DNA of 64,000 nt. It comes from Sulfuriroseicoccus oceanibius (GTDB lineage Bacteria > Verrucomicrobiota > Verrucomicrobiia > Verrucomicrobiales > SLCJ01). Below are positions 1 through 64,000 of the stretch, piece after piece (position 1 is the stretch's first letter; each line of letters starts with the position of its first letter). Made by a program: the position numbers and the translations under genes. Location: assembly GCF_010681825.2 (NCBI RefSeq), contig NZ_CP066776.1:1674001-1738000 (forward strand), read 5' to 3'. Below the pieces are notes generated by a model. It was not told the origin of the DNA, did no database searches, and saw only the letters and a list, made by a program, of their open reading frames with translations.

Positions 1-2
1 TG

Positions 3-680
3 ACCCAGTTTGATGATGCTCTGAAATCTCTTGGCGCCGATGTCGCCGGACTGAAACCTGTATTGGTAGGGGGCCTGGAGGCCGTCGAGCGTGCATTGAT
101 GGCCGGCGATGTGCGCGGGCTTCAGGATGTGCGGGAAGAGGCAGCCTCCATCGAGAGGTCGGTGGCGGATGTGGAGAATGCCGGGCGATTGATCCTGGTG
201 CGCTTCCGCCCGGTCGCAACGGATCTTCGTTATGTCTTGGCTCGAGTTCGCGTTTGCTCCGTGGCAATGGAGTTGGCGGAAGAGTTGGCCGAGCTTGCAA
301 AGCGTGCCCTGGCATTGGTAGAGGCCAACGAGGCCGGGGAGCCGGATGTGCTTGCCGAGATGCAGCGGGTACGCCCGTTGTTTGACATGGCGGTGAACGA
401 GCTGCGCGATGGCTTGGATGCTCTCGAGGGGCCGGATGTCGATCTGGCTGCATCGGTGCGCCGCCGGGACGCGGAGCTTGACCAACTGCATGCGCAGTTG
501 ATCTCGGACTTTATCGACAGCCTCTCCAGCGATGGGCGGGGGAAGGCACACAGTGCGCGCTGGTTGGTAGATGCTGTGTTCCTGGTGCGTTCGATTGAGC
601 GGGTGGGGGATCTGGCGAAGAACATCGCCGACGAGGTTGTGTTCGTCGCCACAGCCAAGGCGGATTATCACGCTGGTTGA
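3..680 (+). CDS. phoU: PhoU-family phosphate regulator, 5' end outside window
   Basis: The frame is open from base 3, so the start lies upstream; 225 residues are visible. The visible part is all alpha-helical. It carries the two PhoU-type repeats, each ending in an acidic metal-binding stretch: 'FRPVATDLRYVLARVRV' in the first half and 'VFLVRSIERVGDLAKNIAD' near the end, where E. coli PhoU has 'RSIERIGDRCQNI'. PhoU proteins bind metal clusters, restrain the Pst phosphate transporter and modulate the PhoR/PhoB system in the cytoplasm. The next gene downstream is a phosphate-type porin, which fits a phosphate locus. The family call is firm; the exact start is unknown. Confidence 0.88.
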   Translation, partial: TQFDDALKSLGADVAGLKPVLVGGLEAVERALMAGDVRGLQDVREEAASIERSVADVENAGRLILVRFRPVATDLRYVLARVRVCSVAMELAEELAELAKRALALVEANEAGEPDVLAEMQRVRPLFDMAVNELRDGLDALEGPDVDLAASVRRRDAELDQLHAQLISDFIDSLSSDGRGKAHSARWLVDAVFLVRSIERVGDLAKNIADEVVFVATAKADYHAG

Positions 681-861
681 TATATAACGTAACTGTCACA
701 TACGCGGCGTAGACTCCTAACGGCAAACGATCTAGGTATCGCCGTCGATCGGGAAAGTGGTTCAGAGCTGCCGGACGGATCGAAACACCTTTCCGCTGGG
801 CGTTGGCTTGTGATTCAGGGCGATGCCGAGCGGTTTGAAAAACACACCATCCATAATCTAG
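681..861 (+). promoter_or_regulatory. Upstream region of the porin with one Pho-box-like half site
   Basis: This 181-base spacer separates phoU from the porin. It holds CTGTCAC at 693-699, which matches one 7-base half of the Pho box, and TAGACT at 710-715, which could be a -10 element. The second half site expected 11 bases away is poor (3 of 7 bases), so PhoB control is only a suggestion. No Shine-Dalgarno sequence precedes the porin ATG at 862. Confidence 0.25.
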
Positions 862-1998
862 ATGAATACAAACTACCTCAACGTTAAGGCAGCAGCTGTT
901 GCTTCCGTGGCGCTCCTCGGTGCTTTTTCGGCACAGGCAGGTGAGTCGGCCAAGTCGACCAAGGCACCAATCGCTCCAGCGGTCGAAGAGACCCCACTTT
1001 GTGAGAAGATTTTCAAGGCGACGACCTTCAAGTTCGACAACGACATCGTCAACGAATTCAAGATCATCGGCCGCTACCAGGGACAGTACCACTGGGTGGA
1101 CGCCAACCAGGGTAACGAAGATTCGTACGAAACACGCCGCTGGCGTATCGGTGCCCAGGCCAAGATGTTCAACAAGAAGTTGAAGATCAAAAACAACTGG
1201 AACATCGACGGTCTTGACGACGACGGCGACGACGTCGCTTTCGACTCGATCGACGAAGCTGTGGCCTCCCTCAAGGTGACCGACGGATTCACCCTTTCCG
1301 CTGGTAAGCAGAAGCCTGAGATCACCCGCGAGTACAGCATCTCGTCGAAGAAGATCCTTACCATTGAGCGTTCCGCGATCGTCAACCAGCTGACTCCTGA
1401 GAAGGCTTGGGGTGTGCACGGTGAATTCGGTGCAGACAAAGTGACCATCCACGGTGGTGTGTACGCTTCGCAGTTCGAAGGTGAGTACGACGAGTGGTTC
1501 GACACCGACGGTGGTGCGTTCTTCCTTGGTAGCATCGGCTACGAGCTTGGTGAGAAGCAGGACATCCGCCTCGACTACACCTACACCGACCAGAGCGGCA
1601 ACGCGGCTCCAGGTGCTGAGAACGTGGTCTCCCTGAGCTACGACGGTCAGTACGGTGACTTCCGCCTGATCGCTGACGTCATCGGCGGTTTCGGTGGTGG
1701 TACCGACGTGACCGGAGTGGTGCTTCTTCCATCCTACAAGGTTACCGACAAGCTCGAAGCTGTGGGCCGCCTCCAGTACTCCGACGGAGACGTGGTGATC
1801 CAGAAGCGCTACGAGCGTCGTGTGGCTGACAAAGCTGCTGAAGACTACTTCGCCGCTTATGCTGGCTTGAACTACTACGTTTGCAGCCACAACCTCAAGT
1901 TCATGGCTGGTGTCGAGTACGCTAACGCGACTGGTCACGGCTCGGACACAGGGTTCGACGGATTCACCTACCTCGTGGGTGCCCGTTTGTACTTCTAA
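862..1998 (+). CDS. OprO/OprP-type phosphate-selective outer-membrane porin
   Basis: 378 residues with a clear signal peptide (cleavage after 'AFSAQA', about residue 26), alternating beta-strand character throughout and a terminal phenylalanine ('VGARLYF'), the usual outer-membrane barrel signal. Motifs such as 'YETRRWRIGAQAKMF', 'DGFTLSAGKQKPEITREY' and 'VGVEYANA'-like strands are typical of the porin O/P family. These form trimeric anion channels that admit phosphate or polyphosphate. It follows phoU and ends in a strong terminator, so it is probably its own transcript. Codon use looks biased as in highly expressed genes such as pnp and fabF here. Substrate choice is inferred from context; the family also includes less specific porins. 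Confidence 0.8.
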   Translation: MNTNYLNVKAAAVASVALLGAFSAQAGESAKSTKAPIAPAVEETPLCEKIFKATTFKFDNDIVNEFKIIGRYQGQYHWVDANQGNEDSYETRRWRIGAQAKMFNKKLKIKNNWNIDGLDDDGDDVAFDSIDEAVASLKVTDGFTLSAGKQKPEITREYSISSKKILTIERSAIVNQLTPEKAWGVHGEFGADKVTIHGGVYASQFEGEYDEWFDTDGGAFFLGSIGYELGEKQDIRLDYTYTDQSGNAAPGAENVVSLSYDGQYGDFRLIADVIGGFGGGTDVTGVVLLPSYKVTDKLEAVGRLQYSDGDVVIQKRYERRVADKAAEDYFAAYAGLNYYVCSHNLKFMAGVEYANATGHGSDTGFDGFTYLVGARLYF

Positions 1999-2035
1999 GC
2001 CGCGATTGAGCGTTTAGATAGCTTCATATTGTGTG

Positions 2036-2068
2036 CCTCCGGTGGCTTCGGCTGCCGGAGGTTTTTTT
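2036..2068 (+). terminator. Rho-independent terminator after the porin
   Basis: A 7-bp stem CCTCCGG (2036-2042) / CCGGAGG (2055-2061) is followed directly by seven T (2062-2068). It lies 38 bases after the porin stop codon. Confidence 0.9.
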
Positions 2069-2180
2069 GTGCCCTCGGACGCGGCGGTTGCAGGGCCGGG
2101 CGGTCATTTTCGCGCGACCGATGTGTGATTGGGCTCCCGTAATGAAGACGTTGGTCGCTATGTGTTGGCTCTCGATCTTC

Positions 2181-2306
2181 GAGGTTGTCGAGGTTGTCGA
2201 GGTTGTCGAGGTTGTTGAGGTTGTTGAGGTTGTTGAGGTTGTTGAGGTTGTTGAGGTTGTTGAGGTTGTCGAGGTTGTCGAGGTTGTCGAGGTTGTCGAG
2301 GTTGTC
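2181..2306. repeat. 9-bp minisatellite, 14 units
   Basis: Fourteen perfect-length units of GAGGTTGTC or GAGGTTGTT run without a break. The last base of the unit is C in units 1-3, T in units 4-9 and C in units 10-14, so variants lie in blocks rather than scattered. In one frame it reads as repeated Glu-Val-Val, but no credible gene surrounds it. It abuts the hairpin repeat that starts at 2307. Confidence 0.95.
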
Positions 2307-2418
2307 GCGAAGCGACAGGTTACTGGTTAGCCGGAGGTTTCAACCTCCGGATATGAGTGCACGGATGAGGCGTCCCATAGGGACGGTTTACACGTGGTAT
2401 GGGGCACCGGGGTAAACC
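2307..2418 (-). repeat. Multi-hairpin dispersed repeat (copy 1)
   Basis: Three hairpins follow each other: an interrupted palindrome CCGGAGG-N6-CCTCCGG at 2331-2350, GTCCC-ATA-GGGAC at 2372-2384, and GGTTTAC / GTAAACC at 2385-2391 and 2412-2418. The reverse complement of 2307-2350 matches 54915-54958 at nearly every base, and the GTCCC hairpin also recurs there at a similar distance. The order and spacing of paired hairpins resemble REP/BIME elements mobilised by REP-associated tyrosine transposases, but no transposase is in the window. The remaining 2419-2576 shows no gene I can support. Confidence 0.75.
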
Positions 2419-2576
2419 GCACGTCCGGCGCGAGGTGATTGGAGCTACCGCACCTGAGGATGCATCCGCAGGCTCCCCGGCAAGTCATCGAGTTGAGATG
2501 GAGGGGGAGCAATCTGTCGGCTTTCGGTACTTCGAGCCAAATGAACGGTCACCATGGCGTGACCGATGAGGAGCTG

Positions 2577-3299
2577 TTAGCGCTTGAAGAAGTTGCGCTG
2601 TTTCTCGCTGATTGGAAGGCTGAGGTGCTCCATCGCGGCGAGCATGTCTTCCCAAAAGGCGCGCTTGATCTTGGTGGCTTCTTCCGGGCTCAGCGAGTCC
2701 GCTTCGAGAATCACCGATGGGTGAGCGGTAGGTAAAAGCGTGAGCCCGCGGTACTCGATGGGTTTCCCTCGTACCGAGTCCAGAGAAAGGGAGTCGTCGC
2801 CGGTGAGTGCGTGGAGCGCGCGCTCGCCGAAAACAATGACCAGCTTCGGAGCGATGATGGAGAGTTCCGCTTTGGTGAGCGGAAGGCATGTTGCGATGGT
2901 TTGTTTCCAGTTCTTCTGGCGAGCACGGGCCAGATGGGTGAGGAAGACCTTGTCGCGGTTGAGTCCCATCGCGCCGAGGATGCCGTTGAGTTTGTCTCCG
3001 ACAGGGCCAGAGAACGGTGAGCGCAGGTCCATGTCGTCCTGGCTTGGTCCATCGCCGACCATTGCTAACGAGGCGTCGATCGGGCCGGCGGAGTTGAGTA
3101 TGGAAGTGCCCAGCTCATCCTCCAGCGCGGCGGTGAGCTTTTCTATCTGGCTTGCCGGGTTGGAGAGATCCGCCAACTCCTGCAGCGCCGCGGTACCGTC
3201 TTGACCTAGCCATACGCGTCGTTCACCTCTGGCTTGCGCGTTGGTTAGAACGTCGACCAAAGTGGCGGCAGCGGATTGCAGTGCGGTGGGTTGGCTCAT
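2577..3299 (-). CDS. Uracil-DNA glycosylase superfamily protein (family 4-like, iron-sulfur ligands largely lost)
   Basis: A protein of 240 residues from the start chosen at 3299 ('MSQPTALQ'); an upstream start at 3341 would add 14 unconvincing residues. It has the family-4 UDG layout: 'GDGPSQDDMDLRSPFSGPVG' corresponds to the GEAPGxxED...PFVG active-site block, 'IIAPKLVIVFGERAL' is the central strand, and 'TAHPSVIL' is the HPS motif that grips DNA. Family 4 enzymes excise uracil from DNA and carry a 4Fe-4S cluster held by four cysteines. Here the N-terminal CxxC pair and the NVVKC cysteine are absent and only 'ATCLPL' remains. It may be an inactive or cluster-free relative. It is a single gene pointing towards the upstream repeats. 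Confidence 0.72.
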   Translation of the reverse strand: MSQPTALQSAAATLVDVLTNAQARGERRVWLGQDGTAALQELADLSNPASQIEKLTAALEDELGTSILNSAGPIDASLAMVGDGPSQDDMDLRSPFSGPVGDKLNGILGAMGLNRDKVFLTHLARARQKNWKQTIATCLPLTKAELSIIAPKLVIVFGERALHALTGDDSLSLDSVRGKPIEYRGLTLLPTAHPSVILEADSLSPEEATKIKRAFWEDMLAAMEHLSLPISEKQRNFFKR

Positions 3300-3449
3300 G
3301 GGAATCGGGGTGACGGGATCGCAGCGACCATGATGTGCCATGCTTCGAGGTGCGGCGCAATCCCGATCATGGGGAAGGCGCAGATTCGCTGTGGATGAGG
3401 TTGACCACGGGGCGGATCTGGCGATGATGCCGCGACCGGTGGGCCGGAG

Positions 3450-3475
3450 TGCTTACTTTCCATTGATTGTAAGCA
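3450..3475. promoter_or_regulatory. Inverted repeat, possible operator
   Basis: TGCTTAC (3450-3456) and GTAAGCA (3469-3475) form a perfect 7-bp inverted repeat with a 12-base spacer, about 100 bases before the 3D-domain lipoprotein start. There is no T-run, so a protein-binding site is more likely than a terminator. The regulator is unknown. Confidence 0.35.
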
Positions 3476-3578
3476 TCTCTTGATTAATTGCTTGAGATCG
3501 GACGCTGGGCTTCCTAGCCTGCGGAAGGTTTTCCGGCGATGAATAGCGGCCCTTGGAAATCCCCAAGTTTCACAGATT

Positions 3579-4133
3579 ATGATTAAAAAGTTTTCTTTGT
3601 TGCTCGCAGGTTTGGCCGTTGTGCTCGGTGGAGTGAGTTGTACTACCTCGAATGCGAGCCAGGTGCTCGGTTACGACAAGCACGGGATGCCGCAGTATTG
3701 CGATCAGACCAAGGAGATGAAGGTTCGTACGACGGCGTACCACGCCAAGGAGTGGGACCACAAAAAGTACAAGACCAAGAGTGCTGCCGGTACTGAGCTG
3801 AAGTACGGCGAGGTGCGATCGGCTGCGGCGGATTGGTCGCGCTACCCACTGGGCACCAAGTTCAAGATCGACGGGCTTCCGTTCACCTACGTGGTGGATG
3901 ACTACGGCAGCGCCCTGGTTGGAACCAACACCATCGACCTCTACAAGATGTCGGCAAAGGAGATGCGCTGGTGGGGCGTGCGTAAGGTGGACATCAAGAT
4001 TTTGGAGTGGGGCGACTACGAGAAGAGCGAAGAGATTCTCAAAGGGCGTCGCAAGTACCGTCACTGCCGTCAGATGCACGATGCGCTGAAGAAGCGCTTG
4101 TCGAGTGCGGCGGATTTGCCGACCGACGCGTGA
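3579..4133 (+). CDS. Lipoprotein with 3D (double-psi beta-barrel) domain
   Basis: 184 residues. The N-terminus is a lipoprotein signal peptide with lipobox 'LGGVSC' (Cys 21), so the protein is membrane-anchored outside the cytoplasm. Residues about 45-150 form a 3D domain, named for conserved aspartates seen here in 'VVDDYGSAL' and 'TNTIDLYK'. This is the catalytic fold of MltA-type lytic transglycosylases and of Sps/Rpf-like enzymes. 'VRTTAYHAKEWD' and 'RYPLGTKFKIDG' are typical of stand-alone 3D proteins in this phylum. A role in trimming peptidoglycan is likely but inferred. The C-terminal tail is basic. It is preceded by a perfect inverted repeat at 3450-3475. Confidence 0.78.
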   Translation: MIKKFSLLLAGLAVVLGGVSCTTSNASQVLGYDKHGMPQYCDQTKEMKVRTTAYHAKEWDHKKYKTKSAAGTELKYGEVRSAAADWSRYPLGTKFKIDGLPFTYVVDDYGSALVGTNTIDLYKMSAKEMRWWGVRKVDIKILEWGDYEKSEEILKGRRKYRHCRQMHDALKKRLSSAADLPTDA

Positions 4134-4173
4134 TTTTGATTTCCCCGTGGCGACTCTTGGCTACGGTGGGCGC

Positions 4174-4824
4174 ATGACCAAAAAAGAACGCGCAGAGCAT
4201 GTGATGCGGCGTCTCGAGGAGTTGTATCCCGAGACGCCAATTCCGCTGGACCACACGGATCCGTATACCTTGTTGGTAGCGGTTTTGCTGTCGGCGCAGT
4301 GTACGGATGCGCGGGTCAACACGGTGACGCCGAAGTTGTTTGCCCTGGCGGGGACGCCGGAGGAAATGATGCGTCAGCCGGTGGAGGCTGTGGAAGCGGT
4401 GGTCAAACCTTGTGGGCTGGCTCCGCGCAAGGCGGCTGCGATTGTCCAGTTGTCGAAGATTCTGGTCGACGAGCATGGAGGCGAGGTGCCGCAGGATATG
4501 GCGGCGTTGGAGGAGCTTCCTGGGGTAGGGCACAAAACTGCGTCGGTGGTGATGGCGCAGGCATTCGGGGTGCCGGCATTCCCGGTGGATACGCATATTC
4601 ACCGTCTGGCGCAGCGCTGGGGGCTGACTGATGGGCGCAATGTGGCCAAGACCGAGGCCGACTTGAAGAAGCTCTTTCCGAGCGAGGCTTGGAACAAACT
4701 GCACCTGCAGATCATTTTTTACGGCCGTGATGCATGTACCGCGCGCGGCTGTGACGGCACGGTGTGCGAGATGTGCCGCACGCTCTACCCGCGCCGCCGC
4801 AAGCCGGTGGTGACTCGCAAGTGA
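4174..4824 (+). CDS. nth: Endonuclease III
   Basis: 216 residues from ATG 4174; the open frame extends to 4105 but those residues do not belong to the family. Nth removes oxidised pyrimidines and nicks the abasic site in base-excision repair. The helix-hairpin-helix 'LPGVGHKTASVV' contains the catalytic lysine, and 'FPVDTHIHRL' contains the catalytic aspartate. The C-terminal iron-sulfur loop is odd: cysteines are spaced C-x4-C-x4-C-x2-C in 'ACTARGCDGTVCEMC', whereas the E. coli enzyme has C-x6-C-x2-C-x5-C. It lies 40 bases after the 3D lipoprotein and just before a DUF3820 gene in the same direction. Confidence 0.93.
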   Translation: MTKKERAEHVMRRLEELYPETPIPLDHTDPYTLLVAVLLSAQCTDARVNTVTPKLFALAGTPEEMMRQPVEAVEAVVKPCGLAPRKAAAIVQLSKILVDEHGGEVPQDMAALEELPGVGHKTASVVMAQAFGVPAFPVDTHIHRLAQRWGLTDGRNVAKTEADLKKLFPSEAWNKLHLQIIFYGRDACTARGCDGTVCEMCRTLYPRRRKPVVTRK

Positions 4825-4861
4825 TCACGGCTGTGGTGCAGTTTTTGACCCGCTCAAGCAG

Positions 4862-5167
4862 ATGGAAGAACAGGAATTCAAGCGGCTCTTGATGGAGATC
4901 GGGGCGACCACGATGCCCTTTGGCAAATATGGGCCCGACAACTACCCGCCGAATGGTCTGCCCATCGACGAGTTGCCGTGGGACTACCTCCATTGGTTCA
5001 CGGAAAAGGGAGGGGGCTTTCCGAAAGGCCGGCTCGGAGAATTGCTCGAGATCGTTTACCATGCGAAGGGTGACGGAGCAGATGCCATTTTTGCGGTCAA
5101 CCGCAGTGCCCGTGGCGGACGCCGCCCCCAGCGCAAACCGCGCCAGAAAGATTTTCGATTCGATTGA
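4862..5167 (+). CDS. DUF3820 family protein
   Basis: 101 residues. The core 'MPFGKYGPDNYPPNGLPIDE', then 'WDYLHWFTEKGGGFPKG' and 'LGELLEIVYHAK', is diagnostic for DUF3820, which is also named after a putative quorum-regulated virulence factor in Pseudomonas. The C-terminal tail is rich in Arg and Lys ('RRPQRKPRQK'), so nucleic-acid contact is possible. The biochemical role is not established. The stop codon is 3 bases before queE, so the two are almost certainly co-transcribed. Confidence 0.82.
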   Translation: MEEQEFKRLLMEIGATTMPFGKYGPDNYPPNGLPIDELPWDYLHWFTEKGGGFPKGRLGELLEIVYHAKGDGADAIFAVNRSARGGRRPQRKPRQKDFRFD

Positions 5168-5170
5168 TCC

Positions 5171-5980
5171 ATGTCCGATTCCCAGACCACCGCTAACACT
5201 TCTGCTGATGATCCGGCGTCTGTAATGCTCAAGGTTGCGCGTTATGAAGGCGGGCCTGAAGTCTTTCACACGTTGCAGGGAGAGGGGGCTAGTGTGGGAG
5301 CGCCTGCGGTCTTCGTGCGGTTGTCGTTGTGCAACCTGCACTGCATCTGGTGCGACACGGATTATACCTGGAACTGGGAAGGGACGCCATTTGTTCACGA
5401 GAATGATGCAAAGGCGGGTTACCAGAAGTTCCGCAAGGATGATCAGCTGATCGAAGTCGACGCCGGGAGTTTGGCGCGGGAGATCGCGTCGTACGAAACA
5501 CGGCGGGTCGTGATCACCGGCGGTGAACCGTTGCTGCAGCAAGAGGGAGTGGTGGCGCTGATGGACGCTCTGCGTGCGATTTCTCCGGAGTATGTATTTG
5601 AGGTCGAGACGAATGGGACGCGTGTTCCGTCCGCGGAAGTGCTTGAGCGGGTGAATCAGTTCAATGTGAGCCCGAAGCTGGCCAACTCGGGGAACAAAGA
5701 ATCGCAGAGGATCCGGTCGGAGGCTTTTGATGCGTTTGTCGCCTCGGGCAAGGCGTGGTTTAAGTTTGTGATTGCCGCGCCTGAGGATTTGGATGAGGTG
5801 CGGGGATTGGTAGAGCGGTTTGGTCTGCCGGTGGCGCGGGTGATGTTGATGCCGGAAGGGCGCAGCGCCGAAGCGATTGACGCGCATCGTGAATTGGTGA
5901 TCGAGGCGTGTTTGCGTGAGGGATTCCGGTTTGCCGATCGGTTGCACTTGCGGTTGTTTGGTGCCAAGCGGGCGACCTGA
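5171..5980 (+). CDS. queE: 7-carboxy-7-deazaguanine synthase (radical SAM)
   Basis: 269 residues. QueE converts 6-carboxy-tetrahydropterin to 7-carboxy-7-deazaguanine on the queuosine/7-deazapurine route. Signature features are 'FHTLQGEG' near residue 38, the radical-SAM cluster 'CNLHCIWCDTDYTW' (C-x3-C-x2-C), the SAM-binding 'VVITGGEPLLQ' and 'VETNGT', and 'NVSPKLANSG'. The insert between the cluster and GGEP is long, as in Gram-negative type QueE. It starts 3 bases after the DUF3820 stop. No queC, queD or queF is visible nearby, so the other steps must be encoded elsewhere. Confidence 0.93.
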   Translation: MSDSQTTANTSADDPASVMLKVARYEGGPEVFHTLQGEGASVGAPAVFVRLSLCNLHCIWCDTDYTWNWEGTPFVHENDAKAGYQKFRKDDQLIEVDAGSLAREIASYETRRVVITGGEPLLQQEGVVALMDALRAISPEYVFEVETNGTRVPSAEVLERVNQFNVSPKLANSGNKESQRIRSEAFDAFVASGKAWFKFVIAAPEDLDEVRGLVERFGLPVARVMLMPEGRSAEAIDAHRELVIEACLREGFRFADRLHLRLFGAKRAT

Positions 5981-6062
5981 GGAAGCGTGGATGGGGCCAG
6001 CGGTTACAAAACGCTCGGCTGAGAATGATTGCGTCGGCGTTGCATCCTCGTACAGTGCCGGC

Positions 6063-7538
6063 ATGGACGAGAACAAAACGTCACAGCAAGAGAAGAAGGA
6101 ACCTGAGGCTGCTGCGCCTCGTTCGAAACGGAAGAAGTTTTTGGTAGCAGCGCTGATTGTGGTTTTGCTGGTAGCTGCTGGTGCGGTCTACGCATTGCAA
6201 GCGGCGGTGGCCAACCTGGTGACACCGCAGAATGTGGTGCAGGAGTTGGAGAGTCGTTACAACGCGCGCGTCGAGATCGGCCAAATTGAGGTGAATGTGT
6301 TTTCCACGACGCCGGGGATCAAGGTGAGCGAGATTAAGATCGGCCACCGGGATCAGGTCGCCAACAGCGGCATGCCATTGGCGCAGCGCAGTGCGATGGC
6401 GTCCCCTGTGTTGGAATTTGAAACCGTGGAGATGGATGTTTCGCTGAGCGCGTTGCTTGCGCGTCGGGTGGAGGTACGCGAGTTGCGCTTCTTCCGCGGT
6501 TCGGTGCTCGGGCGGATGCGCTCGTCGGGCGATGTGACCTTGTCGTCGCTGGTGGAGAAGCCGCTGATTGTGAATGGCAAAGAGGTGGGCAAGTCCGAGG
6601 GGCCACAAGAGGGGACGGCTCCGGCCGGTTCTGGCGGTGGCGAGTTGCTCGAATTTTCAGGCATCAACCAGGTGGTGATCGAGGAGACGGGTGTGAGTTT
6701 GTTGATCAACGGCCGCAAGACCGAGCTCAACGTGCAGGGACTGGAACTGACGATCGGCAAGGTTGCTATGACCGACGGAGGGGTGCCCGCTGCTCAGAAA
6801 GTGCCATTGGATCTGGCAGGGAAGCTGCGCGTGATCCGCACCAAGGATTCGTTTGAACTGGCGGTCTTTGATCTGGCAGGTAAGGCGGATGTCGATCTGG
6901 CATCGGACTCGGATGGCGCTGAAGTGGCTGGTGTGGATTTGACGATGAAGATCGCGGACAGTTCGGACATTTCCGTGCTGCCATCATTGGAAAAGGCGCG
7001 CAAGAAGCTCAAGAAGCTGACTCAGGCTGGCATCACGCTCGATGAGTACTTGGCGGATTCGGTCACTTTTCCGCAAGGCGGCGTGGACCTGGTTGCCCGG
7101 ATGGAAAATGAAGTGATTCGGTTGGTTCAGCCACTCGATGCGGAGTACGGCCAGTTTGACCTCGTGGTCGCAGCCGGTGGTGAGTTGCGTTTGAGCAACG
7201 ATTCCCATCACTTTGATTTCTCGGTGATCGGGGATGATGTGGTGTCGGCAACGGCGCTGCGTCAGATCAATGAGAAGAAGGAGATGCTGCCGGCTGGTGA
7301 GTTGCGTGAGCAATTTGTGGCGGATGTGCGCGAGTCGCTGTTCAAAAGCGGGCGCCTGACACTGGATTTCGCATCAAAGGGTAAGTTGGCGGATCCGGAT
7401 GTTGATTTTACCAACGAATTGCCCGATCCGAAGGACTACCTGAAGGGACTGCTGGACCAGATCAGCAGGGATCCGAAAGCGCGCGAGAATCTTGAAAAAG
7501 CCGGAAGCGAGCTGCTTCGGGGATTGTTCAACAACTAA
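6063..7538 (+). CDS. AsmA-like single-pass membrane protein
   Basis: 491 residues from ATG 6063; the open frame reaches back to 5916 inside queE, but the translated residues there look out of place. After a charged cytoplasmic N-terminus there is one membrane helix at about residues 26-46. A long periplasmic part follows, rich in beta strands, starting 'VTPQNVVQELESRYNARVEI'. That opening and 'VSEIKIGHRD' resemble AsmA/DUF748 proteins, which are bridge-like envelope proteins implicated in lipid transport and outer-membrane assembly. Sequence similarity beyond the first 150 residues is not obvious to me. It lies between queE and UDP-glucose pyrophosphorylase, with 18 bases before the latter. 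Confidence 0.62.
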   Translation: MDENKTSQQEKKEPEAAAPRSKRKKFLVAALIVVLLVAAGAVYALQAAVANLVTPQNVVQELESRYNARVEIGQIEVNVFSTTPGIKVSEIKIGHRDQVANSGMPLAQRSAMASPVLEFETVEMDVSLSALLARRVEVRELRFFRGSVLGRMRSSGDVTLSSLVEKPLIVNGKEVGKSEGPQEGTAPAGSGGGELLEFSGINQVVIEETGVSLLINGRKTELNVQGLELTIGKVAMTDGGVPAAQKVPLDLAGKLRVIRTKDSFELAVFDLAGKADVDLASDSDGAEVAGVDLTMKIADSSDISVLPSLEKARKKLKKLTQAGITLDEYLADSVTFPQGGVDLVARMENEVIRLVQPLDAEYGQFDLVVAAGGELRLSNDSHHFDFSVIGDDVVSATALRQINEKKEMLPAGELREQFVADVRESLFKSGRLTLDFASKGKLADPDVDFTNELPDPKDYLKGLLDQISRDPKARENLEKAGSELLRGLFNN

Positions 7539-7556
7539 TCAACGATCGATCGTACC

Positions 7557-8945
7557 ATGAGTCAGCATCTAGAAGCCTTCCGCCGGAAGATGGAGCAAGC
7601 CGGGCAGTCCGAAGCCGCGATTGCACAGTTTCTCCGAGGCCTCGAATTGGTCGACCAAGGGGTGGATACCAGCATCCCGGAAGCCACGATCGAGAGTGCC
7701 CGCGATCTGCCAAAGGTGGCTGATTTGGACGTGCAAGCGGATCCCGCATTGCTGGCTCAGTCGGTCGTGATCAAGCTCAATGGAGGACTCGGCACTGGCA
7801 TGGGGCTGGCGGGGCCGAAGTCGCTGCTCGAAGTGCGGGAAGGTCAGACGTTCCTCTCACTGATCGTGCGCCAACTTGAGAAACAAGAGCAGAGCCTCGG
7901 CGCGAAAGGGCGCTTGCTGTTGATGAACAGCTTCAGCACCAGCAGCGACACCATGGACTATCTCGCAGGGATCGCCGGCGGTGAGCGTGCGGAGGAAATG
8001 CTCCAGAGCATGGTGCCAAAACGTCTGGTTGAGGGCGGCACGCCTGCAGAGTGGACGGCAGAACCATCGCTTGAATGGTGCCCTCCGGGCCACGGTGATC
8101 TGTACGCAACTCTGGTCGGTTCGGGCAAATTGCGCGAACTGCTCGACGCGGGCGTGCGCTACGCATTCGTCTCCAACTCGGACAACCTCGGCGCGACTCT
8201 TGATCCCGAGATGCTGACCTACTTCGCTCAAAGTGGGGCGCCGATGATGATGGAGGTGACGCGCCGTACTGCAGCTGACCGCAAGGGCGGCCACCTCGCC
8301 GTGCGCAAGAGCGATGGGCGATTGATCCTCCGCGAGTCAGCCCAGTGTCCTGACTCCGATGTGGATGCGTTCCAAGACATTGAGCGCCATCGTTATTTCA
8401 ACACGAACAACCTGTGGCTGCGCCTCGATGTGCTGGAGCAGGTGATGGATTCCCACGGTGGCCTTTTGCCGCTGCCGGTGATGACCAACCGGAAAACCGT
8501 GGACCCTCGCGACGCGGATTCTCCAGCGGTGATTCAATTGGAAACCGCCATGGGAGCGGCGATCGAGTGCTTCGAAGGCGCTGCGGCCATCGTGGTTGGG
8601 CGCGACCGGTTCGCTCCGGTGAAGACCACCAACGATCTGCTCGGCCTGCGGTCGGATGCCTATCGGATTGATCCGGATGGTGCCGTGCGTTTGGACCCGG
8701 CGCGTCAGGGACGCCCGCCGGTGATCGACTTGGATTCCAAGTGGTACAAACTGGTCGACGGGTTTGCCGATCGCTTCCCGGCGAAGGTGCCGTCGTTGAT
8801 CGACTGTGAGGCTTTGGTGGTGAAGGGGAACCTGCGCTTCACCGAGCCAGTGACGATTCAGGGAACGGTGACGCTGCGTGCGGCCGGTGAGGAATCGGCA
8901 GACGTGCCAGCGGGCACTTACGCGGATTGCGACCAGTTGGTTTAA
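7557..8945 (+). CDS. UTP-glucose-1-phosphate uridylyltransferase, eukaryotic-type UDPGP family
   Basis: 462 residues. Makes UDP-glucose from UTP and glucose 1-phosphate for glycan and glycogen-type pathways. The nucleotide-binding loop is 'KLNGGLGTGMG' (73-83) followed by 'GPKSLLEV'. 'SNSDNLGATLDPEML' is the metal and uridine site, 'YFNTNNLWLRLDVL' the sugar site, and 'RFAPVKTTNDLLGLRSDAY' the conserved C-terminal block. These place it in the UDPGP (UGP2-like) family, unrelated to the short bacterial GalU. A C-terminal left-handed beta-helix ('KGNLRFTEPVTIQGTVTLRA') ends the protein, as expected. Length and order match the family. Confidence 0.93.
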   Translation: MSQHLEAFRRKMEQAGQSEAAIAQFLRGLELVDQGVDTSIPEATIESARDLPKVADLDVQADPALLAQSVVIKLNGGLGTGMGLAGPKSLLEVREGQTFLSLIVRQLEKQEQSLGAKGRLLLMNSFSTSSDTMDYLAGIAGGERAEEMLQSMVPKRLVEGGTPAEWTAEPSLEWCPPGHGDLYATLVGSGKLRELLDAGVRYAFVSNSDNLGATLDPEMLTYFAQSGAPMMMEVTRRTAADRKGGHLAVRKSDGRLILRESAQCPDSDVDAFQDIERHRYFNTNNLWLRLDVLEQVMDSHGGLLPLPVMTNRKTVDPRDADSPAVIQLETAMGAAIECFEGAAAIVVGRDRFAPVKTTNDLLGLRSDAYRIDPDGAVRLDPARQGRPPVIDLDSKWYKLVDGFADRFPAKVPSLIDCEALVVKGNLRFTEPVTIQGTVTLRAAGEESADVPAGTYADCDQLV

Positions 8946-9135
8946 GTGGTAATCCGGCGTGGATTTGCCGCTGCGGCTCTGGCTGGCGTCCGGCTCACTG
9001 GGAGCGGACGTTGATTGTCCTGCAGACTGACGCAAAAAAATAAATAGGCCGCACTCGGGGCGACGCTTGAGCGCCTGTAATCCATTTGGGCGGCTGACGA
9101 GCCTGCCCGAAGTGAACCATCTATCCTCCTACATC

Positions 9136-9714
9136 ATGCTCAAAAACAACCCGGACTCAGGAAACCCAGGCAGCGACCCATGGCGCCGCTGGTATGACGA
9201 GAATTCGACCAAGTTGATGATGTTCGCCCGGCAGCAGCTGCGCCGACCATCCGACGCTGAGGATGTACTGCACAATGCGATTTTGAAGGTCTGGAATGCG
9301 CGCAAGAAGCGTGCCGGTGGCGTGCCGCCTACCGAAACTCCAGATCCCGCGGAGATCTACACCGCAATCCGCCGCACCGCGATCGACCTCGGTCGTCGTG
9401 AGACACGCCGCACGGCACGTGAGGAGAAAGTGATTGAGCTGGAGGATGCACGTGGCATCAGCTACTTCGACGACCCATTTGACGAAGCCGAACGCAACGA
9501 CGAGATCTCCAAAGCTCTGCGCAAATTGCCAGTCGCCCAGCGCGAAGTGGTGGCGCTTAAGATCTGGGGTGAGCTGACCTTTGCCGAGATCGGCGAAACC
9601 CTCGAAATCTCCGAGAACACCGCGGCTTCACGCTATCGCTACGCGATGGAAGGCTTGCGCCGAATCCTCGGAAAAGGACGCGAGTCCTACTTCAAGAACC
9701 TCATGGTCATCTGA
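9136..9714 (+). CDS. ECF-type RNA polymerase sigma factor
   Basis: 192 residues from ATG 9136; an upstream TTG at 9067 would add 23 unlikely residues. Region 2 (about 15-90) has 'AEDVLHNAILKVW', which matches the sigma-70 region 2 helix that melts the -10 element. Region 4 (about 123-178) has 'LPVAQREVVALKIWGELTFA' and a helix-turn-helix 'ISENTAASRYRYAMEGLR' for the -35 element. Region 3 is missing, as in ECF factors. The next gene encodes a membrane protein with a cytoplasmic N-terminus, which fits an anti-sigma factor, and the third gene is an exported PDZ protein. The trio probably forms an envelope-stress module. Confidence 0.9.
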   Translation: MLKNNPDSGNPGSDPWRRWYDENSTKLMMFARQQLRRPSDAEDVLHNAILKVWNARKKRAGGVPPTETPDPAEIYTAIRRTAIDLGRRETRRTAREEKVIELEDARGISYFDDPFDEAERNDEISKALRKLPVAQREVVALKIWGELTFAEIGETLEISENTAASRYRYAMEGLRRILGKGRESYFKNLMVI

Positions 9715-9774
9715 TCCGGGCCTGCCGCCCAATGTGACTATTATCCAAGACTTTTTTGCCCCCTGACACCACAA

Positions 9775-10335
9775 ATGAACTACGACGATCCAGACTTCCT
9801 TGATCCCGAAGCACGCGCTTTGGAAGCGAGACTTGGTGCATTGGTCCCGAAAGGGCCGAGCGATGAGTTCGCTGATCGCTTGTTTGCCGCAATGGATGCG
9901 GGCGAGGATCCCGAGGAGGAGATGCCGGTTCCGGCGGCCACACCGCGTCGTGCGTGGTGGAGCGGGCCATTGGTCCCGATGGCATCGGCCGCTGCCGTGG
10001 CGCTTTTTGTCGCGCTGCAGCCTACGGGTGTCGCCCCATCAGAGCTCACTGCGGATGTGGACGAGCCTGTGGTGGAGAAGCCGGCGGATGCCCTGGCCGA
10101 GAGCGCGAATGTTCCGGCGCTGCCTCACGGCATGCTGGCTCGAGCCTCGCTCGACCAGGAGGTGGTGAATCAGGACCACGAGTACGTTTCCGCCGATGAT
10201 GAAAGTGCGGTGTACCGCAAAGTCTCGCAGTTTCAGATGGAGAAGGTGAGGTTTGTCGACCCTGACACGGGATCGGAAGTGATTGTCGAAGTTCCTTGTG
10301 AGCAAATCACATTGGAAAAAGTCGACCTTTACTAA
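9775..10335 (+). CDS. Putative anti-sigma factor-like membrane protein
   Basis: 186 residues. Residues 1-60 are acidic, helical and presumably cytoplasmic. One membrane helix spans about 64-82 ('VPMASAAAVALFVALQ'). The remaining 100 residues would lie in the periplasm and end with 'VIVEVPCEQITLEKVDLY'. I do not recognise a named anti-sigma domain: there is no HxxxCxxC zinc motif. The call rests on its position 60 bases after an ECF sigma gene and on its topology. It precedes the PDZ gene by 60 bases. Confidence 0.5.
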   Translation: MNYDDPDFLDPEARALEARLGALVPKGPSDEFADRLFAAMDAGEDPEEEMPVPAATPRRAWWSGPLVPMASAAAVALFVALQPTGVAPSELTADVDEPVVEKPADALAESANVPALPHGMLARASLDQEVVNQDHEYVSADDESAVYRKVSQFQMEKVRFVDPDTGSEVIVEVPCEQITLEKVDLY

Positions 10336-10395
10336 CGTGGCGTTGCTCAGGTTCTGGTGGTGAGGTTTCGTTGTTTTTAATTATTTGAATACCAG

Positions 10396-11325
10396 ATGGT
10401 TGGAAAATCGATGAAATGCTGGGGGACATCTATTGGATGTTCATTGGTAGTGGCGCTGGCGTCTCCAGGGCTCGCTGCCGAGGTGACCGAGCAGGCGCCT
10501 GCGGCTGAAGTGAAAGCCGACGGCCAGAAGGAGGCGGTCCAAGAGCAACGCTCGTGGCTTGGTGTTGGCACGCGCCCCTTGCCTCAGGTAGTCGGTAAGC
10601 ACTTGGGTTTGCCTGACGGAGCGGGAGTGGTCGTGGATATTGTGATCAAAGACAGCCCGGCTCAGCAGGCAGGCCTGCGCCGTGACGACGTCATCACTCA
10701 TGTTGACGGGGAATGGCTCAAAGGAGTGACCGCGCTGTCTAAGAGTCTCTCAGAGAAGAAGGTGGGGGAGGTGGTGCGCTTGAGCATCCGTCGTCGGAAC
10801 CAATCGCTCGTCGTTGGTGCGACTTTGGTCGAGCGGCCCAAGCGGTTCGCCATGGTCTCTGGTGCCGACGACAACCGTGACTCCGTGTTCAAAAAGCGGG
10901 TGCATGGTCAGGACTTCGCCGACCGCATGAATGATTTGATGCGCGCTCAGATGGGCGATCACGAGGACTTCGAGCGCATGATCGAGGAACTCGACGCCGA
11001 AATGGAAGCGATGCGCAAGCGTGCGGCTGCCATGCGCTTCGAAGCCGCTAGCGGTGGCCAGGGGCACATGCACTACTCAATGACGTCGGTAGACAATAAC
11101 GGCCGTATCGTGATCAGCCGAGTCGATGGAAAGACTCACGTCAAAGTTTGGGATCGCGAGGGCAAGCAGGTTTTCGACGGTCCATATGAGACGCCGGAGG
11201 ACAAAGACAAGCTTCCCGAGGATTTCCGCGATCGCGTCAACGAGCTCAATGTGAACCCGACCAGCATCTGGTCGGTGCAGGGGTTCGAGGACGAACCTGC
11301 CGACAGCGCGAAGAAGGGCGAATAG
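10396..11325 (+). CDS. Exported PDZ-domain protein
   Basis: 309 residues. A signal peptide ends near 'PGLAAE' (residue 28); an alternative ATG at 10411 is possible. Residues 53-147 form an HtrA-type PDZ domain: 'SWLGVGTRPLPQVV', the peptide-binding turn, 'IVIKDSPAQQAGLRRDDVIT' and 'LSIRRRNQ'. The rest is helical and charged ('MRAQMGDHEDFERMIEELDA') and has no protease triad, so it is not itself HtrA or DegS. Third in the ECF-sigma cluster, it could sense misfolded envelope proteins by their C-termini. That role is inferred from the neighbours and the PDZ domain. Confidence 0.72.
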   Translation: MVGKSMKCWGTSIGCSLVVALASPGLAAEVTEQAPAAEVKADGQKEAVQEQRSWLGVGTRPLPQVVGKHLGLPDGAGVVVDIVIKDSPAQQAGLRRDDVITHVDGEWLKGVTALSKSLSEKKVGEVVRLSIRRRNQSLVVGATLVERPKRFAMVSGADDNRDSVFKKRVHGQDFADRMNDLMRAQMGDHEDFERMIEELDAEMEAMRKRAAAMRFEAASGGQGHMHYSMTSVDNNGRIVISRVDGKTHVKVWDREGKQVFDGPYETPEDKDKLPEDFRDRVNELNVNPTSIWSVQGFEDEPADSAKKGE

Positions 11326-11340
11326 GCATCGTTCGATGCC
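11325..11340. terminator. Short inverted repeat at the PDZ gene end
   Basis: GGCATC (11325-11330) / GATGCC (11335-11340) overlaps the stop codon region. No T-run follows, so termination here is doubtful. Confidence 0.3.
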
Positions 11341-11433
11341 GTGTTGGGAAATTGGCGAAAATTAAGCCAAAAAGAACTTGCACCTACTTTCTGACCGACT
11401 ATAGTACCGCACCGCGAGAGCGGCCCACAAGAT

Positions 11434-11510
<77 letters not shown>

Positions 11511-11515
11511 TTTCA

Positions 11516-11547
11516 AGCCCGTCAGAAGAAATTCTGGCGGGCTTTTT
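11516..11547 (+). terminator. Terminator of tRNA-fMet
   Basis: A 12-bp stem with one wobble pair, AGCCCGTCAGAA (11516-11527) / TTCTGGCGGGCT (11532-11543), is followed by T-run 11543-11547. An almost identical copy lies at 11656-11687. Confidence 0.88.
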
Positions 11548-11566
11548 CGTGTCCGCGCTGCGGCTG

Positions 11567-11650
11567 TTGGAGGTGGTGGCAGATGGTGTGACTTGGGCTC
11601 ATAATCCCGCAGCGGGGGGATCACAGGTTCAAATCCTGTCCTCGGAACCA
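11567..11650 (+). pseudogene. tRNA-like sequence, probably a decayed partial duplicate of tRNA-fMet
   Basis: Bases 11621-11691 repeat 11481-11551 (T arm, CCA and terminator) with three differences. The 5' part differs. TTGGAGG at 11567-11573 pairs with CCTCGGA at six of seven positions, and a loop CTCATAA recurs. The anticodon stem is broken and the D stem has only about two pairs. The length, 84 bases, is that of class II tRNAs. It may be a relic, or an unusual tRNA that standard rules miss. It retains its own terminator at 11656-11687. Confidence 0.5.
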
Positions 11651-11691
11651 TTTCAAGCCCGTCAGAAGAGATTCTGGCGGGCTTTTTCGTG

Positions 11692-11905
11692 GTCCGGGGA
11701 GTTGATCGAGGAAACACTGTAGCCGGCTCATGGGTCGGCGGGCGCTCTCGAGTGCGGGGGGGCACGCTGGATGTGTAAGAATGTGCCGGGGGATGCTGTC
11801 GGTTAATTGCAGGTGGTGGCTGGGATGTGTGCGTGCCCTCGTGTTCCTATGAGGGCAGCGGGACAATCTCTGTCGGGTGGGGAGATAATGGAAACTAGTT
11901 AGAGA
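11692..11905. other. Spacer without recognised gene
   Basis: This GC-rich spacer between the tRNA-like sequence and the secreted deacetylase shows no protein-coding or RNA feature that I can support. Apparent minus-strand proteins ending 'GQDLNL' are antisense translations of the tRNA copies. Confidence 0.6.
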
Positions 11906-14425
11906 TTGTTTATGAATGTCCACAGCAGCCCCAGCTTCGATTGCTCATGCCAGCTACGGCCGATCAGGCCCCGACGGCAGCCGGTTGGGATTCTATTCGT
12001 TGGAGTGATTTGCTGGGCTAGCGGCCTGCTCGGCGGGGAGCTCCGGGCGGGCAGTGTCACAGATTGGTTGGATCAGGCGCAGGCGACTGGATCGAATGTC
12101 ACGGCGTCGATCAATGGCGGGGCGGGGTGGAGCTTCGATGGGAGCAGTGGGGGGAGCTACAATTTCGGGGCGTTGGATGCGCTGGATGGGAAGCCGGTGG
12201 ACGGCGCGACGGTGGAGTTTTTGTTCAACTTCTCGGACTTCAGTGGCTCGATGGCGATTGGCGCGGTGGGTGGGGACTCCACTGCTCGTGAGATGAATGT
12301 GTTCAAGCTGGAGCAGTGGCAGAACACGGGGAAATTCGGGATCACGCTGCCCGGTGAGGTGGATTATTCGTTGCAGGCGGATTCCGTGTTCGACCAGGAC
12401 CTGCACGTGATTTTTCGTCGGAACGACGATGAGGGAACTATCGATTTGTTTGTCAATGGAGCTTATGTCGAGACCCATGCGGACAAGGGAGATTGGCGGC
12501 TTGATGGCGGATGGGGTTACATTGGTTCTAGTTCAAGCAGCACCCAGGATGTGCCGACCGGGCGGGTTTATGGTGTCGCATCTTATGACGCTGCACTGAG
12601 CGATCAGGAGATTGCGGCGCTTTACAATGCCTACAATGGTCCGGCAGCCGACCCGCATGCGGTGGTCACACCGGCGGCGCTTGATTTCGGGGATTATGAC
12701 TCGGTGGTTGGGCCGTTGGATCTGGCGGTGACGATTGCCAACTACGGGGCGACTGAGAACTTGGAGATCAGCAGTGTGCTGGTGACAGGGGTGGATGCGG
12801 ACCATTTCAGCTTGAGCAGCTATCCGTCGAGCGTGGCCCCATCGGGCAGTGTGGAGTTGATGGTTCGGTTCAACACATCGGCAGCAGAGGGCACGGTGAG
12901 GGCGACGTTGCAGATCGAGACCAATGGGGCGAACCGTGGATCGTTTGAGATTCCTCTCACGGCTTTTGCGTTCGAGCCTCTGCCGGAGAAGGCGGCATTG
13001 TTGGTGATCAACCCGCACCCGGATGACGAGGGGCTCTTCTACGGGGGGACGCTGGCTTATTACAGTCAGGTGCGCAATTTACCGACGGTGATGATGTCGA
13101 TGACCAGCGGCGACTCCGGGATTTCTGTCAGCGACCCAGCGGACCGCTTTTTGCGGGAAGATGAAATGCGCAATGCGGCGAGAGCCTACGGGGTCAAATA
13201 CGAGCCGATCTTTGCGCGCTTCGACGATGGAGGAAGCAGCATCGAAACCTTGGAGACGTGGACTCAGTTTCCGAATACGGGCGACGATGCCGCGGATTAT
13301 TTGTCGCCGTTTACCGGTAATCCGGTGGAGTACACTGCGCGGGTGATCCGGAAGTTGCGTCCGGAGGTCTTGCTCACCAGCGACAGCGGCGGGGACTACG
13401 GGCATTTGGACCATCGGCACACTTCTGCGGCGGTGGTCGCGGCTTATGCAATGGCGGCGGATTCGAGTGTGACGATTCTGGACGACGAGGGGAATCCATT
13501 GCCGGCGTGGGCGGTGACCAAGTTCTACGTGCACGATGCGGATTTCGACGACGCGAACCATCTTGGTCATTTGTTCCACAACTATTGGGAGACGCCTTAC
13601 GATGAGCTCGGCGGCGCGACCGCACGCGAGGTGACCCAGCAGGGGCTGTTGGCGCACCAGTCTCAGAATATCGATTACGTGACGCGTACTTATTACGGTC
13701 AGGCGTATTGGGGTGGTCAGTACGAGCCGGGTGAACTTTGGAGCATGCTCGAATCGACCGTCGGACTGGATACCTTCAATGTCGGCGAGCTGAGTGATGA
13801 TCCGGATTTCGACAACTTTCCCGATATCCATCACGGGGACTTTATGGAAAACATCGACCTGTCGCTCTTCGCCGGTTATCTGGCCGATACCAACCGCGAC
13901 GGGCTGGTCGATGGCGATGACTTGACCTTGATGCTCGGCAGGCTCGGCCAGGAGGTGCCGATTGGCTCGGTGGCGAGCGGGGATGCCAATAGCGACGGGA
14001 TCGTGGACCAGCGTGATTTGGATTTGTTGCATGCGGCCAACCCGGACACCGACAATGACAAGCTGCCCGATGTGTGGGAGCTGGCACACTTCAGTGGGGT
14101 TGCCGCTGCGGATCCGGCCGCCGATGACGATGGCGACGGGGTCAGTGTGGGGGACGAATATGTGGCGGGGCTCGACCCAGCGGTGGCTGATCGGATTGAG
14201 TTTTCGATCGGTGACGCACCAAGGGCGGTCTATTTCACCGTGCCAGCGGCTGGCGGTACCGGTTATGCCGGGCTGACGAGACGCTATCAGTTGCTCTATT
14301 CGCCCGACTTGGTCGATTGGAGCACCGTCGTGCGCGAGGGCGTGGCCGATGGGGCCTTGCAAAGCGAGAGCATTCCTGAAGATCAGCCTCATGGGTTCTA
14401 CAAGCTCGACTTGATTGTCGAGTGA
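11906..14425 (+). CDS. Secreted multidomain PIG-L (GlcNAc-type) deacetylase with lectin-like and calcium-binding modules
   Basis: 839 residues. A basic N-terminus and hydrophobic segment at about 25-44 serve as export signal. Residues 50-245 resemble a LamG/concanavalin domain ('LHVIFRRNDDEGTIDLFVNG', 'SDQEIAALYNAY'). Residues 250-355 resemble an ASPM-SPD-2-Hydin immunoglobulin-like repeat. A PIG-L deacetylase follows, with the zinc motif 'NPHPDDEG' (371-375) and a distal 'GHLDHRHTS'. This family removes N-acetyl groups from sugars. About residues 650-725 carry EF-hand-like dockerin and thrombospondin-3 repeats ('DTNRDGLVDGDDL', 'DANSDGIVDQRDL', 'DDDGDGVSVGDEY'). It is likely secreted and acts on a polysaccharide; the substrate is unknown. 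Confidence 0.82.
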   Translation: MFMNVHSSPSFDCSCQLRPIRPRRQPVGILFVGVICWASGLLGGELRAGSVTDWLDQAQATGSNVTASINGGAGWSFDGSSGGSYNFGALDALDGKPVDGATVEFLFNFSDFSGSMAIGAVGGDSTAREMNVFKLEQWQNTGKFGITLPGEVDYSLQADSVFDQDLHVIFRRNDDEGTIDLFVNGAYVETHADKGDWRLDGGWGYIGSSSSSTQDVPTGRVYGVASYDAALSDQEIAALYNAYNGPAADPHAVVTPAALDFGDYDSVVGPLDLAVTIANYGATENLEISSVLVTGVDADHFSLSSYPSSVAPSGSVELMVRFNTSAAEGTVRATLQIETNGANRGSFEIPLTAFAFEPLPEKAALLVINPHPDDEGLFYGGTLAYYSQVRNLPTVMMSMTSGDSGISVSDPADRFLREDEMRNAARAYGVKYEPIFARFDDGGSSIETLETWTQFPNTGDDAADYLSPFTGNPVEYTARVIRKLRPEVLLTSDSGGDYGHLDHRHTSAAVVAAYAMAADSSVTILDDEGNPLPAWAVTKFYVHDADFDDANHLGHLFHNYWETPYDELGGATAREVTQQGLLAHQSQNIDYVTRTYYGQAYWGGQYEPGELWSMLESTVGLDTFNVGELSDDPDFDNFPDIHHGDFMENIDLSLFAGYLADTNRDGLVDGDDLTLMLGRLGQEVPIGSVASGDANSDGIVDQRDLDLLHAANPDTDNDKLPDVWELAHFSGVAAADPAADDDGDGVSVGDEYVAGLDPAVADRIEFSIGDAPRAVYFTVPAAGGTGYAGLTRRYQLLYSPDLVDWSTVVREGVADGALQSESIPEDQPHGFYKLDLIVE

Positions 14426-14505
14426 TGGGCGGCGTCTGTGGTTGAGACGACGATCCATTGGAATTCCCGATTGCGTTGTGGGCGGGCGTGGGGATGATGG
14501 AGGCG

Positions 14506-16212
14506 ATGACGACAACGACTGACATTGGAATCTCTGGAATCGGGATGTGGAGTGCCCTGGGCAAGGGATGGGAGGCAACCCGTGAGTCGTTGATCGCGCG
14601 GCGCAATGCGTTCGTACCGCTCGGTGAGTCGCCGATGATGACGGATAAATTGGAGGCCTACCGTGAGTTGCCGCTCGCGTTGTTGGCCGGGCGAGGGACT
14701 TTGAAGCGCCGGATGTTCGGAGTGACCACCGCGTTGGCCATGGATGTCGCGCAGATGGCGCTGGAGGATGCCGGCGTGCGCAAGGGGGATGATTTGTCCG
14801 ACATGGGCGTGGTGGTAGGCAGCAGCCGGGGGAACATAGGCGGGTGGTTGACGCCGCTGCCGGGGCGCCGACCGGTTGGGATTCTAGAGGCGACCAACTC
14901 GATGCACAGTGAGATCGCGGCGGCGGTGACGATCGAGTGGGGGATCCGCGGACCGTATCATGTGCTGGCCAATGGGTGTTCGGCCGGGTTGGCTGCGGTG
15001 GACATGGCTCGGATGATGATTCATTTCGGCCAAGTGCGACGTGTGTTGGTGATCGGTGTGGATTTGCCGGTCTCACCGGAGTTGCTCGAAGCCTATGCGG
15101 CGACGGACATGTTGTCGCGCAATGGAGTGAATGACCCGTATGATTCGCGTTCGGCCGGCTTCTTGCCTGGCGAGGCGGGGGCGGCGATGGTTTTTGAAGC
15201 GGTGGACGATGCATGTGCCGACGAGGCGCAGACGTGGCCGAGGTTGCTCGGATGTTGGACAAACTCGGATGCCGCACATCTGCTGGGCGTGCCGGATGGC
15301 GGTCCCGGTGTGAGGGATCTGGTCGACCGCATGCGCAACGACCTGGACGGAAGGTCGCTGCGTGCGATTTGTCCGCACGCCAGCGGGACGGAGGTGCATG
15401 GCCGGGCCGAAGCCGATGCCTTGCGCACTGCGCTGGTCGACTGGCCGGCGGGTGATGTGCTGCCGTCGCTCCATGTGATGAAGCCGTACACCGGGCACTC
15501 CATGGGAGCGAGTGGGGCGTTTGATCTGGCGGTGCTGGCGGTCTGCGGACGCGAAGGGTGGCTGCCGCCGAACCTTCCGGGGCTGTGTGGAATTGGTGCC
15601 AGCGCCCGTGTGCCGGAAGCGGTGGAAGCGGTCGATTCTGGTGAGGTGCTGGTGAAAATTGCCTCGGGCATGGGGGGGCAGAATGTGGTCGTGGCGCTCG
15701 AGGTGCCGGCTTTGGTTTCCACGGCGGATGACGTGCAGCGTGAGCATGCCGGTGCCGCGGATGAATTGGTGGTCGATGTGGCGTCGCAGACGATGGATGT
15801 GTTTGCCGCTGGTGTTTGTGTGCGCCGGTATCCGGTGTCGACCGCCCGCAATGGCGTGGGATTTGCCGAAGGAAGTTACCAGACGCCGACGGGGAATTTT
15901 GAGATCTCCGAAGTGTTCGGGGCGGATGCTCCATTGGATACCGTGTTCCAAGGCCGCGTGCCGGTGGGACATGTGGGCGATGACGCGTTCGACGCTGATG
16001 CCGATTTGGTGGTGGCGCGCATCCTTTGGTTGGCGGGGCTGGATGAGGAGAACGCGAACAGCAAAGAGCGCTACATTTACATTCACGGGACCAACCACGA
16101 GGAGCTGATCGGAGAACCGGCGAGCTGCGGCTGTGTGCGGATGCGTAATGCCGACGTGGCCGAGTTGTTTGAGATGGTCGGACCGGGCACGCCGGTGCGG
16201 ATCGTGGGGTAG
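14506..16212 (+). CDS. Fusion: beta-ketoacyl synthase plus L,D-transpeptidase
   Basis: 568 residues from ATG 14506; the frame opens upstream at TTG 14458 and ATG 14494. Residues 1-405 form a KAS with an intact Cys-His-His set: 'NGCSAGLAAVD' (Cys 158), 'CPHASGTEVHG' (His 291) and 'KPYTGHSMGASGA' (His 331). Residues 420-568 form a YkuD L,D-transpeptidase: 'YPVSTARNGVGFAEGSYQTP', 'RYIYIHGTNHEELIG' (His 527) and 'PASCGCVRM' (catalytic Cys 543). The usual SHGC reads SCGC (Cys 541). KAS enzymes work in the cytoplasm and L,D-transpeptidases on peptidoglycan outside it, yet no signal peptide or membrane helix is seen at the N-terminus or in the linker. There is no frameshift at the junction. The joint function is unknown. 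It lies 80 bases after the deacetylase gene. Confidence 0.88.
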   Translation: MTTTTDIGISGIGMWSALGKGWEATRESLIARRNAFVPLGESPMMTDKLEAYRELPLALLAGRGTLKRRMFGVTTALAMDVAQMALEDAGVRKGDDLSDMGVVVGSSRGNIGGWLTPLPGRRPVGILEATNSMHSEIAAAVTIEWGIRGPYHVLANGCSAGLAAVDMARMMIHFGQVRRVLVIGVDLPVSPELLEAYAATDMLSRNGVNDPYDSRSAGFLPGEAGAAMVFEAVDDACADEAQTWPRLLGCWTNSDAAHLLGVPDGGPGVRDLVDRMRNDLDGRSLRAICPHASGTEVHGRAEADALRTALVDWPAGDVLPSLHVMKPYTGHSMGASGAFDLAVLAVCGREGWLPPNLPGLCGIGASARVPEAVEAVDSGEVLVKIASGMGGQNVVVALEVPALVSTADDVQREHAGAADELVVDVASQTMDVFAAGVCVRRYPVSTARNGVGFAEGSYQTPTGNFEISEVFGADAPLDTVFQGRVPVGHVGDDAFDADADLVVARILWLAGLDEENANSKERYIYIHGTNHEELIGEPASCGCVRMRNADVAELFEMVGPGTPVRIVG

Positions 16213-16247
16213 TAGGGCGGCCGAGGGCCTGCGCGAGGAGCGTGTGT

Positions 16248-16277
16248 GGGAGTGCAGCGAGAATCGCTGCTTTGTAT
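16248..16277 (+). repeat. Dispersed 30-bp hairpin repeat, copy 1
   Basis: It contains GCAGCGA-GAA-TCGCTGC, a perfect 7-bp hairpin, and ends CTTTGTAT. Copies with one or no change lie at 18317-18346 and 35447-35476, all in intergenic DNA and in the same orientation. This one sits between the fusion gene and metF. Confidence 0.85.
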
Positions 16278-16445
16278 CGACGAGCAATCCTGGGAGCGCC
16301 CATCAAGCGTGCGGGGCTTGGCATTCCTTGGGAGTGGCGATCCTTGCGGCACCTCGCAAAGCTGTCCGATACCCGGTGTGGATCGTGGGCCATTCGGGTG
16401 AATCCGCCTTGATTTCGGCGTTAGTCCCAGCCATGGGTATGAGCG

Positions 16446-17381
16446 ATGCATATCAGCGACATTTTGTCCGAAGGACGCCCAAGCTTTTCCTTTGAGTTTT
16501 TCCCACCCGGCACGCCGGAGGCGCTTGAGCGCCTGTACACCACGATGCGTGAGTTGGAGGAACTCAATCCGGCATTTGTCAGCGTGACCTACGGCGCGGG
16601 TGGCAGCACACGCGAGCTCACTCACGAGTTGGTCGTGCGCCTGAAAGAAACCACGACGCTGGATCCGATCCCACACCTGACCTGCGTCTGCCACAGCGAG
16701 GAGGAAATCTCGTCGATCGTTGAGAACTACGCCAAGGCCGGTGTCAGCAATCTGCTCGCGCTCGGCGGAGATCCGCCGCGTAGCATGCCGAACTACGATC
16801 GCTCGCAGGATGCCTTCCGCTATGCATCGGATCTGGTGAAGTTCATCCGTGAACGCGAGCAGAGCGGCGCGCTGGTGGCCAATGGCGGCCGTGGGTTTGG
16901 GATCGGCGTGGCAGGATTCCCTGAGGGCCACCCGGCTACTCCGAACCGCTTGCTGGAGATGGACTATCTGAAAGCCAAGGTGGATGCCGGCGCGGATTAC
17001 ATCTGCACCCAGTTGTTCTTCGACAACCACGCCTTCCTCGACTTCCGCGATCGCTGCCGTTTGGCTGGGATCAATGTGCCGATCATTGCCGGGATTATGC
17101 CGGTGACGGCTCTGGGCGGGATGCGTCGTATGGCCGAGCTTTCGGGCGGGACATGTTTCCCTGCCAAGTTGCTCAAGGCATTGGCACGCGGTGGCGATGA
17201 TCCGGAGGCGATTCGCCGCATCGGCGTGCATTACGCGACCCAGCAGTGCGCGGATTTGCTAGACAATGATGTGGATGGAATTCACTTCTACACGCTCAAC
17301 CGCAGCGACGCGACGCGCGAGATCTACCGTAGCCTCGGTATTGATTCTTCTGTTGCAGCACCTGCTGGTGATGGCATTTAA
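16446..17381 (+). CDS. metF: Methylenetetrahydrofolate reductase
   Basis: 311 residues. Reduces 5,10-methylene-THF to 5-methyl-THF with FAD, supplying methionine synthesis. The N-terminus 'SFEFFPPGTPEALERLYTT' holds the conserved catalytic glutamate; 'SVTYGAGGSTRELT' and 'HLTCVCHSEEEI' line the barrel; 'LLALGGDPP' is the FAD/folate aspartate motif; 'GADYICTQLFFDNHAF' and 'PIIAGIMPV' complete the TIM barrel. Length matches bacterial MetF. It is followed 26 bases later by a FAH-family hydrolase, possibly in one transcript. Confidence 0.96.
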   Translation: MHISDILSEGRPSFSFEFFPPGTPEALERLYTTMRELEELNPAFVSVTYGAGGSTRELTHELVVRLKETTTLDPIPHLTCVCHSEEEISSIVENYAKAGVSNLLALGGDPPRSMPNYDRSQDAFRYASDLVKFIREREQSGALVANGGRGFGIGVAGFPEGHPATPNRLLEMDYLKAKVDAGADYICTQLFFDNHAFLDFRDRCRLAGINVPIIAGIMPVTALGGMRRMAELSGGTCFPAKLLKALARGGDDPEAIRRIGVHYATQQCADLLDNDVDGIHFYTLNRSDATREIYRSLGIDSSVAAPAGDGI

Positions 17382-17407
17382 TGCATCGGTCTAACTGAAA
17401 GCAAAGC

Positions 17408-18277
17408 ATGAAGCTGATTCGTTTTGGTGCTCCGGGCGAGGAACGTCCCGGCGTTGAAGTCGATGGGGTGCGTTATGATGTGTCGTTGCTGGTCGACGAC
17501 TACGACGCGAAGTTTTTTTCCAATGGTGGCTTTGCCAATCTGCGCCGTGCCTTGGACGACGGTGACGTGACCAAACTGGCGCAGGTCGATGCCGACGTGC
17601 GCCTTGGGCCACCGGTTGCACGTCCGGGTAAGTTGATCTGCGTTGGGTTGAACTATCTGGATCACGCCAAGGAATTCGGCAACCGCCCGGCGCCCGAGGA
17701 GCCGGTGCTTTTCATGAAAGCAACCTCTGCGGTTTGTGGCGCGAATGATTTGCTGGTGCGTCCGCCTGATGCGGAGAAACTCGACTACGAGGTGGAGCTG
17801 GCGCTTCTGATTGGTAGTGTAACCAAAGAGGTGAGCGAGGCCGATGCGATGCATTCGGTGGCCGGGTACATGATGGCCAACGACGTGAGTGAGCGCGCGT
17901 TCCAAAAGGAGCATTGCGGTCAGTGGATGAAAGGGAAGTCGTACGATGGCTTTGCGCCGTTAGGGCCATATCTCGTGACCCGCGATGAGATCGATGATCC
18001 GCACCGCCTCGGCCTCTGGACCGATGTGAATGGCGAACACCGTCAGTCGGGTAACACGCGGGACATGATCTTTTCCGTGCCGTTTTTGATCTCGTATATC
18101 AGTAAGTTCATGACGCTGGAGCCGGGGGATGTGATCCTGACAGGTACGCCATCGGGCGTGGCGATGGGAATGGACGAACCGGATTACCTGACCCCCGGCG
18201 ATGTGTTGGAATGCGGGATCGACGGTCTCGGCAGCAGCCGCCGCGAAGTCGTGGGGGCTGTGCGGTTGGAGATGTGA
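17408..18277 (+). CDS. Fumarylacetoacetate hydrolase (FAH) family protein
   Basis: 289 residues. An N-terminal cap of about 70 residues precedes the FAH catalytic fold. Landmarks are 'ICVGLNYLDHAKE', the metal-binding 'LDYEVELALLIG' with its two glutamates, 'GYMMANDVSERAFQ' with the aspartate ligand, 'KSYDGFAPLGPYLVT' and 'GDVILTGTPSGVAMGM'. Family members hydrolyse or decarboxylate beta-diketo and oxo acids in sugar-acid and aromatic breakdown; close relatives include 2,4-diketo-3-deoxy-L-fuconate hydrolase and ureidoglycolate lyase. The sequence does not fix the substrate, and no catabolic genes lie nearby. Confidence 0.88.
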   Translation: MKLIRFGAPGEERPGVEVDGVRYDVSLLVDDYDAKFFSNGGFANLRRALDDGDVTKLAQVDADVRLGPPVARPGKLICVGLNYLDHAKEFGNRPAPEEPVLFMKATSAVCGANDLLVRPPDAEKLDYEVELALLIGSVTKEVSEADAMHSVAGYMMANDVSERAFQKEHCGQWMKGKSYDGFAPLGPYLVTRDEIDDPHRLGLWTDVNGEHRQSGNTRDMIFSVPFLISYISKFMTLEPGDVILTGTPSGVAMGMDEPDYLTPGDVLECGIDGLGSSRREVVGAVRLEM

Positions 18278-18316
18278 GTAGGGTGGTTAGGTGGCGTCGA
18301 CGAGTGAGGGGCGTCT

Positions 18317-18346
18317 GGGAGTGCTGCGAGAATCGCTGCTTTGTAT
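18317..18346 (+). repeat. Dispersed 30-bp hairpin repeat, copy 2
   Basis: One base differs from copies 1 and 3 (GTGCTGCGAG for GTGCAGCGAG), so the hairpin GCTGCGA-GAA-TCGCTGC carries one mismatch. Confidence 0.85.
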
Positions 18347-18437
18347 GGACGGGCGGCGATGGGATACGTGGAGCGTTCGAGATACTGCGAGGTGTGGCTC
18401 CAGCTTCCCGCACCCTTTCGGGGAGAAGAAGCGGTCG

Positions 18438-18795
18438 CCACGCTGGTCGACGAGGACGTCGAGCCTCCGTGTGGCGATGTCAGATAGTGCGGCGATGGAG
18501 TGACGGTGTCCTCACCGTCGTGGGGAGCTCCGCCCACAGTGAGTGGAAAGCGAGCGATCACCACGCTGGTCGACGAGGACGTTGAGCCTTCATTTGGCGA
18601 TGCCGGGTTGTGCGGCGGATGGAGTGACGGTGTCCTCACCGTCGTGGGGAGCTCCGCCCACAGTGAGTGGAAAGCGAGCGATCACCACGCTGGTCGACGA
18701 GGACGTCGAGCCTCCATGTGGCGATGTAAGGTTGTGCGGTGCATGGAGTGACGGTGTCCTCACCGTCGTGGGGAGCGCCCAAGCTGAGTGGAAGC
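18438..18795. repeat. 123-124 bp tandem repeat, nearly three copies
   Basis: Units begin with CCACGCTGGTCGACGAGG at 18438, 18561 and 18685, so the periods are 123 and 124 bases; the third copy is truncated near 18795. Each contains two hairpins: TCGACG-AGGA-CGTCGA and GACGGTG-TCCT-CACCGTC. In the second unit the change CGTCGA to CGTTGA weakens the first stem, while the second hairpin is kept perfectly in all three. Short open frames cross the array in several phases, which argues against coding. It fills most of the 586-base gap between the FAH gene and mfd. Confidence 0.92.
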
Positions 18796-18863
18796 TAGGT
18801 GGCCGCGCTGTGTTGGAAGCTTGCCCGACCAGCACTCTTCTGAAAACTGAACACTAGCAACCT

Positions 18864-21800
18864 CTACAGCGTCTTCACCATCTTGATGGCTTGGCGGAGT
18901 TTGGCTGGGGCACCTTTTGCTTCGAGGCGGGGGAACTTGCCGTTGATCAAGATGTAGTCGCGGTTCTTTGTGAGCATCAGGCGGTCGTTTTTGATTTCGA
19001 CGGCGCTGACATTGGCTTGGGCGGCGGCGACGCGGAGTTGGTTGGCGAGCAGCAAATGGGATGCGGCAGGGGGGAGCTTGCCGAAACGATCGACCCAGTT
19101 TTTCTCCAAGTCATCGACTTCGCTTTGGCTTACGCATTCAGCGAGCATGCGGTAGGCGGCGATGCGTAGTTTCGGATCGGTGATGTAATCCGATGGGAGG
19201 AATGCGGGGAGCTTTTTGGCCTTCGGCTGGTCGTTCTTCTCGCGTTTTACCGGTTTGCGTGAGCGCACGTAGTCGGCCTCCGAGAATGCGAGGAAGTCGA
19301 TGTGGAGTGGCACGTCGGCGCGGCCACCACTTGGTTTCCCGCTGAGTTGGGCGATCGACTGTTTGAGCAGTTGGCAATACATGTCGAAGCCGATGGCGGC
19401 GATGTGTCCGGATTGTTGGGTGCCTAGCAAATTGCCGGCGCCGCGGATTTCCAAGTCGCGCATGGCGATCTTGAACCCAGCTCCGAGTGTCGAGTATTCG
19501 CGGATGGCGTTCATCCGCTTGCGGGCGTCGCCGACGGTAAGCATGTCGCGCGGCAGCAGTAGGTAGGCGTAGGCTTTGTGGCCCGAGCGGCCGACGCGTC
19601 CGCGCAGTTGGTAGAGGTCCGCCAGGCCAAAGCGATCCGCGCGGTCGATGAAGATCGTGTTCGCGTTAGGGATGTCGATGCCCGATTCAATGATGGTGGT
19701 GGCGATGAGGACATCGGCATCACCGCGGACGAAGGTGTGCATCACGTCCTCCAGTTCGCGACTGTCCATTTGGCCGTGGCCGATGACAATGCGGGCGTCC
19801 GGGGCGAGCGCCTGCAGCTTCTCCTTCATCTTCTCGATGGTCTTGACCCGGTTGTGGAGGAAATAGACCTGACCGCCGCGCTTGAGTTCGCGCTGGAGGG
19901 CGGTGCGGATGATGCGTTCATCGTACGGACAGACCGTGGTTTGCACCGGCAGGCGGTTGGGTGGCGGGGTTTCGATCGTGCTCATTTCCCGTGCGCCCAT
20001 GAGTGAGAAGTAGAGCGTGCGCGGGATGGGGGTGGCGGAAAGCGTGAGCACATCGATGAGGCGGAAGCGCTCCTTGAATGCGTCCTTGTGGCGCACGCCG
20101 AAGCGTTGTTCTTCGTCGACCACGGCGAGCCCGAGCTTCTTGTATTCGATGTCTGCGGATGCGACGCGGTGGGTGCCGATGACCATGTCGATCGACCCAT
20201 CGGCGAGGCCTTTGAGGATCTTGCGTTGTTCCGCGGGCTTCTGGAGGCGCGAGAGCAGGGCGATGGTGACGGGGTAGTCCGACATCCGGCGGCGGAAGTT
20301 TTCGTAGTGCTGTTGCGCCAGGACGGTGGTCGGGCAAAGCAGCACCGCCTGGTGGCCGCCCATGACGCATTTGAACATGGCGCGGATGGCGACCTCGGTT
20401 TTGCCGAACCCGACATCGCCGCAGATGAGGCGGTCCATCGGGCGTGACGATTCCATATCGGCCTTGGTGTCGCGGATGGCTGCAAGCTGGTCAGTGGTTT
20501 CGCGGAATGGGAACGAATGCTCGAAATCCCACTGCCATTTGTTGTCGGCGGAGTGGCTCAGTCCTTTGGTTTGCTCGCGCTCCGCCTGGATAGCGAGCAT
20601 CTTGGCGGCATAGTCAAAGATCGACTTCTCCGCCTTCTTGCGTTGGCGTTGCCAGCGCTGGTCGCCGAGCGTGTGGAGGGCTGGCGGCTTGGCCGACGTG
20701 CCGACGTAGCGCGATACGAGGTGGACCTGGTCGAGCGGGACGTAGAGGCGGGCGTCGTTGGCGTACTCGAGGACCAACACTTCGCTGGCGGCATCGTCTT
20801 CGGTGGCGTCTGGCTTTGGAACGAGCCCACGGAACCTGGCAATCCCGTAGTCGATGTGGACGACGTGGTCACCGGGTTGCAGTTCTTTGATATCCACCGC
20901 GTGACCTACCCGGCGCTGACGCACTTCGCGGTTGAAGCGCTTGCGGGCGCGGGTCACCTGGAATCGACCGAAAACCTCGTCGGCCGAGAGTACCGCCAGA
21001 CGGGCCGAGCGCACGGTGAAGCCGAACGAGAGCTTGCCGATGTGGCAGCCGATCAACGCGGGCACATCCGGTGCATCCGAGAGCAGCTCGTAGAAGCGCT
21101 CGATTTCCCCTTCATTGGAGAAGACCATGTCCACCGCCCAGCCGGTCTGGTTCCATTCGCGGACTTGTTTGACGAACGCGGCGTGCTTCGCTTCTGAGAG
21201 CAGCATTTCCCCGACGTCGAACGACCCGACCGGCGACCCGAGTGTGGTCAGGTCGTCGATTTCGAGCATTGGTTGGTCTGTGGCGGACTCCGGTGGGTCG
21301 TCACAGATGCAAAGATCCACCGGTGGCTCCGCGATGTCGCAGCCGATGACAAGATCGTCCTTTGATTCGATCCACGAGCGCAGTGGTGCGGCGGATTCTT
21401 GTTCGCCATCCGACAGCACGATGATGGCTTCTTTGACCTTGCTGATGGAGGTTTGGGAGTTGAGGTCGAACTCGCGCAGGCTTTCGAGTTCCGTATCGAA
21501 GTACTCGAGGCGGACCGGGACGTCGGCATGGAACGAGAAAATGTCGATGATGCCGCCGCGCACCGCGAACTGCCCACGGGCAAACAACTGCGGGTGCTCC
21601 TCGTAGCCGGCTGCCTTGAGTTGGTCGCTGAGTTCGTCTGGTGGCAACTCGTCGCCGGCGCGGACGGTGAGCGTTTTGCGCACCAGTTGGTTGGGTAGGG
21701 CGACCTCGTCGTCGAGCGAGCTGGCGAGCAGGTTGACGACGAGTGGGTAGCGTTTTGCCGCTGGCTTGTCGCGGTGTTTGAGGATGGCGTGGAGGACGTT

Positions 21801-22205
21801 GAGTCGTTCCGCGCCGATTTCCGGGTCGAGGATGGCGTCTTCGAGTTGGACGTTTTCCAGCTCGGGGAGGAAGTGAGCGGTGAGTCCCCAGGTTTCGAGT
21901 TCGCTTTGGATGCGTTCCTGGTGGCGCAGGTCATTGCAGACCAGCCAAATGACCGAGGCGGATTGGCGGCATTGGTTAACGACCGTCGCCAACGTGAATG
22001 CCTGGGCGGGAGGAACGATGTCGGGAGCCAATACGGTCATCTCCCGTTCGGCATGTGCCAGCGCGGTGGTAATGGCGCGCATGCCCGGCGTGTCCGCCAT
22101 GCGGGCGATCGCGCGGTCTTGCCAGCTCGACGCGGCCTTGCCCTTGCCGGATGCCTTGGCGGCGCCGGTGGTGCGGGCAGTGGAGCTGGACTTTTTCTTG
22201 GGCAC
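18864..22205 (-). CDS. mfd: Transcription-repair coupling factor
   Basis: 1113 residues. Mfd is an ATP-driven translocase that frees RNA polymerase stalled at lesions and recruits UvrA. The N-terminal third is the UvrB-like module that binds UvrA ('QLFARGQFAVRGGIIDIFSF'). The polymerase-interacting domain has 'GDHVVHIDYGIARFRGL'. The RecG-like motor has Walker A 'GDVGFGKTEVAIRA', box 'VVDEEQRFGV', motif III 'LTLSATPIPRTL' and 'GRVGRSGHKAYAYLL'. The TRCF C-terminal domain follows from about residue 960. The N-terminus has an extra Lys/Ser/Ala-rich stretch of about 30 residues. It lies 6 bases downstream of an uncharacterised membrane-protein gene. Confidence 0.97.
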   Translation of the reverse strand: MPKKKSSSTARTTGAAKASGKGKAASSWQDRAIARMADTPGMRAITTALAHAEREMTVLAPDIVPPAQAFTLATVVNQCRQSASVIWLVCNDLRHQERIQSELETWGLTAHFLPELENVQLEDAILDPEIGAERLNVLHAILKHRDKPAAKRYPLVVNLLASSLDDEVALPNQLVRKTLTVRAGDELPPDELSDQLKAAGYEEHPQLFARGQFAVRGGIIDIFSFHADVPVRLEYFDTELESLREFDLNSQTSISKVKEAIIVLSDGEQESAAPLRSWIESKDDLVIGCDIAEPPVDLCICDDPPESATDQPMLEIDDLTTLGSPVGSFDVGEMLLSEAKHAAFVKQVREWNQTGWAVDMVFSNEGEIERFYELLSDAPDVPALIGCHIGKLSFGFTVRSARLAVLSADEVFGRFQVTRARKRFNREVRQRRVGHAVDIKELQPGDHVVHIDYGIARFRGLVPKPDATEDDAASEVLVLEYANDARLYVPLDQVHLVSRYVGTSAKPPALHTLGDQRWQRQRKKAEKSIFDYAAKMLAIQAEREQTKGLSHSADNKWQWDFEHSFPFRETTDQLAAIRDTKADMESSRPMDRLICGDVGFGKTEVAIRAMFKCVMGGHQAVLLCPTTVLAQQHYENFRRRMSDYPVTIALLSRLQKPAEQRKILKGLADGSIDMVIGTHRVASADIEYKKLGLAVVDEEQRFGVRHKDAFKERFRLIDVLTLSATPIPRTLYFSLMGAREMSTIETPPPNRLPVQTTVCPYDERIIRTALQRELKRGGQVYFLHNRVKTIEKMKEKLQALAPDARIVIGHGQMDSRELEDVMHTFVRGDADVLIATTIIESGIDIPNANTIFIDRADRFGLADLYQLRGRVGRSGHKAYAYLLLPRDMLTVGDARKRMNAIREYSTLGAGFKIAMRDLEIRGAGNLLGTQQSGHIAAIGFDMYCQLLKQSIAQLSGKPSGGRADVPLHIDFLAFSEADYVRSRKPVKREKNDQPKAKKLPAFLPSDYITDPKLRIAAYRMLAECVSQSEVDDLEKNWVDRFGKLPPAASHLLLANQLRVAAAQANVSAVEIKNDRLMLTKNRDYILINGKFPRLEAKGAPAKLRQAIKMVKTL

Positions 22206-22211
22206 GGTGGG

Positions 22212-22886
22212 CTATTGATCTTGGGGAAGGATCAGTTGGTGCAGGGCGGGAAAGGCGGGATCGAGATTGAGTTCGGAAGAGGGAACCGGTTCTTGAACCG
22301 CGAACGTGAGTGGCTTGATCCACGGTTCATGGTTGGTCATGACGAGCCAGCCGTTGTGGCGTAGCAGCCAATGCGATGCCTCAGGTGGGCCGTGTTGTTC
22401 GATGAGTACGCCATTTTCCGAGCGGTAGGCATCGACGCGGTGCGGGCGTTTTTGTGCGAGCAAATCGCGTACCGGGCGCAGTTTTTCGTTTAATGTTTCC
22501 GCATCCCAGTCACAGCCGGCGGCGATGATGTAACGTTGGTCTTCGGTGATGGCGGCGCTGAACGAGCGGAGCTTCAGTGCGGCGGGAAGTTCGTGGAACT
22601 TGGGCAGTGTGCTGAACTTGCCGCGCCAGTCGTCCCAAGCGGCTTCGAGCTGTGCGCTGGTGTCGGCTGTGGGTGGTGTCAGCGTTGCCTCCATCCACGA
22701 GGCGAGCGCGGCGGACGTGGCGAGAGGTGGTGGGGTGATGGTCTCGGTGGTCGCTTCGGTGGCGGCTTCGTCCACCGGGCGCAGTGGCCACAGTAAGAGG
22801 GCCGCGCCAACCAGAGCCAGCGCACAGAGGCTCAGACCCAGCGGGCGGGGGAAGAGAATCGGGACGTTGGTCGTGGAGGAACTCAT
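22212..22886 (-). CDS. Uncharacterised single-pass membrane protein upstream of mfd
   Basis: 224 residues. One membrane helix lies at about 14-34 ('GLSLCALALVGAALLLWPL'), followed by a Thr/Ala/Pro-rich linker and a soluble domain of about 150 residues ('RYIIAAGCDWDAETLNEKL', 'EASHWLLRHNGWLVMTNHEP'). I do not recognise the family. The stop is 6 bases before mfd, so the two form an operon. The gene is divergent from ruvA. Confidence 0.65.
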   Translation of the reverse strand: MSSSTTNVPILFPRPLGLSLCALALVGAALLLWPLRPVDEAATEATTETITPPPLATSAALASWMEATLTPPTADTSAQLEAAWDDWRGKFSTLPKFHELPAALKLRSFSAAITEDQRYIIAAGCDWDAETLNEKLRPVRDLLAQKRPHRVDAYRSENGVLIEQHGPPEASHWLLRHNGWLVMTNHEPWIKPLTFAVQEPVPSSELNLDPAFPALHQLILPQDQ

Positions 22887-23065
22887 GACAATCCGTTAGG
22901 CGATACGCCAATGACCATGGAGCGGGGCACGGATTGCGGCAAGTCGAATGGAGCGGGATGCGCGCAGGAGCGTGGTTTGTCCTCGGGCGCGGGTGATCGT
23001 GGGGCGGTGATTCGGCTGTATCGCGCTCTTGACGATGTTGGGGCGTCGGGTCGATGGTGGCGGCG

Positions 23066-23677
23066 ATGATCGCATTTATCAAAGGTCGGTTGGAGTACAA
23101 CATGCCACAGCAGTTGGTGGTTGATGTGCACGGTGTGGGCTATCAGGTGGAAGTTCCCATTGGCACGTTCGATGCCGTGCGGGTGGGGGATGAGGTCAAG
23201 GTGCTGACCTACTTCCACGTGCGGGAGAGCGCACAGGTTCTCTATGGCTTCGCCAATGCCGACCAGCGGGATTTGTTTTGTCTGTTGATTGATCGGGTCA
23301 GCGGGGTCGGGCCGAAGCTGGCGATGGCGGTGCTCGGTGGCATGACCGTGGCGGATTTCCGCGCCTGTGTGGTGGCCGGTGATGCGGCGGCGCTGTCGAA
23401 GGTGAAAGGGGTGGGCAAGAAGACGGCGGAGCGCGTGATGCTCGAATTGAAAGATAAAGTGGGTGTCGCGGATGCTTGGCAGGCGGTTGCCGAAGCCGGT
23501 GCCGCTGGTGGAGCTCACAAAGCCAGTTCTGAGACCGTGCTCGCATTGATCTCACTGGGCTACAAGCAGGCGGATGCCAACAAGGCGGTGGCGAAGGTGG
23601 TCAAGTCGCTGGGCGACGCGGCCGCCGAGGCGACCTCTGATGAGTTGTTGCGCGGCGCACTGCGTTCGATGAACTAA
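23066..23677 (+). CDS. ruvA: Holliday junction DNA helicase subunit RuvA
   Basis: 203 residues from ATG 23066, chosen because RuvA proteins begin 'MIAFIKGRL'; an in-frame GTG lies 12 bases upstream. Domain I is an OB fold ('VVDVHGVGYQVEVP', 'TYFHVRESAQVLYGF'). Domain II has two helix-hairpin-helix motifs ('LIDRVSGVGPKLAMAVLGGM' and 'VKGVGKKTAERVMLELKDK'). Domain III ('ALISLGYKQADANKAVAKVV') binds RuvB. RuvA tetramers hold the four-way junction for RuvB-driven branch migration. ruvB and ruvC are not adjacent. Confidence 0.95.
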   Translation: MIAFIKGRLEYNMPQQLVVDVHGVGYQVEVPIGTFDAVRVGDEVKVLTYFHVRESAQVLYGFANADQRDLFCLLIDRVSGVGPKLAMAVLGGMTVADFRACVVAGDAAALSKVKGVGKKTAERVMLELKDKVGVADAWQAVAEAGAAGGAHKASSETVLALISLGYKQADANKAVAKVVKSLGDAAAEATSDELLRGALRSMN

Positions 23678-23745
23678 TAGTGACCTACCTGCGACGAGCG
23701 AGCGTTGGCAGGTTCTCTCTCTTTCTTGCCCCGAATCACGAGCTG

Positions 23746-25089
23746 ATGACAGACATGAATCACCAACTTGGAAAGCAGTTGAAGCCAGGTATGAATGCGG
23801 CAGGTCGCGTGGAAGCGATCCGCACGGCAATGCCCGAGGATGGCTTGTTTGCGGGTAAGGAGTGGCGGATTTCGCCGGACCCTTTCGTGCTCGCGCCCGA
23901 GGAGGTACGCCAGTTGGAGCGCCTGGGCCAGTTGCTGTGGAAGTATGTCGAGGCGTGTGATGTGATTTTCAGGCGCAGTCGTAAGGGGAAAGACGTGCCG
24001 TGGGTGGCGGACGTGCTGACTGCTGGCAAGCCGGATTGGCTGATCGACGCGGGGATGGCCTGCGCCGAGGAGCGTCCGCGGGTGCTGCGTCCGGATCTGA
24101 TTTTGACCGACGATGGGTTTGCGATGAGTGAGCTCGACAGCGTGCCGGGTGGGATTGGTCTGGTCGGCTGGCTGAACCAATGTTACGCCGCGTTGGGCGA
24201 TCGTGTGTTGGGTGGGGCGTCGGGCATGGTCGATGGCTTTGCGTCGCTTTTCCCCGACGGTGCGGACATTTTGGTGTCGAAGGAGAGTGGGGACTATCGT
24301 CCGGAGATGGACTGGTTGCTAACGCAGCTCGATGGCGGACGGTTCTCCGTGCAGGATGCGGAGAATGCCGAGGTCGCGAGTGGTCGCGATGTGTACCGGT
24401 TTTTCGAGTTGTTCGACTGGGAGCAGATTCCGGGGGCGAAAGAATTGATCGAGCGTGCTGCGCAGGGTGATGTTCGCATCAGCGCGCCGCCGAAACCGTG
24501 GCTTGAGGAGAAGCTGTGGCTGGGCTTGTTCTGGACGCCTGGTTTGCGCCGTGTGTGGGATCAGTTGATGCGCCGCGGTCACTGGCGTGAATTGAGCCGG
24601 GTGATCCCATATGGCTGGATGGTGGATCCAGCGCCGCTGCCACCTCAGGCTGTGTTGCCGAGGCTGGATGCGGCGTCGTGGGACGAGGTGGCTGGATTTT
24701 CACAACGGGAGCGCGAGCTGGTGCTCAAGATCAGCGGGTTCGATGAGTCGGCGTGGGGCAGCCGCGGTGTGACCATCGGGCACGATGTCTCGGGCAACGA
24801 GTGGAAGGCGGCTCTGAAGGAGGCCCAGGAGTCGTTCCCGCAGCAACCGTTCGTGATGCAGGAGTTCCGCAAGGGGCGCGTCGTCGAGCACAGCTACTGG
24901 GACGATGCCACGGGCAGCGTGAAAATGATGAAGGGGCGGGTGCGTCTGACGCCATATTTCTTCGTCGGGCGCGAGGACAACCAGGTGCGCCTCGGTGGCG
25001 TGCACGCCACGATTTGTCCGGAGGACAAGAAGATCATCCATGGCATGCGCGACGCGGTGATGGTGCCGTGTGTGGAGGGCCACGAGTAG
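23746..25089 (+). CDS. Uncharacterised protein with ATP-grasp-like C-terminal half
   Basis: 447 residues from ATG 23746 (a GTG at 23680 is also in frame). I do not recognise a named family. The C-terminal half reads like a circularly permuted ATP-grasp ligase: 'ELVLKISGFDESAWGSRGVT' (lysine strand and glycine loop), 'PFVMQEFRKGRVVEH' (adenine-binding strand and Glu), then 'VRLTPYFFVG' and 'LGGVHATICP'. The N-terminal half has 'LRPDLILTDDGFAMSELDSV', also seen in glutathionylspermidine-synthase-like proteins. It follows ruvA closely and precedes an 88-residue gene by 3 bases. Peptide or amide ligation is a guess from the fold. Confidence 0.6.
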   Translation: MTDMNHQLGKQLKPGMNAAGRVEAIRTAMPEDGLFAGKEWRISPDPFVLAPEEVRQLERLGQLLWKYVEACDVIFRRSRKGKDVPWVADVLTAGKPDWLIDAGMACAEERPRVLRPDLILTDDGFAMSELDSVPGGIGLVGWLNQCYAALGDRVLGGASGMVDGFASLFPDGADILVSKESGDYRPEMDWLLTQLDGGRFSVQDAENAEVASGRDVYRFFELFDWEQIPGAKELIERAAQGDVRISAPPKPWLEEKLWLGLFWTPGLRRVWDQLMRRGHWRELSRVIPYGWMVDPAPLPPQAVLPRLDAASWDEVAGFSQRERELVLKISGFDESAWGSRGVTIGHDVSGNEWKAALKEAQESFPQQPFVMQEFRKGRVVEHSYWDDATGSVKMMKGRVRLTPYFFVGREDNQVRLGGVHATICPEDKKIIHGMRDAVMVPCVEGHE

Positions 25090-25092
25090 GCG

Positions 25093-25359
25093 ATGCCGGC
25101 GAAGAAGAAAACCAATGCCAAGCCTCTGGTGGGTGGTGCCCTGATCAAAGAGGTCAACCGCAGGATCAGGCTGGCGCGTGGCCATTGGGACGCTCATCGC
25201 AACAAAGCCTGCCGCCGCGAGCGCGATGCGGCAATGGAGCTCTACGAGACGCTCACCAAAGAACAACGCGATCAAGTTCCGCAGGTGCTGCGCGTCTGGC
25301 TGCGCTACCGCAGCGAGAAGTACTTCGGCGATCACCGCACGCCGCCCGGGAACAAGTAG
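25093..25359 (+). CDS. Small basic protein, unknown function
   Basis: 88 residues, rich in Arg and Lys, predicted helical ('KEVNRRIRLARGHWDAHRNK', 'EQRDQVPQVLRVWLRYRSEK'). The start is 3 bases after the stop of the ATP-grasp-like gene, so it is co-translated with it. No motif identifies it. The coupling suggests a partner or substrate of the preceding protein. Confidence 0.6.
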   Translation: MPAKKKTNAKPLVGGALIKEVNRRIRLARGHWDAHRNKACRRERDAAMELYETLTKEQRDQVPQVLRVWLRYRSEKYFGDHRTPPGNK

Positions 25360-25375
25360 AGGTGCGGAGGTTGCC

Positions 25376-26104
25376 CTGATTCGGTTTTATGGAACCGCAG
25401 ATTTCGCTGATTCTCGCGGATTATTTTGTGTTGTTGTTTTTTTGTTTGTTAGATTGGGGGCGTGATTGGTGATCTGCAGACCTATGAGATTATTGGGGCC
25501 GCGATGGCTGTGCATTCGGAGCTTGGAAGCGGGTTTCTAGAGCGGGTCTACCATGAGGCGTTGAAGTTGGAGTTCGCAAGGCGGGGGATTCCCTTTGAGA
25601 GTGAAGTGGCGCTGGCTGTTATGTACCGGGGGGAGAAGCTGGATGCTGGTTACCGCGCGGATTTTGTGTGCTACGGAGCGGTATTGGTCGAGATCAAGGC
25701 AATGGTTGATCTGGGCGCAAATGAGTCAGCTCAAGTGATCAACTATTTGAAAGCCACAGGGTATGAGAGAGGGCTGCTCTTCAATTTCGGAACAAAGAGT
25801 CTTCAGCAAAAGCGCTTCATAAAGTCCTTAGACCGCGGTTGAGAGCGCGAGAACACGCGCAGAGCGCAGCGAACGGTATGGGACGAAGACGCCTGCGGGC
25901 CATCCTGCAAATCGGCGGAATCTGTGGTTCCCAAAATAGAACCACGGCGAGCTCCGCCGCTTCACGGGTCCGAAGAGGGAGTTGGATGGGGGGCGATCGT
26001 AGTACTTGGGGCGGATTTTGGGCAGCGCGAACGGTATGCGGAGGAGATGCCTGCGGACCATCCAGTGAATCGGTGGAATCTGCGGTTCCTAAAACAGAAC
26101 CAAG
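25376..26104. mobile_element. Candidate element: GxxExxY gene inside imperfect inverted repeats
   Basis: The left end 25391-25416 starts GGAACCGCAGATT. The reverse complement of 26064-26089 starts with the same 13 bases, and about 21 of 26 match overall. Similarity continues outwards for about 15 more bases (TTTTA on the left, TAAAA on the right). A second right-type end lies inside at 25910-25931. The repeats enclose a single gene for a PD-(D/E)XK-type protein. The same motif recurs without a gene at 44957, 45288, 47414, 47747, 56205 and 61708-61922. No target-site duplication is evident, so mobility is a hypothesis. Confidence 0.5.
25462..25842 (+). CDS. GxxExxY protein (PD-(D/E)XK nuclease-like)
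   Basis: 126 residues from GTG 25462. The name motif is present as G24-F-L-E27-R-V-Y30 in 'GSGFLERVYHEAL'. The core of a PD-(D/E)XK fold is visible: 'GYRADFVCYG' (Asp 67) and 'VLVEIKAM' (Glu 77, Lys 79), so the catalytic residues appear complete. The C-terminus 'QVINYLKATGYERGLLFNFG' is typical. Such proteins occur in many copies in Verrucomicrobiota, Planctomycetota and Lentisphaerota; no function is established. The upstream 80 bases are T-rich. The gene lies inside inverted repeats and is more AT-rich than its neighbours, suggesting separate ancestry. Confidence 0.9.
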   Translation: MIGDLQTYEIIGAAMAVHSELGSGFLERVYHEALKLEFARRGIPFESEVALAVMYRGEKLDAGYRADFVCYGAVLVEIKAMVDLGANESAQVINYLKATGYERGLLFNFGTKSLQQKRFIKSLDRG

Positions 26105-26118
26105 GCCAGCTCCGCCGC
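25869..26118. repeat. Two direct 92-bp repeats right of the GxxExxY gene
   Basis: Bases 25869-25960 and 26027-26118 align end to end without gaps, both starting GCGAACGGTATG and ending GCTCCGCCGC, with many point differences. Each contains the AATCTGYGGTTCC motif that forms the right inverted repeat. The copies are 158 bases apart. They fill the gap between the GxxExxY gene and rpmB. Confidence 0.85.
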
Positions 26119-26132
26119 TGGAAGAGGGCACG

Positions 26133-26170
26133 AAAAAAGCGCCCAGTGGAGTGATCCACGCGGGCGCTTT
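26133..26170 (-). terminator. Terminator of rpmB
   Basis: On the minus strand a stem AGCGCCC/GGGCGCT (arms 26138-26144 and 26162-26168) is followed by six T (complement of 26133-26138). Confidence 0.82.
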
Positions 26171-26192
26171 GGAAAGAGTCTCTTCGGGAGGC

Positions 26193-26456
26193 TTAGATAA
26201 GACCTGCCTTCTTGAGGGTGGCGTATGCGCCGTTCTTCGAGATGGTCTTGATCGCCTTGGCGGAGATGCGGACGCGAACGAAGCGGCCGAGTTCTGGAAC
26301 CCAGATGCGCTTGTTCTGAAGGTTTGGCTGGAAGGTGCGCTTGGTGACTTTGGTCACGTGACGACCGACACCGCCCTTTTTCTTGGCGAGACCGCTACGG
26401 TGGATACGACGACCTGAAACGTTGCGCTTACCTGTGATGGAGCAGACCTGTGCCAT
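26193..26456 (-). CDS. rpmB: 50S ribosomal protein bL28
   Basis: 87 residues, slightly longer than E. coli bL28. Family signature 'MAQVCSITGKRNVSGRRIH', basic middle, then 'FQPNLQNKRIWVPELGRFV' and 'RISAKAIKTISKNGAYATL'. It is a structural protein of the large subunit. It stands alone, without rpmG, and has its own terminator. No Shine-Dalgarno sequence precedes the ATG. Confidence 0.96.
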   Translation of the reverse strand: MAQVCSITGKRNVSGRRIHRSGLAKKKGGVGRHVTKVTKRTFQPNLQNKRIWVPELGRFVRVRISAKAIKTISKNGAYATLKKAGLI

Positions 26457-26622
26457 GATGAGAAATTCGGTTGGTGATTGAATGAAAATGGTGAGTGCGT
26501 CCCGTCACGGGCGCGTGAGCGTGAACCCATACTCGGATATCAGCTGCGGTCAAGGGATTGTTTAAGGAAACGAGGATAATTTCCTGAGGAGTTCTCGTCG
26601 TAGCCGCACGTCGTTCGATGCC

Positions 26623-27495
26623 CTAGAGCTGATCCTTGCAGAAGGTGTCGCCGAGTCCACCGCTGGTCAATCCATTGATGTCGCCGGTGTCGAAGCCGAG
26701 CTTGAACCAGCGCACGCGTTGGGCGGACGTGCCGTGGGTGAATGATTCCTGATCTGCGTATCCCTTGGCGCGTTTTTGCAATGTGTCGTCGCCGATTTTG
26801 TCGGCGGCGTTGAGGGCTTCTTCGAGGTCGCCGGGTTCCAGGATATCGAAGCGCTTGTGGGCGTGGTGGGCCCAGACGCCGGCGAGGAAGTCGGCTTGGA
26901 GTTCGAGGCGGACGGAGAGTTCGTTGTACTCGGCTTGGCTGACTTTTCCGCGGGCGCGGTGGACCATGCCGCTGATCCCTAAGAGGTGTTGGATGTGGTG
27001 GCCTACCTCGTGGGCGATGACGTAGGCCTGGGCGAAGTCGCCTGGCGCGCCGAAGCGGTCACTGAGTTCTCGGAAGAACGAGAGGTCGAGGTAAACCTTT
27101 TGGTCGGCCGGACAATAGAAGGGGCCGACCCCGGACGAGGCCAGGCCGCAGCCAGAGCGCACGTTGCCCGTGAAATAGACCATCGTGGTGGGACGATACT
27201 GTTGGCCATATTGCTGGAACAATTCCCCCCAGACGCGCTCCGTGTCGCCGAGGACCGTGGCGGCAAACTGAGCGGCTTCGTCGTCGGCAGGGGTGGTGGT
27301 CGCCGATTGCTCAAGTGCGGGCGGCTGGCCTTGCGATGCCATGTCGAGCACGGTCATCGGGTCGGCGCCCAGCAGGAGGGCGATGACCACCACGATTATG
27401 GTGCCCATGCCTCCCAGAGCCATACCTTTGCCTCGACCGCCGCGGCCTCTGCGGTCTTCAATGTTTCTGCTCGCCTGACGTCCTTTCCATCGCAT
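26623..27495 (-). CDS. ypfJ: YpfJ/KPN_02809-type neutral zinc metallopeptidase
   Basis: 290 residues. The N-terminus is charged with 'RRGRGGRGKGMALGG', followed by one membrane helix at about 29-47. The catalytic motif 'IAHEVGHHIQ' (HExxH) is intact, and 'RLELQADFLAGVWAHHAHKR' supplies the third-ligand region. 'GPFYCPADQKVYLDLSFFRE' and 'SFTHGTSAQRVRWFKLGFDT' are further family blocks. The physiological substrate is unknown; the topology places the protease outside the cytoplasm. It is followed on the same strand, upstream, by a carbonic anhydrase gene. Confidence 0.93.
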   Translation of the reverse strand: MRWKGRQASRNIEDRRGRGGRGKGMALGGMGTIIVVVIALLLGADPMTVLDMASQGQPPALEQSATTTPADDEAAQFAATVLGDTERVWGELFQQYGQQYRPTTMVYFTGNVRSGCGLASSGVGPFYCPADQKVYLDLSFFRELSDRFGAPGDFAQAYVIAHEVGHHIQHLLGISGMVHRARGKVSQAEYNELSVRLELQADFLAGVWAHHAHKRFDILEPGDLEEALNAADKIGDDTLQKRAKGYADQESFTHGTSAQRVRWFKLGFDTGDINGLTSGGLGDTFCKDQL

Positions 27496-27541
27496 CTCAA
27501 TGATGGAAAACGCCTGTCACCAGTGGATGGGGACGAAGAAT

Positions 27542-28213
27542 CTACACCGAGCGCTCAAGAGGGAATGCCTTTTTGCCTGGCGCGACGGCTTCGCTGTATC
27601 CAGCGGCGACCTCATCCGCGCTCGATCCGAAGGCACCGGTGTCGCGCAAAAGTCCGTCGCGAAGGTCGTAGACCCAGCCGTGGATGGTGAGATCCTGACC
27701 GCGGGCCCAGGCGTCGGTGATGACGGTCGTTTCCGCGACGTTCATGACCTGCTCGGCAACATTGAGTTCGCACAGGCGGTCGGCGCGGTCGGTTTCGTCG
27801 GTGATTTTTTCGAGCTGCTTGGCGTGTTTTTTGCACACATCGACGACGTGGTGGAGCCAGTTGTCGACGAGGCCGTGGCGTTCGCGGTTCATCGCTGCTT
27901 TGACGCCGCCGCAGTTATAGTGGCCGACGACGATGATGTGTTTCACCTTGAGCACGTCGACGGCGAACTGAATGACCGAGAGACAGTTCAGGTCCGAGTG
28001 GACGACTTGGTTGGCGATATTGCGGTGAACGAAGAGTTCGCCGGGAAGCAGGCCGGTGATCTCGTTGGCGGGAACGCGGCTGTCAGCGCAGCCGATCCAG
28101 AGGTGTTCCGGGGCTTGTTGGGTGTAGAGCTTGGCGAAGAACTCTGGGTCGCGTCCGGTGATGCCGTCGGCCCACTGGCGGTTGTTCTTGAAAAGGTTGA
28201 TCAGCGACTTCAT
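27542..28213 (-). CDS. can: Beta-carbonic anhydrase
   Basis: 223 residues. Interconverts CO2 and bicarbonate in the cytoplasm. Zinc ligands and the catalytic pair are present: 'WIGCADSRVP' (Cys, Asp, Arg) and 'VGHYNCGGV' (His, Cys). 'FVHRNIANQV' and 'DLNCLSVIQFAVDVL' are standard. The C-terminal helix 'IHGWVYDLRDGLLRD' is typical of clade B enzymes close to E. coli Can. It sits between the metallopeptidase and riboflavin synthase on the same strand. Confidence 0.95.
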   Translation of the reverse strand: MKSLINLFKNNRQWADGITGRDPEFFAKLYTQQAPEHLWIGCADSRVPANEITGLLPGELFVHRNIANQVVHSDLNCLSVIQFAVDVLKVKHIIVVGHYNCGGVKAAMNRERHGLVDNWLHHVVDVCKKHAKQLEKITDETDRADRLCELNVAEQVMNVAETTVITDAWARGQDLTIHGWVYDLRDGLLRDTGAFGSSADEVAAGYSEAVAPGKKAFPLERSV

Positions 28214-28259
28214 CTGGAACCGGTCAAATCTGTAGGTGGAAATGGGAGGGGGAGAGAGC

Positions 28260-28871
28260 TTAGCCGACCGCAGGGGTCATGCGTGCTATCCATTTACCTA
28301 CGACGTCGAACTCAACATTGATGCGTTCGCCCGGTGTGAGGCTGTGCAGGCGTGTGCGAACCCAGGTGTGGGGGATGATGAAGCAGCGCACGAGCGAGCG
28401 TTCATCATCGAGTTCCGCCGCGGTAAGCGAGATGCCATCGAGGCAGATCGATCCTTTGTCGATGACGCTGAGGATGGTTTCCTCGGGCAGTCGCAATTCG
28501 ATCAGGTGGTCGTTTTCACCGGTGGGTTCGGCGCGGACGAGTTCTGCCGTGGTGTCGACGTGGCCTTGGACGATGTGTCCGCTGAGGCGTTCGCCGAGCT
28601 GCATGGCGCGCTCGAGGTTGACGATGCTGCCGGTTTTGAGGCCGCCGAGGTTGGTGACCTTCAAAGTTTGGGCGAGCAGGTCGAATGACGCGGTGTTGGC
28701 GTCGGTGTCGGTGGTGGTGACGGTCAGGCAGCAGCCGTTGACCGCGACGCTTTCACCTTCCGCCAGATCGGCGGCTTGGAATCCATCGAGAGCTACCGTG
28801 ATGCGGCCGCCTCCTTCGGATGAAGTGATCGCGGTGACCGTTCCGAGTGCTTCAATGATTCCTGTGAACAT
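28260..28871 (-). CDS. ribE: Riboflavin synthase, alpha chain
   Basis: 203 residues. Dismutates two 6,7-dimethyl-8-ribityllumazine molecules to riboflavin. The two internally related barrels each have their lumazine-binding signature: 'MFTGIIEALGTV' at the start, 'GESVAVNGCCLTVT' and 'LSGHIVQGHVDTT', then 'KGSICLDGISLTAAE' in the second half. Length is standard. No FMN riboswitch or other rib gene is adjacent. It precedes the ribE-distal metal and carbonic anhydrase genes on the minus strand and follows the antiporter gene by 11 bases. Confidence 0.95.
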   Translation of the reverse strand: MFTGIIEALGTVTAITSSEGGGRITVALDGFQAADLAEGESVAVNGCCLTVTTTDTDANTASFDLLAQTLKVTNLGGLKTGSIVNLERAMQLGERLSGHIVQGHVDTTAELVRAEPTGENDHLIELRLPEETILSVIDKGSICLDGISLTAAELDDERSLVRCFIIPHTWVRTRLHSLTPGERINVEFDVVGKWIARMTPAVG

Positions 28872-28882
28872 AGAGGTGACGA

Positions 28883-30580
28883 TTAGTGGGCTGCTGGCGC
28901 TTCCTGGGTGGATTCGACGTGCTGTTCGATGGCTGCCGGGTTGGCTGGCTCGTCCGAGTGAACGGTGCCGTCCAGTGCCGGTAGGATAGCGAAGCAGATA
29001 TAGCAGATCGCTGTCGGGAACAAAGCGCCGAGGGCCAGGAAGAGCGGATTTATGCCTTCTTCAAAGGCCTTACCAAGAATTGACTGCCCTGCAGGGTTTG
29101 GCGCGTTGGCGATGACGGTCAATCCGCCGCCGGTCACAGCACCTGCGACCACCGCGTACTGGGCACCGGTGGAGATGCCGTCGACAGTGGATGCCAGATA
29201 GGTGATGGCTGCGTTGTCGTTGAACGCGGTGAGGACCGTGGAGCCGAGCATCAGCAAGCTATTTGGCAGGCCGAGGATGATTGGCTCGATCCACCAGCTC
29301 TGGAGGCCGCCGTGGACAATCAGGGCCGCGAGGAAGAACCCGACCAGCAATGGCGATCGCAGCGAGATGCGGTTCTGGTGGTGTTCGGTGGCGGTGACGA
29401 AGGCGAGGAAGAAGAGGAACCCACCGATGAAGAGCACCGGGTGGTGGGCGTTGAAAACGGTCCAAGCGAGGAAGCCGAGGTGCACGATGATGATCCAGGC
29501 CGGGATTGGGTCGGTACGGTCTTCCCAGCGCTCCGGGTGGATTTCGCCGTCTTCCACGCCGTCGGCGGCATCTGCCAGGCGAGTGAGCTCCGCGCGGAAG
29601 AACATGAAGTATGCGGTGTTGGAGAGAAGGATTGCGATGACTGCTTTCCACCCGAAGTCAGCCAGCATGTGAGCGGATGACCACTCCCATCCCGATGCAA
29701 CCATCAGCACAGGTGGGGCTGCGAAGTTGGTCAGGGTGCCGCCTACCGAAATGTTCACAAAGAGCAAACCGAGCGTGGCGTAGGCGAAGCTCTTCTTCGG
29801 CTTCAGTTTGTAGAAGCGCTTGAGCAGGATCATGGCGCCGATGGTCATGGCGGCCGGCTCCGTGATGAACGATCCGAGAACCGGAGCGATGGTCAGCACG
29901 GCGAGCCACCACGAAGCAGGGCTGCCTTTGCCCAGGTTGGCGGCAATTTTCATCGCACCTTCGGCGAAGCGCAGCACCGGACGGCTGGCGGCAATCGCCA
30001 TGATCACGATGACGAACATCGGCTCGGTGAAGTTGCGGTCCTTGTCGAGGTAGAGGGTGAAGTTGTGCCAGTCGTAGAAGTGTACGGTGGCTCCGACCAG
30101 TGCCAGCGTCCAGATGCCGAAGATGGCTTCCACTTCGCCGAGGAAATGGAGCATGGTGGCCTTGAAGCAGACGTCGTCCTTGGCGCCGATGTGTGGTTTG
30201 TCCTCGGCGGTGCGGCGGTCGCGCTTGATTTGTTCTTCGTGGTGCTGCTGAGCGACGTGGGAGAGGTGGGTGATTTTGCCCGCCATGAACGTGTGAATGA
30301 TGGCGAGAAGGAAGATCAAGGTCACCGTCACGTTGAACGGAGTGGCACGCGATTTGATCACGTCGAGCATGCCCGGCTCGGATCCGTCTTCGGTGACGAC
30401 TGGCTCGTATTGGTTGAGCGGAGTAGGGAAAACCGAGTACTGCGCGGGGGATGTCTCGGTGGCTGGGTAGGCAGGCTTGAGATCGCCTCCTCCACCTGCC
30501 GCTTGTGCGGTGAGTGGGGCCAACGCCATGATCACTAGGATCAGCGGGAGAACTTTGCGTGCAATCTGGTGAATTGTCAT
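28883..30580 (-). CDS. Putative Na+/H+ antiporter (ArsB/NhaD-like family)
   Basis: 565 residues from ATG 30580, chosen because a signal peptide then begins at once ('MTIHQIARKVLPLILVIMAL', cleavage near 'LTAQA'); the frame is open to 30700. After a periplasmic region there are about 11-12 membrane helices. Motifs 'FITEPAAMTIGAMILLKRFY', 'LLFVNISVGGTLTNFAAPP', 'GSTVLTAFNDNAAITYLAS' and 'GGGLTVIANAPNPAGQSIL' define the family annotated as putative Na+/H+ antiporter within the ion-transporter superfamily. Transport direction and ion are inferred. It is co-oriented with ribE, 11 bases away. Confidence 0.85.
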   Translation of the reverse strand: MTIHQIARKVLPLILVIMALAPLTAQAAGGGGDLKPAYPATETSPAQYSVFPTPLNQYEPVVTEDGSEPGMLDVIKSRATPFNVTVTLIFLLAIIHTFMAGKITHLSHVAQQHHEEQIKRDRRTAEDKPHIGAKDDVCFKATMLHFLGEVEAIFGIWTLALVGATVHFYDWHNFTLYLDKDRNFTEPMFVIVIMAIAASRPVLRFAEGAMKIAANLGKGSPASWWLAVLTIAPVLGSFITEPAAMTIGAMILLKRFYKLKPKKSFAYATLGLLFVNISVGGTLTNFAAPPVLMVASGWEWSSAHMLADFGWKAVIAILLSNTAYFMFFRAELTRLADAADGVEDGEIHPERWEDRTDPIPAWIIIVHLGFLAWTVFNAHHPVLFIGGFLFFLAFVTATEHHQNRISLRSPLLVGFFLAALIVHGGLQSWWIEPIILGLPNSLLMLGSTVLTAFNDNAAITYLASTVDGISTGAQYAVVAGAVTGGGLTVIANAPNPAGQSILGKAFEEGINPLFLALGALFPTAICYICFAILPALDGTVHSDEPANPAAIEQHVESTQEAPAAH

Positions 30581-30739
30581 AGGGTGGTGGGGGCGTGTGC
30601 GTGGTTTGGGGTACAAGAATCTGCAAACCAAACTGAAAATGCCTTGGATTCCTTGGAAACGCGCACACTCTTGCCATGATGCTTCGCTTGTTGCAACCAC
30701 TAGCGGATGGGCGGTGATTGGATTTGTTCGAATTTTTGC

Positions 30740-31714
30740 ATGACGATGACGACACGAATGAGCATGAATGCCGGGGTGAATTGGTTACGTAGTCGCTCGG
30801 GTTTTGGTTTGGTGTGTGGTGTTTGTTTGGCGCTCACGGGGTGTGTTTCTACGGAAGGGCCTTCCGAGTCTGCGGATGGATCCATCGTGGAGAACCCGAC
30901 CAACGAGGCGTCTGGCGCGGTGGGCGATGCGTTCAAGATCGATATGGAGGCGGACAACGCGGGCGTGGAGGCGGCAATCACCGAGTTTGAGCAGTTTGTG
31001 GATACCGAGGAGGGGATCACTCCGATCGACGCAGGATCTGATTTGCCCGACGTCTTGCCAGCGCTCGATGAAGACGAAGTGTCTTCGGGGAACCAGTTCG
31101 GGGAGCAAGGGGGCGCGGGCGGTTCCGGGCGGCCGGTGTGGATGAGTAGTGGCAGCGAGGCGATCCTTGCAGCGCAGAACCAGGAGTTGCCGCTACTGGT
31201 GTGGATGGCGAACTCGCGCTCCGGGGCGGCTGACCGTGCGATCCGTGACCAGGTTTTCGCAACCAATGAGTTCCGCAAGATGGCGGGCGAGCGCTTTGTT
31301 GGATTGAAGATCGATTACGGCGACCAGGAAACCCGCAACAGTAAGTACTATCAGAGCTTTAAAGATCGCTACAAACCGCGCGGCGCACCGGTGGTTCTGT
31401 TGCTTCGCGCCGATGGCACGGAGTTTGCCCGCTACCGCGGATACCGCAGTGATGCATCGGTCAAAGGTTGGTTGCAGCGGTTGGAGGCGGATCTGGAGAA
31501 GCTGAGCGAGAGCGAAGAACGCTGGATCGAGACCCTGCGGCGCAATGGATACCGCGATTGGAAAGATACGCAGGGACGCACGTTTTTTGGGCGCCTGATG
31601 AGCGTGGAAGACGACGATGTTTGGTTTATGGACCGTTACAAGCGCCGCTACGAGGTGCCGCTGCGGAGATTGTCACCAGCCGACCGAGCCGGGATCTTGA
31701 AGGCGAACCGATAG
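30740..31714 (+). CDS. Lipoprotein with thioredoxin-like and SHD1 domains
   Basis: 324 residues from ATG 30740 (30764 is also possible). Lipobox 'ALTGC' anchors it. An acidic, low-complexity stretch follows. A thioredoxin-like fold occupies about 130-255 ('LPLLVWMANSRSGAADRAIR', 'RGAPVVLLLRADGTEFARYR'). The CxxC redox site is absent (NSRSGA), so it is not an oxidoreductase. The C-terminus ('DWKDTQGRTFFGRLMSVEDD', 'VPLRRLSPADRAGIL') is an SHD1 (SLA1 homology 1) domain, common in Verrucomicrobiota and Planctomycetota. The role is unknown; it converges with an OmpA-domain gene. Confidence 0.75.
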   Translation: MTMTTRMSMNAGVNWLRSRSGFGLVCGVCLALTGCVSTEGPSESADGSIVENPTNEASGAVGDAFKIDMEADNAGVEAAITEFEQFVDTEEGITPIDAGSDLPDVLPALDEDEVSSGNQFGEQGGAGGSGRPVWMSSGSEAILAAQNQELPLLVWMANSRSGAADRAIRDQVFATNEFRKMAGERFVGLKIDYGDQETRNSKYYQSFKDRYKPRGAPVVLLLRADGTEFARYRGYRSDASVKGWLQRLEADLEKLSESEERWIETLRRNGYRDWKDTQGRTFFGRLMSVEDDDVWFMDRYKRRYEVPLRRLSPADRAGILKANR

Positions 31715-31738
31715 GAGGGGGAGCTTAGCTCGGACAGA

Positions 31739-32878
31739 TCAGCGGCCGGCGGGGGTGACAGGTGTCGCGCGGCGGACCGGGGCGTCCTTTTTGACCGTTT
31801 GGATTTCCACCCGGCGGTTGGGTTGCTGGGCGTCGGCATCGCCGGTGGGCGAGACGATGGGCTTTGTTTCGCCGAGGCCGCGGGTTTGGATGCGGGCTGG
31901 GGAAATCATCAGCGCTTCGACCAGCCAGGATTTCACCGCATTGGCGCGGCGCAGGCTGAGTGCCATGTTGGATTCTTCGCTGCCGATGGTGTCGGTGTGG
32001 CCGTCGATGACGAAAAGAGTGTCTGGATTGCGGTCGATGAGCACGCCGAGCATCATGAGCGATGTTTTGGCGGTTTCGCGCAGCCGGTGTTCGCCGAAGT
32101 CGAAGAGCAGATCGGTAGGCATGTAGATGGGTTTCGATGCGTCGGTGAGTTTGCCCCCGGGGAGGTTTACCAATTGGTCGAGCGTAGCGAAGCCGTCGAG
32201 GGCGTCACCGCGGCCTTGGCGGTCGGCTGCGTTGCGGATCTGATCCATCAGGTCCTTTTGATCCGAGAGCGCGGAGTCCGAGTTGGCCAGGTTGATGGCC
32301 ATCTGCTTGTCCGATGCCTCGGGGGCGTGGCTGAGGTGGGTTTCCAGTGCGTTGAGTGCATCGTCGCTGGCGGCGACGGACGTGGTTTCCAGAGAGCTGA
32401 GCGAGGCGTCGAGCACAGCGGCTGAGGCTTCTTCTGAAATGGCTGGCGCCAGGTTGGCTGGTTCTTCGAACTCGGGGGAGAACGCGATCTCGCGGTCGTC
32501 CGGGATCATTTCCTGCAGCTCGAGCAGGTCGATTTCCGCGTCGAGCGATTCGCTGTCGAGTTCTTCCTGCTCCAATTGGCTCAGGTCCATGTCCGGTGCC
32601 TGGTCTTGTTCGGCGGCGCGTTGGGAGGCATCAAGAGTCGTTTGGTCGAGCTCCACCCGTTGGACGAGTACAGGCTCATCACTGACTTTGCGGTCGCCGC
32701 GTGCGGATTGCGGGATCATCAAGTCGCCGAAGTACATGAAGAGCCCGAGGTGAACGAGAATTGAGAACACGAGCGCCACGATGATCCACCAGCGCAGTAC
32801 CCGGGATTCGGGAACCCGGATGATGTCGCGCCGGCGTACGTTTTGCCAGCGGTAGGTGGATTGTGTGTCGAGTCTCAA
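31739..32878 (-). CDS. Inner-membrane-anchored OmpA-domain protein
   Basis: 379 residues. A cytoplasmic basic N-terminus precedes one helix at about 29-50 ('WWIIVALVFSILVHLGLFMY'). A long acidic, coiled-coil-like stalk (60-250) follows. The C-terminal OmpA-like peptidoglycan-binding domain (about 255-365) has 'LLFDFGEHRLRETAKTSLMM', 'FVIDGHTDTIGSEESNMALS', 'LRRANAVKSWLV' and 'NRRVEIQ'. The stalk and anchor recall MotB or TolA/TonB-like designs, but no plug domain or partner is beside it. It probably ties the inner membrane to peptidoglycan. Confidence 0.82.
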   Translation of the reverse strand: MRLDTQSTYRWQNVRRRDIIRVPESRVLRWWIIVALVFSILVHLGLFMYFGDLMIPQSARGDRKVSDEPVLVQRVELDQTTLDASQRAAEQDQAPDMDLSQLEQEELDSESLDAEIDLLELQEMIPDDREIAFSPEFEEPANLAPAISEEASAAVLDASLSSLETTSVAASDDALNALETHLSHAPEASDKQMAINLANSDSALSDQKDLMDQIRNAADRQGRGDALDGFATLDQLVNLPGGKLTDASKPIYMPTDLLFDFGEHRLRETAKTSLMMLGVLIDRNPDTLFVIDGHTDTIGSEESNMALSLRRANAVKSWLVEALMISPARIQTRGLGETKPIVSPTGDADAQQPNRRVEIQTVKKDAPVRRATPVTPAGR

Positions 32879-33091
32879 GGCGGTAGACAGAGGTTGGGGC
32901 GGACGCTACGCGAGAATCCGCAGTGGAGTTTCACCGGGATCGCGGGTGATGTCAGTTTCCGAGGGATGGGGCGCGAATTCAAGTCGCGATCTGTGGGGCG
33001 TCGGCAATGAGATGAAGGCTTGCCATTGGCGTAGGATAGGGCAGTGTGACAGCTCGAATTTATAACCAACCTTACTCATCCCTCACATACT

Positions 33092-34678
33092 ATGGCAGAG
33101 CGTACCAACACCGACCCCGAACGCATGGAGAAAATTGTCAGCCTGTGCAAGCGCCGTGGGTTCATTTTCCAGTCGGCCGAGATCTACGGCGGACTGAACG
33201 GATGCTGGGACTACGGTCCGCTCGGGGCTGAGTTGAAGAAGAACCTGAAGGACTACTGGTGGCGCCGCACCGTGCGCGAGCGCGACGATATCGAAGGTCT
33301 CGATGGATCAATCCTGACCCACCGTGAGGTGCTGACCGCTTCTGGTCACGTCGGCGGGTTCTCCGACCCAATGTGCGACGACCTCCTGACCAAGGAGCGA
33401 TTGCGCGCCGACCAGATCGAGCCGCAGACTGGTGTGGCCTATCATTACACCGGTGCATCGTACCCGGACACCGACTGGTCGGTGGAGCGTCCTTACTCCG
33501 TGTTGATCTACCCGGATCAAAACCAGGACGAGAACAAGGCACGCAAGATTGCAAAGCAGTACTACTCGCAGTTCCTCAAGGACCAGCAGTTGTCGCCGAA
33601 GAAGATTCAGCTCGCAGGTGAGACCTCCGAGCCGGTGGAGAACACGACCCGCTACAACCCGGCCACAGGATCGTTGGTGACCGAGCCACGTGAGTTCAAC
33701 CTCATGTTCAAGACCCAGATGGGCGCGTCGTCGTCGGAAGACGATCCGAACGCAGTGGCCTACCTTCGTCCGGAGACCGCGCAGACCATTTTCGTGAACT
33801 TCAAGAACGTGCTCGAGACCACGCGTCAGAAGCTGCCATTTGGTATTGCCCAGATCGGTAAGGCGTTCCGCAACGAGATCAACCCACGTAACTTCACCTT
33901 CCGCTCACGTGAGTTCGAGCAGATGGAGATCGAGTTCTTCTGCCATCCGGACGACGGCTTGCGTCTCACCGACGAGTGGCTGGAAGAGCGCATCAAGTTC
34001 TATGGCGAGATCGGGATCCCTCGTGAAAAACTTCACATCCTCGATGTGCCGGACGGTGAGCGCGCTCACTACTCGAAGAAGACCTACGACATCGAATACG
34101 AATTCCCATTTGGTATTCAGGAGCTCGAAGGGGTGGCTTATCGCACCGACTACGATCTTGGAAAACACCAGGATCACGCGGGCAAGACCATGGAGTACTT
34201 CGACGAGCAGACGAAGGAGAAGTTCATCCCACACGTGGTCGAGCCATCCGCCGGATGCGACCGCACCGTGCTCGCCATGATCTGTGAAGCCTATGACGAA
34301 GAGACGCTGACCAACGAGAAGGGCAAAGAAGAGAAGCGCACCGTGATGCACTTCGAACCACGCATCGCTCCGATCAAGGCGGCGATTTTCCCATTGCTCA
34401 AGAAGAGCGAGGAGCAAGTGCGCATCGCCCGCGAGATCGAGGCCACGCTTTCGCCGCTGATGAATGTGTTCTACGACGAAAGCGGAGCCGTGGGGCGTCG
34501 TTACCGTCGTCAGGACGAGGTCGGTACGCCATTCTGCATTACCGTCGACTTCGAGACTCTCGGTGACGAAGGTGAAGAGCTGAAGGATACCGTGACCATC
34601 CGCCACCGCGACAGCATGGAGCAGGAGCGCGTCGCCATCAGCGAGCTTCCTGTTTGGCTGATCAAGCGCACCCGATAA
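33092..34678 (+). CDS. glyQS: Glycyl-tRNA synthetase, alpha2 type
   Basis: 528 residues. Charges tRNA-Gly. Class II motifs are clear: motif 2 'IAQIGKAFRNEINPRNFTFR' and 'REFEQMEIEFF', motif 3 in 'VVEPSAGCDRTVLAMICEAY'. The start 'VSLCKRRGFIFQSAEIYGGL' and 'GCWDYGPLGAELKKNLKDYW' identify the eukaryote/archaea/Gram-positive-like homodimer rather than the GlyQ+GlyS tetramer. The anticodon-binding domain ends the protein ('HFEPRIAPIKAAIFPL', 'CITVDFET'). Codon bias suggests high expression, yet no Shine-Dalgarno is seen before the ATG. Confidence 0.97.
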   Translation: MAERTNTDPERMEKIVSLCKRRGFIFQSAEIYGGLNGCWDYGPLGAELKKNLKDYWWRRTVRERDDIEGLDGSILTHREVLTASGHVGGFSDPMCDDLLTKERLRADQIEPQTGVAYHYTGASYPDTDWSVERPYSVLIYPDQNQDENKARKIAKQYYSQFLKDQQLSPKKIQLAGETSEPVENTTRYNPATGSLVTEPREFNLMFKTQMGASSSEDDPNAVAYLRPETAQTIFVNFKNVLETTRQKLPFGIAQIGKAFRNEINPRNFTFRSREFEQMEIEFFCHPDDGLRLTDEWLEERIKFYGEIGIPREKLHILDVPDGERAHYSKKTYDIEYEFPFGIQELEGVAYRTDYDLGKHQDHAGKTMEYFDEQTKEKFIPHVVEPSAGCDRTVLAMICEAYDEETLTNEKGKEEKRTVMHFEPRIAPIKAAIFPLLKKSEEQVRIAREIEATLSPLMNVFYDESGAVGRRYRRQDEVGTPFCITVDFETLGDEGEELKDTVTIRHRDSMEQERVAISELPVWLIKRTR

Positions 34679-34753
34679 TCGGGCGCGTAGGGCTTGATCC
34701 TTTGTCCTCGTATCTGTGGGGGCGGGGATACCACAAAAAGCACGAAAACTTTA

Positions 34754-34779
34754 TGGGAGCTGGCGGATGTCAGCTCCCA
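34754..34779 (+). terminator. Hairpin between glyQS and rlmH
   Basis: A perfect 9-bp stem TGGGAGCTG (34754-34762) / CAGCTCCCA (34771-34779) is followed by TTCCTTTTG. It is flanked by imperfect inverted CCACAAAAAGCAC-like sequence (34732 and 34788 onward), a pattern also seen in dispersed intergenic repeats of this phylum. It may act as the glyQS terminator. Confidence 0.5.
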
Positions 34780-34840
34780 TTCCTTTTGTGGCTTTTTGTG
34801 TTTTTCGTTGCTATAAAAACCGAGCGTTTCGCATCATCCC

Positions 34841-35281
34841 ATGAACTGGAAAGTCATCATCGCGGGGAAACCTGCACTTAAGTTTGCCAAAGACGGTGTT
34901 GCTGATTACGAGAAGCGGCTGCGTCGGTTTGCGAAGCTGGAAATCGTGACGGTCCGCGATGGCAGCCGTGAGGATGTGTCCGAGCGTTTGTTGAAGGCGA
35001 GTGAGGGATGTTTTCGTATTGCGCTGGACGAGCGGGGGGCGTCGTGGACGACGATGGACTTTGTGGAAAAGGTGAATGCCTGGGAAATGCGCGGCGTGAA
35101 GACGGTGGCGTTGTTGATCGGGGCGTCCGATGGGCACACCGAAGAGTTACGCAAATCTTGTGACCTGACCTTGTGTCTGGGAACGATGACCCTCCAGCAC
35201 GAGATGGCGCTTCTGATCCTGATGGAGCAGATCTATCGGGTTTATAACATCAAAGCCGGAACGCCGTATCATAGGGTTTAA
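34841..35281 (+). CDS. rlmH: 23S rRNA pseudouridine-1915 N3-methyltransferase
   Basis: 146 residues. A SPOUT methyltransferase acting on assembled 70S ribosomes. The knot region shows 'VALLIGASDGHTEELRK', 'LCLGTMTLQHEMALLILMEQ' and the C-terminal 'AGTPYHRV', whose Tyr-His-Arg is required for catalysis. Length is close to the usual 155. It is a single gene downstream of glyQS, followed by a repeat-rich gap. Confidence 0.93.
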   Translation: MNWKVIIAGKPALKFAKDGVADYEKRLRRFAKLEIVTVRDGSREDVSERLLKASEGCFRIALDERGASWTTMDFVEKVNAWEMRGVKTVALLIGASDGHTEELRKSCDLTLCLGTMTLQHEMALLILMEQIYRVYNIKAGTPYHRV

Positions 35282-35360
35282 GTTTGCTAGTTTTCAGCGT
35301 TTAGTTGGCAGTTGTCGTGGTTTGGGCGTTGGAAGGAGTGGGCGGAGAAGTTTTAGGTGG

Positions 35361-35623
35361 TTAGGTTTTATGTTTTAGGTAGTGATCGGAGCGCCGGTCT
35401 CCAGTCCGGCCGTCAACCCCTTCCGGCGTAGCCGCATGATCCCTATGGGAGTGCAGCGAGAATCGCTGCTTTGTATCCACGGTTGGCGTTGCTGTTGTGG
35501 GGCGTGGGTACACGTTGCCAGCACCCTGTCAGGGTGCGGTATTGTCGTATTGGCGGGATCCCAGGGTGAAGTCGCCTGAGGCTCCTCTCACCCTGGGCTG
35601 GTTTGCGGCTCGCTTTCAGCGAG
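35361..35623. repeat. Mosaic of dispersed hairpin repeats
   Basis: The 452-base gap 35282-35734 holds no gene. Recognisable modules are: TTAGGTTTTATGTTTTAGGT (35361-35380), identical at 51758-51777; a GCCGG...CCGGC hairpin module (35388-35410), inverted copy at 61778-61800; the 30-bp hairpin repeat copy 3 (35447-35476); GCACCCT-GTC-AGGGTGC (35521-35537); and a 64-bp element (35560-35623) shared with 52000-52063, with a 10-bp stem CCCAGGGTGA/TCACCCTGGG and a terminal hairpin CTCGCT-TTC-AGCGAG. Confidence 0.85.
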
Positions 35624-35734
35624 GAGATTGGTCGCTAGGTCGCTGCGCTCCGTTGGATTTTCAGATGTCGACAGGAATGTCGACCCTCCAGCGACGCCCG
35701 GGGCGCGGAGCCTAAATCAAAAAACCTAACTCAC

Positions 35735-36568
35735 CTAAAACGTGCTCGGAAACCTGAAGAACCCATCCGCTACCAGATTCGTCGCGGTGGCGATTTCATC
35801 TGTCGTCAGCCCGCGCAGGTGGGCGATGGCGTCGGCGGTGTGGCGGACGAAGGCGGGTTCGTTGCGTTTGCCGCGGTGGGGTTCGGGGGCGAGGTAGGGG
35901 GCGTCGGTTTCGACCATGATGCGGTCGAGGGGGACGTGGGTGGCGGCTTGGCGCGTGTCGTGGGCGTTCTTGCCTTTGAACGACGCAATGCCGGTGAACG
36001 AGACGATGCCGTCGATCTCGAAAATTGGATCCGCGTTCTCGGTGGGCCCCAGAAAGCAGTGGAAAAGCGGACGTACTTTGCCGGCAAAGTCGCGGGCGAT
36101 CTCCAATGCATCGTCGAGCGATTGTTTGCCGCTGCGGTCGCGGGTGTGGATCACGATGTTGCGGCCGGTTTGCTCGGCGATCTCAAAGTGACGGCGCAGC
36201 AGGTCGCGCTGGCGTTGGTGATAGGCTTCGTCCGTCCAGCCCTCGGGAGCGGGGTGGAAGTAGTCGAGCCCCGTCTCGCCGATGGCGACGACTTGATCCG
36301 GGTTCTGCTCGATGAGGCAGAGCAGATGCTCGTCCCAGCCGTCGGTGGTTTCGGTGACGTCGCATGGGTGGATGCCGATGCAGGCGAAAACCGTGCCGGG
36401 AAACTGCTTGGCGATCTCGATCTGGCGCGGGCAGTCGTCGGTGCTAGTGCCCAATGTCACCAATCGCGTGACTCCGGCCTCGCGAGCGTTGGCGACGAGT
36501 GATTCGAGTTCCTCTGCCGGGAACTTATGCGAGGCGAGGTGGCAGTGTGTGTCGGTGAGTGGGATCAT
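35735..36568 (-). CDS. tatD: TatD-family deoxyribonuclease
   Basis: 277 residues. Metal-dependent TIM-barrel hydrolase that degrades DNA 3' ends; family members act in repair and DNA turnover. Ligands: 'LTDTHCHLASHKF' (HxH), 'VAIGETGLDYFHP' (Glu), 'NIVIHTRDRSG' (His), 'LFHCFLGPTE' (His) and 'IMVETDAPYLAPEPHRG' (Asp). Standard length. The C-terminal end 'ATNLVADGFFRF' matches the usual TNxxxlF block. Confidence 0.94.
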   Translation of the reverse strand: MIPLTDTHCHLASHKFPAEELESLVANAREAGVTRLVTLGTSTDDCPRQIEIAKQFPGTVFACIGIHPCDVTETTDGWDEHLLCLIEQNPDQVVAIGETGLDYFHPAPEGWTDEAYHQRQRDLLRRHFEIAEQTGRNIVIHTRDRSGKQSLDDALEIARDFAGKVRPLFHCFLGPTENADPIFEIDGIVSFTGIASFKGKNAHDTRQAATHVPLDRIMVETDAPYLAPEPHRGKRNEPAFVRHTADAIAHLRGLTTDEIATATNLVADGFFRFPSTF

Positions 36569-36662
36569 GGAGCGGGCCTGAATATGGGAGATCGGGCCGG
36601 CACCGTAGCCTGCAGCAGGTGGGGTGGCAACAGACTACGGTTTGCTACGCGCGGCATCTGGA

Positions 36663-38414
36663 TTATGCCTCGGCGGACGGGTGGTCGCCGGCGGGATCCT
36701 GGAGGTAGGTCTTGGGCTTGTAGGCCATTGCGAATGGAATGAAGACAATGGCCGTGCCGAGCATCAGTTTGGTGAAGAACCAGAAATAGGCGGCACCTTC
36801 GAGACGAGGCTGGCCACCGGCGAACCAAGTGGTGGTCAACGACGAGGCTTCCTTGTCCACTGAGCGCTCCATTTGTTGTTTTTTGCGTTGTTCGTAGAGC
36901 CATGTGCCCTCGCCGTATTCGTCGGCTTTGTGGACTTCGAGTGTGACTCCGAGATCCCACTGGGTGGTGGGTTCTGCGTCAGGGCCCATCGACACGATAC
37001 GTGCTTGTTTGGTGTGGAGGCGCTGGTAGGTGAGTGGGTTGCCCCACGGGTCGAGTGGCAGGTTGTCGAGGGATTCCGGCAGTTCGCCCTGGGTGTCGAA
37101 ATGGGTGATCACGCGTTGGGCGGCGGCTTGGAGGTCGTCGGTCACGGCCGAGACGATGACGTTGTCCTGGCGTTGCAGGTCGTCGAGAGTGCCGGCTTGT
37201 TGGTCTAACCCGATATTGGTGCCCTGGGTGTCGAACTCCGGTGTTGGAGCGGGGATGTAGATGTTGACGATGCCGGTGATGAGGTTGCCGGCAAAGACGG
37301 AAAGCAGATAGAGCGACATCACGAACGATTTGATCTTCTTCGGCGACTGCGTGTAGGCGAACTCCAAACAAACGATGGAGACCATCACTTCACCGGCGGT
37401 GAGGATGACGTAGGCGAGAATCTGCCACCAGACGCTCGGTGTGTTGCCGGCGTCGATCGACTCCTGCGCCAAAGCGGTCACAGCGAACGCAACGGCCATC
37501 AGGAAAAGACCGGCACCAATTTTGCGCAGCGGGGTGAGTGGCACGATCTTTCCGACCAACGGGTACACGCCCCAGGTGAAGAGCGGGATCAGGACGAGGA
37601 TGAGGAACGGGTTGGCGGCCTGGATCTGCGATGGCAGGACGGTGATGCCGAACACATTGAGATCCATCTTCTCGGCCTGGAACACGAGGGTGCTCGCGGT
37701 TTGGTCGAACAAACACCAGAACACCGCCACGAAAAGGAACAGTGGGATCAGCTTGAACAAGGCGCTGCGACCATCGCGGCTGAAGAGCTCATCGAAGAAA
37801 TGCCGGCCGTGTGGCGGGACGTGGATGAATTTGTTGCGCCCCATCCAGAAGGCGACGGTGGCCAGAGCCATCAGCACGCCGGGGATGCCGAATGCCCAGT
37901 GCGGGCCGTGCCATTTGAGGATCAATGGGATGGCGAGGTTAGAGACGACGGCGCCAAAGTTGATCGAGAGGTAGAAGATGTTGAAGATCTTGGTCAGCAG
38001 GTGGGCGTTGCCGCGCCCGAACTGATCGCCGACGTGGGCGGAGACGCAGGATTTGATGCCGCCGGCTCCGAGTGCGATCAAGCCTAGCCCGCTGAGCAGC
38101 CAGAACTGCACGACTCCGCCGATGCCCATGAAGGCGAGCGCCAGGTGGCCGAGGCAGTAGACGATGGAGAGACTGATGATGGTCTTGTATTTGCCGAGGA
38201 AGACGTCCGAGAGAATGGCTCCGAGAATGGGGGTGAAATAGACCGCGGAGTTGAAGAACGAGACGTAGGAGGTGGCTTCGGTCTCGCTCATGGACGTGCC
38301 GCCCATGACTCCGAGGTAGTTGGCGAGGAAGATGGCAAGCGCCGCCTTCATGCCGTAGAACGAGAACCGCTCGGCGGCTTCATTCGAGATGATGTACGGG
38401 ATGCCGCCAGGCAT
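36663..38414 (-). CDS. POT-family peptide transporter with inserted pseudopilin-like segment
   Basis: 583 residues from ATG 38414 ('MPGGIPYIISNEAAERFSFY'); the frame extends to 38546 with poor sequence. Proton-coupled oligopeptide transporters import di- and tripeptides. Signature 'FYGMKAALAIFLANYLG', 'GAILSDVFLGKYKTIISLSI' and 'FSIN'-like 'NIFYLSINFGAVVSNLA' are present, with about 12 helices up to residue 387. Residues 388-541 form a large hydrophilic insert before the last helix. It contains 'PLDPWGNPLTYQRL' and 'ARIVSMGPDAEP', which resemble the C-terminal part of GspG-type pseudopilins. It lies downstream of tatD on the same strand. Confidence 0.85.
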   Translation of the reverse strand: MPGGIPYIISNEAAERFSFYGMKAALAIFLANYLGVMGGTSMSETEATSYVSFFNSAVYFTPILGAILSDVFLGKYKTIISLSIVYCLGHLALAFMGIGGVVQFWLLSGLGLIALGAGGIKSCVSAHVGDQFGRGNAHLLTKIFNIFYLSINFGAVVSNLAIPLILKWHGPHWAFGIPGVLMALATVAFWMGRNKFIHVPPHGRHFFDELFSRDGRSALFKLIPLFLFVAVFWCLFDQTASTLVFQAEKMDLNVFGITVLPSQIQAANPFLILVLIPLFTWGVYPLVGKIVPLTPLRKIGAGLFLMAVAFAVTALAQESIDAGNTPSVWWQILAYVILTAGEVMVSIVCLEFAYTQSPKKIKSFVMSLYLLSVFAGNLITGIVNIYIPAPTPEFDTQGTNIGLDQQAGTLDDLQRQDNVIVSAVTDDLQAAAQRVITHFDTQGELPESLDNLPLDPWGNPLTYQRLHTKQARIVSMGPDAEPTTQWDLGVTLEVHKADEYGEGTWLYEQRKKQQMERSVDKEASSLTTTWFAGGQPRLEGAAYFWFFTKLMLGTAIVFIPFAMAYKPKTYLQDPAGDHPSAEA

Positions 38415-38526
38415 CTTGGTGGTGTCGGTGGGAGTGCTGCGATAGGACACGTCTGGGAAAATGGTAAAGTTGGATCGGGCGGTGGTGCCGGCGATGGTAG
38501 GCGATGAGGGCGGGGCGATGGTAGGA

Positions 38527-38589
38527 AAATAAAAACGCCCGCGCAACGCGTCCCTGAAATGATTCGGGGGAGTGCGTTAACGCGGGCGT
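38527..38589 (-). terminator. Terminator of fabH
   Basis: On the minus strand the arms ACGCCCGCG (38581-38589 complement) and CGCGGGCGT (38535-38543 complement) form a 9-bp stem around a long loop, followed by a T-rich tract. It separates fabH from the POT transporter gene. Confidence 0.75.
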
Positions 38590-38614
38590 GAGAATCAAGC
38601 TCAGCGGATTGCTC

Positions 38615-39619
38615 TTACCACTCGATGGTAGCGGCGGCCCAGGTCAGGCCGGCGCCGAAGACGACGAGCACGATGTTGTCGCCGCGCTGGATGGCACCGG
38701 TTTTGTGGGCTTCGTCCAATGCGATGGCAACGGCGGCAGCCGATGTGTTGCCGTACTTCTGCAAGTTGACGAACATGCGCTCTTCCGGAAGGTCGAGGCG
38801 TTCGCGGATGGCTTCGATGATGCGCAGGTTGGCCTGGTGAGGGATGACCTTGGCGATGTCGCCAGGCTGGAGGCCGGCGTCGGCGATGACGTCGAGCGAG
38901 CCCTTCTTCATTGCGGTGACCGCGTGTTTGAAGACTTCACGGCCGGCCATGAAGATGGTGCCGTTTTCGGTTTCGCACGATGGATCGTCCGCGCCCGGAG
39001 CTGGTGCGGTACCTGAGCATGGCACTTTGAGGATACCTGTCTGGCGTCCGTCAGTGCCGATGCGGGTGGCGAGGATCTTGCCGGAGTCCTCGGTGCCGCG
39101 GGTGAGCACGGCAGCGCCCGCGCCGTCGCCGAAGAGCACGCAGGTGTTGCGGTCATTCCAGTTCACCAGTGACGAGAGTTTCTCCGCGCCGATGATGAGG
39201 GCGTTTTTGATCGCGCCGGCGCCGATTTGGGCGGCAGCGATGTTCATGGCGTAGAGGAATCCCGAGCAGGCTGCCGAGACGTCGTAAGCCACGGCCTTCT
39301 TCGCGCCGAGCTTCTGTTGGACGAAGCAGGCGGTGGCTGGAAATGCCATGTCTGGCGTGACGGTGCCGACGATGATCAAGTCGAGGTCGGCGGCGGTGAT
39401 GCCGGCGTCTTCAAGAGCTGCCTTGGCGGCTGCCGTGGCCAGGTCGCTGGTGGCTTGGTCATCGGCGGCGATGCGGCGTTCCTTGATGCCGGTGCGGGTG
39501 GTGATCCATTCGTCCGAGGTGTCGACGAGTTTCTCCAGGTCGGCGTTGGTCAGAACTTTTTCCGGAACGTAGGATCCGGTGCCGGCCACTTGAACCGGGT
39601 AGAGGGAAATTTCAGACAT
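38615..39619 (-). CDS. fabH: 3-oxoacyl-ACP synthase III
   Basis: 334 residues. Condenses acetyl-CoA with malonyl-ACP to start fatty-acid chains. Catalytic Cys in 'YDVSAACSGFLYAMNIA', His in 'VIPHQANLRIIEAI' and Asn in 'LQKYGNTSAAAVAIAL' are intact. The N-terminal 'GTGSYVPEKVLTNADLEKLV' and 'WITTRTGIKERR' are canonical. It follows plsX by 90 bases on the same strand, the common plsX-fabH order. rpmF and yceD, often joined to this operon, are 15 kb away. Confidence 0.96.
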   Translation of the reverse strand: MSEISLYPVQVAGTGSYVPEKVLTNADLEKLVDTSDEWITTRTGIKERRIAADDQATSDLATAAAKAALEDAGITAADLDLIIVGTVTPDMAFPATACFVQQKLGAKKAVAYDVSAACSGFLYAMNIAAAQIGAGAIKNALIIGAEKLSSLVNWNDRNTCVLFGDGAGAAVLTRGTEDSGKILATRIGTDGRQTGILKVPCSGTAPAPGADDPSCETENGTIFMAGREVFKHAVTAMKKGSLDVIADAGLQPGDIAKVIPHQANLRIIEAIRERLDLPEERMFVNLQKYGNTSAAAVAIALDEAHKTGAIQRGDNIVLVVFGAGLTWAAATIEW

Positions 39620-39709
39620 GGGATTCGCTAAGTGAAATTTTGGAAAATCAGTGGGCGGCGTGATCCTGGGGATGACCGCAAACGCGGCACATCCCTACGC
39701 CATGGATGG

Positions 39710-40711
39710 TCACTTGCCAAGCTTGGCGAGCTCTTCTTCGATGTGCGGGTTCACGCGGTGGCTGACACTTTCGCAGGCGACACGGATGCCGTTTTTCACC
39801 GCCAGAGCGGATGACGAGCCGTGACCGATGATGCAGATGCCATTGACTCCGAGCAGCGGGCTGCCGCCGTAGCTCTCGTAGCTGCCGCGTTCCTTGACTG
39901 ACTTGAAGGCGTTTTTGGCAATCAGCGCGCCAAGCATGCGCAGCGGGCTCGCTTTGATCTCCGACTTCAACCATTTGAACATGATCTTGGCCGTGCCTTC
40001 GCAGGTTTTGAGTACCACGTTGCCGGTGAATCCATCGCAGAGGATCACGTCGATGCCTTTATCAAAGATGTCGTTGCCTTCGATGTTGCCGACAAAGTTC
40101 ACCGGGGCGTCCTTGAGCAATCCGAAGACTTCGCGGGTGAAATCGGTGCCTTTGTGGTCCTCTTCGCCGACTGACATCAGGCCGATCTTTGGCGACTGTA
40201 CGCCGATGACGTGCTTGAGGTAGACCGAGCCCATCACCGCGTACTGAACGAGGTGCTGTGGTTTCGCGTCGACGTTGGCGCCGGCGTCGAGGATCAGTCC
40301 GAGTCCGTGTTCGGCAGGAACCGGCGAGGCGATACCCGGGCGGTCGACGCCTTTGAGCATGCGCCATTTCACCGACGTGGCGGCCACCGAGGCACCGGTG
40401 TGGCCGGCGGAGAAGACCGCTTCGGCTTCGCCCTTTTTGACCAGGTCGGCGGCGACGGTGATCGACGAATCTTTCTTCTGACGCAGCGGGGCGGTGGCGG
40501 GATCGTGCATGTCCACCACTTGGCTGGCGTGGACGATTTCAATGCGGCGGTCGCTGAGACCTGCGGCCTGCATCGCGTTCTTGAGAGTCTGTTCGTCTCC
40601 GGTGAGGAGGAGTTTGGTGATGTCCTTGCGCTCGGCAAGGGCGAGCTTTACGCCCTCAATGACATTCTTCGGGGCGAAATCTCCGCCCATTCCGTCGACA
40701 ACAATATTCAT
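39710..40711 (-). CDS. plsX: Phosphate acyltransferase PlsX
   Basis: 333 residues from ATG 40711 ('MNIVVDGMGGDFAP'), the conserved family start; upstream frame to 40930 is spurious. Converts acyl-ACP to acyl-phosphate for PlsY in phospholipid synthesis, at the inner face of the membrane. 'AVFSAGHTGASVAATS', 'ILDAGANVDAKPQHL' and 'VILCDGFTGNVVLKTCEG' are the active-site blocks, and 'YGGSPLLGVNGICIIGHGSS' the C-terminal one. Upstream of fabH, likely in one operon. Confidence 0.96.
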   Translation of the reverse strand: MNIVVDGMGGDFAPKNVIEGVKLALAERKDITKLLLTGDEQTLKNAMQAAGLSDRRIEIVHASQVVDMHDPATAPLRQKKDSSITVAADLVKKGEAEAVFSAGHTGASVAATSVKWRMLKGVDRPGIASPVPAEHGLGLILDAGANVDAKPQHLVQYAVMGSVYLKHVIGVQSPKIGLMSVGEEDHKGTDFTREVFGLLKDAPVNFVGNIEGNDIFDKGIDVILCDGFTGNVVLKTCEGTAKIMFKWLKSEIKASPLRMLGALIAKNAFKSVKERGSYESYGGSPLLGVNGICIIGHGSSSALAVKNGIRVACESVSHRVNPHIEEELAKLGK

Positions 40712-40916
40712 AGCTAGAAAGGCTCCGTGAATGGTGGGGCAATGCGTCCGCGCCCCACGAGTTGGTAGAGTGTGCTGCAGGTTCCGCGGTGGCGCAAGTC
40801 CCTGAAATGACCGATACCCGCTCGTGGCGGTGGCACGAGTGGCTGCGCGTTGCCCTGCATTTGGCGTGATGGATGAGCCTCTTGCAGTGCTGGCTGTGTG
40901 GTGCCATGGTTCCGCC

Positions 40917-41453
40917 GTGAGCCCAATCAACCGCCATCCTGAAGAGGACGAGTTCGGACGTGGATCCGGAGCGCCCGAAAATAACCAACCGCGTCAGTCG
41001 TCAGGCAAGGTGCTGGCATTTTTCGCGGTGGTCATGATGGTGGTGGCCGGATTGCGCTTGGCTGATTCGATGCATCGCACCGAGGTGGAGGAATTTGTGT
41101 CGACCACCGGAGTGGGGGACTTGGAATTGTTTTCCCAGGGGGACAAAGAAGCCAACCTTGATGATCTGTGGCGCGAGGTGTGCCGCTTTGATGGCGAGCC
41201 ACTCTTCCGCCGCGCTCGCAAGCCAAAGCGCTTCAACGATCTCGACATGCTGCGCGTTGGGCGTACCGACGACGGGAAGTACTGGCTCTACCAACCGGTG
41301 AGCGACAAGGAAGGGGACAAGTACAACCCGGTGCCGGATCCCGCCGAGGAAGATGGCGCGCCGACCTATTACCTGCGCACCGGCGACCAGTCGATCGACG
41401 GAAAAGGTCGCTACCTCCAGGTGGGCATGCAAAAATATCGTGCGCCAGAGTAG
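40917..41453 (+). CDS. Uncharacterised single-pass membrane protein
   Basis: 178 residues from GTG 40917; other in-frame starts lie at 40824 and 40869. A hydrophilic N-terminus is followed by a helix at about 33-50 ('VLAFFAVVMMVVAGLRL') and a charged outer domain ('EEFVSTTGVGDLELFSQGDK', 'LYQPVSDKEGDKYNP', 'YYLRTGDQSIDGKGRYLQVG'). No family recognised. It is divergent from plsX and about 145 bases upstream of purH. Confidence 0.55.
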   Translation: MSPINRHPEEDEFGRGSGAPENNQPRQSSGKVLAFFAVVMMVVAGLRLADSMHRTEVEEFVSTTGVGDLELFSQGDKEANLDDLWREVCRFDGEPLFRRARKPKRFNDLDMLRVGRTDDGKYWLYQPVSDKEGDKYNPVPDPAEEDGAPTYYLRTGDQSIDGKGRYLQVGMQKYRAPE

Positions 41454-41598
41454 CCATGATCCCCATGCGCTCGGGGATCGGTGGATGATGGCGCGCGCCT
41501 CGGCAGGATTTCCTCTTGCCTCGATTGGCGGCGAGTTGCAAGTTGCGAAACCGCGGTGGTTTCGGCCGTCCCGTCGGGCTATTCCAGATATCGAGTTT

Positions 41599-43134
41599 AT
41601 GAAGATTGAACGCGCGCTGTTATCCGTTTCAGACAAGACCGGACTTGTCGAATTTGCACAGGGTCTCCACGACCAGGGGATTGAACTTCTCTCCACCGGT
41701 GGAACTGCCAAGTCGATCCGCGACGCAGGCCTCCCTGTGACCGACGTTTCCGACTACACCGGGTTCCCTGAGCTCTTCGGCGGCCGCGTGAAGACGCTGC
41801 ACCCGAAAGTCCACGGTGGATTGCTCTTCCGCCGCGATGACGAGACCCACCGCACCCAGGCCAAGGCCAACGACATCCCGCCGATCGACCTCGTGGTGGT
41901 GAACCTTTACAAGTTCGAGGAGACCGTGGCTCAGGAGGGCGTGACCCTTTCCCAGGCGATCGAGAAGATCGACATCGGTGGTCCGGCAATGCTCCGCGCC
42001 TCCGCCAAGAACTACAACTCGGTGACCGTGGTGGTCGACCCAGCCGACTACGACAAGGTGCTCGGCGAGATCAAAGAGAACGGGGAAACCCAGCTCAAGA
42101 CCCGCGAGCAACTCGCGATCAAAGTTTTCCAGCGCACCGCTGCCTACGACACCGCCATCTCGACCTACCTCGCGCCAGACGAAGGCAAGAGCGAAGCCCT
42201 CGAGATCAAGTCACCGCTCTACGCACAGCTCCGCTACGGCGACAACCCACACCAGGAAACCCGCCTCTACGGCAACTTCGGTGACTACTTCGAGCAGCTT
42301 CAGGGCAAGGATCTTTCCTACACCAACGTGCTCGACATCGAAGGCGCGGCCGACCTCATCTCCGAGTTCCGCCGCCCTACCGTGGCAATCCTCAAGCACA
42401 CCAACCCATGCGGTGTGGGCTCCGACGACAGCGGTATCCGCGCTGCCTGGGACAAGGCATTCGAAACCGACCGCCAGGCTCCATTCGGTGGCGTGATCGT
42501 CTGCAACCGTCCGCTCGACGAAGCACTCGCCCGTGTGATCTCGGAAATCTTCACTGACGTTATCATTGCTCCTGACTTCGAGAGCGATGCCCGTGCCATC
42601 CTTCAGAAGAAAAAGAACCTGCGCCTCATCCGCATGGCTCCTGAGTACGCCAACGTCCAGGCCAACCCGGTCGTGCGCTCGGCTCCAGGTGGCTTCATGG
42701 TGATGGACAAAGACGTCCGCGCCCTCGGCCTCGGCGACATCGAAGACAAGGTCGTCACCAAGCGCCCGCCAACAACCGACGAGATCGAGGCGATGAAGTT
42801 CGCCTGGCGCGTGGTCAAGCACGTCCGCTCGAACGCGATTGTGTTTGCTAACAGCGACCGCACGCTCGGTATCGGTGCCGGCCAGATGTCCCGCATCGAC
42901 TCCAGCCGTATCGCGGTCTGGAAAGCCAAGGAAGCCGGCCTTTCGCTCAAGGGCAGCGTCGTCGCCTCCGACGGCCTCTACCCATTCGCCGACGGCCTCA
43001 TCGCCGCCGCTGAAGCCGGTGCCACCGCCGCGATCCAGCCAGGTGGCTCGATCCGCGACAAGGAAGTCATCGCCGCCGCCGACGAGCGCGACATCGCGAT
43101 GGTCATGACCGGCCACCGCCACTTCCTTCATTGA
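41599..43134 (+). CDS. purH: Bifunctional AICAR formyltransferase / IMP cyclohydrolase
   Basis: 511 residues from ATG 41599 ('[20 protein letters not shown]'); the frame is open further upstream, but the residues do not belong. Performs the last two steps of IMP synthesis. The cyclohydrolase half (1-195) has the MGS-like '[16 protein letters not shown]' and '[20 protein letters not shown]'. The transformylase half has '[15 protein letters not shown]', '[20 protein letters not shown]' and '[14 protein letters not shown]'. Ends 'MTGHRHFLH' as expected. Strong terminator follows. Confidence 0.96.
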
Positions 43135-43164
43135 TCCTCTTGCGGAGAACTCCGCAAACCACAA

Positions 43165-43201
43165 CGCACCGGCAGGATATCCCCGCCGGTGCGTTTTTTT
43201 T
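43165..43201 (+). terminator. Terminator of purH
   Basis: Nine-bp stem CGCACCGGC (43165-43173) / GCCGGTGCG (43185-43193) followed by eight T. A smaller hairpin TGCGGA-GAAC-TCCGCA lies just before (43141-43156). Confidence 0.92.
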
Positions 43202-43490
43202 GTGCCTGGGGGAGGGGGGAGCACCTCATGAGCAGTTCATGAATCGGTGTGGTGCGTTCCGTTCAACAGCCCCTTCAGGATTCCGACTCGATGGTTTTCC
43301 GGATTGTCCACTGGGGGGGGCTTCCTAACGACTGAAAAAATACACCAAACGCGCCGCAATCCTTGACCCCATAAGCCCTACTTTCCACACTCCGTCCCGA
43401 AGTGATTCCAAATCAAGGGGCTCGCGACGTCGGTATTGTCTCCCCCTGAAAATACAACCCCTGTAGTAATAAAACTGTTCTCCTGAAAAA
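43202..43490. other. Spacer; start of an AT-richer segment
   Basis: I see no gene. From about 43330 the base composition shifts towards A and T and stays so to about 44650, unlike the flanking genes. Confidence 0.5.
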
Positions 43491-44135
43491 TTGAAAGTAG
43501 GTCTAATCATCTCGATAATTGCAATGACTCTCGGTTCATGTGTTACGAGGCAAGATGGGGCTATCAACCAAGATGTGGAAAAAGTTAGAGCTTTGCCAGT
43601 CGAGGAACTTCCTAGAATTCCTGCTGACTGGAACGCTGAGAACTTTTCCGCAATAATTGGTTATCGCTTCAGAATCCCGGATGTAGGGGAAGAGGGTTCT
43701 TCGGACGTTTTCACGCTTTGCCGCGATGGTGAGATCAACACCAGGTTGCTGGAGAAATATCAGGAGGAAAAAAGTGATTTATCACCAGGGCAAAGCAACA
43801 GCTTGTTAAGTGCAATTTTCTCAGGTGGTGAGGCATTGCCTCACGTTGCCTGCTATGTTCCACATCATATCTTCATCTTTTATGGCGCGGATGGAGAGGC
43901 GAAACGAGCTATTGAAGTATGTTTCGAATGCAATGGTGTTCAAACAATCCCCACGCTAGCTGAGAGTCAGTGGCGTAAGCATGACTTGAAGAAGCTGGCT
44001 CTGCTGTGTTTTGATTTAGGGATATGGCCACTTGATAAGAATGTTAAACAGTATGTGCCTGTTTTCACTGAGGAGTATTTTGAGAGAAAGAGTATCGAAT
44101 CAAAAGGAGAACAAGCCGGCGCATGCAACCCCTGA
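43491..44135 (+). CDS. Uncharacterised lipoprotein
   Basis: 214 residues from TTG 43491. The signal peptide ends in lipobox 'TLGSC' (Cys 17). The mature part has 'IPADWNAENFSAIIGYRFRI', two cysteine-containing stretches ('HVACYVPHHIFIFYGAD', 'VCFECNGVQTIP') and 'ALLCFDLGIWPLDKNVKQYV'. No family recognised. Codons are AT-richer than neighbours, suggesting transfer. The stop codon lies inside the left arm of an imperfect palindrome. Confidence 0.6.
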   Translation: MKVGLIISIIAMTLGSCVTRQDGAINQDVEKVRALPVEELPRIPADWNAENFSAIIGYRFRIPDVGEEGSSDVFTLCRDGEINTRLLEKYQEEKSDLSPGQSNSLLSAIFSGGEALPHVACYVPHHIFIFYGADGEAKRAIEVCFECNGVQTIPTLAESQWRKHDLKKLALLCFDLGIWPLDKNVKQYVPVFTEEYFERKSIESKGEQAGACNP

Positions 44136-44213
44136 CCCGCTCTGAGTTCCATGATCACCTGTAAGATAAACCTCAACCCGCAGTCGAAAGTGCGCTCCCG
44201 GTCAGGGGTGCAT
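44123..44213. repeat. Imperfect palindrome between two AT-rich genes
   Basis: ATGCAACCCCTGACC (44123-44137) faces GGTCAGGGGTGCAT (44200-44213); the arms are fully complementary except for one unpaired A in the left arm. The 62-base interior has little structure. A bulged palindrome just behind a promoterless-looking gene recalls integron attC sites, but the conserved GTTRRRY core site is not found. Confidence 0.55.
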
Positions 44214-44238
44214 GGCCTTTGACGCTAGAATGCACCGT

Positions 44239-44649
44239 ATGCTCAAGCTCGTTGTAATCTCGTTCTTTGCTGTTCACTTTTCAGTATTTGGTTCAGAAAC
44301 CAAAGCTGAATCCTTTGTTGAAAGGGTGAACGCAGTCATTAATGCTAAGAACTATGAGCAGTATAAATCTCTCATATCTAATTCTTGCTTAGTTGATTTC
44401 AACGACTCCGAGCTACTTGAGCGACTCATTCAAATGGAATTGAAGTATTCCGTCGCCAAGGATTCGGTCATAACCATTGAAGAGGTGGGTGATGTGGAGG
44501 AGCTTCCATTGAGGTCGCGTTTTGACTACGCTCCACCTCCATCGCATCGGGTTGTAATCAAGTCTGAGGGTAGAACGCGGTCCTACTTTCTGATTAATGA
44601 GGGTGATCAGTGGGGTATTTACATGCCAACACCTAAAAAGAAGCATTGA
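44239..44649 (+). CDS. Small exported protein, unknown function
   Basis: 136 residues from ATG 44239; ATGs at 44212 and 44230 are in frame but would overlap the palindrome. A signal peptide ('LKLVVISFFAVHFSVFGSET') is followed by a helical part ('SFVERVNAVINAKNYEQYKS') and strands ending 'RSYFLINEGDQWGIYMPTP'. The layout recalls small NTF2-like or lumazine-like exported proteins but nothing specific. AT-rich like the preceding gene. Confidence 0.55.
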   Translation: MLKLVVISFFAVHFSVFGSETKAESFVERVNAVINAKNYEQYKSLISNSCLVDFNDSELLERLIQMELKYSVAKDSVITIEEVGDVEELPLRSRFDYAPPPSHRVVIKSEGRTRSYFLINEGDQWGIYMPTPKKKH

Positions 44650-44745
44650 AAAGGCGTTCTAGCAGTTGAGGTGATGGCGGACGTGTGTGCACCGCCGTCG
44701 AATTAAGCGGGTTGTTTTGTTTCGCGGTTTTTCCATTGGGGCTAA

Positions 44746-45345
44746 GCGCCTGCGATCTATCCGGCTCATACTGACCATCTGCGGTAAAGCTGGAAGCCGC
44801 GTTCTACGGTCGCCGTCCTCGTCTGCGGTGTTTGAATGGAGGTATTTGGGACCTTTGGGGCTTTGCGTGGGTCTCAACAGGCTGAGTGGTCGCTGAGCTC
44901 CATGTGGTGAAGTTGGTTCCGCGGACGCGGGGCCGAACCTCCAATTTTCATCTGCGGAGTCGGCTTAATCTGCGGATCCCAAATGGCCACCACGAGCGAC
45001 GTGACTCTCGCGTGCTGAAGTGAGCGCGCTGCGCGCGGGTCGGGATGGATTGCCGAGCAGAAGCTCAGCGCTCCAGGCGGCTTTAGGTCATCGCTTGCGC
45101 CTCATCCCGGCAATTCTGTCCATCTGCGGAAAAATACAAAGCCTCGACGTTAGACTCCGTCCTCATCTGCGTTTCTCAAATTGAGGCCCTTTGGGATCTT
45201 TAGGCTTTGCGTCAGTCTTAGGGGAGTGGTCGCTGCGCTCCATGCTGTGAAGTCGGTGAGGACACCGAACCTCCAATTAGAATCTGCGGAATCGGCGTAA
45301 TCTGCGGATCTATACAACACCACGACGTTAGACGTCGACATCATC
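44746..45345. repeat. Long degenerate direct repeats, block A
   Basis: The 878-base gap 44650-45527 holds no gene I can support. Two diverged copies of a unit of roughly 350 bases follow each other. Ordered landmarks in each: GACCATCTGCGG or GTCCATCTGCGG, then TTTGGGAYCTTT..GGCTTTGCGT, GAGTGGTCGCTG, CCGAACCTCCAATT, and the core TCGGCKTAATCTGCGGATC (44957-44983; 45288-45310). The same order recurs in block B at 47300-47880. A GAGCGCGCTGCGCGCGGG hairpin module lies at 45026 and recurs near 47480 and 61752. Confidence 0.8.
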
Positions 45346-45527
45346 TGCGGTGTGCGAGCGCTGGGTAGGAAATTTGCAGGATGTAAATTTGGGCTTGCGT
45401 TGGCACGGGGGGGGGCATGCTCCGCGCTCCACTTGTTTCACGGGCTGTGATTGCTACTTTGTGTGTTCTTTCTCGCGGAGGTCATGGACCGGATTCCGGG
45501 GGAGATTAGCAAACACACAATCTGATT

Positions 45528-45974
45528 ATGGGTCTTTTTGACAAAGTGAAGTCATTGGCAAATGCGATCACGGGAAATGCTGCGAAGGTATCGGTAACGG
45601 CCGCGCCAGTGACGATGGGTGAGCCGTTCGAGGTGACGGTCCAAGCGGTGGCCAACGACAGCGATGTGAATTTCAGCCGGGTGTATGTCGAGGTGCGGGG
45701 AGTCGAGAGCATCGATGTGCCGAGCACCAGCAGTGACGATGACAACCGCGTGTACCGCAGCGAGACGACCTACACCGCGGAACTGAATGTCACGGGTGCC
45801 GGGACGCTGGCGGCAGGGGCGAATGAATCATGGACCGGTGAGGTGACCATTCCCCTCAACGCGCCGGCGATCTACCGAGGCAAGTATGCGGAGCACGTGT
45901 ACGAAGTGCGCGCGGGATTGGATTGCCCGGGTAACGATCCTGACTCTGGATGGGTGCGCGTTCACCTCGCGTAG
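45528..45974 (+). CDS. Small arrestin-like beta-sandwich protein
   Basis: 148 residues, no signal peptide. 'MGLFDKVKSLANAITGNAAK' begins an amphipathic helix; strands follow ('VTMGEPFEVTVQAVANDSDV', 'RVYVEVRGVES', 'SWTGEVTIPLNAPAIYRGKY', 'HVYEVRAGLDC'). The pattern resembles Spo0M/arrestin-fold proteins, which are cytoplasmic adaptors. Similarity is distant and the role unknown. It lies 30 bases before a TMEM43-type membrane protein gene. Confidence 0.55.
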   Translation: MGLFDKVKSLANAITGNAAKVSVTAAPVTMGEPFEVTVQAVANDSDVNFSRVYVEVRGVESIDVPSTSSDDDNRVYRSETTYTAELNVTGAGTLAAGANESWTGEVTIPLNAPAIYRGKYAEHVYEVRAGLDCPGNDPDSGWVRVHLA

Positions 45975-46004
45975 TTTTTGGTTAGTGTTAGAAAATTGTA
46001 GCTT

Positions 46005-47150
46005 ATGTCAGATACATTTACAGAAGTCACCAGTACCTCGTGGTTTTCCCGCATCGGATCGTCGATCAAGGGGATCTTTGTCGGCCTTGTGTTGATTGTG
46101 ATCGCGGTGGTGTTGTTGGGTTGGAACGAAGGGCGATCGGTGGAGCGTTACAAAACGCTGAAAGAAGGGGGAGGCGCAGTGCTCTCGGTGGCCTCGGATT
46201 CGATCGATAGCAGCCATGACGGGCAACTCGTTCACACCTCCGGGTTGGCCACCAGTGACGACCGTCCGGCGGACCCTGAGTTTGGGCTTTCAACCGGCGG
46301 GCTCAAGTTGGTGCGTACGGTCGAGATGTACCAGTGGAAGGAGAACGAGGAGAAGGAGACGCGGAAGAAACTCGGCGGTGGTACCGAGACTGTGACCACT
46401 TATTCCTATGTGAAAGAGTGGAGCGAGCAGCTGCAGCGCTCGGCCGACTTCAAACAGGCTGAAGATCATGTCAACCCGACCGAGATGCGGGTGCAAAGTG
46501 CGCGCTTCACTGCCAAGCCGGTCACGCTGGGCGCCTACACATTGGCGGACCATCAGGTCAGTAAGATCAACGGCGCTGAGGGGTACACCTTGCCAGCGGA
46601 CTACCAAGTGCCGGCGACATTCGGTCAGGCGACAGCCAGTGGTTCGACCATTTTCATCGGGGCGGATCCAGCGGCGCCGGTGGTGGGGGACCTGCGGGTG
46701 AGCTTCCAGGAGGTGCCGGAACAGGAGGTCAGTGTGGTCGCGGCCCAAGTGAGCGATACCTTCGAACCGTATCAGACCGAGGCCGGTGGTACCATCAGCC
46801 TGCTTGAGCGAGGCACGGTGTCGGCCAAGGCGATGTTTGAGACGGCTCAGGAGAACAACAAGGTAATGACCTGGGTGCTGCGTGTGGTTGGATTGGTGAT
46901 GATGTTCATCGGCTTCAACATGCTGATGGCTCCGTTGTCGGTGCTGGCGGATGTGGTTCCATTCATCGGCAACCTGGTGGGGGCGGGCACTGCGTTTGTG
47001 GCGCTCCTGCTGGCGGCGGTGACTGGGTTGATCACCATTGCCGTGGCGTGGATTGTTTTCCGTCCGGTGCTTGCGGTGGCGTTGTTGGTCGGTGCCGGGG
47101 TTTGTGTGTATTTGATCTTTGGAAAATCGAAGAAAGCGAAGGCTGCGTGA
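46005..47150 (+). CDS. TMEM43 (LUMA) family membrane protein
   Basis: 381 residues. One helix near the N-terminus (about 24-40, 'IFVGLVLIVIAVVLLGWNEG'), a large loop, then three or four helices from 285 to the end. 'LLGWNEGRSVERYKTLKEGG', 'TTYSYVKEWSEQ' and 'PTEMRVQSARFTAKPVTLGA' are hallmark blocks of the family, shared between bacteria and animal nuclear-envelope LUMA. Bacterial function is unknown. The preceding arrestin-like gene is probably in the same transcript. Confidence 0.88.
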   Translation: MSDTFTEVTSTSWFSRIGSSIKGIFVGLVLIVIAVVLLGWNEGRSVERYKTLKEGGGAVLSVASDSIDSSHDGQLVHTSGLATSDDRPADPEFGLSTGGLKLVRTVEMYQWKENEEKETRKKLGGGTETVTTYSYVKEWSEQLQRSADFKQAEDHVNPTEMRVQSARFTAKPVTLGAYTLADHQVSKINGAEGYTLPADYQVPATFGQATASGSTIFIGADPAAPVVGDLRVSFQEVPEQEVSVVAAQVSDTFEPYQTEAGGTISLLERGTVSAKAMFETAQENNKVMTWVLRVVGLVMMFIGFNMLMAPLSVLADVVPFIGNLVGAGTAFVALLLAAVTGLITIAVAWIVFRPVLAVALLVGAGVCVYLIFGKSKKAKAA

Positions 47151-47173
47151 GCGGTCGATGTGATTGATTCACA

Positions 47174-47203
47174 CGCGCCGGCGGGAGTGATCCCGTCGGC
47201 GCG
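47174..47203 (+). terminator. Hairpin after the TMEM43-type gene
   Basis: A 13-bp stem with one mismatch, CGCGCCGGCGGGA (47174-47186) / TCCCGTCGGCGCG (47191-47203). The T-run is weak (TTGTGGTT), so termination efficiency is uncertain. Confidence 0.6.
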
Positions 47204-47299
47204 TTGTGGTTATAGAGGCTTGGTAGGGGGCGGGGCTTACCTTGCTTTTTGGACAGGACTTACATGATTGACGGGATTAAGGCTCACGCAGAGACGCTG

Positions 47300-47880
47300 A
47301 GACGCAGAGGTTTTGGGGGGCTGTTTCAGGATGCGTGAGTTATGAGAGAGTGGTCGCTGTGCTCCAGCTGGCGATGTCGGTGGGGACACCGAACCTCCAA
47401 TTTAGAACCTGGGGAATCGGCGCAATCTGCGGATCCCAAAAAGCCGCCACGTGAGACGTGGTCGAGGTGTGCGGAAGAGAGAGCGCTGCGCGCGGGGGGG
47501 GGGGCTTGCCGAGCGGAAGCTTAGCGTTCCGAGTGGTTAGCGTTATCCGCTTCCGCCTCATCCCGTTCATCCTGTCCATCTGTGGAAAAAACAGAGCCAC
47601 GACGTCTGGTGCCGTCCCCGTCTGCGGTGGCCGAATTGAGGCCCTTTGGGATCTTGGGGGCTTTGCGTGAGTTATGGGGGAGTGGTCGCTGTGCTCCAGC
47701 TGGCGATGTCGGTGGGGACACCGAACCTCCAATTCAAAATCTGCGGCATCGGCGTAATCTGCGGATCCCCAAAAGCTACCATGTGTGACGTGGTTCCCGG
47801 GCTTCGCTTCCGCTCGATCCCGATCATCCTATCCATCTGCGGAAGAACAAAAGCCACGACCGCAGGTGTCGTCCTGCGGG
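47300..47880. repeat. Long degenerate direct repeats, block B
   Basis: The gap 47204-48019 has no supported gene. It carries two copies of the same unit as block A: GAGTGGTCGCTGTGCTCCAG (47349; 47681), GACACCGAACCTCCAATT (47386; 47717) and the core ATCGGCGYAATCTGCGGATC (47415; 47748). TCCATCTGTGGAAAA and TCCATCTGCGGAAGA lie at about 47575 and 47832. Copies within block B are closer to each other than to block A. Confidence 0.8.
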
Positions 47881-48019
47881 TTGCTGGAAGTTCCTCTTGC
47901 CGAGTTTCTTAAGGAATGTTAAACACTGAGGCGGTTTTGGCGGACTTCGTGGTTCCGGACAGTGGGGCGGATTGCTCCTTGATCGTTCGCCGAAGGTCAT
48001 CGAATGTGCCTCTCATCTT

Positions 48020-48712
48020 ATGTTGGAGATTATTGAAAAAGGCGGACACCTGATGTGGCTATTGCTGGGCTGCAGTGTCTTTGCCATGGCTGTGGCTGCA
48101 GAGCGCTTTCTCTATTACCATCGGGCGTCGATCAACGTGAGCTTGTTGCTTGAGGGGATCGGGCGTCGGCTGCGTCGCAAAGAGTATGCGGAAGCGGTGC
48201 GTGAATGTTTGGGAACTCCGGGGCCTGTGGCGCGTGTGGTTCACGCGGCGGTGCTGCATCATGATGCGCCGCGTGCGGAGTTGAAGGAGATTGTGCAAGA
48301 GGCTGGGCAGCTGGAAGTGCAGCGGCTCGAGCGTTATCTGCCGGTGCTTTCGACGATTGCTTTTGTGGCGCCGTTGATTGGTTTGCTGGGGACGATTCTT
48401 GGGATGACCGATACGTTCATTCAGGTGAGTGAGGTGAGTGGCTATGCGTCGCCGTTCCAGCTTTTCCGCGGGGTTTACCAGAGTTTGGTGACGTCGGCCG
48501 CGGGCCTGGTGGTGGCTGTGCCGGTTTTCATCATGTACTCGTTTTTGGCGTCGAACGTGCGCAGCCTGATGCGTGAGATGGAGCGTGCGGGGATCGAGGT
48601 GGTGAACCTGATCAGTGAATCGAAGCGCGACCGCGAGATTTTGTCGTTCAGTGACGAGCGCAGCGAAGTGGCTGATGAGAAGGGGCAAAAGGGGGCGCAC
48701 AAGAAAGGCTAA
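48020..48712 (+). CDS. exbB: ExbB/TolQ/MotA-family proton channel protein
   Basis: 230 residues from ATG 48020 ('MLEIIEKGGHLMWLLLGCSV'). Three membrane helices at about 10-30, 110-135 and 160-185. The family block 'VLSTIAFVAPLIGLLGTILG' and 'SPFQLFRGVYQSLVTSAAGL' holds the conserved Pro and Thr positions of the pore. With ExbD it forms the proton-driven motor of TonB-type transport. First of four co-directional genes. The acidic tail is cytoplasmic. Confidence 0.88.
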   Translation: MLEIIEKGGHLMWLLLGCSVFAMAVAAERFLYYHRASINVSLLLEGIGRRLRRKEYAEAVRECLGTPGPVARVVHAAVLHHDAPRAELKEIVQEAGQLEVQRLERYLPVLSTIAFVAPLIGLLGTILGMTDTFIQVSEVSGYASPFQLFRGVYQSLVTSAAGLVVAVPVFIMYSFLASNVRSLMREMERAGIEVVNLISESKRDREILSFSDERSEVADEKGQKGAHKKG

Positions 48713-48778
48713 TGCCGATGCTGGCACGGGTGGTGATGAACGTTTGCGCTGCCTGACGAGCCTTTGGAGATTCTACTG

Positions 48779-49204
48779 ATGAAGCTGCACTCGACTTTAC
48801 GATTCAATCCTGGGCTGTTGTTGGTGGCGCCTGTGATGGACGTGATGTGCTCGCTGATGTTGTTCTTTTTGTTGGGCTCGGATCTGGTGGTGCCGTCTGG
48901 TGCGTCGATCGAGCTACCGCGTAGTCAGTTTGTGCTGCGGGATTTCAATGTGGGCCACACGCTGGTGGTACCGGCGGGCGACCAGCCGACGATCTTGCTC
49001 GACCGCAGGCCTGTGGCCTATGCTGAGCTGGGCGCGATGCTGGATGCGTTGGCCGCAGAGGATCGTAAGGAGAATGGTAAAGTGGGGGCGTTGATCATCC
49101 GCGCCGACCGCTATGTCCCGCACGGGCGGGTGATGGATATTCAGAATCAGGTGCTCGCGCGTGGGTTTGCGGTCGCGATTGCCGCAACCCCGGCGGATTC
49201 GTAA
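48779..49204 (+). CDS. exbD: ExbD/TolR-family biopolymer transport protein
   Basis: 141 residues from ATG 48779. The single helix (about 15-40) carries 'LLLVAPVMDVMCSLMLFFLL', with the conserved membrane Asp of the family (Pro-x-x-Asp) needed for proton flow. A periplasmic dimerisation domain follows ('ALIIRADRYVPHGRVMDIQN'). It follows exbB by 66 bases and precedes a possible TonB-like gene by 14. Confidence 0.87.
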   Translation: MKLHSTLRFNPGLLLVAPVMDVMCSLMLFFLLGSDLVVPSGASIELPRSQFVLRDFNVGHTLVVPAGDQPTILLDRRPVAYAELGAMLDALAAEDRKENGKVGALIIRADRYVPHGRVMDIQNQVLARGFAVAIAATPADS

Positions 49205-49218
49205 GCGCGGAGCGGGCT

Positions 49219-49986
49219 ATGGCATGGTTTTCCATCTTTTCGGGTAAGCGCGTGGACGACGAGCCGGTGCAGTTGATGTTCAGCTGGCGGCGCTTCCGTT
49301 TTCCGTCCTTCAAGTTCTGCTGGTTGTTGCTCGCGGTGGTGGTGTTGCATTTGGTGGCGTTCTACCTGTTTGAGTTGGCGTCGCCGGAGCGTGGGCAGAC
49401 GCTGAGGAATGATGCGCGGGTGTTGATGTTGCGGAGTTCGGATCCGATGGCGAACCGCGTGCTGCTGGCGCATTCCGAGGCGCTGAATGCATTTGATGTG
49501 TCGGCGGGCTCGACGGGGAAGTTGGACTCCGGCGTGCGGTTGACACCTTCATTCGACGACTATGAGTTGAGTGCTTTGCCGATGCCGGTGGCGTTGGAGG
49601 AGCTGGAGGGTGAGCGCTTTCCGAGCTTGCTGGACGGCGTGGTGACCGAGTTGGCGCCGCTGGCCGACGGTGTGGCGGAATTGCGGGATGGCCGGCCGGC
49701 CCAGGAGTGGCAGGTGCCGACGCAGGTGCGGTTGGTGCGTGCGGACGGAGTCGAGGTGGTGATTGATGTCGACGGGCTCGACGACGCGTTTTGGAAGGCT
49801 CACTTCGGGCGCACGGTGAGCTTTGAATTGCGAGTGGACCGCCACGGGGTGGTGACCGGGGCAATTGGTGACCGGGCGGTGGCCGAAGTGGTCACGGCGA
49901 TGCGGCGTTTTCTGATCGGGGCGAAGCTGCCATTGGAGCAGGTTGAGCCGGGTATCTGGCAGAGCTGGCAACTGCGTCTGTGGTAG
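49219..49986 (+). CDS. TonB-like single-pass membrane protein
   Basis: 255 residues. A basic cytoplasmic N-terminus, one helix at about 33-50 ('FCWLLLAVVVLHLVAFYLF'), an extended region of about 100 residues and a C-terminal domain ('EVVIDVDGLDDAFWKAHFGR', 'VSFELRVDRHGVVTGAIGD'). Position after exbBD and topology suggest an energy-transducing partner, but the usual TonB proline stretch and YP motif are absent. Function is inferred from neighbours. Confidence 0.55.
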   Translation: MAWFSIFSGKRVDDEPVQLMFSWRRFRFPSFKFCWLLLAVVVLHLVAFYLFELASPERGQTLRNDARVLMLRSSDPMANRVLLAHSEALNAFDVSAGSTGKLDSGVRLTPSFDDYELSALPMPVALEELEGERFPSLLDGVVTELAPLADGVAELRDGRPAQEWQVPTQVRLVRADGVEVVIDVDGLDDAFWKAHFGRTVSFELRVDRHGVVTGAIGDRAVAEVVTAMRRFLIGAKLPLEQVEPGIWQSWQLRLW

Positions 49987-50010
49987 GGGGTGAACGGATA
50001 AGATGCGCTT

Positions 50011-50253
50011 ATGATTCAATTGGAGCTCTCACAGATGGTGATCTTGTATATCTGCGGGATGCTTGTGTTCATCGCCGTGGTGGCGGTGATCCTGAACAGC
50101 AGGCGCAGACGCCGCGAGCGCGAGGATTGGCAGCGGCATCTGGTGTGCCGCGGGTGCATGGCGGGGTACAAGCTCGAGCGGGGGCAGGAGTGTGCGCCGT
50201 GCCCGCATTGTGGCCGTGTGAACCGACCAGACAAGCATCGCCCGCGTCTGTGA
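50011..50253 (+). CDS. Small membrane protein with zinc ribbon
   Basis: 80 residues. One helix at about 9-28 ('MVILYICGMLVFIAVVAVIL') then Arg-rich 'SRRRRRER' at the cytoplasmic face and a four-cysteine ribbon 'LVCRGCMAGYK' / 'CAPCPHCGR'. Fourth gene in the exbB cluster, 24 bases after the TonB-like gene. Family unknown. Confidence 0.6.
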   Translation: MIQLELSQMVILYICGMLVFIAVVAVILNSRRRRREREDWQRHLVCRGCMAGYKLERGQECAPCPHCGRVNRPDKHRPRL

Positions 50254-50421
50254 GCGTGGATTGCGTTGTTCTTATGCTGGATTCGTGTCAGATAGCTGCA
50301 TAGAACGGGCAACTCCCCTGTTGCCAAGTGGCTGAGGCTGGCTTATTCAAAGGGCGTATGGATTCGGGTCATCAGGATGCATCCAAGTGAATGGCCCCGA
50401 CAAACCACCAAAGACACGATT

Positions 50422-51666
50422 ATGGACCGTAGAGTAGTCATTACCGGAATGGGAGCCGTCTCCCCAGTGGGCAACGATGTGGAGACCTTTTGGCAAAGCC
50501 TGATCGCCGGCAAGAGCGGGATCGGCCCGATCACTCAGTTTGACGTCAGTGATTACCCATGCCGCATCGCCGGTGAGGTGCGCGATTTCGATGCCTCGCA
50601 GTATTTCAATAAACCAAAAGACGCCCGCCGCACCGACCGCTACATCAACCTCGGAATGGGTGCCGCCAAGATGGCGTGGAAGGACAGTGGCATCGATTAT
50701 GACTCCATCGACGCCGATCGCTTCGGTGTGATGCTTGGCAGCGGCATTGGTGGTCTTGGTTACCTTGAGAAGAACCACGAAGCACTCCTCAACAAGGGAC
50801 CTGGTCGTGTTTCTCCATTCACCATCCCGATGATGATCCCGAACATGGCGAGCGGACTCGTCTCGATGGAGCTCGGGCTGCGCGGACCAAACATGGCGAT
50901 CGTTACCGCATGTGCCACCGCCAACCACAACATCGGTGAAGCCTGGCGTATCATCAAGTTCGGTGACGCAGACGGATTCCTCGTCGGTGGTGCTGAATCG
51001 ACCATCCTGCCAATGGGTGTGGGTGGCTTCTCCAACATGCGTGCGCTTTCGACCCGCAACGACGAGCCTGAGCGTGCATCGCGCCCGTTCGACGTCGATC
51101 GTGATGGATTCGTGATGGGTGAAGGTGCTGCCTGCTTGGTGATCGAAGAACTCGAGCACGCCAAGAAGCGCGGTGCGAACATTCTCGCCGAAATCGTCGG
51201 TTACGGTGTGTCGGGTGATGCGTATCACTTGTCGGCTCCGCAGCCGGAAGGCGAAGGCGCTGCCCGCTGTATGCAGATGGCTTTGCGCCACGCTGGCATG
51301 AACCCGGAAGAAGTGGGCTACGTCAACGCACACGGTACCTCGACCGGTCTTGGTGACATCTGCGAAACCAAGGCAGTGAAGAAGGTCTTCGGTGACTATG
51401 CCAAGGACGGGCTGATCGTTTCGTCGACCAAGTCGATGACCGGTCACCTTCTCGGTGCTGCAGGTGGTGTGGAAGCCATTGCCTGTATCCAAGCGCTGCG
51501 TGAGGGAATCATCCCGCCGACCATCAACCTTGAGAACCAAGATCCTGAGTGTGACCTCGACTACTGCGCCAACACTGCACGCGAAGTGCAGGTCGACGCA
51601 GCTCTGAGCAACTCGTTCGGATTCGGCGGTCACAACGCATCGTTGCTCTTCAAGCGCTACGCCTAA
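50422..51666 (+). CDS. fabF: 3-oxoacyl-ACP synthase II
   Basis: 414 residues from ATG 50422 ('[20 protein letters not shown]'). Elongates fatty acyl-ACP. Catalytic Cys in '[17 protein letters not shown]', His pair in '[20 protein letters not shown]' and '[20 protein letters not shown]', and the end '[18 protein letters not shown]' are canonical; note Cys-Ala-Thr-Ala around the nucleophile. A second KAS in the window is the fusion at 14.5 kb. Not linked to acpP or fabG here. Terminator follows. Confidence 0.95.
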
Positions 51667-51698
51667 GGCGAGCGGTTGTATTGGTAGTTTTTAAATTG

Positions 51699-51740
51699 TC
51701 CGGCGCATGGGGATCCGTCCCCGTGCGCCGGATTTTTTTT
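51699..51740 (+). terminator. Terminator of fabF
   Basis: A 15-bp stem, TCCGGCGCATGGGGA (51699-51713) / TCCCCGTGCGCCGGA (51718-51732), with one A-G mismatch-type irregularity, followed by eight T. Confidence 0.93.
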
Positions 51741-51803
51741 GGGAAGGTTTTAGGGTGTTAGGTTTTATGTTTTAGGTGACTGAGCCTGCGTGGCTTTAGT
51801 CGT

Positions 51804-51905
51804 CCTTATCCTTATCCTTATCCTTATCCTTATCCTTATCCTTATCCTTATCGATATCGATATCGATATCGGTATCGGTATCGGTATCGGTATCGCAATC
51901 CTGAT
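51804..51905. repeat. Hexanucleotide array with block-wise unit changes
   Basis: Seventeen six-base units: eight CCTTAT, three CGATAT, four CGGTAT, one CGCAAT, one CCTGAT. A decayed second stretch with the same period lies at 52119-52146 (CCTTAT, CGTTAT, CCAAAT, CGCAAT). In reverse it would read Asp-Lys, Asp-Ile and Asp-Thr, but no credible gene contains it. It belongs to the repeat-filled gap between fabF and the YihY gene. Confidence 0.95.
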
Positions 51906-51999
51906 CGAACCGTGGTCTCGGAGCTGATTGAGCGGCCGTCGGGTGGGTGCTCTGGTTAGTCGAGGTCGTCCGCTCGGCCGGTTGTGCGCGGGCATCAAT

Positions 52000-52063
52000 C
52001 CCACGGTGTGGTCGCCTGAGGCTCCCGTCACCCTGGGCTGGTTTGCATTTCCCCTTCGGGGAA
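52000..52063. repeat. 64-bp structured repeat, copy 2
   Basis: Matches 35560-35623. The middle 36 bases differ at two positions (52011-52046 against 35571-35606). The terminal hairpin is TTCCCC-TTC-GGGGAA here and CTCGCT-TTC-AGCGAG there, in exactly the same register: three of six pairs have changed on both sides. The outer 10-bp stem is weaker here. A shared 20-mer (51758-51777) precedes it. Confidence 0.85.
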
Positions 52064-52218
52064 TGGGGGCGCCTGAGGGCTGTGGAACGAGGAGCGGCGT
52101 CGCGGTAATTGTCTGTATCCTTATCGTTATCCAAATCGCAATCGGAGCGGAGCGATTCGTGCGGCGTGCCTCAGCGATGCCGATTGCGATGGGGGCGAGT
52201 CGAGTTTAACGAGGCTGC

Positions 52219-53178
52219 TTAGTCCTCGTCGTCCTTTTGTTCTTGTTCGAGCAGGGGGCTGTGGGAGTGGACGCGGTAGGGGCCGGGGTGGCCGGCGAGG
52301 GCGGCGCGGCGGCGGGCGTCGCGTCGTTTTTGGCCGTGGAGGTTGAGGATGCTGGTGACTTCTGCGCCGATGATGAAGCTGAGCACGGCGAGGTAGATCC
52401 AGAGGAAGAGAACGAAGACGGTGGCGGCACCGCCGTAGATCGAGGTTAGGCCCGGGGCGTAGTGGAGGTAGAGTTCGAGTCCGAACTTGAGCGAGGCGAC
52501 TAACAGTGCGCTCACCGCGGCTCCGGCGAAGGCGGCGTGCCACACCGGGCGGCGGCGGGGGAGGACCTTCATCAGCAATGCGAAGCCAATGGTGATGGCG
52601 GCATAGGATGAGAAAATCTGGATGCGGTGGAAGAAGCGGATGCGACTGAGAAGCTCCGAGTCCGCGTTCTCTGCGAAGTGTCCGAGCACCGTGCTGAAGA
52701 TTGCCGAGGCGACGACGAGGAAGCCGAAGAGTAGCATCATGGCAGCGGAGATGCCGCGGCTGGCGAGGCGGGCCGGCCATTTGCGGGCTGGCTGGGCGGG
52801 GTCCATTTCAAAGATGCGGTTGAGCATCTTGCGGGTGCGGCCAAGTGAGGCACTGCCGGAGAAGAAGAGCGTGAGCGCTGTGACGACGAAGGTGCCATTC
52901 CAGCCTGGAGATAGCGCGTAGTTGAGTAGCAGGTCGTTGATCATCATGGCCGAGTCCTGTCCCATGACTTGCTCCAGCACTTTGAGCAGCTCCCCCTGGG
53001 CGGCCTGACGTCCGAGCACGGTGCCGGCGAGGGTGATCGCCACGAGCATGACGGGGACGAGGGAGAGCAATGTGTAGAACGAGAGCGCGGCGGCGGCATC
53101 CGTGTTGTCATGGCGGCGCCAGCGGGCGGCCATTTGTTGTGCGAAGTGACGCGGAAGTTTGAACCATGGGCGGGTCAT
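52219..53178 (-). CDS. YihY/BrkB-family membrane protein
   Basis: 319 residues with six membrane helices. 'DNTDAAAALSFYTLLSLVPV' near residue 25, 'GSASLGRTRKMLNRIFEM', 'LMKVLPRRRPVWHAAFAGAA' and 'YGGAATVFVLFLWIYLAVLS' are the family blocks. Once misnamed ribonuclease BN; actual function is unresolved, with exporter activity proposed. The C-terminal tail is charged ('EQEQKDDED'). Confidence 0.9.
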   Translation of the reverse strand: MTRPWFKLPRHFAQQMAARWRRHDNTDAAAALSFYTLLSLVPVMLVAITLAGTVLGRQAAQGELLKVLEQVMGQDSAMMINDLLLNYALSPGWNGTFVVTALTLFFSGSASLGRTRKMLNRIFEMDPAQPARKWPARLASRGISAAMMLLFGFLVVASAIFSTVLGHFAENADSELLSRIRFFHRIQIFSSYAAITIGFALLMKVLPRRRPVWHAAFAGAAVSALLVASLKFGLELYLHYAPGLTSIYGGAATVFVLFLWIYLAVLSFIIGAEVTSILNLHGQKRRDARRRAALAGHPGPYRVHSHSPLLEQEQKDDED

Positions 53179-53411
53179 GAGCTCGGGGAGGGTACCGATT
53201 GATCAATCCATAATGTGGGCGCGAGGTCAAAGTGATCGTCGATCAACGTGGTGGAAGCGCCCGATCTTGTGCGGGATACGCGGATATTTGGGTGAGGATT
53301 GGGAAGTTGGGGGTGAGGTGTGGGCGGAGGTTGAGTCGTGTGGCTAGTTATGGCAAACGGATAGCGCCCTTGATCGGCGAGTGCAGCGGTTGCTTCGCCT
53401 ACGAAATTGTC

Positions 53412-54863
53412 ATGATATTCCAGTCGCTCGAGTTTTTGATATTTCTGGCGTTGCTGGTGTCTGCGTACTGGTGGTTGCCGCACCGCGTGCAGAATGTGCT
53501 GCTATTGGTTGCGAGCTATGTTTTCTACTGCTGGGTGCACCCGTGGTACGGGTTGTTAATGGGGTTTACGACGCTGGTCGACTACACGGCGGCTAGATTG
53601 TTGGTCGCGCGGCCTGCGGGGTCGCGCGGGCGGAAGCGGATTTTGGCGACGAGTCTGACGGCGACCTTCTCGGTGTTGTGTGGCTTCAAGTACTTCAACT
53701 TCTTCACCGATGCGGTGTGGTCGGCGTTTCACGCTGTTGGTTGGGATTGGTCGCGGCCGATGATCGACATCCTGCTGCCTGTGGGGATTTCGTTCTACAC
53801 ATTCCAGAGTGCGTCGTACGTGGTGGATGTGTTCCGCGGGCGTGAGCGGGTCCGCCATTCGTTGGTGGATTACGCGTTGTTTGTGTCGTTTTTCCCGCAG
53901 TTGGTCGCGGGGCCGATTGAGCGCGCCGGGCATTTGCTGGCGCAGATCCAGAAGCCGCGTGTACTGGACTGGACGGGCTGGCGGCTTGGCTTGGTGCGGA
54001 TTTGCTGGGGAATGTTCAAGAAGCTGGTGATTGCGGATGGAGCAGGGTTGATTGCCAACCGCGCGTTCTCTATTGAGGATCCGAGCTTCCCGATTGTGGC
54101 GGGTGGGGTGATTGCGTTCGGTGTGCAGATTTACGCGGATTTCAGTGCTTACACGGATATTGCCCGTGGCGCGGCGAGGTTGTTGGGTTTCGATTTGATG
54201 CGGAACTTCCGTCACCCGTATTGTGCGACATCGCCGGCGGAGTTCTGGCGCCGCTGGCACATCTCGCTTTCCACGTGGTTCCGCGACTACGTCTACATTC
54301 CGCTCGGTGGTTCCCGGTGTAAGCCCAGGCGCGTGGCGGTGAACTTGCTGGTGACCTTTGGGCTGTCCGGTTTGTGGCACGGGGCGAGCTGGAACTTCGT
54401 GATCTGGGGGCTCTACCATGGCGCGTTGGTGGCGCTGCAGCATTTGTGGTCCGGTTTCAGGAAGGGGAAAGGCGAGAGCGGGGGCGCTCCGATGGGCTGG
54501 GTGCGGACGGCCGGCGCGTGGTTGGCCACGTTTGTGCTGATGCACGTGGGGTGGATGATGTTCCGTGAGCAGAACACAGAGTACCTGTTGAGCTATTTCG
54601 CGCTGGTGCCGTGGGAGGCTTCGGTGGCGGACTGGGAGACCGGCTTGTATTTTGCGGTGCATGCCCAGATTCTGGCGTTGCCTTTGTGGATCCATGCTGC
54701 CGTGGATCCAGGGCCTACAGGTTGGTTGGAGCGGGTGTGGCCGCGATGGGAGAACCGCTGGGGCGGTGTGGTGTTGCAGGCGGTGTTGGTCTTTCTGCTG
54801 GTGATGGCGACCTTTGCGCTGCGGAGTCCGGTGTCGTCGAACTTTATCTATTTCCAGTTCTAG
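53412..54863 (+). CDS. MBOAT-family O-acyltransferase (AlgI-like)
   Basis: 483 residues from ATG 53412 ('MIFQSLEFLIFLALLVSAYW'); frame open to 53232 but not convincing. About 10-12 membrane helices. 'LLPVGISFYTFQSASYVVDV', 'FFPQLVAGPIERAGHLL', 'EFWRRWHISLSTWFRDYVYI' and the catalytic His in 'GLSGLWHGASWNFVIWG' define AlgI/DltB-type enzymes that pass acyl groups across the membrane to exported polysaccharides. Usually paired with an AlgJ/AlgX-like acetylesterase; none is adjacent here. Confidence 0.92.
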   Translation: MIFQSLEFLIFLALLVSAYWWLPHRVQNVLLLVASYVFYCWVHPWYGLLMGFTTLVDYTAARLLVARPAGSRGRKRILATSLTATFSVLCGFKYFNFFTDAVWSAFHAVGWDWSRPMIDILLPVGISFYTFQSASYVVDVFRGRERVRHSLVDYALFVSFFPQLVAGPIERAGHLLAQIQKPRVLDWTGWRLGLVRICWGMFKKLVIADGAGLIANRAFSIEDPSFPIVAGGVIAFGVQIYADFSAYTDIARGAARLLGFDLMRNFRHPYCATSPAEFWRRWHISLSTWFRDYVYIPLGGSRCKPRRVAVNLLVTFGLSGLWHGASWNFVIWGLYHGALVALQHLWSGFRKGKGESGGAPMGWVRTAGAWLATFVLMHVGWMMFREQNTEYLLSYFALVPWEASVADWETGLYFAVHAQILALPLWIHAAVDPGPTGWLERVWPRWENRWGGVVLQAVLVFLLVMATFALRSPVSSNFIYFQF

Positions 54864-54877
54864 GAGTGGGGTAAGCT

Positions 54878-54960
54878 GTCCCTCCGGGACGAGGTGGTTT
54901 GAGGGGGGCAGGATCCGGAGGTTGAAACCTCCGGCTAACCGGTAAGCGATCGCTTCGCGA
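54878..54960 (+). repeat. Multi-hairpin dispersed repeat (copy 2)
   Basis: GTCCC-TCC-GGGAC (54878-54890) followed after 24 bases by palindrome CCGGAGGTTGAAACCTCCGG (54915-54934) and CTAACC...CGCTTCGC. The inverted counterpart lies at 2307-2384, with 21 bases between the hairpins. The rest of the gap, 54961-55223, shows no gene I accept. Confidence 0.8.
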
Positions 54961-55223
54961 TGGGGCGTGTGGCGGAGGTTCTCGTTGCGGGTGACCGTGG
55001 GGGGCGCGATGAGGAGGGGCTTTCAGGCCGCTGATGTAGGGGAGACGGCGGTATTCAGGGGCTGCGTCCCGGGCTGGTATGAAATGCAGCTTTGGTGCAG
55101 GGAGAGTGGCGTGAGCTGGGCGGTGGTGCGCTTGAGCTCAACGTGGCGTGGCGGCGGAGGTCAGGCTGAGTGGAGGCTTACGTGTGACGGCGGTGGGGCT
55201 TGGGGTGTTGGGATATGGGCACG

Positions 55224-55256
55224 AAAAAAGACCGCCTGAGATCAGGCGGTCTTTTT
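55224..55256 (-). terminator. Bidirectional-looking terminator after rpmF
   Basis: Perfect 11-bp stem AGACCGCCTGA (55229-55239) / TCAGGCGGTCT (55242-55252) with A-run on the left and T-run on the right. It serves rpmF on the minus strand. Confidence 0.9.
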
Positions 55257-55292
55257 GAAATCTTAATCTATCCGGTGATCCGGATGGAGTGA

Positions 55293-55475
55293 TTAGAAAG
55301 TGTCGACGTCCAACACCTGACGGTCACCGTAGTAGCCGCAGGATGGGCATGCGATGTGACCAGGCTTGGTGCTTCCGCACTCGGAGCAGGTTTGGAACTT
55401 AGGAGCGTGCCAGCGGTTGGCGCCGCGGCGTTGACGTTTGCGGCACTTGGAGGTTCTGGTTTTCGGAGAAGCCAT
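55293..55475 (-). CDS. rpmF: 50S ribosomal protein bL32
   Basis: 60 residues. 'MASPKTRTSKCRKRQRRGAN' and the zinc-binding version of the C-terminus, 'CSECGSTKPGHIACPSCGYY', are canonical. Large-subunit structural protein. It lies 56 bases downstream of yceD, the usual partner; plsX and fabH, commonly next, are elsewhere in the window. Confidence 0.97.
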   Translation of the reverse strand: MASPKTRTSKCRKRQRRGANRWHAPKFQTCSECGSTKPGHIACPSCGYYGDRQVLDVDTF

Positions 55476-55531
55476 GGTGGTTGGTTGGTTAAGTTTTCTA
55501 AAGTTTCAGGATGGCGCCGTCTGGCAGTCGG

Positions 55532-56047
55532 CTATGGATTCGATTTTTCATCGTCGTTGGATGACCATTGGTCCAATGCGGACCAAACATCAGGACCATC
55601 CTGAGATGAAGGGTCACTTGCGTCTTCCTCGGCATCGTCGATGTCGTCTGGACGGGCTGTGAACCGATCACCGACCGAACATTCCCTGTCGTCGCTTGCT
55701 GCGTCGCAATGCGGGTAGGCCGGAAGGTCGAGAAGTATATCTTCGCGGATTCGCTCTGTCAAATCGATCGTTGGACGATTTTCGGTTTCGACTTCAGCGG
55801 AGTAATTTTCGATTCGGTGGTGGTAGGGGAAGTGCTCGAGGCAGCGGGTGCATTCGAGTTCGAAGTCGGCTTCCAGCGTGCCTTCTACGCGGACGACTTC
55901 TTCGAAGTTGTAGGCGCGGAGGTCGTAATGAAGTGGGCCGAGTGGGCGGGCATCGTTGTCCGCCAGTTGGAAGATGTCCTCGGAGGTTTCACCGACCACG
56001 TGGAGGCCGGCGACCGGGATGTCGTCGAGATGAATGTTGAGAGACAT
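55532..56047 (-). CDS. yceD: YceD/DUF177 family protein
   Basis: 171 residues. 'ELECTRCLEHFPY' carries the conserved CxxC of DUF177, and 'DLTERIREDILLDLPAYPHC' the distal block. In bacteria and plants this family sits beside rpmF and is implicated in 23S rRNA processing and bL32 handling. The acidic C-terminal tail ('DDIDDAEEDASDPSSQDG') is longer than usual. Co-transcribed with rpmF. Confidence 0.9.
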   Translation of the reverse strand: MSLNIHLDDIPVAGLHVVGETSEDIFQLADNDARPLGPLHYDLRAYNFEEVVRVEGTLEADFELECTRCLEHFPYHHRIENYSAEVETENRPTIDLTERIREDILLDLPAYPHCDAASDDRECSVGDRFTARPDDIDDAEEDASDPSSQDGPDVWSALDQWSSNDDEKSNP

Positions 56048-56204
56048 TTTGAAGTAGCGTGTAGCCAGTAGGAAGTAGGGAAGGGTGTTTCGCTTAACCC
56101 TGAGATACTGGTTTTACGTGTTAAGTGTTTACGTTTTGCGAGGGATTATGGGTGAGGGGCGAGTGGATCGTAAACTTCGCTCATCGCTTGCGCAAAATCC
56201 CGTC

Positions 56205-56225
56205 AATCCGCGAAATCTGTGGAAA
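56205..56225 (+). repeat. Solo copy of the AATCTGYGG motif
   Basis: AATCCGCGAAATCTGTGGAA in the spacer between yceD and coaD is a lone copy of the motif that forms the ends of the GxxExxY locus. Confidence 0.6.
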
Positions 56226-56229
56226 GATA

Positions 56230-56715
56230 CTATGCCTTCAGTTTGGAGCGCAGGGCGGTGGCGATGTGTGGGGGGACAAAGGATGAGATATCTCCGTCGA
56301 GACGGGCGACTTCTTTGACCATGCGTGAACTAAGATACGAGTATTCGTCCTTTGGCATCAGGAAGATTGTCTCGAGTTCAGGTTTGAGTTTGCGGTTCAT
56401 CAGAGCCATCTGGAATTCGAATTCGAAGTCGGAGATGGCTCTCAGGCCGCGGATCACGGCGGTGACTCCGAGTTGCTCGGCGTAGTTGACCAAGAGTCCG
56501 TCGAAGGTGACGGCGCGTGCGTTGGTAATCCCTGCCTTGGCGAGGGTTTCGGTGATCAGGTCGACGCGTTCTTCGTTGGTGAAGAGCGGGTTCTTGGCGT
56601 CGTTGTGTGCTGCCGCGACGATGACTTCGTCGAAGAGCTTTGAGGCGCGTTGAACGATGTCGAGGTGGCCGTAGGTGATGGGATCAAAGGAGCCTGGATA
56701 GAGAGCGGTCCGCAT
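56230..56715 (-). CDS. coaD: Phosphopantetheine adenylyltransferase
   Basis: 161 residues from ATG 56715 ('MRTALYPGSFDPITYGHLDI'); frame extends to 56835. Makes dephospho-CoA from 4'-phosphopantetheine and ATP. 'GSFDPITYGHLD' contains the (T/H)xGH nucleotidyl-transfer motif, and 'VIRGLRAISDFEFEFQMALM' and 'DEYSYLSSRMVKEVARLDGD' (with ISSxxVKE-like SSRMVKE) are diagnostic. It is divergent from aat. Confidence 0.96.
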   Translation of the reverse strand: MRTALYPGSFDPITYGHLDIVQRASKLFDEVIVAAAHNDAKNPLFTNEERVDLITETLAKAGITNARAVTFDGLLVNYAEQLGVTAVIRGLRAISDFEFEFQMALMNRKLKPELETIFLMPKDEYSYLSSRMVKEVARLDGDISSFVPPHIATALRSKLKA

Positions 56716-56816
56716 TGGGAAAGGAGTGGCCGGATTGTGTGAAATGCAAGCGGGAATCACGGCGGGAGTGGGGGATCGTGGCTTGTCTCCTGATGGTGGC
56801 ATGCGATAGTCGCGGG

Positions 56817-57437
56817 GTGAGTGAATTTGCCCCAATAGGAGAGATCATAGATCCGGATTTTTTGTTGTCGGCTTATGCTTCAGGCATGTTTCCGATGGCG
56901 ATGGAGGACGGGCATATCGGGTGGTTTTCGCCAGAGATGCGTGGGGTGATTCCATTGGATGAGTTTCATATCCCCAAGGGCTTGCGCCGCGTGTTGAAGA
57001 AACAACCATTTGAGATCCGGGTGGACACTGCGTTTCTCGAGGTGATCGAGGGCTGTGCCGAGAGGGATGAGACGTGGATTTCCGAGACGATTGTGCGGAC
57101 GTACTGGGAGCTGCACCGGCTGGGGTGCGCGCATTCGGTGGAAGCGTGGCGGGATGGCGAGTTGGTGGGCGGCTTGTATGGCGTGCGCCTTGGGTCCGCG
57201 TTTTTCGGTGAGTCTATGTTTTCGCGGGTGAGTGAGGCCTCGAAGGTGAGCTTGGTGCACTTGGTCGAGCGGATGCGGGCCGGTGGGTTTACCTTGCTGG
57301 ACACGCAATGGAGCAACGATCATCTGGTGCAGTTCGGCTGTGTGGAAATGCCGGCTGACGAGTATGACCAGCTATTGGATATCGCGGTGGATGGCGATGC
57401 GGACTGGTGGGCGATCGATGGCGGGCGGCCTGAGTAG
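56817..57437 (+). CDS. aat: Leucyl/phenylalanyl-tRNA-protein transferase
   Basis: 206 residues from GTG 56817. Adds Leu or Phe to proteins with N-terminal Lys or Arg, marking them for ClpAP. 'DFLLSAYASGMFPMA', 'IGWFSPEMRGVIPLDEFHIP', 'WISETIVRTYWELHRLGCAH', 'SVEAWRDGELVGGLYGVRLG' and 'FFGESMFSRVSEASKVSLVH' form the GNAT-like fold. Length is normal. Confidence 0.95.
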   Translation: MSEFAPIGEIIDPDFLLSAYASGMFPMAMEDGHIGWFSPEMRGVIPLDEFHIPKGLRRVLKKQPFEIRVDTAFLEVIEGCAERDETWISETIVRTYWELHRLGCAHSVEAWRDGELVGGLYGVRLGSAFFGESMFSRVSEASKVSLVHLVERMRAGGFTLLDTQWSNDHLVQFGCVEMPADEYDQLLDIAVDGDADWWAIDGGRPE

Positions 57438-57467
57438 GGAGCACGCCGGCTTTTTTTTATCGCTCCG

Positions 57468-58013
57468 CTATTTTTGGTGGGGCGGGTTGTAGCGGAGGAT
57501 TTCCGGAACGCCTTCGATACACTGGCAAATGGGCTCGCTGTCCGGATGCGGGCTGAAGCGCTCGGCGGTTTCGAACTCATCGAGCATGCGCCGGGCGTCG
57601 TCTTCGTGACGGGTGCGCACGGGTTTGTAGCTGAGGAACCCTTCGACCAACGGGATCTGTTGAAGCTCTGGTGGGAGTTTTCGATCCAGTTCGCGGAGAA
57701 AGCGCAGGGCGGCGGCGAATGTGGTGACGCCTGGGCCGTGGTACCAGCCGCGCCCTTTTTCGAATGGTCCGCGGATGGCTGGGTTGCCGTCCGGGGTGTG
57801 GTAGGTGGAGAGCACCGCTTCGAGGATCAGCGTGTGTGGACCGTCGGATTGGAGGCGGGAGGCGACGGTTTCGATGCAGTTGCCGAAGCTGAGCGTGTCG
57901 ACCCAGCTATCTGAGGAAATGGCGATGCCGGTGGACTTGGCGGTTGCGCTGTAGCCCAGATCGATGCCGATCTTCGGAAGCGATGGGTTGCTGTGGGCGG
58001 TGAAGCGGGGCAT
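57468..58013 (-). CDS. Uncharacterised protein, possible RNase H-like fold
   Basis: 181 residues. The opening 'KIGIDLGYSATAKSTGIAIS' resembles the first strand of RNase H/RuvC-like or DUF429 folds with a metal-binding Asp. 'HTLILEAVLSTYHTPDG' would supply a second acidic residue. 'KGRGWYHGPGVTTFAAALRF' and 'SYKPVRTRHEDDARRMLDEF' follow. No closer family is recognised. It is 12 bases from a LON-domain gene on the same strand. Confidence 0.5.
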   Translation of the reverse strand: MPRFTAHSNPSLPKIGIDLGYSATAKSTGIAISSDSWVDTLSFGNCIETVASRLQSDGPHTLILEAVLSTYHTPDGNPAIRGPFEKGRGWYHGPGVTTFAAALRFLRELDRKLPPELQQIPLVEGFLSYKPVRTRHEDDARRMLDEFETAERFSPHPDSEPICQCIEGVPEILRYNPPHQK

Positions 58014-58025
58014 GCCGGGGGCAGC

Positions 58026-58646
58026 TCAGTGGAACGTGTGAAGCCGTGCGCAGACGAGCTCCAAGCGGTCGCTGTGGTCTGTTGCTTCGAGGACGCTGCG
58101 CATGAGCTGTGTGTCGTCGCCCAGGATGTGGTAGGCGACGAGGTCGGCGACCTGGCCGGGATCGTTGGTGGATTGGAGGTGATCGAGCAGTTGCCGTGCG
58201 TCGCTTTCCTCCTGGCACAGGCGGTCGTTGAGGATATTGATCACCTCGTTGCGCAGGGCGTCGGCTCGGCGTGGTGACTTTGATTGGTCTTCGTCGATCC
58301 AGGTGAGGTCGGCGAGTGGGTATGGGGCGTCGTTCTCCAGGTGCCAGTGGTCGAAATGGACGCGGCCGACGCCTTGGAGCATGAGATTGGATGATCCGTC
58401 GCTTTGGCCGACGCAGGCGCGGATGACTCCGGCGGTGCCGATGGCTTCGATTTCGTTGGCGTTCGGGGTGAGGTCGTGATCGGGAGCCTTGGTGGCGACG
58501 CACATCATGCGGTGGGACTGCAAGGCGTCCTTGATCATCGCACGGTAGCGTTCTTCGTGGATGTGGAGGGGGAGACCGCAGTGGGGGAGTAATACGCACT
58601 CCGGCAGGATGATTGCCGGCAGGGTTTTGGGCTTGTGGTCGATCAT
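58026..58646 (-). CDS. LON substrate-binding domain protein
   Basis: 206 residues from ATG 58646 ('MIDHKPKTLPAIILPECVLL'); the frame is open to 58736. The N-terminal LON domain has 'PECVLLPHCGLPLHIHEERY' and 'GTAGVIRACVGQSDGSSNLM', then a helical bundle. There is no AAA or protease domain, so it is the stand-alone type common in bacteria; function unknown. Co-directional with the RNase H-like gene. Confidence 0.82.
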   Translation of the reverse strand: MIDHKPKTLPAIILPECVLLPHCGLPLHIHEERYRAMIKDALQSHRMMCVATKAPDHDLTPNANEIEAIGTAGVIRACVGQSDGSSNLMLQGVGRVHFDHWHLENDAPYPLADLTWIDEDQSKSPRRADALRNEVINILNDRLCQEESDARQLLDHLQSTNDPGQVADLVAYHILGDDTQLMRSVLEATDHSDRLELVCARLHTFH

Positions 58647-59026
58647 TGCAGCGGGTGCGGAGCGGTCCTCCGGGGGAGGAGGCGCCGCTTTGGCGGGGGG
58701 TATTCGCTTTGGTTTACGCTCCGGGCAGTGCATCAAGTTGCGAAATTTGCCTAGAGATACGGGCGATAGTCCCGATCTGACGGGGAATCAAGTGGTGTGG
58801 GAATATTCAAGTTACGGATTGCAATGTAGTCGATGCGTGCTTTGTTCCCCGAGTCGTGTGCCGATATGATTTCCATCTGGAGTCACGGTATGCGACCTCG
58901 GATTGGTCCGAGCGGCCTGAACGGTTGGATACTGGAGAATCTTTCAGCTTCCTGCTGTCGGTGCCGGGCTCCTCGCTCGCATGGGGCTTCTTACCAATCC
59001 GTGGCAAATCGAAATCGACTACTACT

Positions 59027-59287
59027 ATGAGCGAAGCAAAGACCATCAACATCGACGACTTCCGTCAGCACGAGTCCGACACCGGAAGCTCCCACGTTCA
59101 GATCGCCCGTCTTACCGAGCGTATCCTTCACCTGACCGCCCACATGGGCAGCAACCGCAAGGACTTCTCGTCCCGCCGCGGTCTCCTCAAACTCGTTGCG
59201 CGCCGCCGCAAGCTTCTCGACTACGTGAAGCGCGAAAATGAAGAGCAGTACAAGGAACTGATCCAAAAGCTTGGTCTGCGTAAGTAA
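59027..59287 (+). CDS. rpsO: 30S ribosomal protein uS15
   Basis: 86 residues from ATG 59027; the frame is open upstream to 58856. '[20 protein letters not shown]', '[20 protein letters not shown]' and '[20 protein letters not shown]' are canonical helices binding 16S rRNA. The 290-base leader (58737-59026) holds no other gene; it could contain an autoregulatory fold. The start lacks a Shine-Dalgarno sequence. It precedes pnp, as in most bacteria. Confidence 0.97.
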
Positions 59288-59295
59288 TCGCAGCG

Positions 59296-59335
59296 ATCAG
59301 GCTCCGGGGGAATCACCTCGGAGCCTGATTTGTTT
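59296..59335 (+). terminator. Hairpin between rpsO and pnp
   Basis: Perfect 11-bp stem ATCAGGCTCCG (59296-59306) / CGGAGCCTGAT (59319-59329) followed by TTGTTTTG. It may be a partial terminator or an RNA-processing hairpin, as in the E. coli rpsO-pnp spacer. Confidence 0.75.
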
Positions 59336-59419
59336 TGCACAACGGGTACCCGCCTTGGTAGAAGGCTCCCGTCATATCCCTTTCCTATCCGAAAAGAAGA
59401 AAACAAAAGAAAAAGAAAT

Positions 59420-61549
59420 ATGAGTATCCATAAAGTAACGAGCCAAGTCGGCTCAGGAGAAATCACCATCGAAGCCGGGCGTTTTGCCCCGTTGGCAGAC
59501 GGTGCCGTGATGGTGCAGCTTGGCGAGACCAGCGTGTTGGTCACCGCCGTGTCCCAGACCAAGGTTCGCGATGGTCAGGACTGGTTCCCACTTTCCGTTG
59601 AGTACAAAGAAAAAGCATCTGCAGCTGGTAAGTTCCCAGGCGGTTACTTCAAGCGTGAAGGACGTCCGACCGAGAAGGAAATCCTCACCTGCCGCATGAC
59701 CGACCGTCCATTGCGTCCGCTTTTCCCTAAGGGTTACTTCTACGACACCCAGATCGTTGCGTTGCTTCTCAGCGCTGACGGTGTGAACGACGCTGACATC
59801 CTCGCGATGAACGGTGCATCGGCCGCACTTCACATCTCCGACATTCCGTTCGCCAAGCCAATTGGTGCGGTGCGCGTCGGTCGTATCGACGGTGAGTTCG
59901 TTGCCAACCCGACCCACGACGAGCGCGAAGAGAGTGATCTCGACCTCGTGTACGTTGGTTCGAAGGACGAAGTGATCATGATCGAAGGTGCTGGTGATGA
60001 AGTTCCTGAAGAGATCTTCATCAAGGCATTGAACTTCGCTCAGGAGAAAGTCCAGGTGCTGGTTGCAGCGCAGGAAGAACTTCGTTCGCTCTGCGGTAAA
60101 GAGAAGCGTCAGTACGAGCTCAAAGTGGCTCAGCAGGACCTCCTCGACGTGGCCTACGAAGTGGCAGGTGACCGCATCGAAGACGCGATCTACAAACCAA
60201 GCAAGCACGAGCGTGGTGCTGCAGTGGAAGCTCTCCGCGACGAAGTGCGCGAAGCCATCCTTGCCAAGTTCCCAGACACCGGGTCGTTCGAAATCGACCA
60301 GGCATTCGACTTCCTTCAGAAGAAGGCATTCCGCGTTTCCATCCTTGAAAAGGGCAAGCGTGCCGACGGCCGTGGCGTGGGCGACCTCCGTCCGCTGACT
60401 GGTGAAGTGGGAATGATCCCACGTGTGCACGGATCGGGCTTCTTCGCCCGTGGCGAGACCTCCGCACTCGGACTCGCGACCCTCGCACCACTCGACGAAG
60501 CTCAGATGCTCGACAGCTACGTGGGTGGCGTCGACAGCAAGCGCTTCATCCTTCACTACAACTTCCCTCCATTCTCCGTGGGTGAGACCGGCCGCATGGG
60601 CGGAATCAACCGTCGTGAAATCGGTCACGGTGCCCTTGCCGAGCGTTCGGTGGAGCCAGTGATCGCATCGGAAGACGAGTTCCCATACGCAATCCGCGTG
60701 TCGTCGGAAGTGATGTCGTCGAACGGTTCGACCTCGATGGCTACCGTGTGTGCCGCATCGATGGCTCTGATGGACGCCGGTGTGCCACTCAAGCGCCCGG
60801 TTGCAGGTATCTCCGTGGGTCTCGTGACCGACATGGACGAAGCTGGCAACATCAAGCGCTACGAGCGTCTTCTCGACATCATCGGCTCCGAGGACTTCTT
60901 CGGTGACATGGACTTCAAACTCTGCGGAACCACCGAGGGTGTGACCGGTTACCAGCTTGACCTCAAGCTTCCAGGTATCCCACTCACCATCCTTGAGGAA
61001 GCGATCATCCAGGCCAAGGACGCACGTGCAGACGTGCTCGCAGCAATGGCAGAAGGCATCGCCGAAACCCGCCCTGCGATCAGCAAGTACGCTCCTCGCA
61101 TCGAGTCGGTCAAGATCAACCCAGACCGCATCGGCGACCTCATCGGACCTGGTGGCAAGGTTATCCGCGGCATCCAGGCCGAGAGTGGTACCGAGCTCAG
61201 CGTCGACGAAGACGGCACCGTTCACATCTACGCGATCAAGCAGGAAGGCCTCGAGCGCGCCAAGCAGCTCATCAAGGCACGTACCGCTGAGATCGAAGTG
61301 GGCGAGACCTACACCGGTAAAGTGGTCAGCACCACGAACTTCGGTGCGTTCATGGAAGTGCTTCCAGGCAAGGACGGCATGATCCACATCTCCCAGCTTG
61401 CTGACTTCCGCGTCGAGAAAGTCGAAGACGTGGTCAAGGTCGGCGACATGGTCACCGCCAAGTGCATCGGTATCGATGAGAAGGGCCGCGTGAAGATGTC
61501 CCGCAAGGAAGCCATGAAGGAGCAGGAAGCTGAAGAAGTGGAGCTGTAA
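59420..61549 (+). CDS. pnp: Polyribonucleotide nucleotidyltransferase (PNPase)
   Basis: 709 residues from ATG 59420; the leader just before is A-rich (AAAGAAAAAGAAAT) without Shine-Dalgarno. Phosphorolytic 3'-5' exoribonuclease of the degradosome. Two RNase PH domains ('GGYFKREGRPTEKEILTCRM', 'VGETGRMGGINRREIGHGAL', 'GSTSMATVCAASMALMDAGV'), a KH domain ('IGDLIGPGGKVIRGIQAESG') and an S1 domain ('GKVVSTTNFGAFMEVLPGKD') are in standard order. Strong codon bias indicates high expression. Confidence 0.97.
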   Translation: MSIHKVTSQVGSGEITIEAGRFAPLADGAVMVQLGETSVLVTAVSQTKVRDGQDWFPLSVEYKEKASAAGKFPGGYFKREGRPTEKEILTCRMTDRPLRPLFPKGYFYDTQIVALLLSADGVNDADILAMNGASAALHISDIPFAKPIGAVRVGRIDGEFVANPTHDEREESDLDLVYVGSKDEVIMIEGAGDEVPEEIFIKALNFAQEKVQVLVAAQEELRSLCGKEKRQYELKVAQQDLLDVAYEVAGDRIEDAIYKPSKHERGAAVEALRDEVREAILAKFPDTGSFEIDQAFDFLQKKAFRVSILEKGKRADGRGVGDLRPLTGEVGMIPRVHGSGFFARGETSALGLATLAPLDEAQMLDSYVGGVDSKRFILHYNFPPFSVGETGRMGGINRREIGHGALAERSVEPVIASEDEFPYAIRVSSEVMSSNGSTSMATVCAASMALMDAGVPLKRPVAGISVGLVTDMDEAGNIKRYERLLDIIGSEDFFGDMDFKLCGTTEGVTGYQLDLKLPGIPLTILEEAIIQAKDARADVLAAMAEGIAETRPAISKYAPRIESVKINPDRIGDLIGPGGKVIRGIQAESGTELSVDEDGTVHIYAIKQEGLERAKQLIKARTAEIEVGETYTGKVVSTTNFGAFMEVLPGKDGMIHISQLADFRVEKVEDVVKVGDMVTAKCIGIDEKGRVKMSRKEAMKEQEAEEVEL

Positions 61550-61595
61550 GCTGCCAATTCCTCAATCCTGGAGCCCTTTGTGACTCCGATTACTT

Positions 61596-61637
61596 TTCCG
61601 CCCGGTCGCGCAATGCGTGGCCGGGCGGAATTTTTTT
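61596..61637 (+). terminator. Terminator of pnp
   Basis: Ten-bp stem TTCCGCCCGG (61596-61605) / CCGGGCGGAA (61621-61630) followed by seven T. Confidence 0.93.
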
Positions 61638-61707
61638 ATGAGTTTGCTAGTGTGCCAGTTTTCAGTTTTCAGGCGATGGGCGCGGTAGCCTTTGCGGGTT
61701 ATGAAGA

Positions 61708-61922
61708 GGAACCGCAGATGGGCGCGGATTATTGCGGATTGTTCCTTTGATGAGCGCGCTGCGCGCGGGGGGCAGTGGCCGGATTGGAGACCGGCGCTCC
61801 GTGCTTTGCGTCGCCGCGTCTCTGCGTGCGATTGATTGGGATGGCGATATCGATAGGGAGGGGCATCAGGTCTTGCCGCAGGCAAATCCATCTGTGTTCC
61901 TCTGCGCCCATCTGCGGCTCCT
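61708..61922. repeat. Gene-less element with terminal inverted repeats
   Basis: The left end GGAACCGCAGATGGGCGCGG (61708-61727) and the reverse complement of the right end 61903-61922 (GGAGCCGCAGATGGGCGCAG) match at 18 of 20 bases. The interior carries a GCGCGCTGCGCGC hairpin (about 61752) and a GCCGG/CCGGC module (61778-61800) found inverted at 35388-35410. No reading frame is credible. Ends resemble those of the GxxExxY locus. Confidence 0.65.
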
Positions 61923-62034
61923 TAAAAACGAATCAGCCTCAGCCCCGTACGCGTGGCTTGATTCAGTGGCGGGTGTCGACCATGGTGCGCGTGCGGTCAT
62001 GCGGGCCGCTGGCTCTTGAAAATTTTCTCTCCTT

Positions 62035-63660
62035 ATGAAGTCCTGGCACGTTCTCCTCGCAGTCGTCATTTGTTGGGCGGCGATCTATCTTCCCGGATTG
62101 TCGTCTCTTGAACTGCGGGGCGAGGAGCCACGGCGTGTGCTGCCGGGGATGGAAATGATGCAGACTAGCGACTGGATCACGCCGCGGATAGCGGGCGAGG
62201 ACTACCACCGCAAACCGCCGTTGGTGAACTGGTTGGCCGCAGCGAGCTTCTCTGTGACCGGCACTTACTCCGAGTGGGCCGCGCGTTTGCCCTCCGTTCT
62301 CTCCGTGCTCGCCTTGGCGCTGACGGCTGCCGCCGTGGGGTGCCGGTTGTACGGGTTGTCCGGCGGTTTGTTTGCCGGGGTGGTGTTGTTGACCAACATA
62401 GGAATGTTGGAAAAGGGGAGGCTGGCTGAGATTGAGCCGCTTTATATTGCGTTGTTCGGGATTGGTTGGTTGTTGTGGTTTTTACTTTGGCGTGAGGAGA
62501 AGTCGCCCTGGCTGTATTGGCTCGTTCCGTCGGTGCCGTTGGGGCTGGCGATTTTGGCGAAGGGGCCGGTCCATTTGGTGTTTTTCTATGCATTGGTGGT
62601 TTGTTTGCTCGGGGCGAAGAAGCAAAAGAAGGCGTTATTGCATCCGGCGCATTGGCTTGGAATTGGCGTGCAGTTGGCGGTTGCCTTGCCGTGGTTTTTG
62701 GCGAGCAGCTCCAATACCTCGGACGGCGGTGCTGCGGCAGGGACATGGATGGATCAAATCACCAGCCGGCTTGCGCTCGACGATGTGAGCTGGGTTGGCT
62801 GGCCGATTGCGATTGTCCAGGCGGCGGTCAACTTCCTGCCTTGGGCGGTGCCGTTGGTGATGTTGTATTTCGCGCGTTTCCGTGAGCGCGTCGGGATTCC
62901 ATCGCGTGAGCAGGACCTGGTGCTCGACGGGCTGCTGCGGGGCTTGTTGATCGCGTTCCTGTTGATCGTATTGATCCCAACGAGCCGTCCGCGCTTTACG
63001 CTGCCGCTGATGGTTCCGGCGACGTTGTTGCTGACCCACGGGGTGGCGATGATGGCGGATGCAGGGCGTGAGTCGTTGGTGGTCTGGTGGCGTCGTGTTT
63101 TGCGGGGGCTGCTTTTGTTGGTAGGAATTGCGGCGGTGGTCGCCCCATTTTTCGCAGTGGTGGACGCGCGGCTGACTACAGCAGTTGGCTGCGGCGTGGT
63201 CGTGGTCGGCGTGTGGATTCTGTGGCACCTGCTGGCGATCCATGGCGAGGGACAGATCGACCGCTTGACGCTGGTGACGGGATCTTGGGCGGCGATGGTC
63301 GTGGCGTTCTTTGTCTTTGCCGCCGTGCCGCACCTTCAGTTGCGTGAGAAGATCAAACCGACCGGACTGGCGGTGAAGTCACTGCTTGAGCCCGACGAGA
63401 AGGCAGTGCTCTACAAAGGCGGGTATCAGCCGTTTGTATTCTATGCCTGGCCGCAGGTCGAAGAGTGGCCATCGTGGGACAATGTGCCGTCGTCGGTTGA
63501 CCAGATGCCGCGCGTGTTTCTGATGGAGAAAAAGGACTGGGAGAAGAAGTCCGAGCGCAAGAAGTTCATCAAGCGCTTTGGTGAGCCTGTTGTGTTGCGC
63601 GAGATTGCCAACGAATGGGGTGGCGGCAAGCCACTGGTTGCGCTCGGCTTTAAAGAATAG
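62035..63660 (+). CDS. ArnT-like glycosyltransferase (GT-C fold)
   Basis: 541 residues. Transfers a sugar from a polyprenyl-phosphate donor to an envelope acceptor. The periplasmic catalytic loop after helix 1 has 'RGEEPRRVLPGMEMMQTSDW' and 'PRIAGEDYHRKPPLVNWLAA', with conserved acidic and KPP motifs. About 11-12 helices follow, then a soluble C-terminal domain ('LLEPDEKAVLYKGGYQPFVF'). It is near an acyltransferase-3 gene, suggesting envelope glycan decoration; the sugar is unknown. Confidence 0.88.
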   Translation: MKSWHVLLAVVICWAAIYLPGLSSLELRGEEPRRVLPGMEMMQTSDWITPRIAGEDYHRKPPLVNWLAAASFSVTGTYSEWAARLPSVLSVLALALTAAAVGCRLYGLSGGLFAGVVLLTNIGMLEKGRLAEIEPLYIALFGIGWLLWFLLWREEKSPWLYWLVPSVPLGLAILAKGPVHLVFFYALVVCLLGAKKQKKALLHPAHWLGIGVQLAVALPWFLASSSNTSDGGAAAGTWMDQITSRLALDDVSWVGWPIAIVQAAVNFLPWAVPLVMLYFARFRERVGIPSREQDLVLDGLLRGLLIAFLLIVLIPTSRPRFTLPLMVPATLLLTHGVAMMADAGRESLVVWWRRVLRGLLLLVGIAAVVAPFFAVVDARLTTAVGCGVVVVGVWILWHLLAIHGEGQIDRLTLVTGSWAAMVVAFFVFAAVPHLQLREKIKPTGLAVKSLLEPDEKAVLYKGGYQPFVFYAWPQVEEWPSWDNVPSSVDQMPRVFLMEKKDWEKKSERKKFIKRFGEPVVLREIANEWGGGKPLVALGFKE

Positions 63661-63673
63661 TAGCAGGCCGCAG

Positions 63674-64000
63674 CTATTTTCCGTCGCTCTGGCCGTGGAT
63701 CCTGTGTTTGCGCAAGGTGGACGGGCTGAGGAAGGCGGCTTCGATGAAATAGTAGCTCGCTGAGCTGACCAGGAAAATCATGGTCAGCATGAGTGCGCTG
63801 CCGGGTAATGGGTGGTGCATGAACGAGTCGGCGGGTGCCTTTTCCAATGCGTTTTCCCAGTTTTGCATCACAGGCATGTGCCAGAGGTAGAGGCTGTAGC
63901 TGATGGTGCCGATCCATGGCAGTGGTGTGCGTTTGAGCCACTTTCCGATGGCGGGATCCCATGAGACCATGAGCAGAAGCAGCGTGGAAATTGGGATGCT
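63674..64000 (-). CDS. Acyltransferase-3 family protein, C-terminal part
   Basis: Only the last 108 residues are inside the window; the start lies beyond base 64000. 'TPLPWIGTISYSLYLWHMPV' is the conserved penultimate block of OafA/YrhL-type membrane acyltransferases, followed by a final helix ('LMLTMIFLVSSASYYFIEAA'). Such proteins O-acylate exported sugars. It converges with the ArnT-like gene. Confidence 0.82.
   Translation of the reverse strand, partial: SIPISTLLLLMVSWDPAIGKWLKRTPLPWIGTISYSLYLWHMPVMQNWENALEKAPADSFMHHPLPGSALMLTMIFLVSSASYYFIEAAFLSPSTLRKHRIHGQSDGK

Follow-up and report, generated by a model that had tools for sequence, protein, structure and literature searches.

A 64,000-nucleotide stretch of the Sulfuriroseicoccus oceanibius genome (contig NZ_CP066776.1, positions 1,674,001 to 1,738,000; hereafter the window) contains an open reading frame in which a ketosynthase (KAS) runs directly into a YkuD-family domain. 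This raises the questions of whether the fusion is genuine, on which side of the membrane its YkuD half acts, and what a ketosynthase might contribute to the same protein.

The fusion gene and its origin

The open frame spans 14458–16212 on the forward strand, and from the ATG at 14506, directly downstream of a GGAGG-like stretch, it encodes 568 residues without interruption (Table 1). Three Pfam domains match above their cut-offs, ketoacyl-synt (residues 6–235, 7.5e-28), Ketoacyl-synt_C (residues 248–357, 1.3e-9) and YkuD (residues 420–566, 3.2e-20), and an AlphaFold2 model built from a 55-row alignment has both domains folded (mean pLDDT 90.7, pTM 0.78). The window's genome (G000) is a single 3.5-Mb contig, and another species of the genus, Verrucomicrobiales bacterium LH_M34 (G001; 59% identity), carries the same in-frame fusion, followed there too by methylenetetrahydrofolate reductase (MTHFR) and FAH-family genes. 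The one-frame fusion of the original prediction is thus genuine, and Cys158, His291, His331, His527 and Cys543 all lie where that prediction had placed them. Both halves are under purifying selection, with dN/dS values between the two genomes of about 0.36/1.88 (~0.19) for the KAS half and 0.26/1.77 (~0.15) for the YkuD half.

Table 1. Coordinates of the fusion gene, its domains and key codons, and two other genes of the window.
Feature	Coordinates	Strand	Remarks
568-aa fusion protein, ketosynthase + leaderless ElsL-like YkuD	14506..16212	+	Stop codon included; conserved in G001
FabF-like ketosynthase domain, residues 6–400	14521..15705	+	PF00109/PF02801; AF2, Foldseek
Arg108	14827..14829	+	Aligned with FabF acyl-pocket gate Ile108; Arg in 67/67 family members
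Cys158	14977..14979	+	KAS nucleophile
His291	15376..15378	+	KAS catalytic His
Lys326	15481..15483	+	Conserved KAS active-site Lys
His331	15496..15498	+	KAS catalytic His
Linker, residues 401–418	15706..15759	+	Short, variable; 31% identity between both fusions
YkuD domain, residues 419–568	15760..16209	+	Leaderless ElsL-like clade
His527	16084..16086	+	In HGTN motif
Cys543	16132..16134	+	YkuD nucleophile (S-C-G-C-V-R)
MTHFR	16446..17381	+	Same neighbor in G001; outside the system
Ordinary FabF of the genome	50377..51666	+	Comparison for the divergent KAS half

No further KAS–YkuD fusion was found among 387 genomes of the order or 388 genomes of the phylum; in G002, from the same family, the KAS gene runs off the contig end. 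Four candidate full-length fusions (G249, G143, G329 and G334) were rejected, each being two genes read through a stop. As the original prediction supposed, the openly accessible literature yields no report of an enzyme with this pairing, subscription papers lying outside the search, and the architecture is apparently new and the pairing undescribed, although the kinds of domain are known.

The fusion derives from an adjacent KAS–YkuD operon pair that has merged. Rubritalea and related Akkermansiaceae, the sister groups, have two separate genes on the same strand a few bases apart, with the KAS stop followed by the ATG of a 148–152-aa YkuD protein. A scan of the genome collection finds YkuD directly downstream of KAS on the same strand, or fused to it, at 22 of 69 KAS loci, and clades that surround the fusion on the KAS tree are among those with adjacent pairs. 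That tree unites in one group (89/64, inner fork 90/90) the fused pair, the bioB-KAS-YkuD and KAS-YkuD-SerB arrangements, and the KAS-bioF arrangement of Akkermansia; the Prosthecobacter-type KAS branches apart from it. By inference, the simplest reading is an ancestral KAS–YkuD operon whose genes merged a single time in this genus and became dispersed in Akkermansia.

Upstream of the fusion gene (11906–14425) is a gene for a protein with PIG-L deacetylase and LamG domains and a sub-threshold dockerin-like match. A 42-nt element occurs twice at 90% identity, directly 3' of the fusion gene (16244–16285) and at 18313–18354, and the intergenic region 3' of the FAH-family gene (18371–18779) holds three tandem units of ~124 nt (61–94% identity) plus a partial copy. 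A defence-system search returned no match.

The leaderless YkuD half

The original prediction took the second half for a transpeptidase facing a topology problem, a difficulty that falls away. The fusion does lack a signal peptide and a membrane helix, the strongest 19-residue window having a mean hydropathy of 1.54, short of membrane-helix strength, but the N-termini of the separate YkuD relatives lack them as well, and leaderlessness proves to be common to a whole ElsL-related clade. In a tree of 52 YkuD domains, a 100/100 branch splits 15 exported lipobox lipoproteins from 37 leaderless domains, and that of the fusion falls within the latter; the export signal of exported L,D-transpeptidases is absent from the fusion and from the leaderless clade. 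Relatives with separate genes for the two domains, which the prediction had envisaged together with an export signal on the second gene, do exist, but the signal is not there. The exported lipoproteins of the Verrucomicrobiales, one of which is encoded as a paralogue in the window's genome, share with the YkuD half of the fusion the YkuD fold, the catalytic motif and about 40–46% identity; they differ in having a signal peptide with a lipobox and, in most cases, HGT[P/A] instead of HGTN. The catalytic His and Cys are invariant in a 31-row alignment, and a further cysteine, Cys541, stands two residues ahead of Cys543.

The best NCBIfam match of this half is ElsL (NF040925; 7e-31). Its score of 107 bits falls far short of the cut-off of 270, which none of 57 relatives reaches, and exported paralogues score as highly on the model, so we refer to this half as ElsL-like and do not file it as ElsL. 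ElsL of Acinetobacter baumannii has been shown to be a cytoplasmic YkuD-family L,D-carboxypeptidase of peptidoglycan recycling, with orthologues reported in all orders of the Verrucomicrobia, Akkermansia muciniphila included (PMC8649774). The orthologue survey dropped proteins longer than 200 aa and was therefore blind to fusions (PMC8649774). The domain described here resembles ElsL in being leaderless with a catalytic Cys, and its host genome resembles an ElsL setting in that a search finds no S66 LdcA and Mpl is present above cut-off; it differs in its fusion to a ketosynthase, in its score, and in that AmpG was sought in the genome and not found. Import would thus need another transporter, and AmpG-independent import is reported from Agrobacterium (PMC9790009).

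Among solved structures the closest folds are those of L,D-transpeptidases, YkuD of B. subtilis (Z 17.6) being one of them. A carboxypeptidase activity is likely, although neither sequence nor fold comparison separates carboxypeptidases from transpeptidases. An ElsL-type enzyme is recognized by its cleavage of D-Ala from the murotetrapeptide and not from the pentapeptide.

The leaderless clade is fused to a second kind of partner, a SerB-like HAD phosphatase, at nine loci of a Luteolibacter/Haloferula-type lineage. Two independent fusions to cytoplasmic types of enzyme are good evidence for cytoplasmic action of the clade, and the YkuD half of the fusion is most likely cytoplasmic. The YkuD–SerB-like genes lie directly 3' of KAS (L052 at 6493–8049 on the reverse strand, L081, L082, L084, L102, L107, L117, L118 and L120), and the L052 protein has an additional Lys-rich C-terminal tail.

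The ketosynthase half and biotin genes

A Foldseek search with the AlphaFold2 model of the KAS half returns FabF (4jrh, E 8.8e-30) as its top match. It shares with FabF (beta-ketoacyl-ACP synthase II) the fold and the Cys-His-His-Lys active site, yet is only about 21–22% identical to solved FabFs by structure alignment, and scores 100.6 bits on the fabF model, far below the cut-off of 493.75. All 67 members of the KAS family retain Cys158, His291, Lys326 and His331, so the KAS half is expected to be active. The gate residues of FabF include Ile108 and a GFGG gating loop (PMC7138838); in the KAS family Arg stands for Ile108 and GMGG for GFGG, and Asn131, His134 and Glu136 are each fixed in all 67 members. 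These substitutions suggest a pocket that would accept a charged chain, probably one with a carboxylate. Nearly all members of the family come from the Verrucomicrobiales; two MAGs labelled Armatimonadota (L064 and L065) carry a verrucomicrobial KAS lacking a YkuD gene, reflecting either transfer or contamination.

Several members of the family lie beside biotin genes. The KAS gene immediately precedes bioF in Akkermansia and comes straight after bioB in Rubritalea and relatives; bioB is adjacent on the same strand at 14 of the 69 KAS loci. Among Akkermansia-like genomes BioC occurs in 0 of 14 with KAS and in 17 of 30 without it; this exclusion (Fisher p = 1.7e-5 among the 38 such genomes with bioB) may reflect only one or two evolutionary events. 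The distribution is a replacement pattern, and in the KAS-less Akkermansia-like genomes that were checked bioC lies beside bioF (with bioG too in L146). In Akkermansia and relatives the family appears to replace BioC/BioG. Neither KAS nor BioC is present in seven Akkermansia-like genomes that have bioB, and many KAS-less lineages and genera have bioB and lack BioC, so alternatives other than KAS exist. The simple co-occurrence of bioB with KAS was dropped as evidence, bioB being nearly universal. The fusion itself has no bio gene next to it, no biotin cluster is found in bioF neighborhoods outside Akkermansia, and the openly accessible literature (subscription papers again outside the search) gave no report of a pimelate route in Akkermansia.

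The biotin pathway of alpha-proteobacteria also has a ketosynthase, BioZ, which is a KAS III enzyme (PMC7645780, PMC8024396). In both cases the proposal is that a ketosynthase provides the pimelate moiety independently of BioC–BioH; the KAS half described here is of the KAS I/II (FabF-like) type by Pfam and best structures, and any shared role would therefore be convergent. The chance that the KAS half has a dicarboxylic or pimelate role is about even.

Not all members of the family have biotin genes as neighbors. The Prosthecobacter KAS adjoins glcD/pyrR instead, following a glycolate-oxidase GlcD-like gene at L091, L092, L095, L096, L098, L100, L101, L105, L110 and L112, with pyrR and pyrB after it at L092. 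Directly 5' of bioB in Rubritalea and relatives is a conserved gene of ~230 aa with an apparent signal sequence and no Pfam or NCBIfam match (L040 6688–7494, L041 6944–7627, L044 10513–11205).

Possible functions of the fusion protein

We consider it reasonably probable that the protein is a bifunctional cytoplasmic enzyme assembled from two neighboring genes, one for an ElsL-like YkuD protein and the other for a KAS serving synthesis of a dicarboxylic biotin precursor. The YkuD half would act on murein tetrapeptides, either imported or cytosolic, and strip their terminal D-Ala, presumably through an acyl-enzyme on Cys543 that is then resolved by water, and the resulting tripeptide would be reused by Mpl. 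More tentatively, the KAS half may condense malonyl-ACP with an acyl chain whose free carboxylate is held by Arg108, yielding a C7 dicarboxylic biotin precursor where BioC and BioG/BioH are missing. Fusion may do no more than lock an old operon pair into fixed expression and stoichiometry, and direct cooperation of the two halves is unlikely. A single pathway, in which a C7 dicarboxylic acyl chain made by the KAS is released or transferred by the YkuD domain, seems very improbable to us; the usual acyl-enzyme of a YkuD domain is a diaminopimeloyl thioester. Were it true, it would constitute an undescribed pimelate route and would physically connect biotin synthesis with cell-wall recycling.

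The alternative with the best claim, which we nevertheless think doubtful, is that two unrelated enzymes were joined by chance and that the KAS half is unconnected with biotin, serving a different acyl product. The variety of KAS neighbors (bioB, bioF, YkuD–SerB, glcD, pyrR) and the ability of KAS-less lineages to manage without BioC speak for it, but the clade to which the fused KAS belongs contains two independent biotin-gene contexts, no Akkermansia-like genome combines KAS with BioC, and the acyl gate is occupied by Arg108 without exception. There is only a slight probability that the YkuD half functions as a genuine L,D-transpeptidase, reaching the periplasm by an internal start or non-classical export, as its Pfam family and nearest folds would allow, since all 37 clade members are leaderless and the lipobox paralogues form their own clade. 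The internal start near 15750 that was originally suggested is not conserved, an ATG being present in the linker of G001 and none in that of the window, and its product would also be leaderless. The original prediction had further named an error joining two genes as what might overturn it, and neighboring families do encode two genes a few bases apart; the independent G001 genome, with the same in-frame fusion, low dN/dS and the same downstream genes, excludes a sequencing error, and a misjoined sequence or assembly has next to no probability.

The joining of ElsL-type YkuD domains to cytoplasmic enzymes on two separate occasions is good genomic evidence that this whole clade acts inside the cell. 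Through the KAS family, the early biotin-synthesis step that is missing in Akkermansia and relatives becomes directly testable, and the fusion indicates a so far unexplored route to a vitamin precursor among relatives of this gut bacterium.
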